Source: Vulcanimicrobiota bacterium
Lineage (GTDB): Bacteria > Vulcanimicrobiota > Vulcanimicrobiia > Vulcanimicrobiales > Vulcanimicrobiaceae
Assembly: GCA_013036105.1 (NCBI GenBank)
Contig: JAAXCX010000010.1
Location: 1 to 64,000, forward strand
Reading direction: 5' to 3'
DNA: 64,000 bases
The notes beneath the pieces are model-generated. The model was not told the origin of the DNA and searched no databases. It worked only from the letters and a program-made list of their open reading frames with translations. Below are positions 1 through 64,000 of the stretch, in pieces; position 1 is the first letter of the stretch, and every line of letters starts with the position of its first letter. A program made the translations under genes and the position numbers.

Positions 1-469
1 ACACGGCGGCGCCCGTGACGCCTTCGTTTTCGGGTGCTATTCCGTACGAGAAGACTCCGCCGCTTTGCGCGAAGGTCACGACCGGATTTGCGACGCCCGG
101 GTTGATGTTTTGCGGCGCTCCGCTGATATGGTTCGTACCCGCGTCGCCCGACGGCGAGGAGCACGCCGGCACGCTGGCAGCACATGACGGAACCGGCGAG
201 ACCGGCGGCACTAAGAATGCCGCCGGGCCCGTGATGGTCGGTGTGTTGACAAGCGTTGCCGTCAATCCATTGGGTTGCCGGAACGTCGCGACGGTGTTCA
301 AACCGACCGTTCCGGTCTGCCCGATGTTCGCCGTGCCGACAGCGAACTGGAGCACGTCGGCTCCCAGGTTGCTGACGACACTCGTCGGCGGACTGGCGGT
401 CCCGTTTGCGGAGCACCCTGCAAGGAGCGCCCCGACGACAACCGCCGCGAGGTATTTGTAGTTACTCAA
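1..469 (-). CDS. Secreted lipoprotein of unknown function (partial, runs off left edge)
   Basis: The reading frame is open from a TTG at 467-469 to the window edge (at least 156 codons). A GAGGAG ribosome site sits just upstream and overlaps the stop codon of the receptor gene before it, which is why I chose this start. The N-terminus (SNYKYLAAVVVGALLAGC) is a short basic stretch, a hydrophobic helix and a lipobox LLAGC, so a lipidated envelope protein is likely. The rest is rich in Thr, Val, Pro, Gly and Asn, as in beta-rich surface proteins. No family is recognised. Only 9 bases separate it from the upstream receptor stop, so the two are probably co-transcribed and it may be a surface partner of the receptor (inference). 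Confidence 0.7.
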   Translation of the reverse strand, partial: MSNYKYLAAVVVGALLAGCSANGTASPPTSVVSNLGADVLQFAVGTANIGQTGTVGLNTVATFRQPNGLTATLVNTPTITGPAAFLVPPVSPVPSCAASVPACSSPSGDAGTNHISGAPQNINPGVANPVVTFAQSGGVFSYGIAPENEGVTGAAV

Positions 470-478
470 GATCGCTCC

Positions 479-3400
479 TCACATTTTGACTTGGAAGTAG
501 AATACGAAGCTCCGGATGCCGCTGGGCGTATCGATATAGGCGTTCCGCCCGTAGCGGAGCGCTCCATAATCGCCGATCATGCCGTATTGCGGGAAGGCCA
601 GCCCCGTCGCATTTTGACCGGTCAGCGGGCCGCCGATACCATTGGCAAGCGGCTGCCACCGGCCGTTTAGGGACGGTCCGCCGTACAGGGCACCGAAGAG
701 ATTGAAGACCTCCACGCCCGCGGTCCACGTCTTCGGTGCGTTGTATTCGATCGTCAAGTTGGTGCTTGAAGACGGGTGCGAGAGTTTTCCACCGTTTGCC
801 GCGGACATCGGGATGCCGCGGTTTACGGCGACGTTCGGTGAGAAGAACGTGCCGGGGTTCATCGGATCGACGTATTGTCCGGTGCCTGTCGTGGAGCAGC
901 CGGGGCACGCGTTCGTGAACGGCAGATTGTAAGGCTGTCCATTGACGAACGCCGATGTGAGGAGACCGGGGCTAATCGGATAACCGACGTTCCATTTTAC
1001 CTGTGGTGATATTCTCCAACCGTTATGAGTCTCGTACGAGAAGTCGAACGAGGCTAAGAACGGCGAGAGGAAACCTACCCGATAGATATTGCCGAGCAAC
1101 ACCGACTGGGCGGGGATTGAGGGAAAGAAGTCCTCGCTGCTCGAGGTCGGGATGACGCTCGAGAACTCGTTCTGATATGTGAAACTTACCTGGCCGGACA
1201 GACCGTATGGCTGTTCCTTTGTGAACTGCATCTCGACGCCGTCGGCTTGGTTTTTTCCGAGATTGTTGGCAACCGAGGGATTGAAGATGAGCGCGCCCGT
1301 GATCGGATTGGTCAGCTGAACTCCGCCCACGATCTTCGGAGTGGAGACCAGCGCCCATTCGTCCTGCGCCTTACGGTACCACGGCGTGACCTTGAACGAG
1401 ACGCCGTTCATGAATCCGCGCGTGAACTGGTGTTCCCATGAGAAATCCGCGTTCACAAATACGGTGGGACGAATCGGCTGCAGGGGAACGCTGCCGGCGA
1501 AACCCTGCGCGTTGTCCCAATAGAGTTGCTCGGCGTAGTTTACGCAATGCTGGTCGGCGAGCGTTCCGCAATTGTTACCGTATCCTGGAATATTGAAGAA
1601 GGCTCCGTTGGGCCCGCCAAAATATCTGGGATTTGCCGTTGCGTCCACGATTGAGATGAACGGGAACTCGACTGACCGGCCCCACGAGGCCCGTATCGAA
1701 TCATTCGAGCCCAGGCGATACGTAAACGACACAACGGGTTCGGGGATGAGCGGTCGATGTGACTGGTTGGTAAACTGCGGGAAGACTGCAGCCGGACATG
1801 TCCCGGCGGCCGTTGTCATAATCTGGCCGTTTACCGGATTCCGGTAGGTCGTGACCGTGTTCGGATTCGTGCTCGGCGTTGTTTGCAGCGTCCCATCAGG
1901 GTTTGTGAGATATTGCGGCAGATAGAGCGACGTGCACGTGGCCGGATCGATCGAGGGATTGGCCATTTGGTAGTTGGCGATGTCGAGGCGCAATCCAGCC
2001 TCGAGTTTCAGACGGTCGTTCGGCGACCACGTGTCGTCGATATACGCCGAATAATCGTTGCGCGTTACTGACGTGTTTTCGTAGGCGGTGGGAATCTTTT
2101 GCGGCGAGGTTACGCCGGGGAAGTTATAGATGTAACCGCAGTTGGTCACCGGTAAGTACGGACACTGCGACTGCGGAATGAAGTCCTGGAATTCCGCCGG
2201 AGCCGAAAAGAGCGCTGGCGAGCCGTTCGCACTACTCACCCTCGTGTTCTGGCCGCTCATTAGGTTAGCGATGACGCCGTAATAGTCCGGGTAAGGCGCA
2301 TCGAAGACCGGAATCAGGTACTTGAACATGCCGCCGACTTTGACCAGATTCTTGTCGCCAATCTGCTTGGTTAAATCGACCTTCAATCCGCTGTTAAAAC
2401 CGCCCTGAAGTGAATCGTGCGCGGTGTTCGTCGACGAGTAACCGCCATTCAGCGAACGATCAAAGACGACCACCGCATTGTCGCGGAATGCCATAGCCTG
2501 AAGGAATGTCGAGGAGTTGATGTTCCAGTTGTAGCCGATTTTGTATGCGATATTCGGCTGAAAGACCTGATCCGGGGCGCGGTTGACCGAGCCCAACGTC
2601 TGTATGGGAGTGGACTGCCCCGGCGTCAAGGTCAGCATGCTCTCTAGCAATGCGACGTTCGGTGACACGGCGGTGGTGTATCCCGGGCACTGCAACGCGG
2701 TGACGCAACCGCTCGCAGCGTTCAGCGCGGGCGACGCCAGACCGGCGTTTGCCAGGGCAAAGCTCAGGAAAAATGGATCGCACGATGCAAAACAGAGGTT
2801 GTTAAAGTTGTTGAAGCCGCCATAGCCGGAAAAAAAGTTTGACTGGGCGGTGTCTGCGAAAAATTGCAGCGCTTGATTGTTGTTGTTTCCGAATTTGTAA
2901 ACGAAATTTGCCACAAACTCGCGAGTCGGCTGATAGTAACGCGAGAAACACGTTCCCAGCGTCAGGCAGTTGGTTGAAAGCGTATTGAACGCGCTGCCCG
3001 AATTTGCCGCGGATAGTGTCATGTAGCCGGAGATGCGGCCGTTGGGAGAGGCAAAGCCCCATTCAACATTCGCCTGATGGCGAAATGCGGGTGCACCCAC
3101 CGCAAACTGGCCGGTTGCGAAACCCGGATAGGTTCCGCGTTTGGCGATGATGTTGAACGTGCCGGTGCCGTAGTTGTCTTGCGAGGCATTACCCAAGCCC
3201 GGTGTAAGCTGGGCGCTCTGCAGCCCCAGTCCCGGATTGGCGAGCGAGTTGGTAAACTGGTTGGTGAAGGCGTCGGTGTACGGAATGCCCTCGAATTCGA
3301 AGTTCTCTTCATTTTCACGGCCTCCGCGAATGACGGGATATCCGCCCGAATCGTTAGAGCCGCCTGGCAACGAGTTAATAAGGGTCGTCTCGCTAAGGTT

Positions 3401-3889
3401 AAGCGCTGTTCCCAGAATGCTTTGTATCTGATGCTGGTTGACGCTGTACGTGTCGACCGTTTGGTTTGGCTGGAACGCGCCCCCCATGCTACGCGAGGTC
3501 ACGTGCGCAATCGTGCGTAGTGACTTCAGGAGAGCCGTGCTGACCGTCGTCGTCAGGTCGGCGAAAACGTTTTGACCGGGTACGGAGACCGGTTCGTACC
3601 CCGTGAGGTTGAACGAGACGGAGTAGGTGTCGGGCGAAACACCCGCGATGGAATAGAACCCGCCACTATTGGTTGTGGTGGCGTAGCGTCCGGTCGGCGC
3701 GAGAGCTACGACTTGGACACCAGCTAGCGGTGCATGCGTTGCGGAGTCGGTAGCGGTTCCGCTTAGGACCCCCGTCGTTCCCGCGAACGCAGGCGCGCAC
3801 GTTTGGATTAACAAGAAACCTGAAACAAAGAGTGCCGCGATCAGCCTCGATGCCGATCGCACACCTTGCGTAACGTGAAAAGAGCTCAT
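479..3889 (-). CDS. TonB-dependent receptor with carboxypeptidase-regulatory-like N-terminal domain
   Basis: Large outer-membrane receptor of about 1136 residues. The start is the ATG at 3889, preceded by AAAGGGAAG; a longer frame to 3946 lacks such a site. Residues 1-36 form a signal peptide ending around APAFA. A carboxypeptidase D regulatory-like (Ig-like) domain follows (GVLSGTATDSATHAPLAGVQ) up to about residue 115. A plug-like region follows (YPVIRGGRENEENFEFEGIPY), and then a long beta-barrel region rich in aromatic and Asn/Gly residues, ending FVFYFQVKM. The family takes up large substrates, often glycans, peptides or metal chelates, using TonB energy; the substrate here is unknown. 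The lipoprotein downstream is probably in the same transcript. A paralogue lies at 7009. Confidence 0.9.
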   Translation of the reverse strand: MSSFHVTQGVRSASRLIAALFVSGFLLIQTCAPAFAGTTGVLSGTATDSATHAPLAGVQVVALAPTGRYATTTNSGGFYSIAGVSPDTYSVSFNLTGYEPVSVPGQNVFADLTTTVSTALLKSLRTIAHVTSRSMGGAFQPNQTVDTYSVNQHQIQSILGTALNLSETTLINSLPGGSNDSGGYPVIRGGRENEENFEFEGIPYTDAFTNQFTNSLANPGLGLQSAQLTPGLGNASQDNYGTGTFNIIAKRGTYPGFATGQFAVGAPAFRHQANVEWGFASPNGRISGYMTLSAANSGSAFNTLSTNCLTLGTCFSRYYQPTREFVANFVYKFGNNNNQALQFFADTAQSNFFSGYGGFNNFNNLCFASCDPFFLSFALANAGLASPALNAASGCVTALQCPGYTTAVSPNVALLESMLTLTPGQSTPIQTLGSVNRAPDQVFQPNIAYKIGYNWNINSSTFLQAMAFRDNAVVVFDRSLNGGYSSTNTAHDSLQGGFNSGLKVDLTKQIGDKNLVKVGGMFKYLIPVFDAPYPDYYGVIANLMSGQNTRVSSANGSPALFSAPAEFQDFIPQSQCPYLPVTNCGYIYNFPGVTSPQKIPTAYENTSVTRNDYSAYIDDTWSPNDRLKLEAGLRLDIANYQMANPSIDPATCTSLYLPQYLTNPDGTLQTTPSTNPNTVTTYRNPVNGQIMTTAAGTCPAAVFPQFTNQSHRPLIPEPVVSFTYRLGSNDSIRASWGRSVEFPFISIVDATANPRYFGGPNGAFFNIPGYGNNCGTLADQHCVNYAEQLYWDNAQGFAGSVPLQPIRPTVFVNADFSWEHQFTRGFMNGVSFKVTPWYRKAQDEWALVSTPKIVGGVQLTNPITGALIFNPSVANNLGKNQADGVEMQFTKEQPYGLSGQVSFTYQNEFSSVIPTSSSEDFFPSIPAQSVLLGNIYRVGFLSPFLASFDFSYETHNGWRISPQVKWNVGYPISPGLLTSAFVNGQPYNLPFTNACPGCSTTGTGQYVDPMNPGTFFSPNVAVNRGIPMSAANGGKLSHPSSSTNLTIEYNAPKTWTAGVEVFNLFGALYGGPSLNGRWQPLANGIGGPLTGQNATGLAFPQYGMIGDYGALRYGRNAYIDTPSGIRSFVFYFQVKM

Positions 3890-3988
3890 GAGCTTCCCTT
3901 TCAGTCGAATGCAAAAAAGCGCCGAGGAAAAATGTGGCCGTGCCACCCGAAAGGTGTGCGGCGCAGCGTACCTCCGGTTTTAATGGTG

Positions 3989-4017
3989 TATTAATGTTAA
4001 GCGCTAGCGCACGACAA
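3989..4017 (-). promoter_or_regulatory. Putative promoter of the minus-strand TonB receptor
   Basis: On the minus strand a TTGTCG box (4012-4017) lies 17 bases before a TTAATA box (3989-3994), about 100 bases upstream of the receptor ATG at 3889. Both boxes are imperfect. The AT-rich setting and correct spacing are the only support. Confidence 0.35.
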
Positions 4018-4021
4018 AGTC

Positions 4022-4065
4022 ATAAAACAATCTCAAATATGCGCCGCTTCGCTCACATTTGAGAT
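4022..4065 (-). terminator. Rho-independent terminator after the regulator pair
   Basis: Read on the minus strand, the arms ATCTCAAAT (4057-4065) and ATTTGAGAT (4030-4038) extend inward to a stem of about 15 pairs with one wobble and one mismatch, closed by a GAAGCG loop and followed by TTGTTTTATG. It begins 17 bases past the regulator stop codon. An extra ATTTGAG copy at 4067-4073 leaves open that the same bases also serve as a protein-binding site. Confidence 0.6.
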
Positions 4066-4081
4066 AATTTGAGTCAGTCGA

Positions 4082-5371
4082 TCAGCGCTCTATTAAGCCG
4101 ATCCGCCTTATCAGGCTTTGAAACCGCGCGTCCCGGCGGAGACGGTTGAACCTCGGCTCAACGCCGAGAAAAACTAACCAGGAGGACCGCTCGGCACACC
4201 CCTTGTCGAGAAATGCCATTGCTTCGTCCAGCTTGCCCAGCGCCACCAATGGAATCGCGACGCTGTAGACCGGTACGTAGCGGCTCGGGTGCGCCTCGCG
4301 CAACCGCTCTACGATCGTAGCGGCCTCTTCGACGCGACCGGCGACTGCAAGCGCATAAGCTAGCGACGAATGCACCTGGGCGAAATTGTGATGCCGGCTG
4401 ACGTCTTCCAGAATCTCGACGGCCTTTTCCACTGCGCCATCCTCCACCAAAGCCGAACCTAGATAATAGCTGGCTAGATAAAACTCGGGGTTCACATCCC
4501 GGATTGCTTCAAAGTCGTGAATCGCGCGTTTGATATCGCCTCTATATTGATGCACGAGCGCCAGCGTAGCGCGTGCATGCAACGACGACTTGTGCGCCTC
4601 GATAGTCCGCTCGGCCCGCTCGAGCGCTTCGTCGAGGCGGCGGCGCGCAACAGAGATCCACGCAAGGTTGTCCAGAACCGCGAGCTCATCGGAACCTTTC
4701 GAAGCAGCGTTCCCCAGCAGAGCTTCAGCTTTCGCGTAGTCCCACTCATAGAAAAGCGCGATCGCCCCCAGGACTGCGGTCGCCGTCGTGTCGTGGGGAT
4801 CGAGCGCGAGCGCGTGTAGCGCGGCGCCCCTGGCTTTCACGAAACTGTCGGCCGGACTTAGAAACTGATAAGCGCCAAGAAGGTTGTAGGCGAGTGCGAT
4901 ACCGGAAAAAGCGCCGGCAAAGCTTGGGTCGAGCTCCGACGCTTCTGTAAAGCACTCCAGCGCACTGCTATATCCTTCGAAGTTGTCACGCTCGAAAAGA
5001 TAGCAGCCTTTCAGGTACGCGTGGAATGCATCCGTATTCGCGGAGATTGTCTTGGGCTGCGATAGTCTCGGAGAAATTGTGCCGGCAAACTTATAGCCGT
5101 GTTTCGGTACGGTGACGATGAAGGAGTGGTCCTTCGAGTTTTCGTTGAGCACCTGGCGAAGCATAAATACATGCTGCGTGAGGCTTTGCTCGGTGTGCGT
5201 TTCCGACCACAGCATTTCCATGAGATGGTCTTTGGTCACAGTGCTGCCGCCGGCTTCTATCAAAATGCGTAGAAGGTCGAAGCATTTAGCGGTCAGTTGA
5301 ACGCGCTCGTTGCCGCGCAGCAGCAGACGCCGCCGCACGTCGAGCTCGTAATTTTCAAAGAAATACGACAA
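4082..5371 (-). CDS. Winged-helix (OmpR-type) transcriptional regulator with TPR domain
   Basis: A 429-residue one-component regulator. Residues 1-98 form an OmpR/PhoB-type winged helix: FFENYELDVRRRLLL, a recognition-helix region with LTQHVFMLRQVL, and the terminal hairpin FIVTVPKHGYKF. The remaining 330 residues are helical TPR-like repeats, for example the stretch LDPSFAGAFSGIALAYNLLGA. No receiver domain or membrane helix is visible, so it is probably cytoplasmic and senses through the repeats. The start is a TTG 13 bases after the stop of the upstream paralogue, with only a weak ribosome site, so the two likely form an operon. It lies between two TonB receptors and may control them (inference). 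Confidence 0.85.
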   Translation of the reverse strand: MSYFFENYELDVRRRLLLRGNERVQLTAKCFDLLRILIEAGGSTVTKDHLMEMLWSETHTEQSLTQHVFMLRQVLNENSKDHSFIVTVPKHGYKFAGTISPRLSQPKTISANTDAFHAYLKGCYLFERDNFEGYSSALECFTEASELDPSFAGAFSGIALAYNLLGAYQFLSPADSFVKARGAALHALALDPHDTTATAVLGAIALFYEWDYAKAEALLGNAASKGSDELAVLDNLAWISVARRRLDEALERAERTIEAHKSSLHARATLALVHQYRGDIKRAIHDFEAIRDVNPEFYLASYYLGSALVEDGAVEKAVEILEDVSRHHNFAQVHSSLAYALAVAGRVEEAATIVERLREAHPSRYVPVYSVAIPLVALGKLDEAMAFLDKGCAERSSWLVFLGVEPRFNRLRRDARFQSLIRRIGLIER

Positions 5372-5384
5372 GGGTTCCGGCGGA

Positions 5385-6758
5385 TTAGACCGGCAAGCGA
5401 ACCGAATAAAGCCGTAAACCGGCTAGGCGCGGATCGAAACGCGGAAAGATCGAGGTCTCGTCTGACTGTACCCGGTGTTCCCGGAGCCACGTGCGTCCTT
5501 CGTCGATCTTTCCCGCGCGGGCGAGCGCAATCGCCACGCTCATTGCGCTGACCGGCTCGGTTTTAGTTGACCTCAGTGCCGCGGAAATTTCTTTCAGCGC
5601 CGCGGCGGGGTGGTGCGTGGCCAGAACCGATGCACGAACCACATGAATGTTAGCCGAGTCGCGGCGCGCCCTTTGCAAAACGTCCAGCTCGCGTAAAGCG
5701 GCCGGCGCGTCGCCTTTTGCGTCGTACGCAAGTGCTAGGTGCAGCCCGATTTCGGGATCCGAGCCGCCGGCCGCCAGAGTTTCGCGAAAAGACGCTGCTG
5801 CATCGACAAAATGGCGGGCGTAATACTGCGCCACACCAAGCCAGAAGAGATCTTGCGGGACCGGCGGCTGCAGCGCATTCGATCGCGCGAGTTCCAGGTA
5901 TGCCTCATTAAACTTTGCGTGCATCAGCCAATATTCGCCGAACCAGCGATGAGCCAGCGCATTCTTGGGATTGAGAGCGACGGCTCTTTCGAACTCCTGC
6001 TGTGCGTCGGGGTTGCGCTGGAATGCAAGGACTTGCGCTATCGATGCATGGGCTTCGCTGGAATTAGGATCTAACGCCAAGGCCTCCCTCGCGAGCGATT
6101 CCGCTTCATTCAAAAACCGTCTGCGGGTCTTACCCGATGATTGGCCCGCGAGCAGCAAATTGGCATCCGACAGACCGTCGTAACCGAGCGGGTTGCGTGG
6201 CGCGAGTTTAACGACTTGCTTAAACTGCACGATAGCGCGCGAAGCCGATGCGCTCGAGGGATTTATCCAGGCCGTGCGCCCCAACTCATAGGCTTTCAAC
6301 GCCGCGGTGGGCAGGAGTGATTCGGCGCCGCCCGTCGGCGGCGCATAGGCGACGGAATAGAGCACGAAGATTCCGGCAGTAACCATGGCGGCAGACAAGG
6401 CTGCAGGCCAGCCGATGAAGCGGCGGCCCGGCGAAGCGGCCACCTCATTCACGGGCTCGACAAACTCGTAGCCCAATTTTGGAACGGTGCGAATCATCGT
6501 CTTGCCGGGCGTCCCGTTACCGAGGGTCTTGCGAAGCACGTAAATAGTTTGGGTTAAGTTGGCATCGTCGACGAAGCTGTCGCCCCAAAGGGCCTCGTGC
6601 ATATCCTCTTTGGAAACCGGCTTACCCGCCTGGTTCAGGAGCAGCGACAGCGCTTCTAGGGCCTTGTTGGGAAGGCGAACCTTCGAACCGCGACGCAGCA
6701 GAACGCGGCGCCGGGCGTCAAATACAAAGTGGCCAAATTCGAATTTTTGCGCGCTCAT
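5385..6758 (-). CDS. Membrane-anchored winged-helix/TPR transcriptional regulator (CadC-like layout)
   Basis: A 457-residue protein. Residues 5-100 are an OmpR-type winged helix (FVFDARRRVLL, LTQTIYVLRKTLG, MIRTVPKLGYEF). One hydrophobic segment follows at about 116-137 (WPAALSAAMVTAGIFVLYSV), and then TPR-like helical repeats (LDPNSSEAHASIAQVLAF, LNPKNALAHRWFGEYWLM). DNA-binding domain, membrane helix and extracytoplasmic repeats recall ToxR/CadC-type regulators. The ATG at 6758 has an AGAGGG site six bases upstream. It is divergent from the plus-strand TonB receptor at 7009, which makes that receptor its most obvious target (inference). Confidence 0.85.
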   Translation of the reverse strand: MSAQKFEFGHFVFDARRRVLLRRGSKVRLPNKALEALSLLLNQAGKPVSKEDMHEALWGDSFVDDANLTQTIYVLRKTLGNGTPGKTMIRTVPKLGYEFVEPVNEVAASPGRRFIGWPAALSAAMVTAGIFVLYSVAYAPPTGGAESLLPTAALKAYELGRTAWINPSSASASRAIVQFKQVVKLAPRNPLGYDGLSDANLLLAGQSSGKTRRRFLNEAESLAREALALDPNSSEAHASIAQVLAFQRNPDAQQEFERAVALNPKNALAHRWFGEYWLMHAKFNEAYLELARSNALQPPVPQDLFWLGVAQYYARHFVDAAASFRETLAAGGSDPEIGLHLALAYDAKGDAPAALRELDVLQRARRDSANIHVVRASVLATHHPAAALKEISAALRSTKTEPVSAMSVAIALARAGKIDEGRTWLREHRVQSDETSIFPRFDPRLAGLRLYSVRLPV

Positions 6759-6784
6759 GGGTGGCCCTCTAGCAATGGATATAT

Positions 6785-6856
6785 TTTGATAACGTTTGAG
6801 GATGCCTTTACGTGATTACGCCTTCTAGGGGGCCGGCGTTCTGCGCCGGCTTCTTT
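6785..6856 (+). terminator. Terminator-like hairpin in a divergent intergenic region, no gene upstream on this strand
   Basis: GCCGGCG (6832-6838) and CGCCGGC (6844-6850) form a perfect 7-bp stem with a TTCTG loop followed by TTCTTTG. No plus-strand gene precedes it, because the regulator at 6758 runs the other way. It may end a short RNA, lie in the regulator's 5' leader when read on the minus strand, or be chance. The rest of the 250-base gap holds only the receptor promoter. Confidence 0.4.
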
Positions 6857-6907
6857 GTTGAAGTGGTTCTGAATTGCGTAGTGCGTTTATTCAGGTTCGT
6901 TCAAGAC

Positions 6908-6936
6908 TTGCTCTTAATACGTGATTAACATAAATT
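6908..6936 (+). promoter_or_regulatory. Putative promoter of the plus-strand TonB receptor
   Basis: TTGCTC (6908-6913), a 17-base spacer and TAAATT (6931-6936) lie about 70 bases before the receptor ATG. The message would carry a leader of about 65 bases that ends with a clear GGAGAGG ribosome site. Confidence 0.45.
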
Positions 6937-7008
6937 TGCAACTCGGCGACACGCAAAGGGCGAGCGCCGGGCATCGCACATCACGAACAATTACAAGGAG
7001 AGGTCAAC

Positions 7009-10000
7009 ATGAAACTGCGTGTGACCCTCCGCCGCGGTCTAGTCGCGTTCCTGATAACCGCTTCGATGCTCTGCCAGGGAACATGGGCACTGGCGAGCAC
7101 CACGGGCGGCATAAGCGGAACGGTGCTGGACTCGACGACGGGCAGGGCTGTTGCCGATGCAACAGTGACAGCGAATTCTCCCTCTGAGTCCGTCACTGCG
7201 ACCACCGACGGCGGAGGCAATTTCCATTTCCTAACGTTAGCGCCAGATACGTACACCGTCTCAGCAACGAAGAGCGGGTACAACAGTGGCTCTCAATCGG
7301 GAGTCACGGTGTTTGCGGACCAAACGCATACACTGACACTCACGATCCGACCGTCCCTCACAACCATTGCAAACGTCACGGCACGGGCAGCCGGAAATCT
7401 GGTCAAGCCCGGCACGACCGCCGATATTTATTCGGTCAATGCCGCGACGCAGCAAGTGGTCTCGGGAACGGGCGGCGGTTTCAACCTGAACCAAGCCTAC
7501 TCGGGCATTTATTCACAACCGGGCGTGACGTCGTACATCGGCAGCGTGGGTTGGGGACAGGTGTTCTACATCCGCGGAAGCGCGTATAGCCAAATCGGCT
7601 ACGAGTTCGACGGCGTTCCGGTCAACCGCGCGTTCGACAACTATCAGGCCAACTCGCTTGCGAGTCTGGGCCAACAGGAACTGCAAGTCTATACCGGCGG
7701 ATCGCCTTCAGGCGCATCGTCGGCGACGCTGGGCGGTTTCATCAACCAAGTCATCAAGACGGGAACCTATCCGGGCTTCGGAACGCTCAAAGGCGGCATC
7801 GGTGCACCGGGTTTCTATCACGCCTTGACGGCTGAAGCCGGCGGATCCAATCCGAACCGGACCTTCTCGTATTATGTCGGCGTGCAAGGGTACAACCAGC
7901 ACTTCCCCGCGGGCAGCTGGTCCAACCTGAGCAACATCAGTTCCAACGGTCTCAACCAGTACGGCATCACGGGCACTAACCAAATCGCCAACTGGCTCGG
8001 CGCGGTGGACTGCGACATCAACGTGGGATGCGCGGACAGCGGTGCTGCATCCGCATTCGAGGCATATCAGAATGGCCCGTTCGGGCCGTGCCAGGCAACG
8101 GGAGCCAATGCCGGTATTCCAGTGGGCTACACCGTCGCCAGTCCCGGCAAGTTCAACGGAGCCTGCTTCGGGTTCTATCCGTTCCAGACTCTGCTTTCGG
8201 ACATCTTCGAACGCGATAACGTCATCAATCTGCACTTCGCGATCCCGCACAAATTCGACAGCGGCCGCGACGATTTGCAGTTGTTGTACGACAACTCGAT
8301 GCAGCAGCAGCTCTACGGTGACTCCGGCGCCGACGCCGGCAGCCTGCAGAACATCAGCAACCTTCTGACTCCGTACGCGGGCTTCAGCACGGGCAACAGC
8401 CCGTTGCCGGGTCTGTGCGGATACGAGAACTTCTGGGGCACAGTCTTCGGCAGAATCGGTTGTGCGCAAGGGAACAATCCGCTGCCGTACATGGACTCCC
8501 TGATATGGGCGCCCGGAACCTCGTTTGGCCAATCTGCAAGCAGCGCAGTTGCGGTTCCGTACTACTTCCCTAATACGGCGACAAACCGCTCGCTCAATGC
8601 TCCGTGCTCAAGCGCAAATGCGGTTTCGGCGAATCCGGCAGCACCGAGTGCGTGCCAAGCCAACGGCAGCAAACAGAGCGGCATTCCGAACAACGTCAAG
8701 GACGGGTTCTGGAATGACGTCGGAATCGTCAAAGCGCAGTACACGAAGAACATCGGCAGCAATGCCTATGCACGACTCTTCGGGTATACGTTCTACTCCG
8801 ACTGGCTCATCAACGGCCCGGTCGCGGCAGGCACCGCCTACCTTGATGGACTGATATCGGGGAACGCATACGGCGGTGAAGGAACGGCCGACTACGAACT
8901 CACCACGCATACGCGCGGCGCAGAGTTCCAGTTCGCCGACCAGCTAAACTCGCAGAACCTGTTGCGACTCACTGCCAACTATACGACGGCATCGGTCGCG
9001 CGGTGGAACAACGGCTCGTGGGAGTCGGGCTACTCGTCAAGCCGCACGACCGTCACCGACTGGACCAACGGCGATCCCAACAACCCGATCTGCTACTCGC
9101 GGCAGACCAACGCAGCTGCGGGTATCCAGGCGGGATTCCCGGTGAATTGCGATTACATTCCGGCTAACGCTGCAGCGGGCTTTGGAACAATTCGCCCCAA
9201 CGGAACCTTCCCGTTCCCAGCAACGGCCGGTTTTGTTGGACCAACGCCCGTCAATCTGGCAACGGCCTGCGCACCCGGTGGAACTCTGGCGGGTACTCCG
9301 GGATGCAACAGCTTCAATGCCGGCACGTCGGACTGGAAAGTCACCGTTCCGGGGGGGCAAGGCACGTACAATACGGTGCGTCCGGTGTTCTCATCGGTCT
9401 CGTTGGAAGACGAATTCAAGCCGAACGACAAGGTAGATCTAAACCTCGGCGTTCGTTTCGAGTCGTATCAGTATCAGTTGAATAATCTGAACAATCCGGA
9501 GTTCAATTTCTGGTTCAACGCATATGCGCAAGTGCTGTGCTACGATCCGGGAACGGGGCTGCCCCAGTTTACTCCGTTGGCTCCGGGCCAGCCAGTACCG
9601 CCGGCTCTTGTGCAGACATCGACGCCGCTGGGAGGCTGCGGGACGGCGCCGTCGGGCCAGCAAGGCTTGCATCCGACAGGAGCGCTGCCCGGCTGCGTAT
9701 CTTGCGGGCCGTTGAAATACACGGCGCAGAGCCCCAGTCAATTCACCCGCAATATGTTCTCGCCGCGTATCGGCGGAACGTACACGCTGTCTCCGGACGA
9801 CGTACTTCGTTTCTCGGCCGGCAAATACACGCAGCCGACCGAAACGGCATTCGAGCAATACGCCGACCAGTCGGGTAAACGCGCTGCGAACTTCGACTTC
9901 AGCAGATTCTGGGGTCTTGGGTTCCACACGCCGGCACACGACAACCCGGTGCAGTACTCGAACAACTACGACTTCTCGTGGGAACACCGCTTCCACAACA

Positions 10001-11163
10001 GCGATGTGACCTTCAAGATGTCGCCGTTCTATCGCGATACGCACAACCAAATCGAGACCGTCGTTCTTGCCCCGGGATTCGTCTCGGGCACGAACACCGG
10101 ACACCAGCACACCTATGGGCTCGAACTCCAAATCCAAAAAGGTGATCCGAGCCGCGACGGTTGGTCGGGAGCTCTTTCGTATACTTATACGAAGGCGCTC
10201 GTGCAGTATGGCAATCTTCCCAATGGAACCAACTCGATCGACTACCTAAACAACTACATCACGGCTTGGAACAAGTTGACCTCGGCCGGTGGTGGTGCGG
10301 CTTGCTATGATACGTCGACGACACCCGTCACGGCAATGGCATGTCCGGCGAGCTTCGCCGGGAACCGGACCATTATCCAGAATCCGTATTTCAGCATGTC
10401 GCCCCAGCCGTTGCTCGATCGGATGGGATGGTATCAGCCCTATCCGAATCAGGCGCCCAATGCACCATTCGACCAGGGCAGCTTTCCCGGAGCAAGCGAG
10501 ATCTGGCCGCATGAGGTAACTGCCTGGGTGCAATACAAGAAAGGCCGGTTCGCGATCGCCCCTAACGTAACGATTCAATCGGGCGCCTACTACGGCTCTC
10601 CAACTGACGTTTACGCGATCGATCCGCGGGCCTGCGGCCAGAACGAGGCCGCTGCCACCGACGGCAACGGTGTCCCGATTGCTCCCCCTGCGGCAACCGC
10701 GGGTTACTGCGACTTCCTGACGGCTGGAAATACCTTTGCAACGGACAGCGGTTTCCTTGCGATACCGAATCCGTTCAGCGGTAAATTCGACCAAATGGGG
10801 CAGTACCAGGAACCGTGGCAGGCCAACGTTGGCGCGCTGATCAGATACGACATCTCACCGCGTGTGACGGCAAATCTGACGCTCACCAACATCCTGAACT
10901 ATTGCTGGGGCGGCTCCAGCACGGCGTGGTCGACGGCATTCAAGCCGGGCAGCATCGTGTGCGGATACAGCCAAGGCAATACGTCGTATATCGGACCTGT
11001 CAGCGGACAGCCCGGCTTCGGCGGCGGTTTCTTCTACGGGAGCTCGCCGGCGTCGGCGACCAACGGCAGCCCGACGTATCCGGCCTCGTTCAACTATCCC
11101 TTCGCTCCGTTCTCGGGCGCGCTGCCCTTCCAAGCGTATTTGGAATTGCAGATCAAACTCTAG
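7009..11163 (+). CDS. TonB-dependent receptor with carboxypeptidase-regulatory-like N-terminal domain
   Basis: A 1384-residue outer-membrane receptor with GGAGAGG four to five bases before its ATG. Residues 1-29 are a signal peptide. About 32-110 is a carboxypeptidase regulatory-like beta-sandwich (GGISGTVLDSTTGRAVADATV). About 150-260 is a plug-like region (QVFYIRGSAYSQIGYEFDGVPV). The rest is a long beta-barrel with extended Asn/Gly/Pro-rich and Cys-containing loops, ending in the aromatic strand FQAYLELQIKL. It shares its layout with the minus-strand receptor at 479-3889 but is some 250 residues longer, so the two probably handle different ligands. It is monocistronic: a strong hairpin follows at once and the next gene is on the other strand. 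Confidence 0.92.
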   Translation: MKLRVTLRRGLVAFLITASMLCQGTWALASTTGGISGTVLDSTTGRAVADATVTANSPSESVTATTDGGGNFHFLTLAPDTYTVSATKSGYNSGSQSGVTVFADQTHTLTLTIRPSLTTIANVTARAAGNLVKPGTTADIYSVNAATQQVVSGTGGGFNLNQAYSGIYSQPGVTSYIGSVGWGQVFYIRGSAYSQIGYEFDGVPVNRAFDNYQANSLASLGQQELQVYTGGSPSGASSATLGGFINQVIKTGTYPGFGTLKGGIGAPGFYHALTAEAGGSNPNRTFSYYVGVQGYNQHFPAGSWSNLSNISSNGLNQYGITGTNQIANWLGAVDCDINVGCADSGAASAFEAYQNGPFGPCQATGANAGIPVGYTVASPGKFNGACFGFYPFQTLLSDIFERDNVINLHFAIPHKFDSGRDDLQLLYDNSMQQQLYGDSGADAGSLQNISNLLTPYAGFSTGNSPLPGLCGYENFWGTVFGRIGCAQGNNPLPYMDSLIWAPGTSFGQSASSAVAVPYYFPNTATNRSLNAPCSSANAVSANPAAPSACQANGSKQSGIPNNVKDGFWNDVGIVKAQYTKNIGSNAYARLFGYTFYSDWLINGPVAAGTAYLDGLISGNAYGGEGTADYELTTHTRGAEFQFADQLNSQNLLRLTANYTTASVARWNNGSWESGYSSSRTTVTDWTNGDPNNPICYSRQTNAAAGIQAGFPVNCDYIPANAAAGFGTIRPNGTFPFPATAGFVGPTPVNLATACAPGGTLAGTPGCNSFNAGTSDWKVTVPGGQGTYNTVRPVFSSVSLEDEFKPNDKVDLNLGVRFESYQYQLNNLNNPEFNFWFNAYAQVLCYDPGTGLPQFTPLAPGQPVPPALVQTSTPLGGCGTAPSGQQGLHPTGALPGCVSCGPLKYTAQSPSQFTRNMFSPRIGGTYTLSPDDVLRFSAGKYTQPTETAFEQYADQSGKRAANFDFSRFWGLGFHTPAHDNPVQYSNNYDFSWEHRFHNSDVTFKMSPFYRDTHNQIETVVLAPGFVSGTNTGHQHTYGLELQIQKGDPSRDGWSGALSYTYTKALVQYGNLPNGTNSIDYLNNYITAWNKLTSAGGGAACYDTSTTPVTAMACPASFAGNRTIIQNPYFSMSPQPLLDRMGWYQPYPNQAPNAPFDQGSFPGASEIWPHEVTAWVQYKKGRFAIAPNVTIQSGAYYGSPTDVYAIDPRACGQNEAAATDGNGVPIAPPAATAGYCDFLTAGNTFATDSGFLAIPNPFSGKFDQMGQYQEPWQANVGALIRYDISPRVTANLTLTNILNYCWGGSSTAWSTAFKPGSIVCGYSQGNTSYIGPVSGQPGFGGGFFYGSSPASATNGSPTYPASFNYPFAPFSGALPFQAYLELQIKL

Positions 11164-11182
11164 TTCGGAAGAAGGCTAGTAA

Positions 11183-11220
11183 CGGCAAAGCGCCCCCGCT
11201 GAGGCGGGGGCGCTTTGCCG
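11183..11220. terminator. Strong symmetrical terminator hairpin
   Basis: A 17-bp perfect stem (11183-11199 with 11204-11220) is closed by the loop TGAG. Its arms contain CAAAGCG and CGCTTTG, so a short T stretch is built into the stem on each strand. It lies between the receptor stop at 11163 and the convergent signal peptidase stop at 11251 and could serve both. Confidence 0.8.
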
Positions 11221-11250
11221 CAAAGATCCGTGTAAAAAAGCGCCGAGTCT

Positions 11251-11826
11251 TCATAATCTTAGCAGAAGTTTCCCCAAAATCCGCGAACGTTTTAGCGGTC
11301 CAAAAATGCGTGAGTCATCGCTGTTAGTTCGATTGTCGCCGAGCACAAAATACGTATTTATTGGGATGGTACGTCGCGGATAATCCACCGGGAATTCATT
11401 GTTCTGACTGACAAGCATAGTTGAGCGACCTGGCAGCTGTTCAATCACTCCCTGCCCGATGGCACCGACATCGGGCCCGACATCGGGAAAAAATTCAGAA
11501 GACAGGTGGTATTGAGCTGTGGCGCCGCTGACCCGCAGGACGTTGCGGACAATTGATATCGAGTCTCCAGGAACTGCCACTATTCGTTTTAACCCTAACT
11601 CACCAATTTTGTCGGGCACCCGGAAAAGAACCACATCATTTACGTGCAAAGGTACGGGGAAATCTAGTGATTTTCCCACAAGTACGTGCGTTCCAACGAA
11701 TAGAAACGGCATCATGGACCGCGCCGCAACTCGATAAACGTTGGTCGTGTTAAGCAATATGGATGTAACAACGAAAAGGGCCGCAAGAATCAGCCATGCG
11801 CGGGTTCCCTTTGGTGAGTCTTTCAA
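11251..11826 (-). CDS. lepB: Signal peptidase I (S26 family)
   Basis: A 191-residue membrane protease that removes signal peptides from exported proteins. One N-terminal membrane helix (about 10-26) is followed by the catalytic Ser in ARSMMPF (Ser37, box B), the catalytic Lys in LKRIVAVPGD (Lys80, box D) and the conserved GDNRTNSDDSRIFGP (boxes C/E, from about 163). I prefer the TTG at 11826, which has GAGG seven bases upstream, over an in-frame TTG at 11841. The Phe after SMMP is unusual, because most family members have SMxPTL. It is short, as in Gram-positive-type enzymes. The receptors and lipoproteins nearby give plenty of substrates, but no operon link is visible. Confidence 0.88.
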   Translation of the reverse strand: MKDSPKGTRAWLILAALFVVTSILLNTTNVYRVAARSMMPFLFVGTHVLVGKSLDFPVPLHVNDVVLFRVPDKIGELGLKRIVAVPGDSISIVRNVLRVSGATAQYHLSSEFFPDVGPDVGAIGQGVIEQLPGRSTMLVSQNNEFPVDYPRRTIPINTYFVLGDNRTNSDDSRIFGPLKRSRILGKLLLRL

Positions 11827-11942
11827 CGCGCTACCTCGCAACTACGGTCAGAGTCGTACCATCCGATCTCGACGCGCTGCACTTAAACGCCTACTTGGAA
11901 GGCAGATCAATCTCTAGTCCGGAATAAGACTAGGTCTTCTAT

Positions 11943-12581
11943 TCAGAGCGGGTACTCGTCGTCGAAGTCATCCAGCCCGACGCTTGATTCGCGTAGAACG
12001 AACCCGCCAAGCGAGTCCCGCGATACGCGAACACGGATCTTTTGCGTGGACGGAGCCTTGTACGTAACATCACCGGTGCGCACACGAACCATCTGAAACT
12101 CTCCGGCCGGCACGACAACAACGTATCGCTCGGCAAACGATGAGTGAGGCCTAAGAAGAATGTGAACATTAGGCTCGCCGCCAAGGGCCCCCGCGCGCAG
12201 GCGATAGTAGGTGAATAAAAGGCTTCGGCTAGATCGCTCCAAATCCGCGCGAATCTCGCCCGAGCTGGCGAGTCTTGCGGGTGCGAACCGCTTTCGGGGA
12301 GCTAGGGTTTCGCCGTAAACAGACATCGCTTCAGCCGCTACATCGGCCGTCACGTCTCCGACATTGTCAAAGTGCCTTGTTAAGATAATGAACTGTTTTG
12401 TCCCGGCTACAGTGCTCCTTACGTTGACGTAAGTGTTAACGGCGGGCTGCTGTAGCGCAGGCTTAATGCGTTGTTCGTAAACGAAAATGTAAAGAGCCCA
12501 CATGCCGGCTGCGACAATTGCGATGACCTCGGCGAGATCTCGCACCGCTCGCAAGCGCGAATGATGGCGCGGGTCGCTCAT
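11943..12581 (-). CDS. Membrane-anchored protein of unknown function
   Basis: A 212-residue protein with a charged N-terminus, one membrane helix at about 19-35 (VIAIVAAGMWALYIFVYEQ) and a C-terminal region rich in beta strands (NTYVNVRSTVAGTKQFIILT). The layout suggests a bitopic protein with an extracytoplasmic sandwich domain. No family is recognised. Its ATG overlaps the stop of the regulator upstream by four bases (ATGA), so it is translationally coupled to that regulator and may be its membrane partner or sensor (inference). Confidence 0.7.
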   Translation of the reverse strand: MSDPRHHSRLRAVRDLAEVIAIVAAGMWALYIFVYEQRIKPALQQPAVNTYVNVRSTVAGTKQFIILTRHFDNVGDVTADVAAEAMSVYGETLAPRKRFAPARLASSGEIRADLERSSRSLLFTYYRLRAGALGGEPNVHILLRPHSSFAERYVVVVPAGEFQMVRVRTGDVTYKAPSTQKIRVRVSRDSLGGFVLRESSVGLDDFDDEYPL

Positions 12582-13960
12582 CGCTTCGGCAGTAAGACCG
12601 CCTGAACGAGATCTACAAATCGCTCCTGTTCGCGGATGTCGTCGAAAAGCGGATCAGTCAGAAGGAATGCCACCCATGGATCGCCTTGCGCTATTGCCCC
12701 GCCGAGCGCCTCGTAACAGTTGCCGCTGTTTCTAAGGCCGAGAAAGCACAGCGCTTGCGCATAGCTCGAGCGCTCCCTTAAGGACGAAGTTTCGCTTAGC
12801 CAGTTTGCTAGCTCTTGAGCTCGCTGGCGGTTTCCGCAGTACGACTCGAGCAGGCTCAGTGCTGCAACTGCCGGCTGCTGCACGGGCCACAGGGCGCGCG
12901 GCACGATCGTCAATTCCGGCTGCATGGCGCGAGCCAGCTGGATCCGTGCCTCGTCGAAGTCGCGAAGCATCAGGTGGCACAAGCCCAGATAGAAGCGCCC
13001 GAACATGAGGTTTGGATCGAGCGACAAGACGCCCTTGATGTGTTTGGCCGCAGTTTCATAATCCCGGGCAAAGTATAAGGCGACTCCCAGCTGTAAAGCG
13101 ATTTCGGGACTACCCGGGTACCGGCGCATCGCTTCCATGGCCATGAGGGACGCGCGTTCGTGCTCCCCTCGAGCGCACGCGATTTGAATTTGCAGGAGCG
13201 GCAAGTGCAGCGAGGTCGCGCCAATGGCCGAGGCGGTTTCAAGCCACTTGAACGCGGCGACGCTGTCGTGTGAAAAGAAGAATCGAATGGCGCCTTGGAT
13301 CACCAGCGCTTCCGGGCATTCAGAATTAATCTCGATGGCGCGATTGGCGAATTCGAGCGCACGAATGAAGCTTTCACGCGGATTGCCGTAGAACGAATGA
13401 GCTCGAAACCAATAAGCCTCCGCGAGACCGGCGTACGCCTCGGCTGTGTCGGGACGCGTTTCAATCGCGCGCTCAAAGAAGTCGATCGCCGAAGCGTTCC
13501 CGGACTCAATTCGAAGATCTAGGAAATGACGTCCGCTCCTATAAAGATGCTCAGCCGTATAGCGTTCGACTTCGCCAAAATCGTGCTTGAGGGCCGCGCG
13601 AACGTAGCCCGACGTGCTCTCAACCTCGGGCGCGAAACGAAAGCCTTCGCCGTGCACCGTGACGATATACTGGTGAGGGCGCTCCAGGTCGCCGAGCGCT
13701 TTGCGTGCCAGGAAAATGTGCTGGCTGATATTGTCGTCGCCGACCGCCGAATCTCCCCAGATGTGATGTGCGAGTTCGTCTTTTTTGACGATCGTTGAAG
13801 AATGTTCAACGAAATACTGAATAACATCGAAAACACGCGGAGCCAGGCGGACGATACTCTCACCCATGTACAGCCCGCGATTAATCGGATCGAGTCTGAA
13901 CGCGCCAAAGCGGTAGGTTTCGTGACCGAGGGGGCGATTATCTTGAGTAGACGCAATCAC
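12578..13960 (-). CDS. Winged-helix/TPR transcriptional regulator
   Basis: A 460-residue third member of the local family. Residues 15-112 are the OmpR-type winged helix (YRFGAFRLDPINRGLYMG, ISQHIFLARKALG, YIVTVHGEGFRF). TPR-like repeats follow to the C-terminus (TRPDTAEAYAGLAEAYWF, INSECPEALVIQGAI). No membrane helix is visible; the membrane protein coupled to its 3' end may supply one. The start is a GTG with AGGG five bases upstream. The usual Lys of the TVPKxGY turn is replaced by TVHGEGF, which may alter DNA contacts. Confidence 0.83.
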   Translation of the reverse strand: MIASTQDNRPLGHETYRFGAFRLDPINRGLYMGESIVRLAPRVFDVIQYFVEHSSTIVKKDELAHHIWGDSAVGDDNISQHIFLARKALGDLERPHQYIVTVHGEGFRFAPEVESTSGYVRAALKHDFGEVERYTAEHLYRSGRHFLDLRIESGNASAIDFFERAIETRPDTAEAYAGLAEAYWFRAHSFYGNPRESFIRALEFANRAIEINSECPEALVIQGAIRFFFSHDSVAAFKWLETASAIGATSLHLPLLQIQIACARGEHERASLMAMEAMRRYPGSPEIALQLGVALYFARDYETAAKHIKGVLSLDPNLMFGRFYLGLCHLMLRDFDEARIQLARAMQPELTIVPRALWPVQQPAVAALSLLESYCGNRQRAQELANWLSETSSLRERSSYAQALCFLGLRNSGNCYEALGGAIAQGDPWVAFLLTDPLFDDIREQERFVDLVQAVLLPKR

Positions 13961-14113
13961 GGAAGCCCTGCCTTCAGATTGTTGAATTCTGAAGCTATTA
14001 AACCGTAAAGCTACATCAAATTACCTAAATCAAATGTTCTCAAAACACTGGACCGCGCACAGACGCGGAGTTTGAGTTGAAGAGACTTATTCAAGACCCC
14101 GGGGACTTGACTT

Positions 14114-14203
14114 TGCTATGCTGTGGGGGCACACAAGCAGCCCTTCGGGGATGCAAATGCGCGCTAATAGCGAGAAGGCCGGCGACAAAGCCGGTCTTTT
14201 CGT
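14114..14203 (+). ncRNA. Candidate small RNA of about 75 nt
   Basis: An extended -10 box TGCTATGCT (14114-14122) would start an RNA near 14128. The predicted RNA folds as three hairpins in a row: GCAGCCC-TTCG-GGGATGC (one G.A mismatch, stable UUCG loop), CGCT-AAT-AGCG, and the terminator GGCCGGC-GACAAA-GCCGGTC followed by TTTTCGTT. No -35 box is convincing. No gene lies upstream on this strand and the element ends 10 bases before the convergent stop of the beta-propeller gene. It does not match a riboswitch consensus I know. The alternative is that the last hairpin is only the terminator of the minus-strand neighbour, but its T-run favours the plus strand. The rest of the 253-base gap (13961-14113) shows nothing clear. 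Confidence 0.4.
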
Positions 14204-14213
14204 TGGACACTGT

Positions 14214-15542
14214 CTACCTGATCGCGTATAGAGTCCCATTCGTGTCGCCGATAAAGAGGATGCCGTCGGCGATCGCCGGCGAGGCGACGATGGAGCCCAG
14301 AGTGTAGAGCCGACCCAAGCCCAGAATGGTTCCATCGAGTGTCCCCTCAGTGTAGATCGTACCGTAGTCGAGATTGCCGGCCGCATTGAGGTGCGCACCC
14401 AGATTTTGTCGAGATCCGTCGGTCGAAAACCGCGCCACGATCTGTCCAGTTCGAATGTTGACGCCATACAGCCGTCCATCGAACGATCCGTAGTACGCGA
14501 TGTCGCCGGCGATCGATGGCGAGGAGTACGCAAAGGCGCCATATCCGATGCTAAACCGAACCGCGCCGGTTGCCGCCTCGAGCGAGAAAAACTTCCGCTC
14601 GTCCGACGTCGTGTAATAGACGCCGCCAGCGTAGACCGCCGGTGAGGCAATGACCCAACTTCCGTGTTCGTCGTGCCTCCAGCGCAGTTGACCGGTCTTC
14701 GCGTCGAGCGCGTAGAAGAAGCTGTCTCGACAGCCGAAGTACACCGTGCCGTTTGCGACCGCAGCCGAGCCCGCGATTCCCACCTGGTTGAAAATCTTCC
14801 GATCATCGCCGGTTGCGAACTTCCAAACAACGGCTCCGGTCCGCGAGTCCAAAGCATACAAATAGCGGTCCCAGCTTCCGATGTAGACAATGCCGTCCGC
14901 CACGGCGGGCGAAGCGTGCACGACGTTCCCGGTCGCAAACTTCCACCGCAGCGCGCCGCTTGTCGCGTCGAGGGCGTAGACGTTATGATCGCCACTTCCG
15001 ATATAGACTGTCGAAGCGTAGATCGCCGGCGACGAAAGAAAGACATCGAACGGATCCGGCATGACCTCCTTCTGCGGAATAATGCCGTGGATGCCCGGCG
15101 CGGTAAAGCGCCGCTCGCCGCCGGTTTTGAAGTGCCACTTCTCGAGGCCGCTATGGGCGTCCACCGCGTACACGTTGCCGTCGAGACTCGCGAAGTAGAC
15201 GAGATTGCCCCAAATCGCCGTAGATGAGTTCACCGCACCCTTAGTGGTAAACTTCCAAACCAGCGAACCGTCACCGGTGCGCACGGCATAGACGTTGCCG
15301 TTGCTGCTACCCACGTACACGACGCCGTCGCTCACCAGCGGTGAGGAAACGATCTTGCCCTTCGCGAGAAAGCGCCACTTTACGCTGGTAAGGGTCGGCG
15401 CCGCTGAGGCATAGACGCCGCTATGCGCCGCATCTTCACGAAACATCGCTGCGGCAGCGTAGGAGCCGGATGGCGTCGTCTGTGCCGCGGAAGCCGGCCA
15501 ACCGATTGACGCAACAGCGATCAATCCCCAGAAAACGAGCAT
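14214..15542 (-). CDS. Secreted PQQ-binding-like beta-propeller protein
   Basis: A 442-residue protein. Residues 1-19 are a signal peptide with a probable cut at ASA-AQ. It then carries about seven repeats of the PQQ/quinoprotein propeller type, such as VVYVGSSNGNVYAVRTGDGS followed by LVWKF, each with the typical A-x-D-x-x-x-G-x-x-x-W pattern. The same fold is used by BamB and by quinoprotein dehydrogenases; the dehydrogenase residues are not evident, so a scaffold or binding role in the envelope is more likely. It stands alone and diverges from the AraC gene. Its upstream region carries the 75-bp repeat described at 15574. Confidence 0.85.
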   Translation of the reverse strand: MLVFWGLIAVASIGWPASAAQTTPSGSYAAAAMFREDAAHSGVYASAAPTLTSVKWRFLAKGKIVSSPLVSDGVVYVGSSNGNVYAVRTGDGSLVWKFTTKGAVNSSTAIWGNLVYFASLDGNVYAVDAHSGLEKWHFKTGGERRFTAPGIHGIIPQKEVMPDPFDVFLSSPAIYASTVYIGSGDHNVYALDATSGALRWKFATGNVVHASPAVADGIVYIGSWDRYLYALDSRTGAVVWKFATGDDRKIFNQVGIAGSAAVANGTVYFGCRDSFFYALDAKTGQLRWRHDEHGSWVIASPAVYAGGVYYTTSDERKFFSLEAATGAVRFSIGYGAFAYSSPSIAGDIAYYGSFDGRLYGVNIRTGQIVARFSTDGSRQNLGAHLNAAGNLDYGTIYTEGTLDGTILGLGRLYTLGSIVASPAIADGILFIGDTNGTLYAIR

Positions 15543-15573
15543 GCGCGAGAGTACGCCAGACGCCCGCCGCTAT

Positions 15574-15648
15574 CCAGGCCCGATGCGCATTGCGTTCCAA
15601 GAATGAGCGAATCATTCAAGGCAGATGCAAAGAAAAAGTTGAAAACTA
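15574..15648 (+). repeat. Left copy of a 75-bp inverted repeat containing a palindrome
   Basis: This intergenic stretch matches the reverse complement of 18939-19013 at 65 of 75 positions by hand alignment. Its core is the palindrome GAATGAgcgaaTCATTC (15601-15617), identical in both copies. It lies between the divergent propeller gene and the AraC gene, which fits an operator or shared control region. A TATAAT box at 15654-15659, just past the repeat, is the probable -10 of the AraC gene. Confidence 0.75.
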
Positions 15649-15653
15649 GCGTT

Positions 15654-15659
15654 TATAAT
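15654..15659 (+). promoter_or_regulatory. -10 box of the AraC gene
   Basis: A consensus TATAAT lies 14 bases before the ATG at 15674. No good -35 box exists at 17 bases upstream, which is common for promoters that need an activator. The palindrome at 15601-15617 lies about 37 bases before it, a plausible site for an AraC-type activator. Confidence 0.45.
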
Positions 15660-15673
15660 CAGAGGCAGGTAGC

Positions 15674-16474
15674 TTGATGATTTCAAATGACCCTGTAACG
15701 AACGGTTACCCGATCCGCTTTCTACGATCTGGTGACTTCGTTCTAACCGAAGCTCGCTATGCAGACGGATCGCGTCTGCCCTGGCATGCCCACGGCCACC
15801 CGACCTTTCTCCTTACGCTCGCAGGAGGATTCCGACAGCGCCATCGAGGCGGAACACTGGAGTGTTCTCGCAATCAGGTCTTGTATGAGCCCGCCGATAC
15901 CGCTCACTCTACGACAGTGACCGGGAAGGCCACGCGGATGTTCTTTTTCGAAGTGAGCAAGGAGACCCCGGATTTCTTGTTTCCTTTCGGACACAATCGA
16001 GAAATTCAATTAGAGTCCGGCGATGTGAGCCGACTGCTTTTCTTGCTGCGAAACGAATTGTATTATCCGGATGAAGTCTCAGATTTGGCGATACGAGGAC
16101 TGGCGCTAGAACTTATGGCAGCCGTCGCGCGAACTGAAGCATCGAGCGAGCGCCGGGCGCCGCCCTGGTTCTTGGAAGTCAAAGATGCCATTTCCACCAA
16201 CCTCAACCTCAGTTTGACGGAGATGTCGATAATTGCCGACCGCCACCCCTCCCACGTTGCTCGCGCGTTCCGGCGATGTTGCGGATGCAGCGCCGGCGAG
16301 TATGTCCGCAAGCTCAAGGTCGGGCGCGCAAAAACGCTCATGTTGACAACAAGAACTCCCCTTAAAGAGATCGCAAAACGGCTGGGGTTCTCCGATCAGA
16401 GTCACTTCACGCGCCTCTTTAGGCGATATACTGGAATGTCGCCGGCGCTATTTCGCCAGGCGCGCATTCCGTAG
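15674..16474 (+). CDS. AraC-family transcriptional regulator
   Basis: A 266-residue protein. The N-terminal half is a cupin-like sensing domain (LPWHAHGHPTFLLTLAGGF, then VLYEPADTAHS). Residues about 170-265 form the double helix-turn-helix of the AraC/XylS family (SLTEMSIIADRHPSHVARAF and LKEIAKRLGFSDQSHFTRLF) ending RRYTGMSPALFRQ. The gene begins ATGATG with GAGGCAGG upstream. Two secreted hydrolases follow on the same strand at 18 and 61 bases and are the likely targets. The repeat upstream holds a palindrome that may be its binding site (inference). Confidence 0.9.
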   Translation: MMISNDPVTNGYPIRFLRSGDFVLTEARYADGSRLPWHAHGHPTFLLTLAGGFRQRHRGGTLECSRNQVLYEPADTAHSTTVTGKATRMFFFEVSKETPDFLFPFGHNREIQLESGDVSRLLFLLRNELYYPDEVSDLAIRGLALELMAAVARTEASSERRAPPWFLEVKDAISTNLNLSLTEMSIIADRHPSHVARAFRRCCGCSAGEYVRKLKVGRAKTLMLTTRTPLKEIAKRLGFSDQSHFTRLFRRYTGMSPALFRQARIP

Positions 16475-16492
16475 ACCGATCGATTGAATAAG

Positions 16493-17776
16493 ATGAACAA
16501 AATCATTCGGGTGCTAGCGTGCGTCATCGGCGCATGGCTATGCGCTGTCGCCGCCTCGGCAACCGGAAATGCCCGGCCTTTTTCCCTAATGGATGGCGTG
16601 TACCGTCTCACGCATGGCGTTGCCGTCATTGCTCCAATGTCAGTGCAACGGGTCCCGCGCCGGTTGTATTTGCGCACGGATTCCTACCAACTACGATTTC
16701 TTAGCGATACGAGCGCTCAAAGCTATACGTTTGGCAACACGCTAATCGATAGCACCGATGCCGGCCGGATCACTCTCACCGCTCCCGATCGCATTGCAAT
16801 CGCTAGCGGCCACGTGACGCAAACCGGTCGACGTATCACACTACGCAGCGAACCGGTTCGCTTCAGCAACGGACCTGTAACGTTGTCGGGGACTCTGTTA
16901 AGTCCGATTGCATCGAGGCGCCTTCCCGCGATCGTTCTTATGCACGGATCGGGCCCCGAAACTCGCGACGCAGCCGGTGTAATCCCCTACCTCTTCGCGT
17001 CATTAGGTTACGCCGTATTGCTCTACGATCAGCGGGGCTCCGGCTTGTCAACCGGTGATTTGGACCGTGCCTCCTTCACGGATTTAATGAATGATGGTTT
17101 GGCCGGTCTCAAGTATCTTCGCGGGAGATCGGATGTTAAACAAAATCGGGTAGGCGTCTGGGGACCGAGCCAGGGAGGGATGCTGGCGATACTCATGGCG
17201 GCGACGGATCCGCACGTTGCCTTTGCGATCGATCAGTCCGGGTATTTTACTCCGACATGGCAAGCCGACACATACGAACTTCAAACAGAGTTGCATCTCG
17301 CGAAGTTCGCCGATGCCGATATCGCTCGCGCGACGGCGTTTCAATACCAAAAGTTCAAGGTTGCCCGAACTGGTTTGGGATGGCAAACTCTTGCTCAGAA
17401 AATCGCGAGTATCAAGAGCGCGCCCTGGGCTTCTCATGTATATCTCCCGGACAACCTTGAGAACCTCAGAAGTCGCTGGTTCGGTCACAGCGCGTTCAAC
17501 CCGGTACCCTACGCGCGTAGAATTCGCTGCCCTATTTTGGCCCTGTACGGGTCCTTAGATCGCTCGTCTCCCCTTCCCGCCAGTACCGACAACCTGCGCG
17601 CCGGCCTCGCTATTGCAAAGAACAGGACGTCGACAATAAAAATATTTCCCGGCGTGAATCACGAGATGCTCGATGCGATCACGGGCTACGACGATGAAAT
17701 CCCGCATCTCACACGCTACGATCCTGCCTACCTTAATTTGCTGCAGCAGTGGCTACTTCGACAAGCCACGCGGTAA
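16493..17776 (+). CDS. Secreted alpha/beta hydrolase
   Basis: A 427-residue protein. Signal peptide 1-24 (IIRVLACVIGAWLCAVAASA). A beta-rich N-terminal domain to about residue 135 precedes an alpha/beta hydrolase core with the oxyanion stretch VLMHGSGPETRD, the nucleophile elbow GPSQGG, a late Asp in YGSLDRSSP and the His of GVNHEMLD. Family members of this layout are esterases or peptidases of the prolyl-oligopeptidase/YqiA type; the substrate cannot be told. The ATG at 16493 is preferred to a TTG nine bases upstream. It lies 18 bases after the AraC gene, so it is probably under its control. Confidence 0.85.
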   Translation: MNKIIRVLACVIGAWLCAVAASATGNARPFSLMDGVYRLTHGVAVIAPMSVQRVPRRLYLRTDSYQLRFLSDTSAQSYTFGNTLIDSTDAGRITLTAPDRIAIASGHVTQTGRRITLRSEPVRFSNGPVTLSGTLLSPIASRRLPAIVLMHGSGPETRDAAGVIPYLFASLGYAVLLYDQRGSGLSTGDLDRASFTDLMNDGLAGLKYLRGRSDVKQNRVGVWGPSQGGMLAILMAATDPHVAFAIDQSGYFTPTWQADTYELQTELHLAKFADADIARATAFQYQKFKVARTGLGWQTLAQKIASIKSAPWASHVYLPDNLENLRSRWFGHSAFNPVPYARRIRCPILALYGSLDRSSPLPASTDNLRAGLAIAKNRTSTIKIFPGVNHEMLDAITGYDDEIPHLTRYDPAYLNLLQQWLLRQATR

Positions 17777-17837
17777 AAAACTTCCCATGGATTGGTGGCA
17801 CAATGGGAAGCGCGCTCTCGTTGCCCAACCCTACGAT

Positions 17838-18728
17838 ATGCAGCGGATAACGCGATTGTTCTCTGGCGGGGTTCTTGCATGTACGATGCTTACATCGGCC
17901 TGCCTCGCAGCATCTGATAACACACCCTCATTCTCGTACAAGGCGTGTGGATCAAATGGCGTTGTCTATGGACCGCGAGCGCAACCTAGACGTGGCGTGC
18001 GCTCTCGGGACGTTCACTTCGCTGGGCCCGGCGGCACGGTACACACGGGTGAATTGGTCGAGCCAACGCGCGGGGGCAGCCATGCCGCGATTCTCTTTGT
18101 ACACTGGTTGGGCAATCCGGTAACGACCAACCACACTGAATTTGAGGCTGACGCACTCAGTCTAGCGACCCATGGCATCAGCTCGTTTCTCATCGACGCG
18201 ATGTGGGCGCAGCCCGGCTGGTTCAAGCAAATGGGAAGAGATGCGGGTACGGATTATCAGCGCACAGTCACGCAGGTCGTGGCTCTTCGATGTGCGCTCG
18301 ATGTTTTAATGTTGCAGCGGGATGTCGACGCATCTCGGATAGCCTACGTCGGCCACGATTTCGGCGCGATGCTCGGCGCGATTCTAGCAGGTGTCGATCA
18401 GCGTCCGAAGTGGTACGTGATGATGGCGGGAACCTCGTCGCTGCCCGAGTGGTACCTGCTCGGCAATCACCTGTCGAATACAACTGACTACATTCAAACG
18501 ATGGCTCCGCTGGATATCCTGACGTATCTTCGCAAAAGTAAAGCGCGCGGCATTCTCTTCCAATTCAGCGAGAGCGATCCGTACATTCCGCTAAGCAACG
18601 CGCTTGCGTTCGCGATGGCGTCCAGGCCTCCGCGGACAATTTCGTTTTACGACTCCACGCATAGCATGATTAATCCAGAAGCGACGGCCGATCGCCTGGC
18701 ATGGCTCCTATCGAGATTGCAACTTTGA
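17838..18728 (+). CDS. Secreted alpha/beta hydrolase with Asp at the nucleophile position
   Basis: A 296-residue protein. The start at 17838 gives a signal sequence ending LTSAC (Cys22, possible lipobox) or, for a plain signal peptide, ACLA-AS. The core has FVHWLGNP near residue 87, the elbow YVGHDFGAMLG with Asp174 in place of Ser, and a late His in YDSTHSM. GHDxG is the elbow of haloalkane dehalogenases and epoxide hydrolases, but the rest looks more like dienelactone hydrolases, so the reaction is open. It lies 61 bases after the previous hydrolase and ends at a terminator, completing a three-gene unit with the AraC regulator. An in-frame ATG at 17787 would add 17 residues. Confidence 0.8.
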   Translation: MQRITRLFSGGVLACTMLTSACLAASDNTPSFSYKACGSNGVVYGPRAQPRRGVRSRDVHFAGPGGTVHTGELVEPTRGGSHAAILFVHWLGNPVTTNHTEFEADALSLATHGISSFLIDAMWAQPGWFKQMGRDAGTDYQRTVTQVVALRCALDVLMLQRDVDASRIAYVGHDFGAMLGAILAGVDQRPKWYVMMAGTSSLPEWYLLGNHLSNTTDYIQTMAPLDILTYLRKSKARGILFQFSESDPYIPLSNALAFAMASRPPRTISFYDSTHSMINPEATADRLAWLLSRLQL

Positions 18729-18744
18729 AATCGGAATACAGTAA

Positions 18745-18765
18745 GGCCCGCTAAAAGAGCGGGCC
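18745..18765 (+). terminator. Terminator of the AraC-hydrolase operon
   Basis: GGCCCGCT (18745-18752) and AGCGGGCC (18758-18765) form a perfect 8-bp stem with an AAAAG loop followed by TCCTGT. It begins 17 bases after the stop of the second hydrolase. Confidence 0.65.
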
Positions 18766-18774
18766 TCCTGTCGT

Positions 18775-18861
18775 CGCGGTAAACAGTTGCCCGTTTACCC
18801 GGGTGTGGGCGACGTCTTCAGCTTCGATTCCGCCGGTGCCCACGTAACGCGAACGGAATAG
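18775..18861 (+). pseudogene. Possible 3' remnant of a lost gene
   Basis: A 28-codon open stretch ending in TAG reads RGKQLPVYPGVGDVFSFDSA and on through GAHVTRTE. It has the base use and composition of a real C-terminus but no start, no ribosome site and no upstream body, since a terminator lies just before it. It may be the tail of a gene lost when the flanking inverted repeat formed. The rest of the 355-base gap (18729-19083) holds the terminator and the right repeat copy. Confidence 0.3.
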
Positions 18862-18938
18862 TGACCTGATTCTAGCATCAAACAAAAAGAAGTTTCAAGA
18901 GGTCTCCTCGGGATTTTCTTGGTGCAAGGACGCTCTCT

Positions 18939-19013
18939 TAGTTTTCAACAGTCTCTTTGCATCTGCCTTGAATGATTCGCTCATTCTTAGAACACGGCGC
19001 GCATCGAACCTGG
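18939..19013 (-). repeat. Right copy of the 75-bp inverted repeat
   Basis: Reverse complement of 15574-15648 with 65 of 75 identical positions, including the palindrome GAATGAgcgaaTCATTC (18970-18986). It ends 71 bases before the ATG of the thioesterase-like gene at 19084. Relative to that gene it has the same orientation that the left copy has relative to the propeller gene at 15542. Confidence 0.75.
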
Positions 19014-19083
19014 GTTACACTACGCAGCTATCGTATGTCTTCCGCCAGCGGTATTCGACCTTATTTCGTCGAAATGACGACGC

Positions 19084-20457
19084 ATGAAATGCTTCGTGCT
19101 TACGTTGTCAACGTTCTTATGGCTCGTCGTGTCGTGCCCGGCGCCAGCTTGTAAGGCAGCGCTTGTTGACGTCAGCGTTGTTCCACAGCGCAGCTTGGTG
19201 GATCAGGTCGTGCAAACGACTGTGCGAGCTCCGGCTCAATCGCTAGTAGTGGTGCGATTTACCACGCAACGATTCGGATTGACGTTTGAATCCCAAGCGA
19301 CATTCAAAGTCCCTGATTCGGGCGTGCTCCGCCTCTCCGAACAGGCTCCGGTTTCGGGTTCTTATCAAGGGAAGGATCCGATGGGTTTGTTCTGGTCGGC
19401 GCTTCCAAACGGCTCTCCGCCCAAGCCATTTCATTTTGGTCGAGGTAGTGATTTGGCGCCGCGTCCCTTCACCATCTCGGCCGCCGTTGGTTCCGATGTA
19501 GCTTCTACCGATGGCCTTCGCCTCGTATTGGCGCCCAGCACGAGTCGCCAGGTCGCGGATGCTCCCGGGTTCGTTGCGACATTATTTCGAAGCAACGGAC
19601 CACGCTGTCATCCGGGCGTGATTGTACTTGGCGGAAGCGAAGGCGGAGTTCCCGAGGAACAAGCAGCTGTCTTAGCCTCGCATGGTCTTACCACTCTCGC
19701 GCTCGCATATTACGGCGTGCCTGGCCTGCCGAAATCGTTAACGAATGTCCCGGTCGAAACCGTCGGACAAGCGCTTACATTCATGCGAAAGCAGCCATCG
19801 GTGTGTCCCCGTCAGGTGGCGCTTCTGGGCGGCTCGAAAGGCGCAGAACTTGCACTACTGGCTGCTACCAAATTCGCGGGCGTGGCTGCCGTCGTCGCGC
19901 TGAAGCCATCTTCGGTTGTGTTCAGCGGTTTGTTCGGTGATCCCAGCGCGCCGCCGTCGTCGTCTTGGTCGTATCGCGGCCTTCCCTTACCGTTTGCAAA
20001 CGGCGTCGTGCCGGGCGCCGTACAAGACGCGATTTCTTCGAAAGAGAATGCTCATCAGCGCGTGGCGTATGTGGATTCCTATTTGGCGCGCGTCCAGAAT
20101 AACACCGACCCCGGCGCAATAATCCCAGTCGAGACGATAAAGGCACCCGTGCTGTTGGTTGCGGGCGCTTCCGATAACCTTTGGCCCTCAGAATACATGG
20201 CGCGGCAGATCATGCATCGCCGTAGTTTGGCGCCGCGGCGGTTCGCGGATCAACTCCTCGTCTATCCCCAAGCGGGTCACTTGATTGGAATACCCTTCGA
20301 GTTTGCCAAGGCAGAATTAGCACACAGTGGTTTGGACGTTGGCGGTTCGGCCGAGGGCGACGAGGCAGCCGACGAGCAAGCGTGGCCCATCATCGTGAAG
20401 TTTTTGCAGCGCCTGGGAGGGCAGCCGCCTTTGCCGTCGGCGCCACGCGCGGGATGA
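19084..20457 (+). CDS. Secreted acyl-CoA thioesterase / BAAT-like hydrolase
   Basis: A 457-residue protein. Signal peptide about 1-25. The N-terminal half resembles the acyl-CoA thioesterase/bile acid-CoA:amino acid N-acyltransferase N-terminal domain, a beta sandwich. The C-terminal half is the matching alpha/beta hydrolase domain, with VLGGSEGGVPEEQAA, YYGVPGLP, the nucleophile elbow GGSKGAELAL (Ser) and the His of YPQAGHLIG. Related enzymes cleave acyl thioesters or transfer the acyl group to an amine; a secreted version more likely acts as an esterase. The last 68 bases overlap the convergent beta-lactamase-like gene. A decayed copy of its 3' end lies at 21855-22036. Confidence 0.85.
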   Translation: MKCFVLTLSTFLWLVVSCPAPACKAALVDVSVVPQRSLVDQVVQTTVRAPAQSLVVVRFTTQRFGLTFESQATFKVPDSGVLRLSEQAPVSGSYQGKDPMGLFWSALPNGSPPKPFHFGRGSDLAPRPFTISAAVGSDVASTDGLRLVLAPSTSRQVADAPGFVATLFRSNGPRCHPGVIVLGGSEGGVPEEQAAVLASHGLTTLALAYYGVPGLPKSLTNVPVETVGQALTFMRKQPSVCPRQVALLGGSKGAELALLAATKFAGVAAVVALKPSSVVFSGLFGDPSAPPSSSWSYRGLPLPFANGVVPGAVQDAISSKENAHQRVAYVDSYLARVQNNTDPGAIIPVETIKAPVLLVAGASDNLWPSEYMARQIMHRRSLAPRRFADQLLVYPQAGHLIGIPFEFAKAELAHSGLDVGGSAEGDEAADEQAWPIIVKFLQRLGGQPPLPSAPRAG

Positions 20458-21694
20458 TGAATTGTCCGTTCCAATTCATGCCCTTCGCGGCAGCGGCGCC
20501 GTCGGTTTGAAAGGTAACGTACACATAAAGCGGCCGGAAGAAGAACTTTCCCGGCGCAACCGAATCGAGCGGCAGCTGCATTCCGTCATTGGTGTTGCTG
20601 ATGGCCAAGCCGTAACCGAGTTTTGATATCAGCAGCGGAAGCGATGGCAGTCCGTAATTGCCCACATAGGCATTGAGTTCGTCCGTAGCGGGAACGTAGG
20701 TGGGACGAAGAGGTGGCGGCGCCAATTTTTCGCCGGCTACTCCCTTGCGAATATCGCCGGCAATGTTCGATACGCAAGCGCACTGTATGTTGCTGAGGAC
20801 GACGACTTTGAGTCCGGTTGTTTCATCGATCGAAATATCCGATGCGAAACCCGGAATGCGTCCGTCCTGTTCGAGCAGCGTAGCGCCGGCGGCAGTTCGC
20901 CTCGACCATCCGAGCGGATAGGGGAGGCTTTTGAAGTTCACTGCAGTGCCGTTCGCCGCGATGTCGAGCCAACGAGCGAGATCGCCCGCCGTTGAGCGGA
21001 TGGAGCCGTTTCCAACCAACCATCCGGGCGCAATGACCGCGGCCGGCTGCAGTCCCGTAGGCGGCGGCCCGGGGTCGTAGCCGATGACGGGGTTATCCGG
21101 CTTGCCATACCCGCTTTCTATCGTGTGCCGCAACCCGAACGGTTGAAAGATATTCCGGGAAAGGAATGCGCCGTATGATTCACCGGACGCGCGCTCAATC
21201 ACCAGAGCCAGCAGAGAATATCCCGAGTTGCTGTATTGTCCTTTGACGCCGGGTGTGAAATCCAATGGAAATGCGTTCAGCCAACTGACAATTTGGTTAA
21301 GCGAAAGACTCTTCGTTCGCACACCGGCAAAAGCCCGAATCGAATAGTAATCGGGGACCCCGGCGCTGTGCCTGAGAAGTTCATCGATCGTAATATTTTT
21401 CGCGTACCGGTATTCCGGGATGTACTTATCAAGGGTATCGCTATACTTCAGCCGGCCGCGAGTCGCAAGAATCTCAATTGCCGCCGCGGTGAACGTTTTC
21501 GTAATCGATCCTACGGCGAAAGTACCGCCGACGTTCGCGTCAAAGGCACGCGCATACGTCGTGAGTTTGGGGCCGGCGACCAGAACAACGCCAGAAAAAT
21601 CGTGCTGCTGCACGTACGGTGCAATATACTGGGGCACACCGAGCGCGGCCGGCGGATAGAGCGCAAAAAGCAGAACCAATCCAGCTATCGGCAT
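20390..21694 (-). CDS. Secreted serine hydrolase, beta-lactamase class C / penicillin-binding-like
   Basis: A 434-residue protein with a short N-terminal signal sequence. The class C beta-lactamase fold shows the catalytic SITK (Ser63, Lys66) and the YSN motif (Tyr154) in KGQYSNSGY. The family includes D-aminopeptidases, esterases and beta-lactamases, so the substrate is unknown. A C-terminal extension beyond about residue 330 looks like the beta-barrel domain often found after this fold. Its 3' end overlaps the convergent gene by 68 bases. The gene is bracketed by two copies of the 3' end of that neighbour. Confidence 0.85.
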   Translation of the reverse strand: MPIAGLVLLFALYPPAALGVPQYIAPYVQQHDFSGVVLVAGPKLTTYARAFDANVGGTFAVGSITKTFTAAAIEILATRGRLKYSDTLDKYIPEYRYAKNITIDELLRHSAGVPDYYSIRAFAGVRTKSLSLNQIVSWLNAFPLDFTPGVKGQYSNSGYSLLALVIERASGESYGAFLSRNIFQPFGLRHTIESGYGKPDNPVIGYDPGPPPTGLQPAAVIAPGWLVGNGSIRSTAGDLARWLDIAANGTAVNFKSLPYPLGWSRRTAAGATLLEQDGRIPGFASDISIDETTGLKVVVLSNIQCACVSNIAGDIRKGVAGEKLAPPPLRPTYVPATDELNAYVGNYGLPSLPLLISKLGYGLAISNTNDGMQLPLDSVAPGKFFFRPLYVYVTFQTDGAAAAKGMNWNGQFIIPRVAPTAKAAALPGAAKTSR

Positions 21695-21854
21695 GCTTGG
21701 AATTATACGCGATCAAACCCGATTAGCCAAACAACCCGCGATTTCCGTACCGTTGTTGAGGAAACAATCTTATGGGCCGCTGCCGTCGACCAGCTTTTCC
21801 GTCGTTATGCGGTAATCAAAAATAATCAAATCGCATGAGCAATACTGTCCGGTG

Positions 21855-22036
21855 CGCGGATCAACTCCTCGTGTATCCCAAGCGAGTCATTTGATTGGAA
21901 TACCCTTCGAGTTTGCCAAAGCAGAATTAGCGCACAGTAGCCTAGATGTTGGCGGTTCGGCCGCGGGAGACGAGGCCGCCGACGAGCAAGCGTGCCGATC
22001 ATTGTGAAGTTTTTGCAGTCGCCGCAAAGGCTTTAG
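21855..22036 (+). pseudogene. Decayed 3' fragment of the thioesterase-like gene
   Basis: Positions 21855-22018 match 20244-20409 closely, with scattered substitutions. At least two indels break the frame: one C lost in the run after CGTGTATCC, and bases changed at the GCGTGGCCC site. The fragment ends with its own tail (KFLQSPQRL and TAG at 22034), unlike the intact gene, so it probably comes from a paralogue. No start or N-terminal part remains. The rest of the gap 21695-22093 shows nothing I recognise. Confidence 0.7.
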
Positions 22037-22093
22037 CGAGTGATTTAGCTTTTTTGATGGGGGTTCTTGGGATGCGTGTGGTAGGGTGCTGGG

Positions 22094-22540
22094 ATGAGAT
22101 TCATGGTGCTTCCCCGAGTTTATCTCGGTGTGATATTCCTTTACGCTGCTTATGCAAAGATGACTGTTCCGGTGGGATTTCCGACGGCGCTTCGCGGGTT
22201 TTTGAATGCGGTGGCGCTTCCGAATGCCTTTCCGTGGTACAAACCGATCCTTACCGGCCTCGTGCTGTCACATACCGATCTCTTTGGACCGCTGATCATT
22301 GTTGGGGAGACGCTTGCCGGGATAGGCTTGCTACTCGGGCTCGGAACGCGAGCAGCTGCAATTATTGCGATTTTCCTCAACCTTAACTACCTATTCGCAA
22401 AAGGTATGCCGCCGTGGGCGCCCGCGAGCAACGATGCGCCGGATATCATTATTGCGCTCACTCTCATCGCAACATCCGCCGGCCTTTACTACGGACTAGA
22501 CGGCGTTTTCGCGCGCAATCGACCTAGACGCCGCGTTTAG
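22094..22540 (+). CDS. DoxX-family membrane protein
   Basis: A 148-residue protein with four predicted membrane helices (VYLGVIFLYAAYAK; LFGPLIIVGETLAGIGLLLG; AAAIIAIFLNLNYLF; IIIALTLIATSAGLYYGL). The pattern matches the DoxX/DoxD group, where the name-giving member is a thiosulfate:quinone oxidoreductase subunit; most bacterial relatives have no known reaction. The start is the ATG after GGGTGCTGGG. It precedes the aquaporin gene by 30 bases on the same strand. Confidence 0.8.
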   Translation: MRFMVLPRVYLGVIFLYAAYAKMTVPVGFPTALRGFLNAVALPNAFPWYKPILTGLVLSHTDLFGPLIIVGETLAGIGLLLGLGTRAAAIIAIFLNLNYLFAKGMPPWAPASNDAPDIIIALTLIATSAGLYYGLDGVFARNRPRRRV

Positions 22541-22570
22541 CGCGGGCGGTTTTCGGCAAAATAATCCGGC

Positions 22571-23200
22571 GTGCCGGCAAGGGAAGAAGCGAAAAAGCCG
22601 CCGCTCTCCGCTAAACTGGCGGCGGAGTTCATCGGCACGTTCTTTGCGACTCTGGTACCGACGAGCGTCGATATTCTCTACTATACGGGACATCACGTCG
22701 ACTGGGTTTCGCGTTGGCTGGCGCGCGGATTTATTACCGTCGCGTTGATTTACGTGTTCTCGGAGATCTCCGGCGCGCACATCAATCCGGCGATCTCACT
22801 CGGGTTTGCGTTGCGCCGCGCGATGGCGTGGCCGCTCATGTTGATGTATTGGCTGTTGCAATTTGCCGGCGCGTTCACCGCGGCGGGGCTCGCGTACGCG
22901 CTGTGGGGCGCGCAGGTCGCGCTCGGTGCGAGCCATCCGGGGCCGGGTTTCACGCCGCTCGAAGCGGTCATAGCGGAGATCATCGTCACGTTCCTTTTAA
23001 TGACGGTCATCATCGGTTGCGCGGAACAAGAAGCGGTTGTCGGAAAGCAGTCGGCGCTTGCGGTGGGATTAACTGTTGCGACGTGCGGATTCTTTACCGG
23101 TGCGATTAGCGGAGCGTCGATGAATCCCGCGCGTTCGATCGCGCCGCAGATCTTAGGCGGGACTTATGACATTGTATGGATCTATGCGACGGGCCGGTAG
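22571..23200 (+). CDS. Aquaporin / MIP-family channel, apparently frameshifted near the 3' end
   Basis: As read, 209 residues from a GTG start. Both signature loops are present (GAHINPAISL and GASMNPARS), with at least five membrane helices between and around them. The frame ends early at YATGR. Adding one base within the run at 23191-23195 continues it as PVVGAALAALVALFIFGG and on to a TAA at 23284-23286, which restores the sixth helix and the usual YxxGPxxGA motif. This is either a real loss-of-function change or a consensus error. The restored stop overlaps the ATG of the next gene (23276), as expected of a coupled pair. Confidence 0.85.
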   Translation: MPAREEAKKPPLSAKLAAEFIGTFFATLVPTSVDILYYTGHHVDWVSRWLARGFITVALIYVFSEISGAHINPAISLGFALRRAMAWPLMLMYWLLQFAGAFTAAGLAYALWGAQVALGASHPGPGFTPLEAVIAEIIVTFLLMTVIIGCAEQEAVVGKQSALAVGLTVATCGFFTGAISGASMNPARSIAPQILGGTYDIVWIYATGR

Positions 23201-23275
23201 TGGGTGCGGCGTTGGCGGCGTTGGTGGCGCTCTTTATTTTCGGCGGTCCAGATGGAGGGGAGCGAAAAGCTGCGC

Positions 23276-23692
23276 ATGGGAAATAACGCACGGCTAACAT
23301 CACTGGGTGCGCGCGTACATCTCTTTGTTCAACCCACTTACCGCGATCGTTTTATTGCAATGTTTAGAGACACACTCGGTTGTAACGTTGCTGAGCGAGA
23401 TTTCGGGCTTCCGCTGCCGGTGCTTTTTGTTGGATTCGAGGACGGCAGTGCGTTCAGCGTGGAATTCAGCGATAACGCTCCGGATGAGTACGCCGGCGAA
23501 GTGATGAGCGACAAGCACGCCTTTCGCGGCGCATGGATTGAGTTCCGGGCCCTCGACGTACCCGCGCTGCAGAAGAAATTGCGCGATGCGGGCATTCGGG
23601 AATTCCAACACGCCGGCAGTCCGCACGCGTATTTTAGCGCGCCAGGCGGCCAAGTATTCCGGTTGCTCGACGTCGCGTACAAAGGGCCGTAA
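23276..23692 (+). CDS. VOC (glyoxalase/bleomycin-resistance) family protein
   Basis: A 138-residue protein of the vicinal oxygen chelate fold: a first beta-alpha-beta unit (ARVHLFVQPTYRDRFIAMF) and a second unit ending HAYFSAPGGQVFRLLDV, close to the usual FxDPxGNxxEL ending. Several usual metal ligands are not obvious, so a metal-free or binding role is possible. I take the ATG at 23276, inside the restored aquaporin 3' end, because upstream codons encode an Arg/Trp-rich stretch that is really the aquaporin tail in another frame. Confidence 0.75.
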   Translation: MGNNARLTSLGARVHLFVQPTYRDRFIAMFRDTLGCNVAERDFGLPLPVLFVGFEDGSAFSVEFSDNAPDEYAGEVMSDKHAFRGAWIEFRALDVPALQKKLRDAGIREFQHAGSPHAYFSAPGGQVFRLLDVAYKGP

Positions 23693-23755
23693 TAAGGGAG
23701 GGCAAGGCGATCAGCGGGGAGTCACAAGAGTCTCCCGCGCGCCGTTAACGGGAAT

Positions 23756-24865
23756 GTGCATTTTCTAGTTTCCGCCGTACTGGCGCTTTTGGCATTGTAT
23801 CGCGTGATACCAATTGCGGACGCGCCTTCGCGCGCGGTGGCGATCAACCGCGCGGGCGTTGTCGCTGGGCAATCGCGCGACGGTGCATTCACTTGGGCAG
23901 ATGGTCGGGTTACGCGGTATGCGCCGAAGAAGTTCTTCTATTTGGACGGCCGTTATACGAGCGTTGCGACGGCGATTAATTTGCCAGGAGTTGCCGTAGG
24001 AAGCGACGGCAGCTACGAGCCGCTGGTGATGAGCGGCCTTGAACTTGCGACGGCGGTTTTGTTTCAGAACGGTAAGATGACGTTTCTCGATAGTTCAAAA
24101 GAAGGTACTGGAACATTTGAGGCCGACGGCATAAACGATTCGGGCGTCATTGTTGGGGAAGATCAATATAGGGGTTTCGTGCGCTATCCCGATGGGAGAG
24201 AGATTATCGTGCGCCCGCTTTCCACGCGCACCGAGTGGAACGGAACACGAGCCTCGGCCATCGATAATGAAGGCAATGTCGTCGGCGCGACGACGATTGA
24301 TGTGCCGTGGCGGTTAGATGTTTATGCGCAACGCGGTCCGCATAGCATTGGCGGCTTGCCGATTCACGCTTTTTGGCTGAGAATCGAGTCGGGGAAGCAG
24401 CATATGACCGACCTGGGCTCGATTCGCGGATTTCTGGATACGTACGCGACGGCGATCGCGGAAGATCAAACGATCGTTGGCTATTCGGGAACCAAGTCGG
24501 GGCCGAAATGGAGTCTGGTGCGGGGTGTCAGTCACGCTTGGGTTTGGCAACACGGCACGATGAGCGATTTGGGCATGTTGCTGCACGGGGATTCGAGCTG
24601 GGCCTACGGCGCGAACGATCGTGGTGAGGTAGTCGGCTGTTCGGGTGCCTCGGATGAGCACTGGCTGGGCATGCCATACACCGATCGCCCAACGCGCGCA
24701 GTTATTTGGCGTAACAAGCGAATCGCGGATTTAAACGATCTCATTCCGGCCGGCAGCGGCTGGCGTCTGCTCTGTGCCTACGCGATTAACCGCGACGGCT
24801 GGATTGTCGGCGACGGTAACTACAAGGGTAGTCACCAAGCGTTTCTATTGAAGCCGCTGCGTTGA
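23756..24865 (+). CDS. Secreted HAF-repeat protein
   Basis: A 369-residue protein starting at GTG, with a hydrophobic N-terminus that serves as signal sequence or anchor. It carries repeated units of the type AVAINRAGVVAGQS, DGINDSGVIVGE, SAIDNEGNVVGA and YGANDRGEVVGCS, which mark the extracellular HAF family (named for a His-Ala-Phe turn; here AFTW, AFWL, AWVW, AFLL). The fold is probably a propeller and the function is unknown. Its last four bases overlap the start of the next gene, so the two are likely coupled. Confidence 0.8.
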   Translation: MHFLVSAVLALLALYRVIPIADAPSRAVAINRAGVVAGQSRDGAFTWADGRVTRYAPKKFFYLDGRYTSVATAINLPGVAVGSDGSYEPLVMSGLELATAVLFQNGKMTFLDSSKEGTGTFEADGINDSGVIVGEDQYRGFVRYPDGREIIVRPLSTRTEWNGTRASAIDNEGNVVGATTIDVPWRLDVYAQRGPHSIGGLPIHAFWLRIESGKQHMTDLGSIRGFLDTYATAIAEDQTIVGYSGTKSGPKWSLVRGVSHAWVWQHGTMSDLGMLLHGDSSWAYGANDRGEVVGCSGASDEHWLGMPYTDRPTRAVIWRNKRIADLNDLIPAGSGWRLLCAYAINRDGWIVGDGNYKGSHQAFLLKPLR

Positions 24866-26721
24866 GGTTTACCGTGCGAGCCGTCGCTTTCGCCCTATTA
24901 AGCGCGGCGGCGACGAGCGGGGTGGCTTCGGCCGACCGGTGGTCGCCTATTGAGAAAGCGCTCGTGCAAATTCCCGCGCCTTCGGCAGAGGATCTGCACG
25001 CCGCGCGTTTTGGAACGCGCGCTTGGCGCGTACGCTTCGAGGGCGATCGGCTACTCATTACACCGGCGGCCGAGAGAAGACCATCGTTGCCGTTTGCCCC
25101 CCTGATCGACACAGCCGGACTGGGGTATCGCGGGTCGCAGCCGACACAGGCCCTGCGGGTCGGAAACGATTGGTTCTTAGCGTATTATTACGGCGAGTTC
25201 GGCGGCGCGTTGTGGGAGTTTGACTCAAAGGGGACGGCCGGAAAAAGGCTCTTGAGCGAAGCTACTTACGGGCTCGTTCGCTACGGCGATGAGATATTAG
25301 CCGAGACTCAAGATAATAGTATGATGGTTCGCAATGTTCGAATTCATCGTTTTGCGCTTCGGCGTGGTATTTGGCAAGAAATCGGCGGCGCAAAGTTTCC
25401 ACACAACGTTACGACGCTAACGCTCCTGGGTTCCGAGCTCTACGCGGCAATCAAAGGTTATCCGGTGGCTATATTCAGCAAAGTCGATCTCGCCGGGCGT
25501 GAACAACAGCTGTGGCGATTCGATCGCGACCTCGAAGTATCGAGTATTGCGCAATCTAAAAACGGACAGTTTGCGCTTGGTGCGACGGGTTACGTCGTAA
25601 GATTGCGTCGCACAAGCCATGGGCTGCGAGCAGCATGGTATGCCCCGCGCGATTGCGTAAGCTATTCGAACGTTGCGGAGATGGATGGCGGTTTTGCGCA
25701 TTGCGTTGGCTTGCATGGGACGATGGATTACGAGAAACATTCATTTGTACCCGTTCGCAACCCGCTGGTTTCACGTAACGGGAACTGGATAGTCTCGCAA
25801 TACTCGCTGCCGCAGCTTCTGCACTTTACCGGCGCGGCTTGGCTGCCGGCAGCCTTGCCGGCGCTTTCCAGCGGCGAGTTCCCGAATCAGATTGATGAAA
25901 TCGGGTCGCAGCTGATTTTACGCACGACGAAGCATAGCTGGTTGCGCCGGAACGGTCAGTGGCGGAGCGTACGGAATGATAGCGGCTGTCCGCAATGGAT
26001 GGCCCTCACGCTGTTTGGAGAATGGGGCCTCGAATGCGCGGATACGCCTCGCGTTTTGCGTATCGGTTTCGACGGAAAAGAATATTCATCGCGAGCACCG
26101 CACGGCGATCCTGAAATAATAGCAGCAGGTCTGTTCGACGATGCGTGGTTTTCGGAAAAAGGCGCTTCGTTTATCGGCCATGTTGACGCGGGGCAACCGC
26201 TTCGCGAGATACAGACCAGTTCGCCAATCACGTCGATTTCGCGTGGCGGCGACAAAGTATGGTTCACCGAAAGCGACAAGTCGCACTACGGGTACATCGA
26301 CGCAAGCAACAGTATGCACGAACTAAAAGAACCCTCGCAGTACGTCGATGTGCTCGGCATCTCCGGCACGCCCGATGGGACTTGGATTCGCGATTCGCTC
26401 GCAGGCCGGATGATACTATATTATATCGATGGCGTGAGCCGGACCACAAATTACGTTGCCGATATCCGCTACGAAACCGTTTCTCCTGATGGCTCCGTGT
26501 GGGCGCTGAGCAGCAACTGGCTGACCGTGGTGCATGCCACGGAAAACGGCGAAATGACCCGGTATCGCTTGCCGTGTCTTGACGCGCACGCGCTCTTTTT
26601 TCCGGCACCGAATAATGGGATTTGGGTGCAAAGCTATGAGCCGCACTGCAATGCGCTCATCGACGCTACCGGCATTCACGTGCGCGATCTGCCGCTTATT
26701 GAGCGCATCGATTACCAGTAG
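24862..26721 (+). CDS. Secreted protein with propeller-like repeats, unknown function
   Basis: A 619-residue protein with a signal peptide (VRAVAFALLSAAATSGVASA). The body has repeated short beta segments with Trp and Asp, such as GGDKVWFTESDKSHYGYIDA and VSPDGSVWALSS, like those of streptogramin-lyase (Vgb)-type propellers, so a propeller fold is likely. No catalytic motif is recognised. The start is TTG 24862 (overlapping the stop before it as TTGA) or GTG 24874; both give the same signal peptide. It probably forms a unit with the HAF-repeat gene. Confidence 0.7.
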   Translation: MRFTVRAVAFALLSAAATSGVASADRWSPIEKALVQIPAPSAEDLHAARFGTRAWRVRFEGDRLLITPAAERRPSLPFAPLIDTAGLGYRGSQPTQALRVGNDWFLAYYYGEFGGALWEFDSKGTAGKRLLSEATYGLVRYGDEILAETQDNSMMVRNVRIHRFALRRGIWQEIGGAKFPHNVTTLTLLGSELYAAIKGYPVAIFSKVDLAGREQQLWRFDRDLEVSSIAQSKNGQFALGATGYVVRLRRTSHGLRAAWYAPRDCVSYSNVAEMDGGFAHCVGLHGTMDYEKHSFVPVRNPLVSRNGNWIVSQYSLPQLLHFTGAAWLPAALPALSSGEFPNQIDEIGSQLILRTTKHSWLRRNGQWRSVRNDSGCPQWMALTLFGEWGLECADTPRVLRIGFDGKEYSSRAPHGDPEIIAAGLFDDAWFSEKGASFIGHVDAGQPLREIQTSSPITSISRGGDKVWFTESDKSHYGYIDASNSMHELKEPSQYVDVLGISGTPDGTWIRDSLAGRMILYYIDGVSRTTNYVADIRYETVSPDGSVWALSSNWLTVVHATENGEMTRYRLPCLDAHALFFPAPNNGIWVQSYEPHCNALIDATGIHVRDLPLIERIDYQ

Positions 26722-26741
26722 CCTCGGTTGAACGTGGGCGT

Positions 26742-26790
26742 CGTCCTTCGATGACGCGTTCGCCAAAGGGCGAACGCTACTCAGGATGAC
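26742..26790. repeat. REP-like intergenic palindrome
   Basis: GCGTTCGCC (26756-26764) and GGCGAACGC (26769-26777) form a 9-bp stem with loop AAAG, bracketed by the arms GTCCTTCG and TCAGGATGAC. Elements with GTCCTTCG...TCAGGATGAC ends recur between genes in many bacteria. Only one full copy is seen in this window; a short GGCAGGATGACA trace follows the gene ending at 29424. Confidence 0.5.
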
Positions 26791-26850
26791 ATTGTTACTT
26801 AGGACAAATAAAGGTCTGACGCTTTCACTGCTGTGATAGAATCGGCGGGG

Positions 26851-27609
26851 ATGAAAAAAATTGCGGTAACCGGTGCCGCGGGCGTCATCGGCCGCGCGCT
26901 CTGTACAGACCTCGAGAAAGATCACGAGGTCGTGGCGATCGACTTGCACGACGTGCAGACGGTTGTCGACGTGCGCGATTTGGAGTCGCTGACCAAAGCG
27001 TTTACCGGTTGTGAGGCCGTCGTGCACTTGGCCGGTTATTCGGATGTGCTTGCGTCGTGGGAAAACGTCCGCGACGTGAATATCGCCGGGACGTACAACG
27101 CTTTTGAAGCGGCGCGCCGGGCGGGTGTGAAGCACGTGATTTTTGCGAGCTCGAATCACGCGGTGGGAATGCACGAAATGGAGGGCGGACGCGCCCTGTA
27201 TGAGCAAGGCGCGGGGGTGGTCGTGCGCGCGGACGATCCGCTTCGTCCCGACAGTTTATACGGTGTGGCGAAGGTTTTCGGCGAAGCGCTCGGCCGGTAT
27301 TACAGCGAGGCATTCGGGTTACGCGTCGCGTGTGTACGGATTGGGACGATTCTCGAGGTGGATTCGCCGACGGATCCGTCGCTCAAAGTTCCGCCCTTTC
27401 TTCCAAAACTCAAGCCGGAAGATACGCAGCCGCGCTATGCGGCTACGTGGATGTCGAAACGTGACTTTGCACGCTTGGTGCGCGCGATTCTTTCCCGCGA
27501 TGTTCCGTTCGCCGTTGTGTACGGTGTCGGAGATAACCTCACGAGGTTTTGGGATCTCGAACCGGGGCGCGCAATCTACGGGTTCTGGCCGGAAGACGGT
27601 GTGCGCTAA
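26851..27609 (+). CDS. NAD-dependent epimerase/dehydratase (extended SDR)
   Basis: A 252-residue protein with the extended short-chain dehydrogenase pattern: dinucleotide motif TGAAGVIG, HLAGYSD, active-site FASSNH and YGVAK (Tyr and Lys of YxxxK). It resembles uronate dehydrogenases and small NAD(P)-dependent sugar epimerases. The exact substrate cannot be named. I choose the ATG at 26851. An extended -10 box TGATAGAAT ends eight bases before it, so the message may be leaderless. The upstream GTG at 26833 lies inside that box. Confidence 0.85.
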   Translation: MKKIAVTGAAGVIGRALCTDLEKDHEVVAIDLHDVQTVVDVRDLESLTKAFTGCEAVVHLAGYSDVLASWENVRDVNIAGTYNAFEAARRAGVKHVIFASSNHAVGMHEMEGGRALYEQGAGVVVRADDPLRPDSLYGVAKVFGEALGRYYSEAFGLRVACVRIGTILEVDSPTDPSLKVPPFLPKLKPEDTQPRYAATWMSKRDFARLVRAILSRDVPFAVVYGVGDNLTRFWDLEPGRAIYGFWPEDGVR

Positions 27610-27668
27610 TAGTGGCGAAGGTCTCTTCCCTCATCTCGCTAAAGAGCATCAAGACGATAGGAGCAGCC

Positions 27669-28079
27669 ATGAGCTTAAGAGCTGGTGTTTTTTCCATAGC
27701 TGCCGCGATGTGTGCGGCGCTTCCGGTATTCGTGCACGCGCAGTCCGCAAGCCCAGCACCCGGAGCAGTGGCAGACCCCGCGATCACGGCGCGCGCTAAA
27801 GAGTGGCTGCACCGGGTCCAAACCGGAGATATCGATCGAGCGCAGCTCGATTCGCAAATGAACGCGCTGCTGACGCCCGCCCTGACAAAGCAAATCTCCA
27901 GCAAATTCGGGCCCTGGGGCGATCCGGTCACCTTCGCATACGTCGGCAAACAAACCGTACAGGGTGACAACACGGCCTACGTCTACCACGTGGTGTTTAA
28001 GGCGAACGCATGCAATGAAATTTTCGTCCTCGATAAAGACGGGAAGGTTAGCGGCTTTCAGCTACCCCCGACGCCGTAG
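27669..28079 (+). CDS. Small secreted protein related to the C-terminal domain of the next gene
   Basis: A 136-residue protein with AGGAG seven bases before the ATG and a signal peptide (AGVFSIAAAMCAALPVFVHA). The mature part (AKEWLHRVQTGDIDRAQLDS, then AYVYHVVFKANACNEIFVLD and KDGKVSGFQL) matches the C-terminal 95 residues of the serine hydrolase that follows (AGALAGHIDRTQFQP, SYVYRAVFSKRT, AKDGKIAAFLL). The domain looks like a small NTF2- or cystatin-like fold (inference). It is one base from the next gene. Confidence 0.75.
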   Translation: MSLRAGVFSIAAAMCAALPVFVHAQSASPAPGAVADPAITARAKEWLHRVQTGDIDRAQLDSQMNALLTPALTKQISSKFGPWGDPVTFAYVGKQTVQGDNTAYVYHVVFKANACNEIFVLDKDGKVSGFQLPPTP

Positions 28080-28080
28080 C

Positions 28081-29424
28081 TTGGCGCGCGCGGCGGTTTT
28101 AGCCGCGCACGCGCTTTGCGGTGGCGCGAATACACTGCCGGTACCATCGACACTCGATGGCGCGGTTGCCGGCGCCGTCAGAGCGCAACTCGAGAAGAAG
28201 CAGACCGCGGCGGTCGCGGTCGGAGTTGTCGCCGGCGGCCAGCTCGTGTACGTGCCGGCGTTCGGAAATGCGAGGCTCGACTCAACGTTCGCGGTTGGCT
28301 CCGTAACGAAAATGTTTACAGCTGTTAGCGTGATGCAGCTCGTTTCGCGCGGAAAATTATCGCTCAACGATCCGGTCTCGAAATACTTTCCGAAACTTGC
28401 TTCGTTTGGTCCAGTCACCGTTCGGCAACTGCTGAATCACACCGGCGGTATACCAAATTACCTTGACGATGCCGTAGCGCTCGGCAAGAATGTTACGAAA
28501 ACCACGCCGGCGGATATCCTCTCAAGCGTCTCCGCCCGGGCGCTCGATTTTGCGCCTGGGACGGATTGGAGCTACAGCAACACGGGCTACGTGTTGCTGG
28601 GCCAAATCGTCGAGCGCGTGGCCGGACTGCCGCTGGGTGAATACGAGAAGCGCAACATCTTCGATCCGCTTGAGATGTACCACACCACAATCGGGCCCGA
28701 TCCAAAAAATAAGCCCGTAGCGGCTTTTAACGGTAATCCCGGAGACTGGAGCTGGTACTACGCGGACGGCGACGTCTTTTCCAATGTCGCGGACCTCGCG
28801 CGGTTTGACGCCGGACTCATGCAAGGGAAAATACTGCCGCCCGCATTTTTCGAAACGATGCAGCAGACCGTTCCTTTCGCTACGCTCACGCCTGGATTGC
28901 GTGACGGCGAGGGAGTGTTCGTAATCGAAGGGACGCAACTGCGCATTACGGGCCACCATGGCGGCATGGCCGGCTTTCGCGCCGACAATGAAATGGTGCC
29001 GGCTCACGGCCTTGCGATCGTCATTCTCGGAAACGGCGGCTACAACACAACGCCCATCTTGCGCGCAGCTCTTCGCGCGTTTTTTCCGAGCTATTCGATG
29101 GAACGCAACCTGGGATCGCAACTGCAGTACGACCCGGCGCCGGAAGTCACGAAACGCGCAACGGCGCTGCTTGCGGGGGCGCTGGCGGGCCACATCGATC
29201 GAACGCAGTTTCAGCCATTGGCGAGTATTGCACTGCCTTCGGACCAAGCGGTGGCCAAGAGCCTGGAAGGTTTCGGATCGCTCAAACAAGTGACGTTCTC
29301 TTACAAACTCTATACGAGCGCGGGGCCGTCTTATGTCTACCGGGCCGTCTTTTCAAAGCGCACGGTATCGCTGGTTATGGTCATCGCAAAGGACGGAAAG
29401 ATCGCCGCGTTTCTGCTGATGTGA
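28081..29424 (+). CDS. Serine hydrolase (beta-lactamase class C fold) with extra C-terminal domain
   Basis: About 447 residues from TTG 28081. The start is uncertain: no ribosome site is seen, and an ATG at 28015 would give a more basic leader but overlap the gene before by 65 bases. The catalytic SVTK (Ser74, Lys77), the YSN of WSYSNTGY and a HxG-type triad motif in GHHGG are present, so it should be active. It belongs with D-aminopeptidase/esterase-like enzymes. The last 95 residues repeat the fold of the small secreted protein just upstream. The second class C enzyme in the window (20390) lacks this tail. Confidence 0.85.
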   Translation: MARAAVLAAHALCGGANTLPVPSTLDGAVAGAVRAQLEKKQTAAVAVGVVAGGQLVYVPAFGNARLDSTFAVGSVTKMFTAVSVMQLVSRGKLSLNDPVSKYFPKLASFGPVTVRQLLNHTGGIPNYLDDAVALGKNVTKTTPADILSSVSARALDFAPGTDWSYSNTGYVLLGQIVERVAGLPLGEYEKRNIFDPLEMYHTTIGPDPKNKPVAAFNGNPGDWSWYYADGDVFSNVADLARFDAGLMQGKILPPAFFETMQQTVPFATLTPGLRDGEGVFVIEGTQLRITGHHGGMAGFRADNEMVPAHGLAIVILGNGGYNTTPILRAALRAFFPSYSMERNLGSQLQYDPAPEVTKRATALLAGALAGHIDRTQFQPLASIALPSDQAVAKSLEGFGSLKQVTFSYKLYTSAGPSYVYRAVFSKRTVSLVMVIAKDGKIAAFLLM

Positions 29425-29452
29425 CGAACTGGCAGGATGACACAATTCCGCC

Positions 29453-30349
29453 GTGCTCGAATGGCTCGTCGTGGACCTAACGCGCTCGGAGTTTTTACAA
29501 GCGACTGCCGCAACGGCCGCCGCGGCGGCTCTGCCCGAGGTTACGGGCGGGCGAACGCTGGTGTTGCCGTTCGCTTCGGCGCCGTATCCACACGCGAGCC
29601 GCGCACAGGGGCATACCTATCAGGGACGCGTGTATGATGCGGCAACGCATTATAGCAACTCGGATGTGGGGATCTTCATTCCGAATAGCTGGCAGCCTCG
29701 CGGCAATGCGATCGATTTCATCGTGCATTTCTACGGCTGGAATCACGACATCGCCGCCACGTTTTCGACGTATCGTCTGCGCGAGCAACTCGTAGCGAGC
29801 GGACGTAACGCGATCCTCGTTGTGCCCGAGGGGCCGACGAACGCGCCGGACTCCGGAGACGGCAAGCTCGAGCTGGATGCGGGCGGTTTTGAACGCTTCA
29901 TGACCGACGTTGCGACACGGCTGAAGCAGCTGCAGCTCTCCGGAACGGACCGCATCGGACGGATCGTGCTGACGGCGCATAGCGGAGGTTACGGCGGCGC
30001 CGGCGGCGTGTTGACACTCGGCGGCATGAATGACGCGATCACCGACGTCATTTTGTTCGACGCCGCATACGGGTACTTCGACGCATTCGCGGATTGGGCG
30101 CGCACGCCGCAGCATCACTTGCTGAGCCTTTTCACGGGCGACACGAGTACGGGTAATGCGGCCTTAATGGGCAAGCTGCAAGCGCCGGCGCCAAATCTCT
30201 ACGTGCGTTTGGCCGACTCGATGACCCTTGCGCAGTTGCAAACACGCGCGCCGACATTCGTGCTGACGAGCGTTGCGCACGACGAGTTACTGCAGAAATA
30301 TTCTTGGTACTCGCTGTTTTTGCAGACGACGGCTCTGGAGAAAACATAA
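29453..30349 (+). CDS. Exported alpha/beta hydrolase-like protein
   Basis: A 298-residue protein beginning at GTG. The N-terminus (SEFLQATAATAAAAALPEV) looks like a weak export signal without twin Arg. The core has FIVHFYGWNHD, a probable elbow TAHSGGYGG (Ser) and late acidic and His positions near VAHDELLQ. This is an esterase-type fold of unknown substrate. An alternative start is GTG 29471. Its TAA overlaps the next ATG (TAATG), so the two hydrolases are coupled. Confidence 0.7.
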   Translation: MLEWLVVDLTRSEFLQATAATAAAAALPEVTGGRTLVLPFASAPYPHASRAQGHTYQGRVYDAATHYSNSDVGIFIPNSWQPRGNAIDFIVHFYGWNHDIAATFSTYRLREQLVASGRNAILVVPEGPTNAPDSGDGKLELDAGGFERFMTDVATRLKQLQLSGTDRIGRIVLTAHSGGYGGAGGVLTLGGMNDAITDVILFDAAYGYFDAFADWARTPQHHLLSLFTGDTSTGNAALMGKLQAPAPNLYVRLADSMTLAQLQTRAPTFVLTSVAHDELLQKYSWYSLFLQTTALEKT

Positions 30350-31500
30350 TGCGCCGGGCGGGCGCGCTGCTGGCCGCCGTTTTCCTTTTGGCGGTCGCGG
30401 GCCGTTTCGATCTTTACGATGTTCCGTCGCCTTTGCCGGGGGGCGCACCGGGCAGCGTCATCTGGGCGCGACCGTTTACCGGCGGCGCGCTGCTCAAGTC
30501 TGCCGCTACGAATACACTCGTGCTCTATCACACGGTTTCCGCGGGCGGACACGACGTCGCCGTGTCCGGAACGATTGCCATTCCCAAAGGTTCGCCTCCG
30601 CCGGGAGGCTGGCCGGTCATTAGTTGGGCGCACGGCACGACGGGGAACGCGCCGCAATGCGCGCCGTCCAAATTCTCGCAGCCAAACATCGAGCAGCGCT
30701 TTTTGGAACGCTGGGTTTCCGATGGATTCGCCGTCGTGCAAACCGATTACGAGGGCGAAGGGACGCCGGGCGTACATCCGTATTTCGCCGGTGTTTCCGG
30801 AGCGCACGACGTGATCGATATCGTGCGCGCCGCTCGGCACCTCAATTCGAACCTGAGCGATCGCTGGATCGCGATGGGGCATTCGGAAGGCGGAAGTGTC
30901 GCGCTTTTTGTCGCGGCGAACGCGAACTCGTGGGCGCCCGAGCTGCACCTTTTAGGCGCGGTGGCGTACGCGCCGGGCTTCGATATTCCCGATTTTTTCG
31001 GCGAGACGTCGGTAAGCAAATTCCCGTCGACGACATTGCCGCTGCTTGCGATGATGGTCGAAGGGATCGCGTCGACGGATCCGCGCGTGGATTTGAAAAC
31101 CGTGCTATCCGCTAAGGGAATGGCATTGCTGCCGTCGCTGCAAACCGATTGCGCCGGATTGCTGATGGGCTCGCGGGCCTGGAGCATTCCGGCCGCAGAT
31201 TTCTTTGCGCCCAACGTCGGGTCGAGTCTGTTGATGCAAGACTTCATCGCCAATGAACCCTCGCGTCTGCGTCCGCAGGTTCCCGTACTCATCGAGCAGG
31301 GGACAAACGACGCGCTGGTTCCATACGACGGTATGGTGTCGCTGCGCTTGAGTCTTTGCGGCAACGGATCGCACCCTGAACTCCACGCCGTGATGGGCGG
31401 CACGCACGACTCGGCGATGGCGCTCAGTTACGATCATACCGGCGCGTGGATCGCGGACCGGTTAAAAGGAATGCCGGCTTCGGGCAACTGTCCGGCGTAA
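30349..31500 (+). CDS. Secreted lipase/esterase-like alpha/beta hydrolase
   Basis: A 383-residue protein. Signal peptide 1-18 (AGALLAAVFLLAVAG). The core shows VISWAHGTTGNAP (oxyanion loop), the elbow AMGHSEGG (Ser), Asp in EQGTNDALVP and His in MGGTHDSA. The layout, with four or more Cys and the SWAHGTTG loop, is like secretory lipases of the LIP family. Translation is probably coupled to the gene before it. It ends nine bases before the convergent tRNA-Val gene. Confidence 0.82.
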   Translation: MRRAGALLAAVFLLAVAGRFDLYDVPSPLPGGAPGSVIWARPFTGGALLKSAATNTLVLYHTVSAGGHDVAVSGTIAIPKGSPPPGGWPVISWAHGTTGNAPQCAPSKFSQPNIEQRFLERWVSDGFAVVQTDYEGEGTPGVHPYFAGVSGAHDVIDIVRAARHLNSNLSDRWIAMGHSEGGSVALFVAANANSWAPELHLLGAVAYAPGFDIPDFFGETSVSKFPSTTLPLLAMMVEGIASTDPRVDLKTVLSAKGMALLPSLQTDCAGLLMGSRAWSIPAADFFAPNVGSSLLMQDFIANEPSRLRPQVPVLIEQGTNDALVPYDGMVSLRLSLCGNGSHPELHAVMGGTHDSAMALSYDHTGAWIADRLKGMPASGNCPA

Positions 31501-31508
31501 TGTCGAAA

Positions 31509-31583
31509 TGGTGGGCGGTATTGGGATTGAACCAATGACCCCTTCCGTGTCAGGGAAGTGCTCTCCCACTGAGCTAACCGCCC
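31509..31583 (-). tRNA. tRNA-Val (GAC)
   Basis: Full cloverleaf on the minus strand: acceptor GGGCGGT/ACCGCCC, D arm GCTC-GAGC, anticodon stem CTTCC/GGAAG with loop CTGACAC (anticodon GAC), T arm ATTGG-TTCAATC-CCAAT. Discriminator A and an encoded CCA end. Confidence 0.97.
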
Positions 31584-31600
31584 ACGTTTCTGTTAAGAAA

Positions 31601-31626
31601 CGAGCCCCAGATTATTCTGGGGCTCG
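31601..31626 (-). terminator. Terminator of the DUF5666-like gene
   Basis: A perfect 11-bp stem CGAGCCCCAGA / TCTGGGGCTCG with a 4-base loop, followed on the minus strand by TTTCTTAAC. It lies 43 bases after the gene's stop and before the tRNA-Val gene, so it separates the two transcripts. Confidence 0.8.
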
Positions 31627-31668
31627 CGTTATTTCCATCTTTGCCCCGCGCACGAGGCAAAGAAGCTT

Positions 31669-32271
31669 TTATTGGATGCTGGTCGCTATGAACGTGCTGC
31701 CGCTCCAGTTACCGTACGCGGTGATCGTGCGTCCGGGAATGAGCGTGCCGCTGATCGCGCCGCGCGATGCGGCCGTCGAGTCGTTAATCGTGACGAGGCT
31801 CAAGCCTTGCGCGATTTGAATCGAGTTGCCGTTGACAGAAACGATCAGTCCGCGCACCGACGCGCCCGAATACGGCCCGCCATAGTTGCTATAATTGCCA
31901 TTGGTCGGAACGAAAACGCCGTTGCTTCCAAACGATCCGCGCAGCGTTATCTGCTGACCAACGCTGAGATTGTGCCCACGCGTGCTAACGGTGACTTGCT
32001 GGCCGTTAGAAAGCGTCACAAGCGCCGTGCCGCCATTGATGCTCGCGACCGTTCCGGTAATGAACGACCCGTTCATGTGCGACTTGCACCAGCCGCGCTG
32101 ATTGCCGGCCGGATTCACGCAGCTGTGGGCTGACGAGCTGCCGCGCTCCTTATCGCCTTTGTCGTGGCCCTTGCCGTGGCCATCGCGATCTGCGAGCGCG
32201 AACGTACCCGATCCGAAGATCAAGGCAACGGCGAAAGCCGTCGCAAGCGCCCGGTTGATAACTTTGTTCAT
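31669..32271 (-). CDS. Secreted DUF5666-like protein
   Basis: A 200-residue protein. Signal peptide 1-27. A His/Lys/Asp/Gly-rich stretch follows (DRDGHGKGHDKGDKERG), then two Cys (CVNPAGNQRGWC), and then two beta-barrel modules typical of DUF5666 (ITGTVASINGGTALVTLSNG and VRGLIVSVNGNSIQIAQGLS). Such domains resemble OB-like small barrels of envelope proteins. The His-rich stretch could bind metal (inference). It is monocistronic, with its own terminator. Confidence 0.75.
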   Translation of the reverse strand: MNKVINRALATAFAVALIFGSGTFALADRDGHGKGHDKGDKERGSSSAHSCVNPAGNQRGWCKSHMNGSFITGTVASINGGTALVTLSNGQQVTVSTRGHNLSVGQQITLRGSFGSNGVFVPTNGNYSNYGGPYSGASVRGLIVSVNGNSIQIAQGLSLVTINDSTAASRGAISGTLIPGRTITAYGNWSGSTFIATSIQ

Positions 32272-32364
32272 TCGCTGTCTCCTAGCTGTGGCTCCAATGA
32301 GTACTCCTCAAGAACGTTCCCAGCTCCGAAGTCGGTTCACAAGCCGGACGCTCGCCTGCTTCGA

Positions 32365-33456
32365 TCAGGCCGCTTGTTTCTTGCGGCGCTTCAACGTTTG
32401 TTGCAAACCGCGCAGAGTTCGCTCCGAATCGCTCTCGTTTGCGCGCTCCGTTAGCACCGCGAGCACGAATGATTCTTCGGGCTCCAAACCTTCGCGCGTG
32501 CGTGGAGCGCGCGACGGTGCAAGCCTTCCCTGTTCGAGGAAGGTGTCGACGATCGCGGGATGCACGTAACACTTGCGGCAGATCGCGGGCGTATTTCCCA
32601 GCCGCCTCGCGACGTCCTTAATCACGCCGGCGACGCGCTGTTTTCGATCACCTTGCGTCTCTTCAGCAACTTCTTGCGCGAGTAAGTTTGCGCACGTTAC
32701 GGTGCCGACCCACGTCCGGAAGTCTTTCGCGCTGAATTCGTCGCCGGAGATCTCGCGGATGTACTCGTTCACGTCGCTCGAGTCGATGGCGCGCGCCGTT
32801 CCGTCCTCTTCGAGATATTCGAACAACTGCTGACCGGGTAAGTCCTGACACTGCCGGATGATTTTCGCCAAGCGGCGGTCGCGCAGATCCAAAGCATGAC
32901 GCACGCCGCTTTTTCCACGAAACGAAAAACGGACGTTCGAGCCTTCGATTTTCGCGTGTCTGTTCCGCAGCGTCGTCAAGCCGAAGGAGTTGTTGTCTTT
33001 GGCGTACTCGTCGTTACCGACACGAATAGCGGTCGTTTCCAACAGCTGCACGATCGTTGCGAGGACTTTCTCACGCGGAAGGCCGGGCAACGCAAGGTCA
33101 GCTTCAAGTCGCTTGCGCACCTTCGGTAAACTTTGCGCGAACGCGATCATGCGCTCGTACTTATTTTCGTCACGCGTTTCGCGCCAGCGTTTGTGGTAGC
33201 GGTACTGCTTGCGGCCGCGGGCGTCGCGGGCGGTCGCCTGAATATGGCCGTTGGCGATCGGGCAGATCCAGACATCGGTATAAGCCGGGGGCACGGCCAG
33301 CGCTCTTATGCGCGTAAGTTCCTTTTCATCGTCGATCTTCGAACCGTCCGGCGCATAATACGCGAAATGCTCGCCGTGCTTTTCCCGGCGGATACCCGGC
33401 ATTTCATCGCTCACATAACGCAGATGCGCGGCCTTCGCGCTTTCCAGTGCATTCAC
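32365..33456 (-). CDS. DNA topoisomerase IB
   Basis: A 363-residue type IB topoisomerase of the bacterial/poxvirus kind, which relaxes supercoils through a 3'-phosphotyrosine link. Residues 1-110 hold the N-terminal domain (GIRREKHGEHFAYYAPDG, LAVPPAYTDVWICP). The catalytic domain has RVGNDEYAKDNNSFGLTTL, the core Arg and Lys in FRGKSG, and the active Tyr297 in CRKCYVHPAIV. A Lys/Arg-rich tail ends it (LKRRKKQAA). It is coupled by ATGA to the DUF488 gene upstream. The enzyme occurs patchily in bacteria, so it may be accessory. Confidence 0.95.
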   Translation of the reverse strand: MNALESAKAAHLRYVSDEMPGIRREKHGEHFAYYAPDGSKIDDEKELTRIRALAVPPAYTDVWICPIANGHIQATARDARGRKQYRYHKRWRETRDENKYERMIAFAQSLPKVRKRLEADLALPGLPREKVLATIVQLLETTAIRVGNDEYAKDNNSFGLTTLRNRHAKIEGSNVRFSFRGKSGVRHALDLRDRRLAKIIRQCQDLPGQQLFEYLEEDGTARAIDSSDVNEYIREISGDEFSAKDFRTWVGTVTCANLLAQEVAEETQGDRKQRVAGVIKDVARRLGNTPAICRKCYVHPAIVDTFLEQGRLAPSRAPRTREGLEPEESFVLAVLTERANESDSERTLRGLQQTLKRRKKQAA

Positions 33457-33980
33457 GCGGCTTCACCGTCATACAACAAAAGGTCGCCTTCACGGCGCAC
33501 GCCTTCGGTCAGCGGATGCTTCTGCAACGCGCCGTTCGGCATGAGATGCTGTACGTCAACGCCGTGCAGCAGCACAGCGGCATCGGCGATGAGCCTGCGA
33601 TGACATCGCCACCATAACGTTTCGGAGCACAAGATCGCAACGCGCCGCTTCGGCAGCGAATTCACGAGGTTCGAAAGCGCGATCCGGAAACGCTCGGTTT
33701 CCATGTGGTCGGCATACCCGCGGAAAGCGGAGTTTCGCAGGGCTTTGTGTGGAGAGCCGGGCCTCGGCGTTCGAAAGCCGCCGAGATCGCGCTCCCAAAC
33801 GTATTCCGCGCCAGCCTCATCAGGCACCCACAGCGCCATGCGATCGCCGCACACCCATGGGTGCGCGCGGCTTTTCGGCACAGTGCGGACGTCGACGATC
33901 CGGTCGATTTCCGCGCGTCCTATCACGCGCGCGAGGTCGGCTTGCACGAGCGTTCCGTGGCCGAGGGTCAGCAGGTCCAT
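33453..33980 (-). CDS. DUF488-family protein
   Basis: A 175-residue protein with family marks: TLGHGTLVQADL at the N-terminus, IVDVRTVPKSRAHP, and ILCSETLWWRCHRRLIAD, whose Cys, Glu and CHR residues are conserved. The biochemical role of DUF488 is unknown, though it is often found beside DNA repair or topoisomerase genes as here. Its 3' end overlaps the topoisomerase start by four bases. A TATACG box ends seven bases before the ATG, so this transcript may also begin at the start codon. Confidence 0.85.
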   Translation of the reverse strand: MDLLTLGHGTLVQADLARVIGRAEIDRIVDVRTVPKSRAHPWVCGDRMALWVPDEAGAEYVWERDLGGFRTPRPGSPHKALRNSAFRGYADHMETERFRIALSNLVNSLPKRRVAILCSETLWWRCHRRLIADAAVLLHGVDVQHLMPNGALQKHPLTEGVRREGDLLLYDGEAA

Positions 33981-34009
33981 CCTGTGCCGTATACCCGCAA
34001 GGCGCTCGC

Positions 34010-34039
34010 TAGACAGCGGCGGCGCGACTAGGATACGAT
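34010..34039 (+). promoter_or_regulatory. Promoter of the tRNA-Val/tRNA-Asp unit
   Basis: TAGACA (34010-34015), an 18-base spacer and TACGAT (34034-34039) lie about 20 bases before the first tRNA. Confidence 0.5.
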
Positions 34040-34059
34040 ATGCCGGTTCGCAAACGCAT

Positions 34060-34134
34060 GGGCGCGTAGCTCAGTGGGAGAGCATCCGCTTCACACGCGG
34101 GGGGTCGTTGGTTCAATCCCAACCGTGCCCACCA
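34060..34134 (+). tRNA. tRNA-Val (CAC)
   Basis: Cloverleaf with acceptor GGGCGCG/CGTGCCC, D arm GCTC-GAGC, anticodon stem TCCGC/GCGGG with loop TTCACAC (anticodon CAC), T arm GTTGG-TTCAATC-CCAAC, discriminator A and encoded CCA. Confidence 0.97.
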
Positions 34135-34146
34135 TCATCTGGCGAT

Positions 34147-34223
34147 GGCGCTGTAGCTCAGTTGGTTAGAGCGTCGCCCTGTCACGGCGAAGGTCGTGGG
34201 TTCGAGCCCCATCAGCGTCGCCA
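34147..34223 (+). tRNA. tRNA-Asp (GTC)
   Basis: Cloverleaf with acceptor GGCGCTG/CAGCGTC, anticodon loop CTGTCAC (anticodon GTC), T arm GTGGG-TTCGAGC-CCCAT, discriminator G and encoded CCA. It lies 12 bases after tRNA-Val and is in the same transcript. Confidence 0.97.
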
Positions 34224-34256
34224 GAGTTTCCGGCCTCTCAACAATGGTCGGAATAC

Positions 34257-34292
34257 GGAAAGCCTTGAGAACTCAGGGCTTTTCCATTTTTT
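34257..34292 (+). terminator. Terminator of the tRNA unit
   Basis: The arms GGAAAGCCTTGAG and CTCAGGGCTTTTCC form a stem with a wobble and a one-base bulge, followed by ATTTTTTGG. It lies 33 bases after tRNA-Asp. The rest of the gap up to 34479 shows nothing clear. Confidence 0.75.
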
Positions 34293-34479
34293 GGCAACGG
34301 CGAAGGATTTTGGATCGATCATGGCGCTTTGGAGCCTATGAAGTATCTTGTGTTACCGATCGTAACGCTGATCGCATCGCCATTGGCGGCTCGGCGCGCT
34401 CCGCGTCCGCAATTTCAGAATTTGCGCTGCAAACGGGCGTGGCTCATGGTATCACGGCCGGGGCTTTTCCATTTATCGC

Positions 34480-35139
34480 TTACCGTCCGGTGAGCTGCCG
34501 CTTTGCGGCCAAGCGTACGACGCTGTCGCGGGAATGCGCCGCGAGAGCGAGCTCGCCTCGAGCCTTCGAGCTGCCGAGATGGCGGTAGGTCATGCCCAGC
34601 CAGAAATGCGCGCGCCCCGATTTTGGAGAGAGCGCCAGGGCCCGGGCAAAACGCAGCCGCGCATCGGCGTAGCGTTTCATTTTGTAGTAGCTCACACCGT
34701 CGTCGAGCCAGAGTTTGCCGACTTTGGGGTTCGACGCCAGCGCGGCATCGAAATTTTTCGCCGAATCGGCAAACCGGTGTGCCTGGAATTGAGCCGCAGC
34801 CAAATGCAAGCGCGCACTGATCCAGTCCGGTCGGTTAGTCACAACTGTCTGCAAATCGTCGATCGCGTTTCCGTCAGCGTGCAAGTTTTCTTCTGTGACG
34901 CCGCGATCGTAACGTGCATCCAAACTGCTCGGAATCAACGCCAGCGCGTTATTGAAGTGTGCCAGTGCAGTCTTGTATGCCCTGTGGCTGTAGGCGCGCA
35001 CGCCCGTTTGGATCTCTGCACGGGCGCGCGCTTGCGTCTTGGCGTCCGCGGGCGCCGACGGACCGGCGTGCGCGCACGCGGAGAGCATCAGCGCCGCCGA
35101 AAACACGACCGCCGGGAGGGCTCTAATCGGAGCCGCCAT
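34480..35139 (-). CDS. TPR-repeat lipoprotein
   Basis: A 219-residue protein. The ATG at 35139 gives a classic lipoprotein leader ending LMLSAC (lipobox), so it is anchored in the envelope. At least four TPR units follow (AYSHRAYKTALAHFNNALAL, NRPDWISARLHLAAAQFQ, GKLWLDDGVSYYKMKRYADA). A longer upstream frame is only the low-complexity neighbour read in another frame. It overlaps the 3' end of the Tyr/Gln-rich protein gene by 17 bases, so the two are an operon and may work together at the cell surface. Confidence 0.82.
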   Translation of the reverse strand: MAAPIRALPAVVFSAALMLSACAHAGPSAPADAKTQARARAEIQTGVRAYSHRAYKTALAHFNNALALIPSSLDARYDRGVTEENLHADGNAIDDLQTVVTNRPDWISARLHLAAAQFQAHRFADSAKNFDAALASNPKVGKLWLDDGVSYYKMKRYADARLRFARALALSPKSGRAHFWLGMTYRHLGSSKARGELALAAHSRDSVVRLAAKRQLTGR

Positions 35140-35863
35140 GATCCCCGTGATCTCCATGCTCGCCGTGACGTTCCCCGTCACCGTGACGCACGTGGAAAAC
35201 AGGCACGACCTGCACGGGAACGACAGACTGCACCTGCACCGGCACCTGTTGCACCTGAACGAACTGCTGCTGTTGCTGGTAGTACACAGGCTGCGAGTAC
35301 TGCGCATATTGCTGGTACTGCTGGTATTGCGGCTGATATTGCTGCTGCATTTGCGATGCCACCAATGCGCCGAGAAGTGACTGAATCACCTGCCGGCCAT
35401 CCACGCGGCCACCGCTGACGGCGGCGCTCAGCACCGTATTCACGACCGCCGCGCTGACCGGATCGCCGTTGCCGTACGCGGCTCCCATATAATACGGGTT
35501 ATAGGCGGCGTAGCGCGGATCGTAAGCGTAGCCTTGATAGTAGCCGTTGTTATAATACGGCGTATAACCGTACGGGGTTACGATCGTATCGTTAGCCGGA
35601 ACGTAGGCGGTTTGATAAGCGGGTTGGTACGCGGCTGTTTGATATACCGCTCCGTTCCCTAAGGTGGCATAGGTTACAGGTTCAGCTACGGAGACGACGT
35701 CGGCGTCGTTCTCGTCGTTTTCATTGTTCGCTCCGACGAGCATGCCGTTATCGCTCATGTATACGGATTGAAAATGGTGATGCTTGTGCGCGAGAGCAAG
35801 AGTCGTTGTGCCGGTAACGCCGAAGAGCCCGGCTGCGCTCGCGAGCAGTAGTGTGCGAAGCAT
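35123..35863 (-). CDS. Secreted Tyr/Gln/Asn-rich low-complexity protein
   Basis: A 246-residue protein with AGGGGG before the ATG at 35863 and a signal peptide (LRTLLLASAAGLFGVTGTTTLALA). The mature part begins HKHHHF. It then has a long stretch of Tyr, Gln, Pro and Asn (TPYYNNGYYQGYAYDPRYAA and QQQYQPQYQQYQQYAQYSQP), a Val/Gln-rich stretch (VQVQQVPVQVQSVVPVQV) and an acidic, His-rich tail (HGEHGDHGDHGG). Such composition suggests an adhesive, fibre-forming or metal-binding surface protein. No family is recognised. It is followed by the TPR lipoprotein. Confidence 0.7.
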   Translation of the reverse strand: MLRTLLLASAAGLFGVTGTTTLALAHKHHHFQSVYMSDNGMLVGANNENDENDADVVSVAEPVTYATLGNGAVYQTAAYQPAYQTAYVPANDTIVTPYGYTPYYNNGYYQGYAYDPRYAAYNPYYMGAAYGNGDPVSAAVVNTVLSAAVSGGRVDGRQVIQSLLGALVASQMQQQYQPQYQQYQQYAQYSQPVYYQQQQQFVQVQQVPVQVQSVVPVQVVPVFHVRHGDGERHGEHGDHGDHGGSD

Positions 35864-35986
35864 TGTTCCCCCTGGTTGCCTTCCGGCTTTCATACAATCT
35901 AAAGCGTACCCGTCCGCGGCGTTTTTAGACGAAATAACCAGGCTGGCGCGCCCTCCCTGCGCAGCAAACCTTGCGAGGCGCGAGGG

Positions 35987-36015
35987 TTGACAATAAATAA
36001 GTAAACGCTTATGAT
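35987..36015 (+). promoter_or_regulatory. Strong promoter with embedded operator for the ArsR operon
   Basis: TTGACA (35987-35992), exactly 17 bases, then TATGAT (36010-36015). The spacer holds the inverted repeat ATAAGtaaacgCTTAT (35997-36012), a typical ArsR/SmtB-sized operator, which suggests autorepression. Transcription would start at or next to the ATG at 36022. Confidence 0.75.
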
Positions 36016-36021
36016 TCTGGA

Positions 36022-36369
36022 ATGAGCACGGCCGCGCTCGGCGTCGTTATGCAGGCCCTCGGCGATGCAACGCGCCGCGCAATCTTCGAACGTATATCGC
36101 GTTCGGGCGAAATGACCGTTGCCGCTTTGACGCGCGATGCCGGCGTTTCACAACCGGCCGTATCCCAGCATTTGAAAGCGTTAAAGCAGGCGCGCCTCGT
36201 GCTGGGAAGGCGCGAAGGACGCAACACCTACTATCGCGCCGAGCCGCGCGGGCTGGCGCCGCTGGCAACCTGGCTCCGCCAGTACGAGGCCCTGTGGACG
36301 CAGAGATTGGATCGCCTGGATACCTATTTGCAGAATATGCAAAGGAAAGAGAAGAACCGTGGCCGCTAA
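36022..36369 (+). CDS. ArsR-family transcriptional repressor
   Basis: A 115-residue winged helix-turn-helix protein (MQALGDATRRAIFERI, VAALTRDAGVSQPAVSQHLK, LVLGRREGRNTYYRAEP). No CVC metal site is present, so it belongs to the non-metal ArsR group that commonly precedes SRPBCC genes. It heads a four-gene operon with overlaps at each junction. The promoter places the transcript start at the ATG, so it is probably leaderless. The operator lies between the promoter boxes. Confidence 0.92.
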   Translation: MSTAALGVVMQALGDATRRAIFERISRSGEMTVAALTRDAGVSQPAVSQHLKALKQARLVLGRREGRNTYYRAEPRGLAPLATWLRQYEALWTQRLDRLDTYLQNMQRKEKNRGR

Positions 36370-36877
36370 GGATAACGAACCTATTCTCACGCTTACGCGC
36401 GTCTACGATGCGCCGCCGGATGTAGTCTTTAAAGCTTGGTACGAACCCGAACAATTCAAGCAATGGTTCGCGCCGGACGGCTTTACAATTCCGCATTGCG
36501 AGATTGACTTGCGTCCCGGTGGAGTCGTGCTCTTTTCCATGCAGTCGCCGCAGTGGCTCGAAGGTCGCGAGATTTGGTCGAAGGGTGTTTTCCGCGAACT
36601 CGACGTGCCGCGACGCACGACTTCGGTCGCACATTTTTCCGACGAGAAGGGAAACCGCCTCAAACCTTCCGCTTACGGGCTGAGCGAAGATTTTCCCGAG
36701 GAAATGGTTATGACGGTGACCTTCGAACCGCAAGAAAGCGAAAAGAAAACAAAGCTAACGGTGACGCAGTCGATTCCGCTTTCGATCGCCGAGCGCAACG
36801 GCGCGCCGATCGGTTGGGGGCAGACGTTGGATCACCTCGCAGCTCACTTGAAGAAATATGCGCCGGAGGCCTACTGA
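36359..36877 (+). CDS. SRPBCC-family (AHSA1-like) protein
   Basis: A 172-residue protein of the activator of Hsp90 ATPase homologue 1-like group: LTRVYDAPPDVVFKAWYEPE at the N-terminus, FKQWFAPDGF, and a long C-terminal helix GWGQTLDHLAAHLK. The START-like pocket binds hydrophobic ligands; the ligand is unknown. It starts at GTG and overlaps the ArsR gene by 11 bases. ArsR-SRPBCC pairs are a widespread arrangement in which the first gene represses the second. Confidence 0.9.
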   Translation: MAAKDNEPILTLTRVYDAPPDVVFKAWYEPEQFKQWFAPDGFTIPHCEIDLRPGGVVLFSMQSPQWLEGREIWSKGVFRELDVPRRTTSVAHFSDEKGNRLKPSAYGLSEDFPEEMVMTVTFEPQESEKKTKLTVTQSIPLSIAERNGAPIGWGQTLDHLAAHLKKYAPEAY

Positions 36878-37380
36878 TGCAGAAGATCGTTCCGTTCTTG
36901 TGGTTTGACGGCAACGCCGAAGAGGCTGCCAACTTTTATGTCTCGATCTTTAAGAACTCGCGCGTTACCGACGTCAGCCGGTATGGAGAAGCCGGGCCCG
37001 GACCCGCGGGGACCGCCATGGTCGTGGAGTTCGAGCTCGACGGACAAGAGTTCATGGCGCTCAACGGCGGGCAGACGGAAAACGGTTCGCCTGGTCCTGC
37101 GCCCGGATCGATCGCTTTGTTCGTCAACTGTGAGACCCAAGCCGAAGTCGACCGGCTTTGGGAACAGCTCTCCGAAGGCGGAAAGAAAGTCCAGTGCGGC
37201 TGGCTGACCGACAAGTATGGATTTTCTTGGAACATCGTTCCCGCCGGTTTGAGCGATTACGTCGGCGGCCCCGATCCGGAAAAGGCGCAACGCGCGATGC
37301 AGGCGATGCTGCAAATGGAAAAGCTCGACATCGACGCTCTGAAGCGTGCGTATGAGGGAGAGTCTGCAGCGAAAGCCTGA
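36877..37380 (+). CDS. VOC-family protein (PhnB / 3-demethylubiquinone methyltransferase-like)
   Basis: A 167-residue protein with the start of the PhnB-like group (IVPFLWFDGNAEEAANFYVS) and the conserved IFKNSRVTDVSRYG, FMALNGG and the stretch GWLTDKYGFSWNIVP. It has a vicinal oxygen chelate fold, often without catalytic metal, and unknown function. Stop and start overlap by one base at both ends (TGATG), so it is tightly coupled to the neighbours. Confidence 0.9.
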   Translation: MQKIVPFLWFDGNAEEAANFYVSIFKNSRVTDVSRYGEAGPGPAGTAMVVEFELDGQEFMALNGGQTENGSPGPAPGSIALFVNCETQAEVDRLWEQLSEGGKKVQCGWLTDKYGFSWNIVPAGLSDYVGGPDPEKAQRAMQAMLQMEKLDIDALKRAYEGESAAKA

Positions 37381-37931
37381 TGCTGCCAAAAGTTTCGGTT
37401 CGAAGCCGCGCCAAATGGCGCGCGTGGCTGCGCAAACATCATGCATCGAGCGAAGGCGTTTGGCTGGTCTACCACAAGCAGCACACCGGCGTGAAATCGG
37501 TCGACTACGATGACTCGGTTCGCGAGGCGCTCTGCTTCGGCTGGGTCGATAGTCTCATAAAACGTCTGGATAGCGACACATACGCGCGTAAATTTACGCC
37601 GCGACGGCCCGGCAGCAAATGGTCTGCCAGCAACCGTTTACGATGGAAAGAGCTCGCGGCCGCCGGATTGCTGAGCACGGCCGGTCTGGCGGCTTCGCCA
37701 AGCGCGCGCGACGGATCGGCTCCGGCAATCCCCAACCGTCTGCCCACGTATATCGCCGGCCCTTTCAAACGCAACGCGGCGGCATGGCGGTACTTTCAAG
37801 CGCTTCCAAAGAGCCGACGGCGTGATTTTGTGCTGTGGATATCGACTGCGAAGCGTCCGGAAACGCGAGCCAAGCGGGTCGCTGAATCGATTCGCTTGCT
37901 TGTGGCGGGAAAACCGCTCGGCTTAAAGTAG
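37380..37931 (+). CDS. YdeI/OmpD-associated family protein
   Basis: A 183-residue protein with the typical RAWLRKHHASSEGVWLVYHK, the stretch ALCFGWVDSLIKRLD and the ending RRDFVLWISTAKRPETRAKR. Family members are small soluble proteins linked to peptide resistance in Salmonella and otherwise uncharacterised. Last gene of the ArsR operon, coupled by TGATG. Confidence 0.85.
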   Translation: MLPKVSVRSRAKWRAWLRKHHASSEGVWLVYHKQHTGVKSVDYDDSVREALCFGWVDSLIKRLDSDTYARKFTPRRPGSKWSASNRLRWKELAAAGLLSTAGLAASPSARDGSAPAIPNRLPTYIAGPFKRNAAAWRYFQALPKSRRRDFVLWISTAKRPETRAKRVAESIRLLVAGKPLGLK

Positions 37932-37969
37932 CGCTGTCACAAAATAGGGCGCGCGTCGGTTGAAGCGGT

Positions 37970-38632
37970 ATGGACGCGCAGAACAACAGACGCATGCTGG
38001 GCATAGCCCTGGCGCTCTCGCTGCTCTTCCACTTGGTCCTGGCGCCGTTCGTCCATCCGCCCGCTGAAGCCGTGCCGTACTCCGTCCCACGGGTCATCAT
38101 TCATATGTACGTCCGCCCGACGCCCGAGCCGCCAAAGCCTCGGCCGCGCGCGCACGTTATCGTTTCGCATCCGCACTTTCCAATCGTAAGCCCGCAGGTC
38201 GCGCGACCCCATGATTCGCGCAATCCCCAGGGCCACGTGGCTATCACGCCGCCGCAGCCTACCGGCCAGCCATATGCGCCGGGCAACACCGGAACAAATG
38301 GATCCGGCGGCGTGATCAGTCAACCGGCTGCGACGGATGCGCCCGGTCCCGCCTGCAGCGAACCGAACATCGAAGCGAAGACAATCGCCGCGGTTTCGCC
38401 CGATCAGTCGGCGAGCGGATTTGCGGCCGGCAACAGCGCGACCGCCATGATCAAGGTCGATCTCGACGCAACCGGCCGCGTGACCGGCGTTTCAGTCTAT
38501 GCGTCGACGGGTTCACTCGAACTCGATCGCGCGGCGATGGACGCCGCTCGCCAAAGCACTTATGCGCCGGAAATGCGCGACTGCCAAGCGGTTCCGGGCT
38601 CGTATCTCTTCAAGGTCGAGTTCAGCAACTAA
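37970..38632 (+). CDS. TonB-family energy transducer protein
   Basis: A 220-residue protein. One N-terminal membrane helix (about 9-27, LGIALALSLLFHLVLAPFV), a Pro-rich spacer (VRPTPEPPKPRPRAHV) and a C-terminal TonB domain (ATAMIKVDLDATGRVTGVSV, then LDRAAMDAARQSTYAPEMRD). It would transmit proton-motive force to receptors such as the two in this window. ExbB and ExbD are not in the window. It is convergent with the CsaA fusion gene, sharing their last four bases. Confidence 0.85.
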   Translation: MDAQNNRRMLGIALALSLLFHLVLAPFVHPPAEAVPYSVPRVIIHMYVRPTPEPPKPRPRAHVIVSHPHFPIVSPQVARPHDSRNPQGHVAITPPQPTGQPYAPGNTGTNGSGGVISQPAATDAPGPACSEPNIEAKTIAAVSPDQSASGFAAGNSATAMIKVDLDATGRVTGVSVYASTGSLELDRAAMDAARQSTYAPEMRDCQAVPGSYLFKVEFSN

Positions 38633-39459
38633 TAAACGCGGACGCCGTTTTGCACGCCCGAGTCGGGCGCAAGAAGAACCGTCTCGCCGTTTTCGTCGGG
38701 CACACCGAGCACCAGAACTTCGCTAAGAAAACCTGCGATGCGCTTGGGCGGGAAATTTACCACCGCGACGATTTGCTTGCCGGCGAGTTCTTCTGCAGTA
38801 TAGTGCGCCGTCAATTGCGCGCTCGAATGCTTCGCGCCAATTCCGGGACCAAAATCTATCGTGAGTTTGTAGGCGGGTTTTCGCGCCTCCGGAAACCGCT
38901 CGGCAGAAACGATGGTTCCGGTTCGAATGTCCAACACCGAGAACGCATCTAAAGACAAGGTGCTTTGCATGTCGGGCAATTGATGAACCATGTCGAGGTT
39001 CACCTTTCGTTGGCCGTCGGGTTGAATTGCCTTGTGCAGTCGTAGGTAAGCTTTGATGTGCGGAAGCCGGCCCTCATCCTCTTCGAGAAAGGCGATAGCG
39101 CAATTGCATTGGTTGCATAGAAGACCACGAATTTTCTCCGTCCGGTGGTCGTGGTCGACATACAAGTACTGAAGAAAGTTGTCGTCGTAGCGTGAGTTCT
39201 GAGCTTTCTTACAATTCTTCCAATAGCGCTGACATATAGCGCAGCGTCCTCCTTGGGCCTCGAAGATCTGCTCCATTTCCTCCAACGAAATGCCGTATTT
39301 TCGCCGAAGATAGCTCCGGCGTTGAGCGGCCCGGCGTTTGGTACTGCGATGATAGTAGGCGCGACTCCAGGCTCTCGTGCACGCTTGGCAGCGTCTAGTG
39401 CCGCAAGGTTGTGCGATCTTATGAGCACCACACTTCCCACAATAGTCGTTTCTCTTCAT
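38629..39459 (-). CDS. Endonuclease VII-like (HNH) domain fused to CsaA-type tRNA-binding chaperone
   Basis: A 276-residue frame with two unrelated parts. Residues 1-150 hold an N-terminal zinc-ribbon-like set (Cys7, Cys10, Cys19, Cys24, Cys27). This is followed by a recombination endonuclease VII-type domain: YGISLEEMEQIFEAQGGRC, zinc pairs C73xxC76 and C115xxC118, and VDHDHRT at 101-107. Residues about 166-276 are a complete CsaA (DIRTGTIVSAERFPEARKPA, KHSSAQLTAHY, VVNFPPKRIAGF, VLGVPDENGE). An internal ATG at 38991 (Met157) has AAAGGTGA upstream, so CsaA may also be made alone. An inverted repeat precedes the gene. Confidence 0.85.
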   Translation of the reverse strand: MKRNDYCGKCGAHKIAQPCGTRRCQACTRAWSRAYYHRSTKRRAAQRRSYLRRKYGISLEEMEQIFEAQGGRCAICQRYWKNCKKAQNSRYDDNFLQYLYVDHDHRTEKIRGLLCNQCNCAIAFLEEDEGRLPHIKAYLRLHKAIQPDGQRKVNLDMVHQLPDMQSTLSLDAFSVLDIRTGTIVSAERFPEARKPAYKLTIDFGPGIGAKHSSAQLTAHYTAEELAGKQIVAVVNFPPKRIAGFLSEVLVLGVPDENGETVLLAPDSGVQNGVRVY

Positions 39460-39481
39460 TGGATTACGTTATCGGGCGAGC

Positions 39482-39499
39482 GTGCCAACTGTATGGCAC
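39482..39499. promoter_or_regulatory. Inverted repeat upstream of the nuclease-CsaA gene
   Basis: GTGCCA-actgta-TGGCAC lies 23 bases before the start codon at 39459. The size fits an operator for a dimeric regulator; no clear promoter boxes flank it. Confidence 0.35.
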
Positions 39500-39515
39500 T
39501 CTAGAGCAATTGATA

Positions 39516-39548
39516 AGAAAAAGCCGCTAAAAAATGCTTTCAGCGGCT
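39516..39548 (-). terminator. Terminator of tRNA-Phe
   Basis: On the minus strand AGCCGCT and AGCGGCT form a 7-bp stem around a T-rich loop, followed by TTTTCTT. It begins 7 bases after the tRNA. Confidence 0.75.
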
Positions 39549-39554
39549 AGAATT

Positions 39555-39627
39555 TGCCGAGACCGTGAATCGAACACGGGACACTACGCTTTTCAGGCGT
39601 ATGCTCTACCAACTGAGCTATCTCGGC
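39555..39627 (-). tRNA. tRNA-Phe (GAA)
   Basis: Cloverleaf with acceptor GCCGAGA/TCTCGGC, D arm GCTC-GAGC, anticodon stem TACGC/GCGTA with loop CTGAAAA (anticodon GAA), T arm CCGTG-TTCGATT-CACGG, discriminator A. CCA is not encoded, unlike the Val and Asp genes. Confidence 0.97.
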
Positions 39628-39674
39628 TTGGCGACCGACCTCGATTCAACGCGCGCGCCGTGCTCCCTGTTTCG

Positions 39675-40778
39675 TCAGTTCGCGCCGATGATTGGGAATG
39701 TTCTGTTTGCGTCGCACTGCCCGGGCCCAGCATTACTAAAGCAGATCTGATGCGCGTAGGGGCCACCTGCGTCGAGGTCGGGAACGAACAGCCATACACG
39801 TCCGTTCGGCGACTCAAGGGTCGTTCCGGCGGTCCCAGCTACGCTCGTTCTTCCTACATTTGCATACATGCCATTACCGACGCGCCAACTTGCGGCGTTC
39901 ATGCGTGTAACGAGAACGGTGATGCCGCTGGGCAATCGGTATCGCACCGACTCGGGTGTACGCGTCGCGGTCACCGGCTGGGTGGCCGGCGCGACCGTCG
40001 GCGGGACTGTATGGCGCGGCGCGGCGGTTGCAGTGCGTAGCTTCGGAGCGGAGGTGTTTTTCGGAACGTTCGGCACGACTGTAACCGGAACGGCCGGCCC
40101 TTGCTGCTGCGGAATGTAAACGATTCGTGCCGTCGGCTGCGGTGGCGGCGGAATCGAGTTGTTTGCGGAACGCTTCGCAAGCGCAGCGGCAGTGCGCTTA
40201 GGCTGCGGCGTCGCTTCTGCTGCCGTGTGAACGGTGGGCGGCGCGGAGCGTTTCATGAAATATAAGCCTGCGGCGATCGTAATTGTGGCCGCGATAACGA
40301 TCAGCGCCACCATTGGCGGATAACTCCGGCGCGCGGTGGCCCCGCTTGTCGCGGCAGCTGCAACCGGCGTTACCGGAAGGTCCATTAGGCGCTGCATCAG
40401 CGCAACGAGCTCGCCCAGACGCGCTTCCATCGGCGGCGACATGGCGTCGAGCCAATGCACGCGCGTGATGTAATAGCGCAGATCGCCGCTGGGGACGACG
40501 TTTTCGATCCGGAAAGGCACGATGATCTTGCCCGAATCCGACGCGACCTCGAGCTCGCGCAAGACGTGCTCGGAGCGGTTGGCGTGGCCGGAGAAGATCA
40601 GCAGGACGATGCGGGCCGCGGTGATGGCGTCGACCAGCTGACGGCCGTACGGAATCCCCGCAATCGGATCGCGTGGAGCTATCCAACAGCGAATTCCCGC
40701 GCTTTCTAACTTCGCGCAGGCCGCATTCGCGATGGTCTTGTCCTCCGAAGAGTAACAGACGAAAACATCGTGGGCCAT
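39675..40778 (-). CDS. Membrane-anchored TIR-domain protein
   Basis: A 367-residue protein. Residues 3-130 are a TIR domain (DVFVCYSSEDKTIA, CWIAPRDPIAGIPYGRQL, LLIFSGHANRSEHVLRELEV); Glu75 sits where NAD-cleaving TIRs have their catalytic Glu. A membrane helix follows at about 155-175, then a long Pro/Ala/Thr-rich linker (about 176-275) and a C-terminal domain of about 90 residues with two Cys (HQICFSNAGPGQCDAN). The topology puts TIR inside and the C-terminal domain outside. TIR proteins can be NADases in anti-phage defence, but no defence partner is seen nearby. Confidence 0.85.
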   Translation of the reverse strand: MAHDVFVCYSSEDKTIANAACAKLESAGIRCWIAPRDPIAGIPYGRQLVDAITAARIVLLIFSGHANRSEHVLRELEVASDSGKIIVPFRIENVVPSGDLRYYITRVHWLDAMSPPMEARLGELVALMQRLMDLPVTPVAAAATSGATARRSYPPMVALIVIAATITIAAGLYFMKRSAPPTVHTAAEATPQPKRTAAALAKRSANNSIPPPPQPTARIVYIPQQQGPAVPVTVVPNVPKNTSAPKLRTATAAPRHTVPPTVAPATQPVTATRTPESVRYRLPSGITVLVTRMNAASWRVGNGMYANVGRTSVAGTAGTTLESPNGRVWLFVPDLDAGGPYAHQICFSNAGPGQCDANRTFPIIGAN

Positions 40779-40831
40779 GAAGCTCCAAAAGGGTTACGCG
40801 CATGGCAGTCGGGCTCCCGCGCACGCCAAAT

Positions 40832-40860
40832 AAAAAAGACGCCCCGCGTGAGCGAGGCGC
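40832..40860 (-). terminator. Terminator of the glycine-zipper gene
   Basis: On the minus strand GCGCCTCGC-TCAC-GCGGGGCGT forms a 9-pair stem with two wobbles, followed by C and six T. It lies 22 bases after the stop at 40882 and before the TIR gene. Confidence 0.85.
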
Positions 40861-40881
40861 CTAGAGGCCCGATTCTTTCGA

Positions 40882-41433
40882 TTAGGTGCCGGGCTGGCGG
40901 CGAGCCGAGACGAGCTGCACTTGCACTCGCGATCCCGCGCTCACGACCATGTTGGCCTTGTTGTTTTTGGCAGCCAAATATCCGCCGGCCGCGCCGACCA
41001 ATCCGCCGCCGCTGGCGCCGTGGAATATCCATTTGCCCAAGATGTTTCCGACGACCATACCGCCGACGGTCCCGACGACTTCCTTCACCGTGTTGTTTTT
41101 GGTGACCGCGTTCCAGCCCGTGACGACGCCGACGATTTGATAGGTCGTGCCGTTAGAGAGCCGCAACCGGTTCAGAGTAATGCGAAGCTGGGCCGGACGG
41201 CCTTGTCCGGCGCTGACGACCTTCGAGACGGTGCCGTACATCGTCGCATTATAGATGTTGGCGCCCGGGGCGCTAACATTCGAAATGGACACCATCTCGC
41301 CGACGTAGGCGTGGCCGGTGTCGATCGTCTGGTTTATCGTGCCGCTAAGATTGGTTCCCGGCGAAAGCGCCAGGGCCACTCCGCTTGCGAAGACCGCCAA
41401 CACCAGGGCGGCCAAGGGTGAGATGACGCGCAT
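40882..41433 (-). CDS. Secreted protein with glycine-zipper-like segment, unknown function
   Basis: A 183-residue protein with AAAGAGG upstream and a signal peptide (MRVISPLAALVLAVFASGVALA). A beta-rich first half (GTNLSGTINQTIDTGHAYVG, TTYQIVGVVTGW) is followed by a Gly-rich hydrophobic region (VVGTVGGMVVGNILGKWIFH and GASGGGLVGAAGGYLAA) like the glycine zippers of outer-membrane-associated proteins. The ending VSAGSRVQVQLVSA is typical of that group. No specific role can be named. Confidence 0.7.
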   Translation of the reverse strand: MRVISPLAALVLAVFASGVALALSPGTNLSGTINQTIDTGHAYVGEMVSISNVSAPGANIYNATMYGTVSKVVSAGQGRPAQLRITLNRLRLSNGTTYQIVGVVTGWNAVTKNNTVKEVVGTVGGMVVGNILGKWIFHGASGGGLVGAAGGYLAAKNNKANMVVSAGSRVQVQLVSARRQPGT

Positions 41434-41550
41434 GAAAGACCTCTTTCTGGACGATTCCGCCCGAGATTGTTCCCACTATCGGGTTGGTTGCTCGCTCGTT
41501 CCGGCGGCCGGGACGGGCAGGAGGTAGGCCTAGCAGGCGGTTGCTTAGCC

Positions 41551-41841
41551 CTAGGCGGGCACCCGGGAGCTCTCCGATGTCGTGGGGTCGATGCGGCCGG
41601 TCACTTGATGGATGGCGTTGGCGGGAAAGCCGCCACGCTCGGCGTGCTCGCGGATTTCTTTTTCGCTCGGGGCGTTATAGATGCAAAAAATTTTGTTTCC
41701 GGTGACGTAGCTCTCGACCCACTGTATGGAAGGGCCCATCTCGCGCAGGACGCTGCAGCTTTTCGCGGAGATCTGCTGCAGCTCGTCTGCGGAAAGCTTC
41801 CCGGCATTCGGGATTTCGCGTTCGATGACAAATTTGGGCAT
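41551..41841 (-). CDS. DUF4242-family protein
   Basis: A 96-residue protein with GGAGG eight bases before the ATG at 41841. It matches the small DUF4242 (nickel-binding/SCO4226-like) family: PKFVIEREIPNAGKLSADEL, WVESYVTGNKIFCIYNAP and EREIREHAERGGFPANAI-like ending. The fold is ferredoxin-like; some relatives bind nickel. It follows the dienelactone hydrolase gene by 19 bases and is probably in its operon. Confidence 0.82.
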   Translation of the reverse strand: MPKFVIEREIPNAGKLSADELQQISAKSCSVLREMGPSIQWVESYVTGNKIFCIYNAPSEKEIREHAERGGFPANAIHQVTGRIDPTTSESSRVPA

Positions 41842-41860
41842 GACGTATTTCCTCCAGTCG

Positions 41861-42544
41861 TTATGTGAGCGTGTTTTTCCAGAAGCGCACGGCGCGCTCC
41901 CAAGACTCATGCGCGGCTGCGGCGTCGTAGTGGCCGAGGCCCGCACTTCCCACTGGGTTTGGGTTCGCGAATGCATGTTTGGCGTCGTACCAAAAAAGCT
42001 CGTATGGAACTTTGCCTTCCTTCAAACGTTCCTCGATTGTTTCGACGCCTGCGGGCGGAAAGAAATCGTCATGCTTGGCAAAGTGACATTGAATGGGAAT
42101 TTCGATCGTAGCCGGATCGCCCGCTTCCGGCGGCGGATACCCATAGAAGATAACGGCGGCGTCGGCTTCTTCGGCGTGCATTGCGGTGAGAAGCGCGAGC
42201 GCGCCGCCCATGCAGTAACCGGTCACGCCCACTTTCGTTCCAGCTTTTTTCAAATGCGCGATCGCGCCGCGAACGTCTTGGGTTGCCGCATCGGCGAAAT
42301 CCAAGCCCTGCATCAAGTGGTTGGCTTCGTCGCCGGTGGCGGCGGTGCGTCCGCGAAAGTGATCGGGTAGAAGCACGCGGTACCCGAGTTGCGCGTAGCG
42401 ATCGGCAATTGCCATCATCTCCGCGGTTACGCCCCACCATTCTTCGATCAGAACAATTCCGGGCGCGCTCTCTTTGATGGGGGCAACATAATACGCTGGC
42501 GACGTCTTGCCGTCAGGGCGCGAGTACTCGATCCTTTCCCCCAT
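41861..42544 (-). CDS. Dienelactone hydrolase family protein
   Basis: A 227-residue protein with AAGGAGG before the ATG at 42544. It shows the family marks GIVLIEEWWGV, the Cys nucleophile elbow GYCMGG (Cys111), an Asp in AKHDDFFPP and His in YDAKHAFANPN, the Cys-Asp-His triad of carboxymethylenebutenolidases. The best-known reaction opens dienelactones in chloro-aromatic breakdown; many relatives act on other esters. It sits between the DUF5069 and DUF4242 genes, all on the minus strand within 20 bases. Confidence 0.9.
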   Translation of the reverse strand: MGERIEYSRPDGKTSPAYYVAPIKESAPGIVLIEEWWGVTAEMMAIADRYAQLGYRVLLPDHFRGRTAATGDEANHLMQGLDFADAATQDVRGAIAHLKKAGTKVGVTGYCMGGALALLTAMHAEEADAAVIFYGYPPPEAGDPATIEIPIQCHFAKHDDFFPPAGVETIEERLKEGKVPYELFWYDAKHAFANPNPVGSAGLGHYDAAAAHESWERAVRFWKNTLT

Positions 42545-42554
42545 GTGATCCTCC

Positions 42555-42905
42555 TTAGATCGTGACACCTTCCTCAGAGTCTTGCCGGTCGAGGTTGGCT
42601 TTCTTTTCGTCGAGCAGCCAGCGGTTTGCGCGGGCGATGCGTTCGGAAGTCGTGCGCGTCACGAGCCATTGCTGGATTGTCTCGTCAGTGGCGTGCGCCT
42701 TGACGGCTTCATCGAACTCGTCGGGGCTTATTCCCCAGCGCTTCATGACCCCTTTGTCCATCGGACATGGATAGATGTAGTCGAAAATCGTACCGGCCGC
42801 GGCCGCCCGCGCCTTGTCGAAGAGTCGCGCCAGCCAGAGCGCATCGCCCATTGCCTCGCGCCCGCGGCGCGGAAAGGTCTTGCCGTCTCTGAAATCGGTA
42901 GCCAT
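42555..42905 (-). CDS. DUF5069-family protein
   Basis: A 116-residue protein that I recognise from TDFRDGKTFPRRGREAMGDA, WLARLFDKARAAAAGTIFDY, IYPCPMDKGVMKRWGISPDE and the closing TDETIQQWL. The family is uncharacterised. The ATG at 42905 gives the full family length; a longer frame upstream runs through the divergent membrane protein gene. No clear ribosome site is seen. First gene of a three-gene minus-strand unit. Confidence 0.8.
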   Translation of the reverse strand: MATDFRDGKTFPRRGREAMGDALWLARLFDKARAAAAGTIFDYIYPCPMDKGVMKRWGISPDEFDEAVKAHATDETIQQWLVTRTTSERIARANRWLLDEKKANLDRQDSEEGVTI

Positions 42906-42971
42906 GACGGCTGTAACCGGGGACGGCCATTCCGGGATGCAATCGGGCAGCCGCCTGCGAACTGCAGCTTC

Positions 42972-43643
42972 TTGGCCGTCGCATTTAAGGAAGAGCCCCG
43001 GTGGCACGCCGCCCTTGCGGTCGTTGCCATTCTGCTGCTCTACGTCACGCTGCCGCCGCGCATCGTAGTCGGGCCGCTCTGGCTCTTGCCGTTGCTCGTC
43101 TTGGGCATCCTCGTTCCTCTGCTGATTCTCTCTCCGCATCGCCATCGTGAGGCCGAATGGCAGCGCGCCGCGTCGATCGCGCACATCGCTATTCTGAGCG
43201 TCTTCAATGTCACGACGGTCGTACTATTTCTGGTGCATCAGCTCTCAGTGCATCACCACCGCGTGTTTACGGGAGAAGAACTGCTGCTTGCTGCCGTACA
43301 GATTTGGCTGACGAATATCTTGGTCTACTCCTTGTGGTTTTGGGAAGTGGATGGCGGAGGCCCGTCGGCGCGGTGCGCGTTGAACTTTGTCCAGAATCCG
43401 CAACTGGGCGATTTCATGTGGTCGCAGAGCTTGCTCGATCCAGCCCTTCGCGCCAAATCGACATGGCGTCCGCGATTTCTGGACTACTTGTTCCTCGCAT
43501 TCACCAACGCGACCGCATTTAGCCCCACGGACACATTTCCGCTGACGGGCTTGGGAAAAGTGCTGATGATGGCCGAGGCGCTGACGTCGCTGGTGACGAT
43601 TGCGATCGTCGCCGGCCGCGCGGTCAATTTGCTGGGAAGCTAG
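42972..43643 (+). CDS. DUF1345-like membrane protein
   Basis: About 223 residues from TTG 42972; the start is uncertain because no ribosome site is visible. Hydrophobic helices appear at LAVVAILLLYVTLPP, LWLLPLLVLGILVPLLIL, IAILSVFNVTTVVLFLVHQL and in the C-terminal half (LVTIAIVAGRAVNLLG). The ending FLDYLFLAFTNATAFSPTDT is characteristic of DUF1345/potassium-channel-like membrane proteins. It diverges from DUF5069 and converges on the DUF4239 pair (4-base overlap of stops). Confidence 0.75.
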   Translation: MAVAFKEEPRWHAALAVVAILLLYVTLPPRIVVGPLWLLPLLVLGILVPLLILSPHRHREAEWQRAASIAHIAILSVFNVTTVVLFLVHQLSVHHHRVFTGEELLLAAVQIWLTNILVYSLWFWEVDGGGPSARCALNFVQNPQLGDFMWSQSLLDPALRAKSTWRPRFLDYLFLAFTNATAFSPTDTFPLTGLGKVLMMAEALTSLVTIAIVAGRAVNLLGS

Positions 43644-44434
43644 CTCGAAAAGCCAATGTGGTGCAAAGCGTTGTAGACGTGCACGTACGCGTCGGGGTGA
43701 ATCGCGATGTCGCCTCGGAACGGGTAATCCAGCTCCGCGATGAGCACGAAGATGAGCGTGATGACCGCGGTTAACGCGGCCACCATGATGTGTTGCGCGG
43801 CCGGCCTCTCGACTTTGAAGTAGAACGAGAAGAAAATCGTGACGGCTCCTACGACGAGCATCGTCGACCATAGGACGTTGGGTATGCCCGTCGCGTTGTC
43901 GCGGACCCGCTGCCGGCGCGCATCTAAGAACTGCGATGCGTAAGTGATGGCTTCCGACTGCACGAGCGAGGCTTGTTGGTTAGGAGGTTTAAAATTCGTC
44001 ACCAGATACTGAATCCGGTATGCGGCTTGTGAGGCCCGCCAACTCTCGCTGCCGCGCGCCAAGAGCGGCCACTCGTCGTGGAGCAGCAGGCTGATATAGC
44101 CACTGACGCCGGCTTGAATCTCTCCCCGCGCGGATTGGGGCAGCGCATCTGCGAGATGATAGAGGTCGGAAAGAGCGCTGGCTTCGATCTGCGTGTTCTG
44201 TCCGGCGGCGTCGTACTGTTGCCACACTCCCGCCACCATGAACGACATCATGACCGCCAACACCGTCCCGAGCATTTGCAGGATTGCGGAAGCGACGTCG
44301 TTGTGTGTTATCAGATCGTTGCGAGTCAAGCGGGTTCGCGTCCAGTAAAGGGCGACGCCCGTGACTATACACGCCAGCACCACCGTGAGCGGCATTAAGA
44401 TCCACGCCGGCAAGGCGTAGACCCACGTCATCAT
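43640..44434 (-). CDS. DUF4239 membrane protein (second of a tandem pair)
   Basis: A 264-residue protein with two N-terminal membrane helices (WILMPLTVVLACIVTGVALYW; ILQMLGTVLAVMMSFMVAGVW), a central soluble helical part and two C-terminal helices (VLWSTMLVVGAVTIFFSFYF; IMVAALTAVITLIFVLIAEL) ending in LDYPFRGDIAI. This is the DUF4239 (bestrophin-like) pattern. The role is unknown. It starts in the stop of its paralogue (1-base overlap). Confidence 0.85.
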   Translation of the reverse strand: MMTWVYALPAWILMPLTVVLACIVTGVALYWTRTRLTRNDLITHNDVASAILQMLGTVLAVMMSFMVAGVWQQYDAAGQNTQIEASALSDLYHLADALPQSARGEIQAGVSGYISLLLHDEWPLLARGSESWRASQAAYRIQYLVTNFKPPNQQASLVQSEAITYASQFLDARRQRVRDNATGIPNVLWSTMLVVGAVTIFFSFYFKVERPAAQHIMVAALTAVITLIFVLIAELDYPFRGDIAIHPDAYVHVYNALHHIGFSS

Positions 44435-45225
44435 CAGTAGCCGCCTTGCAAATGATGTAAGGAATTCCAGGCGTGCTGGAACGCGGCGGGCGAAACGGCA
44501 ACGTCACCGCGGAACGGATAATCGAATTCGGCGATCAACAGCATGACGATGACGATGACCGACGCAAGCGCCGCAACCATCACGTGCTGTTCGAATGGAT
44601 TTTCCACGCGAAAGTAGTAGGAGAAGACAACCACGGTGCATGCGACAAAAAAGAGCGCTGCCCAGAGGATCAGCGGTATGCCCTCGTCATTTGCATGGAG
44701 GCGCTGGCGCCGGTCGTCCAGGAAAGCGTTTGCCGCATCGAGTGCGTGTGACTGCACCATAATCTCCTCGGAAGACTTGGGTTTCAAGGAAGTAATAACG
44801 TTCAGGACATCGTAGGCCGCCGTGTAAGCGGCTTCGCTGTGGCCGCCCGCGCGCATCAGTGGCCATTCCTGTTTGATCACGAGCTCGATGTACTTGTCCA
44901 CACCGTCTTGGATCTTCGCCCGCGTCGGCTGCGGAAAAGCGTCGGCCAAGTGGTGGAGGTCGGCGACCGCGCTAGCTTCGCGTTGGACGGTATCCGAGGC
45001 CAAAACGTACTGCGTCCAAACGTTGATGAACATAAAAGAAAGCCCGACCGCCAACACGGTGCCGATGATTCCGAAGATCGCGCCGGCGACGTCGTTATGC
45101 GAGATCAGCTGCTTGCGTTTGATGGCCGTGCGGACAAGGTGAAGGCCGCCCGTCGCCACGCCGCTGGCGGCGATCACCGCGAGCGGAGCCAACACCCAGA
45201 TCGGCAACGCATATACCCACGTCAC
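44434..45225 (-). CDS. DUF4239 membrane protein (first of a tandem pair)
   Basis: A 263-residue paralogue of the next gene, alike along its whole length (WVYALPIWVLAPLAV, HNDVAGAIFGIIGTVLAVGL, FDYPFRGDVAVSP). I choose GTG 45225 because it aligns with the start of the paralogue and because any longer frame would run into the tRNA-Gly gene. A GGAG lies 12 bases upstream. The pair may form a hetero-oligomer (inference). Confidence 0.82.
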   Translation of the reverse strand: MTWVYALPIWVLAPLAVIAASGVATGGLHLVRTAIKRKQLISHNDVAGAIFGIIGTVLAVGLSFMFINVWTQYVLASDTVQREASAVADLHHLADAFPQPTRAKIQDGVDKYIELVIKQEWPLMRAGGHSEAAYTAAYDVLNVITSLKPKSSEEIMVQSHALDAANAFLDDRRQRLHANDEGIPLILWAALFFVACTVVVFSYYFRVENPFEQHVMVAALASVIVIVMLLIAEFDYPFRGDVAVSPAAFQHAWNSLHHLQGGY

Positions 45226-45320
45226 GCCGTCTCGTTTCTCCGTTGCAACCTCGCACTCCGGCGCCGTATTGTAGGACGGGACCGGAGGTGGGAAGAACCG
45301 TGGCCGACGCCCAACCGCGA

Positions 45321-45391
45321 GCGGGTGTGATGTAATGGTAGCCTGTGACCTTCCCAAGGTCGACGCGCGGGTTCGATTCCCGCCACCCGCT
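45321..45391 (+). tRNA. tRNA-Gly (CCC)
   Basis: Cloverleaf with acceptor GCGGGTG/CACCCGC, anticodon stem TGACC/GGTCG with loop TTCCCAA (anticodon CCC), T arm GCGGG-TTCGATT-CCCGC, discriminator T. CCA is not encoded. Confidence 0.95.
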
Positions 45392-45398
45392 GTTTGGC

Positions 45399-45470
45399 GG
45401 CGACGTAGCCAAGTGGTAAGGCAGAGCTCTGCAAAAGCTCCATTCGGCAGTTCGAATCTGCCCGTCGCCT
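45399..45470 (+). tRNA. tRNA-Cys (GCA)
   Basis: Cloverleaf with acceptor GGCGACG/CGTCGCC, anticodon stem GAGCT/AGCTC with loop CTGCAAA (anticodon GCA), T arm GGCAG-TTCGAAT-CTGCC, discriminator T, no encoded CCA. Only 7 bases after tRNA-Gly and 8 bases before the next start codon. Confidence 0.96.
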
Positions 45471-45478
45471 AATCTTTC

Positions 45479-46414
45479 ATGATCGTCATATTTGGCGCAG
45501 GCGCAATCGGCGGGTTCATCGCCGGCGCGCTGGCGCGTTCGGGAGCCGAGGCCGGGGTCGTCGCGCGCGGCGCTCACTTGGCGGCAATCCGAAAGAACGG
45601 CCTGCAGATTGAAAGCGTCCTGGGAAATTTTGAGGCGCGAATTCCGGCTGCTGCCGACCTGCGCGAATTCGACGATCCGCGCTACGTCCTGTTGACGTTC
45701 AAGTCTCACCAGTGGGACGGTGCGCTGCCGCAATTCGATAAAGCTGTCCGGTCAGGCGCCATTTTCGTTACGCTCCAGAATGGCTTGCCTTTTTGGTATT
45801 CGCAAGACCGCGCGCTCGAAAGCGTCGATCCCGGTGGACGTATTCGCGCGGCGATTCCATACGAACAGGTCATCGGCGGCGTCGTGCACACGTCGGGCAT
45901 GCTCCCCGCACCTGGTCACGTGAAGCAAAGCGGCAATACCCTCTATCCGATCGGCGAGCTCGACGGTTCGGAAACGCAGCGGATAATGCAACTCTCCAAG
46001 ATTTTCGAGGATGCTGGATTGCACGCCCCGGTGGAGCGCGACATCCGGCGGCTAGTGTGGCGCAAGCTGCTCGGTAATTTGGCGCTCAATCCCGTAAGCG
46101 CGCTGACGCGCGCGACCGTCGGTGCGATGCTGCACGATCCGCCAACACGCGCGGTGCTGCGCGAGATCGTCGAAGAAGGACTCGCGGTGGCGCGCGCTGC
46201 CGGAGTCGAGATCGGCGTTACCGCCGAGGAACGTCTGGACACGGCGATGCACATCGCCGACGTCAAGACGTCCACGCTGCAAGACCTCGAAGCGGGCAAG
46301 CCGCTCGAGCTCGAACCGATCTGTGGCGCAACGATTGAGATTGCACGTCAATACGGCGTTCCCGTACCGCATATTGAAACGGTGTACGCGCTCACGCAGT
46401 TGCTCGCCCGATGA
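45479..46414 (+). CDS. panE: 2-dehydropantoate 2-reductase (ketopantoate reductase)
   Basis: A 311-residue NADPH-dependent enzyme of pantothenate/CoA synthesis. It has the Rossmann motif VIFGAGAIGGFIAGAL, LLTFKSHQWD, TLQNGLPFW, the catalytic Lys region RRLVWRKLLGNLALNPVSAL, and Asp/Glu residues in the C-terminal domain. Cofactor and substrate sites look intact. The ATG lies 8 bases after the tRNA-Cys gene with no ribosome site, so translation may depend on processing of a shared transcript. Its last four bases overlap the recG start. Paralogous oxidoreductases of the same fold exist, so the substrate is probable, not proven. Confidence 0.88.
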   Translation: MIVIFGAGAIGGFIAGALARSGAEAGVVARGAHLAAIRKNGLQIESVLGNFEARIPAAADLREFDDPRYVLLTFKSHQWDGALPQFDKAVRSGAIFVTLQNGLPFWYSQDRALESVDPGGRIRAAIPYEQVIGGVVHTSGMLPAPGHVKQSGNTLYPIGELDGSETQRIMQLSKIFEDAGLHAPVERDIRRLVWRKLLGNLALNPVSALTRATVGAMLHDPPTRAVLREIVEEGLAVARAAGVEIGVTAEERLDTAMHIADVKTSTLQDLEAGKPLELEPICGATIEIARQYGVPVPHIETVYALTQLLAR

Positions 46415-48462
46415 ATCTCGAGGAGCTCGCCGGCGTCGGTAAATCCTCGGCCGAGCGGTTCGCCGAACTCGGCATTGACACGCCGCTGGATCTGCTCAAC
46501 GATTTCCCGTTCCGGTACGACGATCTGAGAGAGGTGACGCCGGCCGCGCAGCTCGCGCGTGCGCAAGATGACAGCATTGAAGAGAACGCGGCCGGGACGA
46601 TCGTTTGGGTGCGCGAGCGGCGCGCGCGCCGCTTGGCGATCGTGGAAGCCGAACTTGCCGACGAGTCGGGCTCTTTCATAGCGAAATGGTTTGGTCGCAG
46701 CTATTTGATGGGCGCACTGCGCAAGGGCATGCGATTGTTCGTGCGCGGGCGTACGCAGCGTACACTGACCGGCGCGGCGATGAACGTCGCGATCCACAAA
46801 GTGCTGGCGGAAGGCGAAACCCATCGCGGCGAGCTTGTGCCGGTTTATCCCGCGGGAAAGGATTTAACCTCGCGCAAGATCCGCCAAGTCGTTGCGCGCA
46901 ACTTGCCGAAACTGCTGACGCTGGCCGGCGAGGATCCGCTGCCCAAAACCATCTTGCGCGCGCGGCGCTTTCCGGAACTACGGGAAGCTTACCGCAGCAT
47001 GCACGCACCAGGCTCTCCCGAAGAGGCGAATAAAGCGCGTGAGCGCTTTATTTTTACCGAGTTTCTCGCGCTCGCGCTAGCGGCGCAGATGAAACGTCAG
47101 ACGCGATCCGCCGCACGCAGCGCGAGAGCGCTGCGCGCTTCGCCGGCACTGCTCGGCGAACTCCAGCGCGAAGTGCCGTTTCCCCTGACGGCGGCGCAGC
47201 AACGTGTGATTGGCGAGATTTGGGACGACATGGCGCGGGATTCGGCGATGAACCGTTTGCTTCAAGGCGATGTCGGGAGTGGCAAGACGCTCGTGGCGGC
47301 GGCGGCGATTTTGCTCGCGGCTCGCAACGGCGTTCAATCGGCTCTGATGGCGCCGACGGAAATCTTGGCCGCGCAGCATGCAGCGAAGCTGTCGCCGCTG
47401 CTCATGCCGTTTGGAATCGCGGTCGAGGCCGTCTTCGGCAGTCAAGGTGCAAAGGCGCGGGCGACGGCGGTTGCGCGCCTGGGGTCGGGTGAGGCAGCCG
47501 TAGCCGTCGGGACGCACGCGCTGCTGACCGAAGGCGTGGAGTTCGAAAGCCTAGGGCTGGCGATCATCGACGAGCAGCACCGGTTCGGCGTCGAGCAGCG
47601 CGCGCGACTCCGATCTAAAGGAAGCGCGCCCCATACGCTACACATGACGGCCACGCCGATCCCGCGTACCCTCGCGCAGTCGATATACGCCGACCTGGAC
47701 GTTTCAGTCATCGACGAACTGCCGCCGGGGCGATCGCCGATCGAAACATACGTGCTTCGGCAGAGCCGTTTGGAGCGAGCCTACGACTTCGTGCGAAAGA
47801 ACGTTGCGTTGGGGCGGCAGGCGTACATCGTCGCGCCGGTGATCGACGAATCCGAACTGGAGCTGACCAGCGTCGTCGCCGAATCCGAACGGCTGCAGCG
47901 GATCGTCTTTCCTGACCTACGGCTTGGGCTGCTGCACGGGCGCATGCCCGCGCGCGACAAAGAAGACGCCATGCAGCGCTTCGCGCGTAACGAAGTTCAG
48001 GTGCTGGTGGCAACCACGGTAGTTGAAGTTGGCGTGGACGTTCCGAATGCAAGCGTCATGGTCGTGCTGGACGCGCAGCGGTACGGGCTCTCGCAGCTCC
48101 ACCAGCTGCGCGGACGCGTCGGGCGCGGCGCGGCACAGTCCTACTGCCTGCTCATCGCCTCCGATGAAGCCGAGGAGCTCGAAAGGCTGCAGATTCTGGC
48201 GGGCTCCAACGACGGATTCGCGATCGCCGAAGAAGATTTGCGGCTGCGCGGCCCGGGGGAATTCGCCGGGACCGCGCAATCTGGGCTTGCAAACTTTCGC
48301 GTTGCGGACCTCGTGCGGGACATTGCCGTCTATCGCGATGCAAAGGCGGCAGCCGAGAGCATTGTGGCGGACGATCCCGAGCTTCGCGCGACGGCCCACG
48401 CCGGACTGCGCGCGCTTGTCGAAGGCGAACCGAGCGCTAGGGCCATGCTGCTCAGTTCTTGA
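46411..48462 (+). CDS. recG: ATP-dependent DNA helicase RecG
   Basis: A 683-residue helicase that remodels stalled forks and Holliday junctions. The N-terminal wedge/OB domain includes LLNDFPFRYDDL. Helicase motifs follow: I at about 287 (GDVGSGKT), Ia (MAPTEILAAQHA), II at about 387 (DEQHRFGVEQ), III (MTATPIPRTLA), then the C-terminal half with PPGRSPIETYV, LLHGRMPARDKEDAM, VLVATTVVEVGVDVPNASVM and HQLRGRVGRG. Full length for the family. Coupled to panE and, by TTGA, to the protease gene that follows. Confidence 0.97.
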   Translation: MNLEELAGVGKSSAERFAELGIDTPLDLLNDFPFRYDDLREVTPAAQLARAQDDSIEENAAGTIVWVRERRARRLAIVEAELADESGSFIAKWFGRSYLMGALRKGMRLFVRGRTQRTLTGAAMNVAIHKVLAEGETHRGELVPVYPAGKDLTSRKIRQVVARNLPKLLTLAGEDPLPKTILRARRFPELREAYRSMHAPGSPEEANKARERFIFTEFLALALAAQMKRQTRSAARSARALRASPALLGELQREVPFPLTAAQQRVIGEIWDDMARDSAMNRLLQGDVGSGKTLVAAAAILLAARNGVQSALMAPTEILAAQHAAKLSPLLMPFGIAVEAVFGSQGAKARATAVARLGSGEAAVAVGTHALLTEGVEFESLGLAIIDEQHRFGVEQRARLRSKGSAPHTLHMTATPIPRTLAQSIYADLDVSVIDELPPGRSPIETYVLRQSRLERAYDFVRKNVALGRQAYIVAPVIDESELELTSVVAESERLQRIVFPDLRLGLLHGRMPARDKEDAMQRFARNEVQVLVATTVVEVGVDVPNASVMVVLDAQRYGLSQLHQLRGRVGRGAAQSYCLLIASDEAEELERLQILAGSNDGFAIAEEDLRLRGPGEFAGTAQSGLANFRVADLVRDIAVYRDAKAAAESIVADDPELRATAHAGLRALVEGEPSARAMLLSS

Positions 48463-48473
48463 ACCCGCCCGCC

Positions 48474-51134
48474 ATGAATAGTTTCCGTTACATGGTCATC
48501 CTCTGCGCCGCAGTCGCCTTCGTCTGTTTCGTGCCGGCCCGGGCGGCGTCGTTGAACGTCACTCGCACCACGCTCTCCAACGGTCTAAGAGTGGTGGTGG
48601 TGACCGACCGCCTCGCTCCTGTGGTCACGACGATGCTGAATTACCGCGCCGGCTCGAACGATCAAACGATCGCGGGTCTCGCGCACGCACTGGAACACAT
48701 GATGTTTCGCGGAAGCCAAACCCTCTCGTCTTCGCAATTCATGGATACCGTCGACATTACCGGCGGAGCGTTCAACGCGATTACGCAGAGCGCGATCACG
48801 CAATACTTTTTCAGCGTCCCGGCTCAATATTTGGACATCGCCCTTCGTCTGGAGCGCTCCCGTGCCACCGGCGCGCTTCTTTCGCAGCAGCAGTGGAACG
48901 ACGAGCGCAAAGCGATCACGCAAGAGGTCACCTCGGATAACGGCAACGCGTTCTACCGGCTACAAACGAAGATGGAGAATACTCTGCTTGCCGGAACGCC
49001 GTACGCCAACAATGGGCTGGGCACTGTTTACGACTTTGCTCATACCATCAACGCGCCGCAGCTTCGTGCTTTCTATGAAAAATGGTATCACCCCAATAAC
49101 GCGGTCTACGTGATCGTCGGCGACGTCGACGGTCCCTCAACCATCGCGCGCGTCAAACAGATCTTCGGCGACTGGCCCGCCGCCAAACTGCCGCCGCGTC
49201 AACCTGTGAAAGCGCGTCCGCTGCGGACGCACCTCTATCACGATTTTTCGGATCAGCCGTTCACGGCGGTGCTCTTGGGCTACCGGCTTCCCGGTTTTCG
49301 CAGCAAAGATTTTGCTGCAGCCAACATTCTTGCCGATGTTCTGAGCAGCCAGCGTGGCGATCTTTTCGGTTTGACCGCTGCAGGCAAAGCATTGGGTAGC
49401 GGGTTCGCTCTTCAGCCGCCCTTTGCCGATCTCTCCATCGGACTCGCATATATCGTGGTTCCGGTAACGAGCAAGCCCGAAGATGCCGACAAGCTGCTTC
49501 GCGGCGTCATCGACAACTACCGCAAACGGGGCGTACCGGGGGACTTGGTGCAGGCGTCGATTCAGCGCGAGATCGCACAACTCGAGTACAACGCCACCTC
49601 TATCGAGGGTTTGGCGACGGAATGGAGCGACGCGGTGGCGGTGCAGGGATTGAACTCGCCGCAAGATACCATCGCGGCGTATACGCGGGTGACGACTGCC
49701 GACGTCAACCGCGTACTACGCGCGGATTTCGGAGCTGACAAAGTCGTGGCGGCGTATGCCGTTCCAAAGAATCTGGGCAAGGTCAGCGCGGCTGGCGGTG
49801 CTATGGCGAAAGAAAACAATTCGATTCCGCCGAGCAAGCACGAAGCGCTTCCTGTCTGGGCGCGGAGCATCTTAACGCATTTGAGCGTTCCGGCTCAGAC
49901 GCTGAACCCGGTACAAACCGTCTTGCCGAATGGGTTGCGCATCATCGTCCAGCCCGACCACGCCACTCACACGGTTAGCGTAACGGGCGAGATCGAAAAC
50001 GACGAGCAAGTGGAGGCCCCGCCGGGAAAAGAAGGCGTTGGCTCGGTTACGGGCGATCTCTTCAACTACGGTACGAGCTCGCTGGATCGGCTGGCTTACC
50101 AACAAGCGCTCGATGCGATCGCGGCTAACGAGTCGGGCGGCACTTCGTTCAGCATTCAAGCCTTGAGCCCAAACTTCGAACGCGCCGCGCAGCTGCTGGC
50201 GGACAACGAACTGCACCCGCGGTTCGTTCCGCAATACTTCGCGATCGTCAAGGGGCAAGAGCTTGGCGCGCTGACCGGGGACGCAACGTCGCCGGATCAC
50301 TTGGCGGCGGTCGCCACGGCAAAAGCATTGTACCCGCCCGGTGATCCGGCGCAGCGTTTCGCATCGGTCGCATCGATGACCGGCGTAACGCTCGACGACG
50401 CCAAGCAGTATTACGCGAGCACTTTCCGCCCCGACCTGACGACGATCGTGGTGGTCGGCGACGTGACGCCGGCGCGCGCGAAGCAAGTGATCGCGAAGTA
50501 TTTCGGCGGATGGAGCGCGAGCGGACCCAAACCGCAAACCGAGCCGCCGCCGGTTCCCCCGAATAAACCGAGCGCGGCCAACGTTCCGGCCACCGGCCGC
50601 GTCCAATCCACGGTGGAACTCATCGAAACGACAGCGGTGAAGCGTACGGGAGCAGATTGGCCTGCGCTAAAAGTCGCCAACACGATTCTGAGCGGCGGTT
50701 TCTATTCGTCGCTGCTTTACCATGATCTACGCGAAGTGCGGGGTTACGTGTACGATGTTTCGAGCACGCTCAGCACCGGCAAGACCCGGTCGACCTTCAG
50801 TGTCGGTTACGGTTCCGATCCCGACAAAATCGTGCCCGCGCAGCAGCTGGCCGTCGCGGATCTGCGGCGCATGCAAACCGAACCCGTGACGGCAGATCGG
50901 TTGCTCCGAGCGAAGGCGCAGCTGATGGGTGACATTCCGATCGCGCTGGAAAGCTACGACGGTGTCGCCTCAATCCTGCACCGGTACGCGTCTTTCGGAT
51001 TGCCGCTGAACCAAAATCTGATCGACGCGCGCCGCGAGCTCGGCGTCACGCCGGCGCAGATCTCCGCGGCCATGCGCAGATGGATCCGGCCTGGTGATTT
51101 CGTTCGCATCGTCACCGGCCCCAGCCCGAAATAA
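48474..51134 (+). CDS. M16-family (insulinase-like) zinc peptidase
   Basis: An 886-residue protein. Signal peptide (YMVILCAAVAFVCFVPARAA). Two M16 halves: the first has the inverted zinc motif HALEH (His71, Glu74, His75) with the distant Glu expected about 75 residues on; the second starts near VLPNGLRIIVQPDHATHTVS, lacks HxxEH and should be the inactive partner half. The double-domain layout is like PqqL/pitrilysin-type periplasmic enzymes. The ATG at 48474 is preferred to TTG 48459, which overlaps the recG stop. Confidence 0.9.
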   Translation: MNSFRYMVILCAAVAFVCFVPARAASLNVTRTTLSNGLRVVVVTDRLAPVVTTMLNYRAGSNDQTIAGLAHALEHMMFRGSQTLSSSQFMDTVDITGGAFNAITQSAITQYFFSVPAQYLDIALRLERSRATGALLSQQQWNDERKAITQEVTSDNGNAFYRLQTKMENTLLAGTPYANNGLGTVYDFAHTINAPQLRAFYEKWYHPNNAVYVIVGDVDGPSTIARVKQIFGDWPAAKLPPRQPVKARPLRTHLYHDFSDQPFTAVLLGYRLPGFRSKDFAAANILADVLSSQRGDLFGLTAAGKALGSGFALQPPFADLSIGLAYIVVPVTSKPEDADKLLRGVIDNYRKRGVPGDLVQASIQREIAQLEYNATSIEGLATEWSDAVAVQGLNSPQDTIAAYTRVTTADVNRVLRADFGADKVVAAYAVPKNLGKVSAAGGAMAKENNSIPPSKHEALPVWARSILTHLSVPAQTLNPVQTVLPNGLRIIVQPDHATHTVSVTGEIENDEQVEAPPGKEGVGSVTGDLFNYGTSSLDRLAYQQALDAIAANESGGTSFSIQALSPNFERAAQLLADNELHPRFVPQYFAIVKGQELGALTGDATSPDHLAAVATAKALYPPGDPAQRFASVASMTGVTLDDAKQYYASTFRPDLTTIVVVGDVTPARAKQVIAKYFGGWSASGPKPQTEPPPVPPNKPSAANVPATGRVQSTVELIETTAVKRTGADWPALKVANTILSGGFYSSLLYHDLREVRGYVYDVSSTLSTGKTRSTFSVGYGSDPDKIVPAQQLAVADLRRMQTEPVTADRLLRAKAQLMGDIPIALESYDGVASILHRYASFGLPLNQNLIDARRELGVTPAQISAAMRRWIRPGDFVRIVTGPSPK

Positions 51135-51151
51135 GCGCGCGGTTTTCCCCA

Positions 51152-51829
51152 ATGCCCATAAAGGCATTGGGGTTTGATATCGATCACACGCTGGGGATCG
51201 ACAACAAATTGGAACGCGTCGCGTTCCTGCGCTTGCTCGAGACAATTTGCGCGGAGGGCGGAACGTGTTTACGTACCTTAGCGCAGGAGTCTAACCGCAT
51301 CGACGATCTGCTGGAACGTCAGCGCTGCGGTGCTTTCTCGATCGACCAGGCAGTGGAACGTTTCGCATCCGAACGCGGCGCGCAGCCGCCCGCCGGGTAC
51401 GTCGAGCGGTACAAACGGATGGCGCTTGAAAGCGTGCCCGAGTTTTTCGTCGCTCAGCCGGACGCGCGTGCGGTGCTTCGCGAACTGCGGCAGCGCGGCA
51501 TCGCCTGCGCGATCTTGAGCAACGGCTGGTCGCCGCTGCAGCAAGAGAAGGCGCGGCAGCTGGATTTCGCCGGTCCGGTACTCGTGAGCGATGCAATCGG
51601 CGCGCAGAAACCGCAAGCAGAGGCGTTCGCTGCATTAGCGGTAGCGTTGAAAACCGATTCGCGTAACATAGCCTACGTGGGCGACAACCCGCGCGGCGAT
51701 ATCGCCGCCGCTCTTGCCGCCGGAATGCGCGGAATCTGGCTCGACGCCGAAGGCGTGACGTATGCGCCCGAGCTGCCCCAGCCCAGCGCAGTTATCCACA
51801 GGCTCGCGGAACTGCTTACGCTGCTGTAG
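51152..51829 (+). CDS. HAD-superfamily hydrolase
   Basis: A 225-residue phosphatase-like protein with motif I FDIDHTLG, motif II ILSNGWSP, the Lys of motif III in AQKPQAEAF and motif IV VGDNPRGDI. The cap is helical (residues about 15-90). It probably dephosphorylates a small metabolite; the substrate cannot be told. In a tight run with rsmD and coaD (12-base gap). Confidence 0.88.
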   Translation: MPIKALGFDIDHTLGIDNKLERVAFLRLLETICAEGGTCLRTLAQESNRIDDLLERQRCGAFSIDQAVERFASERGAQPPAGYVERYKRMALESVPEFFVAQPDARAVLRELRQRGIACAILSNGWSPLQQEKARQLDFAGPVLVSDAIGAQKPQAEAFAALAVALKTDSRNIAYVGDNPRGDIAAALAAGMRGIWLDAEGVTYAPELPQPSAVIHRLAELLTLL

Positions 51830-51841
51830 AAAGACGCGAGC

Positions 51842-52387
51842 GTGCCGAAAATCACCGGCGGAAACTTGGGCAGCCGCAAACTGGGCTCGCCCAAAGGAGT
51901 CAACGTCAGGCCGACGCCGGGCCGCGTAAAAGAGTCGCTCTTTTCGATCTTGCAGTCGCGGATCGAAGGTGCGCGCTTTCTCGATCTGTTCGCCGGCACC
52001 GGCGCGATCGGGTTCGAAGCCGCCTCGCGCGGCGCCGCGTCGGTCGTTTGCGTCGAGGGCCATCGCGAAACCGCCGAAACGATTGCAGAAGCCGCGCGCG
52101 AAATGGGAGTGGAGGATGTCGTAACGGTCGTCGGCGCGCCGGTCGATCGCGCGCTGTACCGCCTCGACCCAGCCTTCGATCTGGTCTATGCCGATCCGCC
52201 GTACGCCGGCGAGATTCCCATGCAGATGTTCAAACTGCTGCTTGAACGCAACTTGCTCGCGCCCGAAGCGTTCGTTATTTACGAGCACAGCGCGCGCATG
52301 ATTCTTCCCGACATACCGGGGTACCGCAGCGTCCGGGAAGAAGTCTACGGCGATGTCGCCCTGGCTTTCTTCACGCCGGTAGCATGA
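51842..52387 (+). CDS. rsmD: 16S rRNA (guanine-966 N2)-methyltransferase RsmD
   Basis: A 181-residue SAM-dependent enzyme. It shows the standard GNLGSRKLGSPKGVNVRPT N-terminus with RPTPGRVKESLFSIL, the SAM loop LDLFAGTGAIGFEAASRGA and the catalytic DPPY in DLVYADPPYAGE. Starts at GTG. Its last four bases overlap the coaD start; the rsmD-coaD order is widespread in bacteria. Confidence 0.94.
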   Translation: MPKITGGNLGSRKLGSPKGVNVRPTPGRVKESLFSILQSRIEGARFLDLFAGTGAIGFEAASRGAASVVCVEGHRETAETIAEAAREMGVEDVVTVVGAPVDRALYRLDPAFDLVYADPPYAGEIPMQMFKLLLERNLLAPEAFVIYEHSARMILPDIPGYRSVREEVYGDVALAFFTPVA

Positions 52388-52890
52388 ACGACGGGCGCGC
52401 GGTGCGAGCCGTCTATCCGGGGTCGTTCGATCCTCCGACCAACGGACATCTCGACGTCATCGAACGCGCGGCCCGTTGCTTCGAGGAGCTGATCGTTGCA
52501 GTCGTGGTCAACCCGCAAAAGCGGGAACCGATGTTCACGCTCGAAGAGCGCGAGGCGATGATTCGGGACTGCGTCAAAAACCTGGCCAATGTGCGTGTCG
52601 AGCACTTTCGCGGGTTGCTGGCCGATTACGTTCGCGAGCAACGGGCGGCCGTCATCATCAAGGGGCTGCGGGTGGTTTCCGACTTTGAGAGCGAGATGTC
52701 GACTGCGCTCATGAACCGCGCCCTTTCCGACGTGGATACGATGTTCCTCATGTCGGATCAGCGATATTCGTTCGTCAGCTCCAGCATCGTAAAAGAAGTT
52801 TTCTTTCTCGGCGGCGACGTTGCCGCGCTCGTGCCGGATCCGGTGATGCGGCTCATGGCGGCCAAACGCGCGACCTTGCGCACAACATAA
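52384..52890 (+). CDS. coaD: Phosphopantetheine adenylyltransferase CoaD
   Basis: A 168-residue enzyme for the penultimate step of CoA synthesis. The nucleotidyltransferase motifs YPGSFDPPTNGHLDVIERA and the C-terminal ISSTxxKE-type motif, here SFVSSSIVKE, are intact, as is IIKGLRVVSDFESE. Usual length. It is in the same run as panE (upstream), another CoA-pathway gene. Confidence 0.96.
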   Translation: MNDGRAVRAVYPGSFDPPTNGHLDVIERAARCFEELIVAVVVNPQKREPMFTLEEREAMIRDCVKNLANVRVEHFRGLLADYVREQRAAVIIKGLRVVSDFESEMSTALMNRALSDVDTMFLMSDQRYSFVSSSIVKEVFFLGGDVAALVPDPVMRLMAAKRATLRTT

Positions 52891-52902
52891 CGGAGGGAAT
52901 CA

Positions 52903-53460
52903 ATGTCGGTCTATCGCGTCTTGGACAAACTGGAAACTTTCGTGCACGATGGAACGTGGCTGCCTGCCGGCTATCGCATCCTCAGCGAAGAACGGCTGAT
53001 GGAGTTCGTCGAAAAGATCCGCTCTTCGCTGCCTGAAGAGATGGGCCGCGCGAAGATCATCGCGAAGGATCAAGATCGGATGCTGCGCGCCGCACAAGAG
53101 AAAGCGCAAACGATCGTCACCGAGGCCGCGAGTAAACACGAAGAGCTGCTCGACGATCACGAGATTGTTCAGCGTGCCCGGACAACGGCCGACGTCATCC
53201 TTAAAGAAGCCGAGGAGCGCGCCCGAAAAGTTCGGGAAGGCGCGGACCAATACGCACTGCAAACGTTGGGCTCACTGGAAAACAGGCTGGCCGGTGCGCT
53301 CGGTTCGATCCGCAAAGGACGCGAGGCGCTTGCACCGCGTGCGCAGGCGGAGCCCGCTCAACCGATGGCGGATGCAGCGGCTAAGAGCAAACGTGCCGCG
53401 TTCGACGCTCAAGCCGCCGACGAGACAACCCAACTCGAATCGGTAGAAGTCGTCCAGTAG
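52903..53460 (+). CDS. Coiled-coil protein (ATPase-like / F0 b-subunit-like), unknown function
   Basis: A 185-residue protein with GGAGG before the ATG. After a short N-terminal part (VYRVLDKLETFVHDGTWLPA) come long charged helices (EEMGRAKIIAKDQDRMLRAA, AEERARKVREGADQYALQTL) that resemble the stalk of ATP synthase subunit b or DivIVA. The last 50 residues are Ala/Gln-rich and probably disordered. Proteins of this kind are common between coaD and a YlbL-type protease in several phyla. A structural role is likely (inference). Confidence 0.72.
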   Translation: MSVYRVLDKLETFVHDGTWLPAGYRILSEERLMEFVEKIRSSLPEEMGRAKIIAKDQDRMLRAAQEKAQTIVTEAASKHEELLDDHEIVQRARTTADVILKEAEERARKVREGADQYALQTLGSLENRLAGALGSIRKGREALAPRAQAEPAQPMADAAAKSKRAAFDAQAADETTQLESVEVVQ

Positions 53461-53468
53461 TTTCCGGC

Positions 53469-54458
53469 ATGCGGGTGAAGCTGGCGCGCAACCGGGTGAT
53501 GGTGTATGTTGCGCTCGCAGTACTCGCGCTGATCTGTGCGTTCGCGCCGACGCCCTATTCACTGATCCTTCCTGGACGCGCCCTCGATTTAGGCGACGTG
53601 GTTTCACTGGCTGGGCTCACGCCGCAGACGCACTTGTATTTAACGGACGTGCGATTTGCGACGCGCGTAACGCCGCTTGAGTTACTGAGCGCCTTCACGC
53701 CGGGTGCGCGCGTCATCCGAACCGACGATGTCTTGCCGCGCGGCATCACTCCGGCGCAATATGAAGACGTCGAGCGCGACGCGATGACTGAGAGTCAAAC
53801 GATCGCGGCAGCGGTCGCCGAACGCGCCGCGGGATACCGCGTCCCAGCTCCGAGAAGTCGCGTGATGATTCTGTATTTTTCGCCGCATTCGGACGCAGCG
53901 CGAGTGTTGCGCCAAGGCGACGTTATTACAGCTATCGATGGAAAGAAGGTCTCGAGCGGATCGCAACTCGCCGGCGTGATGCGCGGCATCAAAGCCGGTA
54001 CGGTCGTTAGCGTCGGCATGCAACGGCGCGGTTCTGCTCGCACGGTGCAGGTGAAAACCCGGTCGTTTCGCGGCCGCACTGTGCTCGGAACGTATTTGAC
54101 CACAATTGTCGAGGCACCGCGTCTGCCGATCGCAGTCCGCTACAATCTGCCGCACGTCGCGGGAAGCTCGGGCGGCCTCATGTTTGCGCTTGAGATCTAC
54201 CGTTCGCTCAAACGCGATCCGCTGCCGGAAACGCTGCGCATTGCCGGAACGGGCACGATTGCCTACGATGGCTCGGTGGGGCCGATTGAAGGCGCCACGC
54301 AAAAAATCGCCGCGGCGCGCATCGCCGACGCAACGCTCTTCCTCGTTCCGGTGGAAAACTACGCCGAAATCAAAGATACGCCCGGGATCCACGTTGTGCC
54401 GGTCGCGTCATTCGGTCAGGCGTTAAAGGCGATTGCGTCCGCGACGATTCCGCAATAA
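53469..54458 (+). CDS. YlbL/SepM-like protease (PDZ plus Lon-type catalytic domain)
   Basis: A 329-residue protein with a membrane helix at about 10-27, a PDZ domain near 125-190 (AARVLRQGDVITAIDGKKVS) and a Lon-type S16 domain. The latter has Ser234 in GSSGGLMFALE and Lys279 in GATQKIAAAR, the Ser-Lys dyad. Relatives in Firmicutes process signalling peptides or clear membrane proteins. The active site would face outward. Last gene of the rsmD-coaD run. Confidence 0.9.
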   Translation: MRVKLARNRVMVYVALAVLALICAFAPTPYSLILPGRALDLGDVVSLAGLTPQTHLYLTDVRFATRVTPLELLSAFTPGARVIRTDDVLPRGITPAQYEDVERDAMTESQTIAAAVAERAAGYRVPAPRSRVMILYFSPHSDAARVLRQGDVITAIDGKKVSSGSQLAGVMRGIKAGTVVSVGMQRRGSARTVQVKTRSFRGRTVLGTYLTTIVEAPRLPIAVRYNLPHVAGSSGGLMFALEIYRSLKRDPLPETLRIAGTGTIAYDGSVGPIEGATQKIAAARIADATLFLVPVENYAEIKDTPGIHVVPVASFGQALKAIASATIPQ

Positions 54459-54464
54459 GAACTG

Positions 54465-55382
54465 CTAAACCGGCGGCGCTTGTACGTTTTGCGCGAAGGC
54501 TTCGAGCTTCGCGCGGTCGATCGCTTTCACGCGTCCGCGATCGAGTTCTACCGCGCCTGCATTTTTGAGGCGCAGGAGGGCGCGCGCGGCCATGTCGCGC
54601 ACGGTCCCGGCTGCTGCCGCAATCTGGGCCTGGGAAAGATTTTCGACGCCGGGAAGTCCACGCGTCATGCCGACCGAAGCTCGCGCATAGCCGAGCAAGA
54701 ATTTGGCAACACGTTGCAAGACGTGCGCGAACGCTAAGTCGGCAATGGTGTCGATCGAACGGCGGCGCGCTTGCGACGCTTCGGAGAGAAATCCCAGTGC
54801 CAGCTCGGCATCGTTGCGGCATGCGTGCAAAACGGCTTCGCTTGCGATCGTGAAGATCGTTGCGTCGGTGAGCGCCTCGGTGCGCGTTGTGGCTCCGCCT
54901 TGATCGAAGGTGCCGCTGTCGTTGAGCGTATCGTGCGTTAACCGCTCGCCGAGGGTATGCGTTTTTCCGTCGGGCGAAAGCAGCGTAAGGATGACCTTAC
55001 CGGATTTCACGATGCCCAGATACGGCCACACCTCACCTTCGTCGAAGATCGTTTCGCCGGCCCGGTACGTGCGCTCGGTCATTTGCCGGGCCAAGTCGCG
55101 CAGCGTTGCGGCTTTGGCGCTTCCAAACGGCGCCACGTGCTGCAGCAGCGCTTCGGGTTCGGCGTTTTCGTCGATGCGCTCGACGCGGATCGTCCAGCGG
55201 TTCGAACCGAGGTTGCGCGCGTCCCACGAAAACTTTCCGGGGCGCAGCTGCGCGAGCTCGTTGCGCAGCGCGCGCGGATCGGTCTCCTCGTTCAGTTCAA
55301 GGATCGCGTTGAGAGCGAGCTTGTCGAACGCCTCGAGAATCTGTTCGGTGCGGGTTGCGGGCTGTAAGGAGCGGGCGTCCAT
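54465..55382 (-). CDS. CRP/FNR-family regulator with N-terminal DUF2249 domain
   Basis: A 305-residue protein. Residues 1-70 match DUF2249 (MDARSLQPATRTEQILEAFD, ILELNEETDPRALRNEL, PGKFSWDARN), a small domain usually found alone or near nitric-oxide and hemerythrin genes. About 95-200 is a cyclic-nucleotide-binding-like barrel (TYRAGETIFDEGEVWPYLGI), and about 225-300 a winged helix with the recognition region LSQAQIAAAAGTVRDMAARAL. No FNR Cys set is present. The ATG at 55382 fits the domain start. Confidence 0.87.
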   Translation of the reverse strand: MDARSLQPATRTEQILEAFDKLALNAILELNEETDPRALRNELAQLRPGKFSWDARNLGSNRWTIRVERIDENAEPEALLQHVAPFGSAKAATLRDLARQMTERTYRAGETIFDEGEVWPYLGIVKSGKVILTLLSPDGKTHTLGERLTHDTLNDSGTFDQGGATTRTEALTDATIFTIASEAVLHACRNDAELALGFLSEASQARRRSIDTIADLAFAHVLQRVAKFLLGYARASVGMTRGLPGVENLSQAQIAAAAGTVRDMAARALLRLKNAGAVELDRGRVKAIDRAKLEAFAQNVQAPPV

Positions 55383-55486
55383 CGTAATCGCCGCCGGCCT
55401 GTTCATTGGCATCGGGCCTACAGGTTTGGGGTTTTACGGCGGTCGCCTGCAAGGGCGCCGCTTCCCCACCGTTGTAGGCTGGCACG

Positions 55487-56689
55487 GTGACTGAAAACGA
55501 TGTCGTGATTTTGGCCGGAGCGCGGACGCCTTTCGGCAACTTCGGCGGCGCATTAGCCGAACTCACCGCCACCGATCTTGCAGTAGCGGCAGCAGAAGGT
55601 GCCATCGCGCGCAGCGGCGTCCCAAAAGATGGGATTGACGACGTTGTCTTCGGCAACGTCATGCAAACCAGTGCGGACGCGATCTACCTCGCGCGCCATG
55701 CCGCTCTTCGCGCCGGTATTCCGATCGGTGTGCCGGCACTCACGCTCAACCGCTTGTGCGGCAGCGGGCTGCAGGCGATCCTTACCGCCGCGAATTCTTT
55801 GCGGCTCGGCCAGAGCACTTATGCGCTCGCCGGGGGCACCGAGTCGATGAGTCAGGCGCCGCACGTCGTGCGCGGCGCGCGCAAAGGCTTCCCGCTTGGC
55901 GCGGGCGCGAAGTTTGAAGATACCTTATGGGAGGCGCTCACCGATTCGTACAACGGACTGCCGATGGCGATAACCGCCGAAAATCTCGCCGAACTTTACG
56001 CGATCGCGCGTGAGGCCTGCGATGAATTCGCGCTGCGCTCGCAAGAACGCGCGCTAGGAGCCCAAAGCGACGGATATTTCGGCGAGGAGATCGTCGCGGT
56101 GCAGACGCGGGATCGGCAAGGCCAGCCGCTTTCTGTGGAAAAGGACGAAGGGCCGCGAGCGGGTCTTTCTATTGAAAAGCTGGCGAAGTTGCCCCCGCGA
56201 TTTCGCAAAGACGGCGTGGTCACGCCGGGAAACGCCAGCGGTATTACCGACGGAGCTGCCGCGGTCGTGCTCACGACCGTGCGACAGGCGAGAGCTGACG
56301 GGCTGAGCTGGATCGGACGGCTCGCCGGATCTAGCGTCGTTGGCATCGATCCGGATATCATGGGAATCGGACCGGCGATCGCAATTCCCAAAGCGTTATC
56401 GGATGCCGGCATCAAGCGCGACGATGTATCCGCGATCGAAATCAATGAGGCGTTCGCGCCGCAAGTGCTCGCGTGTTTGAAGGAGATGGGTTACGAGCCG
56501 CAGTTCACCGATGCGCGGCTCAATACGCATGGCGGCGCAATCTCGCTCGGACATCCGCTCGGCGCGTCGGGCGCGCGGCTGGCATACACGGCGTTACACC
56601 ATTTGCGGCTCCGAGGCGGCGGATATGCCGTGGCTTCGGCATGCATCGGCGGCGGTCAAGGCATCGCCGCAGTCTTCAGTTCGGAATGA
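55487..56689 (+). CDS. Acetyl-CoA acetyltransferase (thiolase)
   Basis: A 400-residue thiolase. The acyl-accepting Cys91 lies in LNRLCGSGLQ; His356 and Cys386 lie in GHPLGASGAR and CIGGGQGIA; NEAFAPQ is also present. It may work in acetoacetyl-CoA formation (as in polyhydroxybutyrate synthesis) or in fatty-acid breakdown; the enoyl-CoA hydratase at 58538 supports a role in acyl-CoA metabolism. Starts at GTG. Coupled by ATGA to the thioredoxin gene. Confidence 0.93.
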   Translation: MTENDVVILAGARTPFGNFGGALAELTATDLAVAAAEGAIARSGVPKDGIDDVVFGNVMQTSADAIYLARHAALRAGIPIGVPALTLNRLCGSGLQAILTAANSLRLGQSTYALAGGTESMSQAPHVVRGARKGFPLGAGAKFEDTLWEALTDSYNGLPMAITAENLAELYAIAREACDEFALRSQERALGAQSDGYFGEEIVAVQTRDRQGQPLSVEKDEGPRAGLSIEKLAKLPPRFRKDGVVTPGNASGITDGAAAVVLTTVRQARADGLSWIGRLAGSSVVGIDPDIMGIGPAIAIPKALSDAGIKRDDVSAIEINEAFAPQVLACLKEMGYEPQFTDARLNTHGGAISLGHPLGASGARLAYTALHHLRLRGGGYAVASACIGGGQGIAAVFSSE

Positions 56690-57216
56690 ACGTGGTGCGG
56701 CGTTTTGGAGGCGTGCGGCTGATCCTCGATGCGCTGGCGATCGCGCTGGTCGCATTTATCGCTTACCGTTTGCTCGTGGCGCCGCGCTCGCTGCCCGAAA
56801 GCGCGGCGTACCCGGCGCCCGCCACTCATTTTCAAACGCTCTCTGGCGCGCCGTTTGCGCTTGCAAAGCTGCGCGGTCGCGTCGTTTTCCTGGAGTTCTA
56901 TGCTTCGTGGTGCACGCCGTGCCGGATTTCGCTTCCGCTGGTCGAGTTGTTCGCGCGCTCGCACCCGCAGGTGCGCGTCATTCCGGTCGACGTCGGCGAG
57001 CCGCGCGAATTGGCTGCGGCTTTTGCGCGTCAGAACTCGCTGAGTAACGTCGTCATCGACCCCCCGGCCCTTTCGCGTGGTCTTTTTCAGCTCCAAGGGT
57101 TTCCTACGATGGTTGTGATCGATACGCGTGGGCGTATTCGCGCCACGTGGGAGGGCCTCAATCCGGCCATTCAGCTGAACATGGCGCACGCCGCCAAGAC
57201 GTTAGCGCTGCTTTAG
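56686..57216 (+). CDS. TlpA-like thioredoxin-fold protein
   Basis: A 176-residue protein. One N-terminal membrane helix (ILDALAIALVAFIAYRLLV) anchors a periplasmic thioredoxin domain with the redox motif WCTPC (FYASWCTPCRIS) and the cis-Pro in QGFPTMVVI. The group reduces or supplies disulfides for cytochrome c maturation and other envelope proteins. The last 15 bases overlap the convergent coiled-coil gene. Confidence 0.9.
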   Translation: MNVVRRFGGVRLILDALAIALVAFIAYRLLVAPRSLPESAAYPAPATHFQTLSGAPFALAKLRGRVVFLEFYASWCTPCRISLPLVELFARSHPQVRVIPVDVGEPRELAAAFARQNSLSNVVIDPPALSRGLFQLQGFPTMVVIDTRGRIRATWEGLNPAIQLNMAHAAKTLALL

Positions 57217-57489
57217 CGCCGTAACTCGTCGTTCAAAGGCGTCGAAGCGCAGGTCGACGCAATCAAATCGCTTATTCAACCGGTACTCAAGCGAGTCGAA
57301 CCGCCTGTCCAGGATCTCGAATGTCTTATCGATGCGCTCAAAACGCTGAGCCACTGCATCCCGAAAATCGATGAGGACGGTCATGATGTCGCCGCCTCTC
57401 TTATCAACGCTTTCAAGGCGCTGAGTTACGCCCAGCTTAAAATCGATAAGAGCGGCCATAATGTCGTCGCTAGTATATTTTCCCGGCAT
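57202..57489 (-). CDS. Small coiled-coil protein, unknown function
   Basis: A 95-residue protein made of three similar units of about 25 residues (MAALIDFKLGVTQRLESVDK; MTVLIDFRDAVAQRFERIDK; the third less regular), with the FxxxDxRFDxxExR spacing of a coiled coil. No signal or membrane helix. No known family. Its stop overlaps the tlpA-like gene. Confidence 0.6.
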   Translation of the reverse strand: MPGKYTSDDIMAALIDFKLGVTQRLESVDKRGGDIMTVLIDFRDAVAQRFERIDKTFEILDRRFDSLEYRLNKRFDCVDLRFDAFERRVTALKQR

Positions 57490-57534
57490 CGCTGAACCGT
57501 AGGGTGCGCGCGTTGCCGGAATATTTCCTGTTTG

Positions 57535-58581
57535 TTACGGCCAGTTGCCGTCGACCTCGGCCATCAGTGTTTGGCCCGGGACCGCGGTGAAGCCGGGCAG
57601 CTTGTAGTGCAGCACGTTATCGAACGGCTTGGCATAAACCGGACCGATTGGTTCGTTTGCGAATCCGATCGTTAAGTCGTAGCTGAGCGTGTCGTCGAGC
57701 ACGAATGGAAACCAAATATCGATGGTTGTACCCGGGGCGAACGTCACAGGCTTCGAACCGTCAATTGTCAGATCGAAATAGAGAACCGACGTTGAAATGA
57801 ACCGCCGCGTCGTGGGATAGGGAATGATTTCAGCTTGCGTCGGTGGCCGCGCGTATAGCTGAGCAAAATGATTGCGGCCATCAGAAGTGTTCGGCGCGTA
57901 GAGTATCGATACGTCGTATCCGCTTAGCACGCTTCGCGGCCGTGATTCGACGCCGCCGGCGCTCCGAATCACGGGCAGCGGCGGATCCGGATCGTATATC
58001 GCGCCCGACATACAATCCAAAAGACCGACGTATTTGCTGGAGCGTTCGGGACGGGACGGAGGAGGTGTTGGCGCAATGATAGCGCGCCGAAGACCCGGAA
58101 CTTGTGCGGCGCGATTCACGAGATCGATGGGCAGCCCGTAAGAAAGTAATGCAGCCGGTGAGAGACCTCCAATCCGGTCGGGTGTTTTCAACGGATATGA
58201 AACGGCCGCGTCCCAACACAAATCGGTCTGATCCCAAGAAAATCCATCCAGAGCGTCCCACCAGCGTGCTTCTCGGCGGACTAAGCCCATGATTCCATGC
58301 GACCCATAGCGTGTGGATATCCCGTAATTCCATGAAAGTACCGCCGCGTCGGCGACCACCACGACATCGGCGATAGCGATCGATTTCGGATCGATTCCCA
58401 CGGTTCGAGCCCGGTGCGCGAGAAGCCGTTGCGCGACGAAGCGCAATTCGCGTACGTCACCGCGCGGTCCGAAATCGTCAGCGCGCGCGAAACCCGTGGC
58501 TGACGCGATCAGCGCCAGCGATAGGAGAAGGCGGGCCCTAATTGCCGCTCCAGTCCGGTTTGCGCTTTTCGAGAAACGCAC
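57535..58581 (-). CDS. Secreted protein of unknown function
   Basis: About 348 residues from GTG 58581, which gives a good signal peptide (RLLLSLALIASATGFARA). The body has several Trp and Cys (LCWDAAVSY, LLDCMSG) and two beta-rich stretches (FISTSVLYFDLTIDGSKPVT). No family recognised. The start is uncertain: no ATG exists in the signal-peptide region and the GTG lies inside the 3' end of the enoyl-CoA hydratase gene (44-base overlap). No ribosome site is obvious. Confidence 0.6.
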   Translation of the reverse strand: MRFSKSANRTGAAIRARLLLSLALIASATGFARADDFGPRGDVRELRFVAQRLLAHRARTVGIDPKSIAIADVVVVADAAVLSWNYGISTRYGSHGIMGLVRREARWWDALDGFSWDQTDLCWDAAVSYPLKTPDRIGGLSPAALLSYGLPIDLVNRAAQVPGLRRAIIAPTPPPSRPERSSKYVGLLDCMSGAIYDPDPPLPVIRSAGGVESRPRSVLSGYDVSILYAPNTSDGRNHFAQLYARPPTQAEIIPYPTTRRFISTSVLYFDLTIDGSKPVTFAPGTTIDIWFPFVLDDTLSYDLTIGFANEPIGPVYAKPFDNVLHYKLPGFTAVPGQTLMAEVDGNWP

Positions 58582-59332
58582 TCGTGCCTTCCTTAAAGTC
58601 CCTGGTCCCGACCAGCGTGCCGAACTCGATTGATTCAAGCTCCAACGCGTCGGCGATCGATAAATGCGCGCCGGCGTTGATGGCGCGCTTCGTCCCTTCG
58701 ATAGCCAGCGGAGCTTTGGCCGCGATGACGTTGGCAATGCGCTTGGCTTCATCGAGCAGTTGAGCTTGCGGGACAACTTTTTGCACGAGGCCGATGCGCA
58801 GCGCTTCCTGCGCGTCGATCGTTTCGGCGGTCAGGCACATGTACATCGCCATGCCTTTTCCAACGAGTCGCGTCGTGCGTTGTGACCCGCCGAATCCCGG
58901 CATCAATCCGAGATTGACTTCGGGCTGGCCGAACCGCGCGTTGTCGCTCGCGATGAGAATGTCACCCGCCATCGCCAACTCGCATCCACCGCCGAGTGCG
59001 AATCCGTTTACGGCCATGATGACCGGTTTCTTCATGCGTTCGATTTGGAGCGTAACGGCTTGCCCGTTGCGCGCCTTGGTTGCGCCCTGAAAGGGACTGC
59101 GCAGTGCATTGAGCTCGCTGATATCCGCGCCGGCGGCAAATGCTTTACTGCCGGCACCCGTAATGATGACCGCGCGCACGGTTGCGTCGGCGTCCAGCGT
59201 CTTGAGCTCGCTCGAGAGTTTTGCGAGTAACTCGGCGTTGAGCGCGTTGAGGACTTGCGGCCGGTTGAGCGAGAGGACGGCGACCGCGCCGTCGCGTTCA
59301 ACTGCAACGGGCGGGGCAGTTGGAGGATTCAC
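58538..59332 (-). CDS. Enoyl-CoA hydratase (crotonase family)
   Basis: A 264-residue protein with the crotonase marks: LSLNRPQVLNALNAEL, oxyanion hole residues in KAFAAGADISEL and GFALGGGCELAMAGD, FGQPEVNLGLMPGFGGSQRT with the catalytic Glu pair region, and EGTSAFLEKRKPDWS at the end. It hydrates 2-enoyl-CoA in fatty-acid oxidation. Divergent from the phoU gene. Confidence 0.94.
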   Translation of the reverse strand: MNPPTAPPVAVERDGAVAVLSLNRPQVLNALNAELLAKLSSELKTLDADATVRAVIITGAGSKAFAAGADISELNALRSPFQGATKARNGQAVTLQIERMKKPVIMAVNGFALGGGCELAMAGDILIASDNARFGQPEVNLGLMPGFGGSQRTTRLVGKGMAMYMCLTAETIDAQEALRIGLVQKVVPQAQLLDEAKRIANVIAAKAPLAIEGTKRAINAGAHLSIADALELESIEFGTLVGTRDFKEGTSAFLEKRKPDWSGN

Positions 59333-59349
59333 GCCTGAAAATTGTACAA

Positions 59350-59378
59350 TTGCGTGGCCGGAACCTTGCGGCTATACT
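59350..59378 (+). promoter_or_regulatory. Promoter of the PhoU gene
   Basis: TTGCGT (59350-59355), 17 bases, then TATACT (59373-59378). The ATG at 59385 is at the expected transcription start, so no leader is left for a ribosome site. Confidence 0.6.
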
Positions 59379-59384
59379 GTAGAG

Positions 59385-60020
59385 ATGCGTACCGCATATC
59401 ACGAGGCGCTCGAATCAACTCGGCTCGACGTCGTCCGGCTCGGCGCTTTGGCAGGCGATGCTATCCGCATCGCAGTTGAAGCGTTGGAGAAGCGCGACAC
59501 CTCGGCGGCCGCACGCGTCATCGCCGGAGATGACGCCATCGACGATCTGCGCCGGAAGATCGAAGCCTCGTGCATCGAGCTCATCTGGCGGCAGCAGCCC
59601 GTTGCGGGCGAACTGCGCGAGATTGCGGCTATGCTGGAGATAGCTACCGATCTCGAACGGATCGGCGATTACGGCGTCGATATCGCCAAGCACGCTATCA
59701 AACTTGCCGAAGTGACTCTGCGTCCGGTGCGCGTGGAAATCGATCGCATCGCCGAGCTGGCGATCGCGACACTCGTGGGCGCGATGCGCGCGTATACCGA
59801 GCGCGATGCCGAACTGGCCTCACGCGTGATCGACGAGGATGACGAAGTCGATCGGCAATACAAGCGCAGCGTTCGCGCGCTGGAACAAGAGATGCAGGCC
59901 GATCCCGAAATGGTGCCGGCGGGAGCGCGCATCCTATTCGTACTGGCGGAACTCGAACGTGTCGGGGATCGCGCAAACAACATCGCTTGGCACACAAAGG
60001 AAATGATCGGCGACGCTTGA
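59385..60020 (+). CDS. phoU: PhoU-family phosphate regulatory protein
   Basis: A 211-residue protein made of two three-helix PhoU repeats, each with the E/DxxxD metal pattern (ATDLERIGDYGVDIAKHA and LAELERVGDRANNIAWHTKE). It usually restrains the Pst transporter and the PhoR kinase. Neither pst nor phoBR is in the window. The message may be leaderless, as the -10 box ends six bases before the ATG. Coupled to the aminotransferase gene by TTGA. Confidence 0.93.
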   Translation: MRTAYHEALESTRLDVVRLGALAGDAIRIAVEALEKRDTSAAARVIAGDDAIDDLRRKIEASCIELIWRQQPVAGELREIAAMLEIATDLERIGDYGVDIAKHAIKLAEVTLRPVRVEIDRIAELAIATLVGAMRAYTERDAELASRVIDEDDEVDRQYKRSVRALEQEMQADPEMVPAGARILFVLAELERVGDRANNIAWHTKEMIGDA

Positions 60021-61159
60021 CGACCCCGCTGCCGCGCGAGCTCTTCGCCGTTACCCGTTCCACGAAATATTTCAATCACGCCGCAGTCGGCGTTCTTCCC
60101 GAGCCCACGAGGCGCGCGCTCCAAGAGTTCATCGGCGCGCACGCGCAGGCCGGCGTGCTCGGCGTCTTTCCTTACGAACGGAATATGCCGGCATACCGCG
60201 CGCGAATCGGGGCGTTCATCGGCGCGCGCCCGGGCGAGATCGCAATTTTGCGCAATACGGGCGACGGCGCCAACGCGCTGAGCGCCGGTTATCCGTGGGA
60301 AGAGGGCGACGAGCTGATCTTGCCCGACGACGAATTCCCCGCCAATGTTCAGCCCTGGCTGCCTCTGCGCAAGCGCGGCGTAGCTATTCGGTTCATCGAG
60401 ACGAGCACAGGCCGCGTGACGCCGGACGTCTTGCGCGCGCACATCACGCCGCGCACCAAGATCGTCACCGTTTCGTGGGTTTCGTTCCAAGACGGGTACC
60501 GTCACGATTTGGCCGGACTGGCTGAAGTCGCGCACGCTGCCGGAGCGCTGCTCTGCGTCGACGCGATTCAAGGTCTCGGTGCATTTCCGCTAGACGTGCG
60601 AGCGTGCGGAGTGGACGCGCTCTATGCGGGCGGCGCGAAATGGCTGCTCGCCTTGCAGGGCGTGAGTTTCTTATATCTACGCGCGGATCTGCTCGGCCGC
60701 ATCGCAACGGCCTCCCCGGGATGGCGCTCGACCGCCGACATGTGGGACTTCTTGGACTACGGGCAGCCCTACGTCGAGGACGTTACCCGTTTTGAAGGCG
60801 GCACGCCAAACTTCATCGGCGCGCTCTCGTTGGCAGAGTCGGTGGCGATCATCGATGGGGCCGGAACTTCACGCATCGCAGAACACGTTCTCGGGCTGAC
60901 GGACCGGCTCGTCGAGCGGCTGCATCGTGCGGGCGCGCACGTTGCGAGCGTCCGCAGCGCAGCGGAGTCTTCCGGCATCGTGACCTTTTCATTTCCGGAT
61001 AACGATCCGGTAGCGCTCGGAAAGCATTTGCAAAAGGAAGGCTTCGTGACGACGTACCGCCCCAAAGGGATTCGTGTTGCGCCACATGGTTACAACACCG
61101 CCGAAGAGATCGACGCGTTCGCCGATGCTATCGCGGCGTATCGAATGGAGACGAGATGA
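60017..61159 (+). CDS. Aminotransferase class V-fold PLP enzyme
   Basis: A 380-residue PLP enzyme from TTG 60017. It has the fold marks YFNHAAVGVLP, RNTGDGANALS, VTVSWVSFQDGYRHDLAGLA, the PLP-binding Asp and Gln in CVDAIQGLGAFPLDV, and a Lys in YAGGAKWLLALQG as the Schiff-base residue. Related enzymes are cysteine desulfurases, kynureninases and isopenicillin-N epimerase-like proteins; it lacks the desulfurase Cys loop, so the epimerase-like group is more likely. Confidence 0.87.
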   Translation: MTTPLPRELFAVTRSTKYFNHAAVGVLPEPTRRALQEFIGAHAQAGVLGVFPYERNMPAYRARIGAFIGARPGEIAILRNTGDGANALSAGYPWEEGDELILPDDEFPANVQPWLPLRKRGVAIRFIETSTGRVTPDVLRAHITPRTKIVTVSWVSFQDGYRHDLAGLAEVAHAAGALLCVDAIQGLGAFPLDVRACGVDALYAGGAKWLLALQGVSFLYLRADLLGRIATASPGWRSTADMWDFLDYGQPYVEDVTRFEGGTPNFIGALSLAESVAIIDGAGTSRIAEHVLGLTDRLVERLHRAGAHVASVRSAAESSGIVTFSFPDNDPVALGKHLQKEGFVTTYRPKGIRVAPHGYNTAEEIDAFADAIAAYRMETR

Positions 61160-61815
61160 TGCTGGCCCTGGTTTTTGTTCTTGCGGCAGCGACGGTGCCC
61201 GCTACACCGGCCGACGGTGCGTACACGTACTCGGTTTCCATTGGAGGCGCGTCCGCCGGAAAAACGACGATTCAGTTAACGCATACGCCGGCCGGCGTCC
61301 AGGTGACCGAAAGCGCCTCAGCGAGTTACGGCGGAGCCGATTTTGCCGGTAGCGCTACGCTGAATTTGGATGGAACTCTGGCACCCGCAAGCTACATGGC
61401 AGTATACCGTCCGCCGGGCCACACGGTTCACGCCGCGCTCGCCTTCAAAGGAAATACTGCGACCGAGACCGCGGACAACGGCAGCATGTCCTATACGCTC
61501 GGAGCGAACACGAAAAACTTCGCGGTACTCGACGGCACGATGTTTGCCGGATTTTTCATTTTGCCGGCGCAGCTCCGCGCCTGGAACACGCAATCGTTTA
61601 CCGGGGTCTCACCGATGTTCGGACGCGGCGCGGCGATCGCGCTCGACGCCGCGCTGAAAGCGGACCGGCCCAAGGACGTGCCGGCTGCCGACGTCCCGCT
61701 CTCGGTTAGCGATCCGGTCGAGTTTACGCTTTGGTACGATCCGGCAACGCTCGTCGTTGACGAGCTGGTCGTTCCGCAGCAAGACGCGATTTATGCGCGG
61801 CTACGCGCGCGTTAG
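61156..61815 (+). CDS. Secreted beta-rich protein, unknown function
   Basis: A 219-residue protein with a signal peptide (MLALVFVLAAATVPATPA). The mature part is made of alternating beta strands (YTYSVSIGGASAGKTTIQLT, HAALAFKGNTATETADNGSM) and ends FTLWYDPATLVVDELVVP, as in periplasmic lipocalin-like proteins. No catalytic motif. Coupled to the aminotransferase by a 4-base overlap and convergent with the FkbM gene (15-base overlap). Confidence 0.7.
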   Translation: MMLALVFVLAAATVPATPADGAYTYSVSIGGASAGKTTIQLTHTPAGVQVTESASASYGGADFAGSATLNLDGTLAPASYMAVYRPPGHTVHAALAFKGNTATETADNGSMSYTLGANTKNFAVLDGTMFAGFFILPAQLRAWNTQSFTGVSPMFGRGAAIALDAALKADRPKDVPAADVPLSVSDPVEFTLWYDPATLVVDELVVPQQDAIYARLRAR

Positions 61816-62619
61816 CAGCAGTTCAGAGTAGGGTTCGGTAAGCAGCGCCTCTGCGCTGCACCGCACGGGGCGTCTGCGGCGCGGGTCCAAGCGTTGCACG
61901 CCGAAACCCCATTCGCCGAAACGGCGCAGCTCGGCGACCGCATCGTAGCCCGCCTCGCGCAGAAAAGCGGGACAAAACTCAATCATGACCATGAGCGGCT
62001 GCTCCAGGTCGGCGAACAGTTTGGTGCCGCCGTTTAAGATCCACGTTTCGGCGCCCTCTGCGTCAATCTTCACGAAATCGAACGTCCGACCGAGCTGCTG
62101 AAGAAGCGCACCCACCGTCGTCACATCCACGGTCAGCGCTTCGCGCTCGGTTTCGCGCAGCTGCGGGATCTGCTGCAGGTCGGCGACGAGCGTTCCTCCT
62201 CCGCGGTGACGCTGCGCGCGGCGGAATTGCGCCGGGCCGGGGGTTTCGCCCACAGCCCGACGATCGACCGTAACGCGGGCGGCAAAACCGTTGATCTCCG
62301 CATTGTCTTCGGCGATTTGCGCGAGTTCGGGATCGCATTCGAACGCATAGACCGAGCCCGCGGGACCTATCAGGTGTGCCATCAACAGCGTGAAGTACCC
62401 GACGTTTGCGCCGATCTCGAGGACGCGCATGCCACGTTTGATGACGCGGCCCAGCGTCGCTTCCGTCCACTCTTCCCAAACGCCGTCAAGGATGATGTGC
62501 GGCGAAATGCAGATGTCGTTTGCGGCGACGTACATTTTTAATCCGCCGGCGGTGCGCGTCAACACGCGCCCGCCGCCGACATACGTGCCGGGTGTACGTG
62601 GCATGACCATCGCTTGCAC
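61801..62619 (-). CDS. FkbM-family SAM-dependent methyltransferase
   Basis: A 272-residue protein with the SAM loop VLEIGANVGYFTLLMA, the acidic VYAFECDPE, and the FkbM-specific FDFVKIDAEGAETWIL. Such enzymes O-methylate sugars or polyketides. Starts at GTG 62619, with AGGAAGGG 11 bases upstream; ATG 62610 is an alternative. It stands alone, facing away from the DUF1264 gene. Confidence 0.88.
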   Translation of the reverse strand: MQAMVMPRTPGTYVGGGRVLTRTAGGLKMYVAANDICISPHIILDGVWEEWTEATLGRVIKRGMRVLEIGANVGYFTLLMAHLIGPAGSVYAFECDPELAQIAEDNAEINGFAARVTVDRRAVGETPGPAQFRRAQRHRGGGTLVADLQQIPQLRETEREALTVDVTTVGALLQQLGRTFDFVKIDAEGAETWILNGGTKLFADLEQPLMVMIEFCPAFLREAGYDAVAELRRFGEWGFGVQRLDPRRRRPVRCSAEALLTEPYSELLLTRA

Positions 62620-62690
62620 GCGATTTTCAGCCCTTCCTGGCAGGAGCGGGCACGCGAGCTGCGCACCTACTAGCGCATCGGAGGTTGCCT

Positions 62691-63197
62691 ATGAAGAAAT
62701 GTGCGCTTTTCGTTGCAGTCCTTTTTGCGTTTAGCCTTGGCCTGTTGAGCTCCAGGCTGGCGTTGCGGCCGGCGGCGGCTTCGGCGCCGGCAATGCCCTC
62801 AGCCGGCTGGACGCTGCACATTGATGCGCTCAAGCATCTGGGATCCGGACATCCGGCCGAAGTTGCACACCACTGGTGCAAAGCGGTAGCCGGCGGTTTG
62901 TTTGAGTGCCAGATCTACGAATCGGATGCCGCCAACGCGCGCCTGATCGAGATCGAAACCATCGTCCCTACTGCTGTTTGGAAGACGTTTTCGAAATCCG
63001 AACAGGCGCTATGGCATTACCATCGCGTGGAGATTCCGAAGGTAAGCGCCACGCTCCCTGGGATGCCCGTCGCGCAGCAGAAGAAAGTGATCGCCTCGAT
63101 GCTCGAAACGTACGGCAAGTTGTGGCTGCTGTGGAATCCGCTCGACACACCCAAGGGTTTGCCAACGGGGAAACCGTCGATCATCGTTCTGAAGTAG
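62691..63197 (+). CDS. DUF1264-family secreted protein
   Basis: A 168-residue protein with GGAGG six bases before the ATG at 62691. Signal peptide or anchor (CALFVAVLFAFSLGLLSS). The mature part matches DUF1264 (related to plant oil-body-associated proteins): LHIDALKHLGSGHPAEVAHH, WCKAVAGGLFECQIYESDAA, ARLIEIETIV, and the ending WNPLDTPKGLPTGKPSI. The function in bacteria is unknown. Confidence 0.87.
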   Translation: MKKCALFVAVLFAFSLGLLSSRLALRPAAASAPAMPSAGWTLHIDALKHLGSGHPAEVAHHWCKAVAGGLFECQIYESDAANARLIEIETIVPTAVWKTFSKSEQALWHYHRVEIPKVSATLPGMPVAQQKKVIASMLETYGKLWLLWNPLDTPKGLPTGKPSIIVLK

Positions 63198-63204
63198 TGG
63201 TAAG

Positions 63205-63235
63205 GGAAGACGGCGCCGTTTAGGCGCCGTCTTCC
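63205..63235. terminator. Shared bidirectional terminator
   Basis: A perfect 13-bp stem (63205-63217 with 63223-63235) with a 5-base loop GTTTA. It serves the DUF1264 gene on the plus strand. On the minus strand the stop codon of the convergent gene (63220-63222) lies in the loop itself, so the last codons of that gene are one arm of its own terminator. Confidence 0.85.
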
Positions 63236-64000
63236 TTGAGTATGGATGGCGCCATGACAGCGTCGGTCATACCGTGAATAAGACGTTTGTCCGCGGGAGC
63301 GACCGTCGCGAGGATGCCGCCCAAGCGTGTCTCGTTGCCGACGACGAAGAAATAAGGACAGAGCCGCACGCGGCCTTCAAACGTGCGGATTTCGTCGGCG
63401 GCGCGATCGAGATAGGTCTGACGAACCCGCTTTCCTTTATAAAAGCGCTGCAGAATGCGTGGCGTCGTTTCGAATTCGCGCACGGCTTCCTGAAGCGTCG
63501 CTGTCCATTCGTCTTTGGTCAGGTCATTGGCAACCCGTACTCCGCGCGAACCCCACGCGAGTTCCGAAAAACCTGACGGTTTGATCACGTAATCGCGCTC
63601 CGATTTCGTCAACTCCGCAAGCTGCATCCAGTCCGAGATGGGCGCCCCGTTCGCTTCTAGCCCGGCGATGACCGCCTGCGGCGGAAGCGGGCGCGGATCG
63701 ATAACCCACGTTTCCGGAAAAAGCTGCTTGAGGTGATCGTAGACGGCGCTGCCGAGCTCGGCCTTCCACAATTTCGCGAGCCGCGGATGATGGAAGAGTG
63801 CGAACGCCAGTTTCTCTTCGAGCTGCGCTTTCGGAGGCGGCGTCATCGTCACGCGATTGTGGCGCGCCGAGTAAAGCATGAGCTCTTGCTTGGGGACGTT
63901 GAGCAGATCGAAGAGCTCGAAGTTGCGGTAGAGCGCGTCGATCTTTTCTTCGCGTCCGTCCGGGAGCCGCACGAACAGCGCCTCTTCGGTAAAGTAAATA
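63220..64000 (-). CDS. ATP-grasp-like protein, C-terminal part (runs off right edge)
   Basis: At least 259 codons, with no start in the window: the frame is open to the edge (IYFTEEALFVRLPDGREEKI). The sequence has a nucleotide-binding look in SERDYVIKPSGFSELAWGSR, like the phosphate-loop strand of ATP-grasp ligases, and a strand RVRLCPYFFVVGNETRLGGI like their metal-binding end. It may belong to circularly permuted ATP-grasp proteins, which is a guess from the motif order. The protein ends inside the terminator stem. Confidence 0.55.
   Translation of the reverse strand, partial: IYFTEEALFVRLPDGREEKIDALYRNFELFDLLNVPKQELMLYSARHNRVTMTPPPKAQLEEKLAFALFHHPRLAKLWKAELGSAVYDHLKQLFPETWVIDPRPLPPQAVIAGLEANGAPISDWMQLAELTKSERDYVIKPSGFSELAWGSRGVRVANDLTKDEWTATLQEAVREFETTPRILQRFYKGKRVRQTYLDRAADEIRTFEGRVRLCPYFFVVGNETRLGGILATVAPADKRLIHGMTDAVMAPSILKEDGA

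Follow-up and report, generated by a model that had tools for sequence, protein, structure and literature searches.

A single-pass TIR protein with a predicted NADase glutamate and its SLOG–SLATT partner gene in a genus of Vulcanimicrobiaceae

Results

The window, that is, the whole stretch of 64,000 nucleotides of a Vulcanimicrobiota bacterium that was analysed (contig JAAXCX010000010.1), contains on the minus strand a gene that starts at position 40778 and ends at position 39675 and codes for a protein of 367 amino acids plus stop codon (39675..40778). The original prediction had placed this open reading frame exactly, without stating the strand, and had divided its product into a TIR domain, a membrane helix, a linker and a C-terminal domain, a division which Pfam, an AlphaFold2 model, hydropathy and composition confirm. 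The TIR domain (residues 1–133; 40380..40778, minus strand) is modelled with confidence (pLDDT 70–96 per blocks of ten) and matches Pfam TIR_2 over residues 5–113 (E=4e-19, 69.6 bits vs a cut-off of 28); its best structural match is the TIR domain of SARM1 (Z 18.8, rmsd 1.8, 126 residues). The model places a membrane helix at residues 155–177 (40248..40316, minus strand), and hydropathy gives a single hydrophobic segment for the protein, at residues 156–174. The following linker (residues 178–276; 39951..40247, minus strand) is predicted to be disordered, with pLDDT almost wholly below 50 for residues 184–271, and proline, alanine and threonine together make up 55% of residues 178–275 vs 33.5% of the whole protein. 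The C-terminal domain (residues 277–367; 39678..39950, minus strand), which is predicted to lie outside the cell, is beta-rich and modelled with moderate confidence (residues 277–366, pLDDT 63–84). In Pfam only TIR models matched the protein, and no family was recognised for the outer domain. The cysteines expected in this domain are Cys346 and Cys355; they are invariant in all five orthologues, and the domain probably contains a disulfide bond.

Model and hydropathy thus bear out the receptor-like layout proposed earlier, with a single membrane passage, a separate outer domain and a topology that is predicted. The charges beside the helix (two lysines and arginines vs one) leave the topology unsettled, and it is the invariant cysteine pair and the PASTA domains of related proteins (see below) that argue for a C-terminal domain outside and a TIR domain inside; no observation indicates an extracellular TIR domain.

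The capacity to cleave NAD had been suggested from the residues around Glu75 (codon at 40554..40556, minus strand). Glu75 is the sole column identical across 13 aligned TIR domains, distant ones included, and it aligns with the catalytic glutamate of SARM1, counted as Glu642 (the residue altered in the structure entry 'Sarm1 E642A'). As judged by this alignment the TIR domain of the window carries the NADase-type catalytic glutamate; NAD cleavage itself is predicted. Four residues before the glutamate the window protein has a histidine and SARM1 a tryptophan. This tryptophan matters for the cyclic ADPR products of AbTir, so that with histidine in its place the window TIR may yield plain ADPR or a different product. 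Conceivably the TIR domain has no enzymatic activity and instead serves as a scaffold for the recruitment of further TIR proteins, such as the ones encoded on contig C16 of the same genome, as in animal TLR adaptors. TIR domains often assemble, and there are three TIR genes in the genome of the window, which would suit a scaffold. The glutamate is strictly kept, however, and in fold as well as in alignment the domain comes nearest to SARM1, an NADase; we regard a scaffold as very improbable.

Full-length orthologues with 64–76% identity are present in four of the six other genomes of the same genus (G002, G003, G005, and G006); no orthologue was found in G001 (94% complete) or in G004 (56% complete). 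Across the orthologues, codons 29–131 of the TIR domain have a dN of 0.01–0.07 vs a dS of 0.5–1.6. Given four orthologues in six genomes and this low dN compared with dS, the gene of the window is not a chance open reading frame. Helix, linker and outer domain diverge faster than the TIR domain, and at the sequence level the protein consists of a conserved TIR engine and a receptor part that diverges. The outer domain was found in five of the 149 genomes of the phylum searched, all of the same genus, plus one weak hit (G075, E 1e-3) in a protein with a lipoprotein-like start, which we judged unconvincing.

The original prediction had considered that sensor and effector may be one polypeptide. 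The comparison with the relatives does not support this as the default reading: in all four other genomes of the genus with the TIR gene (G002, G003, G005, and G006) a SLOG–SLATT gene lies divergent from it, and a scar in the window marks the deletion of this gene. The start codons of both genes are ∼20–60 bp apart, and the partner gene has ∼546–548 codons, counted from an internal ATG. The same pair of TIR and SLOG–SLATT genes is found in a genome collection on PLWS01000003.1 (Candidatus Eremiobacterota MAG palsa_1523). The partner protein was modelled with a pLDDT of 90 from an alignment of 50 sequences, chosen from 75 usable ones after five of 80 had been dropped for stops or odd length, and it has a SLOG domain at the N-terminus, after which come long helices that contain hydrophobic segments. 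The Rossmann-like SLOG fold matches YpsA (Z 15.8, rmsd 2.7, 160 residues), DprA (Z 12.6), and LOG (Z 9.7). The SLATT matches of the partner in the genus lie below the cut-offs, both in Pfam (22–24 bits vs 24.7–26.3) and for NCBIfam SLATT (28.4 bits vs 45); among 50 relatives, DUF4231 is matched in 28 (at E up to 0.01) and NCBIfam SLATT_1 and SLATT_3 are matched in 18 each (at E up to 0.001). Pfam gave no SIR2 or macro match for the partner protein, and TRPM2 appears only as a weak whole-chain structural match with a very high rmsd.

The flanks in the window match G005, G002, and G006 at 88–92% as far as positions 40832 and 40820, leaving a junction of 11 nt between the flank matches (40820..40832, no strand assigned). 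At this junction the three relatives have ∼1.67–1.68 kb comprising the whole open reading frame of the partner with less than 20 bp extra on each side. From this flank comparison the deletion took exactly the SLOG–SLATT gene from the locus. In G001 both genes are absent, and compared with G002 it has a clean empty site with ∼12 nt between the flanks; in G004 the contig ends beside the small flanking gene, and this genome is uninformative here. This small gene (40882..41433, minus strand), present in all seven genomes of the genus, forms the conserved edge of the site, the other edge being a tRNA-Phe gene (39555..39627, minus strand). As the empty site of G001 between the small gene and the tRNA-Phe region lacks both genes, TIR and SLOG–SLATT genes are gained or lost as a single cassette. 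The genes around the TIR gene that were scanned or read are housekeeping-type genes and tRNAs with no known defence genes among them; they do not confirm a defence-island setting, although the pair itself behaves as a gain-and-loss cassette. Two further observations concern this neighbourhood. At 38629–39459 a single open reading frame combines an HNH domain of the Endonuclease VII type with a tRNA-binding (CsaA-like) domain, where G003 and G001 have two open reading frames; and at 43640–45357 there are two tandem membrane genes, the first with a Bestrophin-like PF14023 match and the second similar by eye.

Codons 1–28 of the TIR gene (40695..40778, minus strand) show no synonymous change among the window, G005, and G002, and the rest of the TIR domain has a dS of 0.5–0.9 in the same pairs; a 29-nt part of this start is also kept in G003. 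Judging by this codon comparison, these codons may hold a promoter or control region for the lost divergent partner. A sigma-70-like promoter was not found in the divergent start region of the two genes.

The sole SLOG–SLATT match in the genome of the window, a copy with 54% identity, lies on contig C16, which is assigned to the same genome. A TIR gene lies 1.2 kb away from this copy, and nSTAND-like, trypsin-like and TPR-S genes are nearby. As its partner gene has been deleted, the receptor is probably an orphan, unless it uses the copy on C16. Contig C16 itself has a run (L038, 17–12070) of an nSTAND-like gene, a TIR gene with a sub-threshold FxsC match, the SLOG–SLATT gene, a trypsin-like peptidase, and a TPR-S/TRAF-binding-domain protein. 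A second TIR protein encoded on this contig (L016, 7491–9119) has 67% identity in its TIR domain and continues into a membrane part that counts about seven hydrophobic segments; among the genomes of the genus this multi-segment fusion occurs solely in the genome of the window.

The pairing extends beyond the genus. In 98 related genomes a TIR_2 match lies on the same contig within 6 kb of 17 of the 22 SLOG–SLATT genes, where genome sizes and the numbers of TIRs would lead one to expect 0.2; when the pair of the genus is taken once the count is 14 of 19. These 22 are the clear SLOG–SLATT holders, excluding a weak match in G048, with coordinates copied by hand, and the five without TIR_2 within 6 kb are those of G009, G050, G035, G075, and G077. 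Counted by genome, 20 have both genes, two SLOG–SLATT alone, 16 TIR alone, and 60 neither. A second survey read 79 of the 80 SLOG–SLATT loci kept in the genome collection (L063, identical to G006, was left out). A TIR-like frame lies within 5 kb in 31 of these 79 loci, as detected with a profile which favours SLOG–SLATT loci because the 11 TIRs that it was built from are mostly SLOG–SLATT neighbours. Pairs of TIR and SLOG–SLATT genes are present, for example, in Lysobacter sp. CFH 32150 (L139), Pseudomonas fluvialis (L106), and Stutzerimonas (L117). Over the 79 loci the density of TIR frames is 0.249 per kb in the nearest 500 bp around the SLOG–SLATT gene and drops to 0.0064 per kb at 5–8 kb. 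The two surveys are not independent, as the Eremiobacterota loci of the collection overlap with the genomes of the first survey. In 48 of the 79 loci, several of them short contigs, the profile detects no TIR frame at distances up to 5 kb, so that TIR is not the only partner of SLOG–SLATT. Patatin-like genes are common beside SLOG–SLATT genes in this phylum (by eye; two confirmed by Pfam), and for SLOG–SLATT on plasmids there was no match. In two loci (L121, 4578–7964; L134, 5811–9317) the proteins adjoining SLOG–SLATT have starts that are DUF4062-like by eye; DUF4062 proteins have been reported as TIR-like NADases (PMC13174449).

These counts bear on the possibility that the TIR protein acts alone, as a membrane NADase which depletes NAD once its outer domain is triggered, the neighbour in the relatives belonging to a separate system. 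The copy in the window is intact without the neighbour and has Glu75, as this reading would have it. Against it stand the divergent pairing in four of four genomes, the joint absence in G001, and the general link of TIR with SLOG–SLATT genes, and we consider a solitary NADase improbable.

The receptor layout recurs as well, also beside SLOG–SLATT genes of unrelated bacteria. Pfam confirmed that TIR domains occur in membrane proteins beside SLOG–SLATT genes. The 31 loci hold 34 TIR frames (the two overlapping frames of L090 are within this number), and eight of these have an N-terminal TIR domain, one hydrophobic segment and a long C-terminal part (L087, L093, L120, L132, L136, L138, L139, and L141; the borderline L125 is uncounted). 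In another five of the 34 hydrophobic segments lie ahead of a C-terminal TIR domain (L065, L069, L072, L074, and L076). Pfam finds after the helix PASTA in L132 and L138, WD40 in L093, and TPR in L136, L141 and weakly in L139, and before the TIR domain CHASE2 in L065, L072, L074, and L076 and, below the cut-off, in L069; the CHASE2–TIR proteins come from the phylum of the window. Since the WD40 and TPR parts could be cytoplasmic, the clear outer domains are PASTA and CHASE2. The protein of L087, from a deltaproteobacterial MAG, has a TIR domain 47% identical to that of the window, one helix and a C-terminal part without a named domain, and its gene lies 56 bp from SLOG–SLATT. Within the phylum, the one-helix layout is found at a loose cut-off in six of 55 TIR genes, with a strong helix in the gene of the window and two genes of G047; this set of 55 leaves aside the weakest rows, the four orthologues of the genus, and one dropped gene (G093:C33). 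The TIR domain of the G047 protein on contig C6 is 63% identical to that of the window and there is a weak LamG-like match after the helix; by sequence it appears as the same TIR engine with a different outer part.

Two of these arrangements deserve a note of their own. In Clostridia (L132, 5568–7787; L138, 4551–6965) a protein with the order TIR, one helix, PASTA is encoded near SLOG–SLATT, and it is possible that this PASTA-type TIR protein senses the cell wall. In L065 (3604–9599) and L074 (8001–15334) a CHASE2–TIR receptor, a FecR–TPR envelope protein, and SLOG–SLATT are encoded in a gene run on one strand.

Outer domains of this kind raise the question of whether the pair serves immunity at all. 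It could be a device for envelope stress or physiological signalling that responds to a cue at the surface, for example, cell-wall fragments, by tuning membrane potential or metabolism. CHASE2 and PASTA are outer domains of the physiological-sensor type, some CHASE2–TIR genes sit with the FecR–TPR envelope protein, and both the chromosomal setting among housekeeping-type genes and the lack of a plasmid match for SLOG–SLATT would fit a physiological role. However, the patchy presence of the cassette within one genus looks like a conflict system, and patatin, nSTAND and other TIR genes near related loci resemble conflict systems too. On balance we consider such signalling in place of immunity unlikely, although it is the alternative to which we give the most weight.

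Discussion

We suggest, with somewhat better than even confidence, that the TIR protein is an NADase on an envelope receptor and that it makes an NAD-derived messenger which opens a SLOG–SLATT pore, that is, a logic like that of Thoeris with a receptor placed in front. The computed part of this explanation consists of the domain layout, Glu75, the SLOG fold, the pairing in the relatives, the deletion, and the recurrence of the pairing.

How such a system might work can be sketched as follows. The TIR domain would be located in the cytoplasm, followed by the one helix, the flexible linker would span the periplasm, and the outer domain would lie outside. When a trigger meets the outer domain, the TIR domains would associate in the cytoplasm and cleave NAD at Glu75, yielding an ADP-ribose-type messenger. 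This messenger would bind to the SLOG domain of the partner; pore opening or membrane damage by the SLATT helices would follow, with growth stop or cell death as the outcome. Topology, enzymatic activity, messenger, pore and trigger, as well as an anti-phage or envelope-stress purpose, are what we infer.

Extending the proposal further, one may think of a widespread bacterial counterpart of Toll-like receptors. Membrane-bound TIR enzymes with exchangeable outer domains (the genus-specific beta domain with its cysteine pair, LamG-like, PASTA, or CHASE2) would turn what happens at the surface, for instance, attack by phages or damage to the cell wall, into an NAD-derived messenger. This messenger would open a SLOG-gated SLATT pore, and the whole would correspond in prokaryotes to the sequence from receptor via NADase to TRPM2. 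We offer this extension tentatively and think that it may well be wrong. If true, the combination of an envelope-facing TIR receptor with a nucleotide-gated pore would link bacteria and the animal Toll-like receptors at the level of architecture, and sensing of phage or wall damage from outside combined with signalling by NAD products would become testable in bacteria. The loss of the partner in the window and the complete pairs in four relatives offer a natural comparison between orphan and paired receptors.

Mechanistically known bacterial TIR systems, Thoeris among them, have generally been described as intracellular sensors. In Thoeris, the products of the TIR protein ThsB are read by SLOG in the SIR2–SLOG protein ThsA, where SLOG binds 3'cADPR, or drive TM-macro effectors (PMC11204291). 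The likeness to the pair described here is the predicted NAD-derived messenger from a TIR domain, read by SLOG or by a membrane effector encoded next to it (PMC11204291). In contrast to Thoeris, the TIR domain of the window belongs to a receptor that has one membrane passage and an outer domain, and the partner joins SLOG to SLATT-like helices, with no SIR2 or macro match. Comparison of the window TIR with the PADLOC ThsB model gave a weak match (17.4 bits, E 7e-4), and NCBIfam Thoeris_type3_ThcB4 matched only the TIR domains beside SLOG–SLATT in L098 and L117, far below the cut-off. We considered membership in Thoeris and rejected it: ThsA, be it SIR2–SLOG or TM-macro, is absent beside the TIR gene in the relatives, and there is no partner in the window. 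As the defining ThsA is absent, the system is not a member of Thoeris. Among openly accessible papers nothing was found on type III Thoeris, on ThcA in Thoeris, or on DUF4231 with TIR, and an earlier description elsewhere is possible; CHASE2 and TIR joined in one protein were not found either, one paper mentioning both in its accessible part.

The SLATT domain with its two transmembrane helices has been predicted to be a nucleotide-responsive pore and is found with TIR genes (PMC7159879, PMC9503650). SLATT and TIR are common to the pair described here and to the SLOG/SLATT conflict systems that Burroughs, Iyer, Kaur and Aravind predicted. As far as the accessible parts of that work go, the combination of TIR and SLATT is described there for phages and for systems centred on a GTPase, whereas a single-pass TIR receptor with a SLOG–SLATT fusion is the arrangement found here. 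Phage defence by DRT10 needs a SLATT protein, which stands beside a signal-making enzyme, as is predicted for our pair (PMC12632851). In DRT10 this enzyme is not a TIR protein but a reverse transcriptase accompanied by a non-coding RNA.

With respect to animal proteins, the TIR fold is closest to SARM1, and the comparison of the partner with TRPM2 is an analogy only. TRPM channels likewise carry a SLOG domain on a membrane protein. With Toll-like receptors the protein of the window shares an outer domain, one helix and a TIR domain that is predicted here to be cytoplasmic, arranged in the reverse order along the chain; it differs from them in having no leucine-rich repeats and in carrying its TIR domain at the N-terminus.
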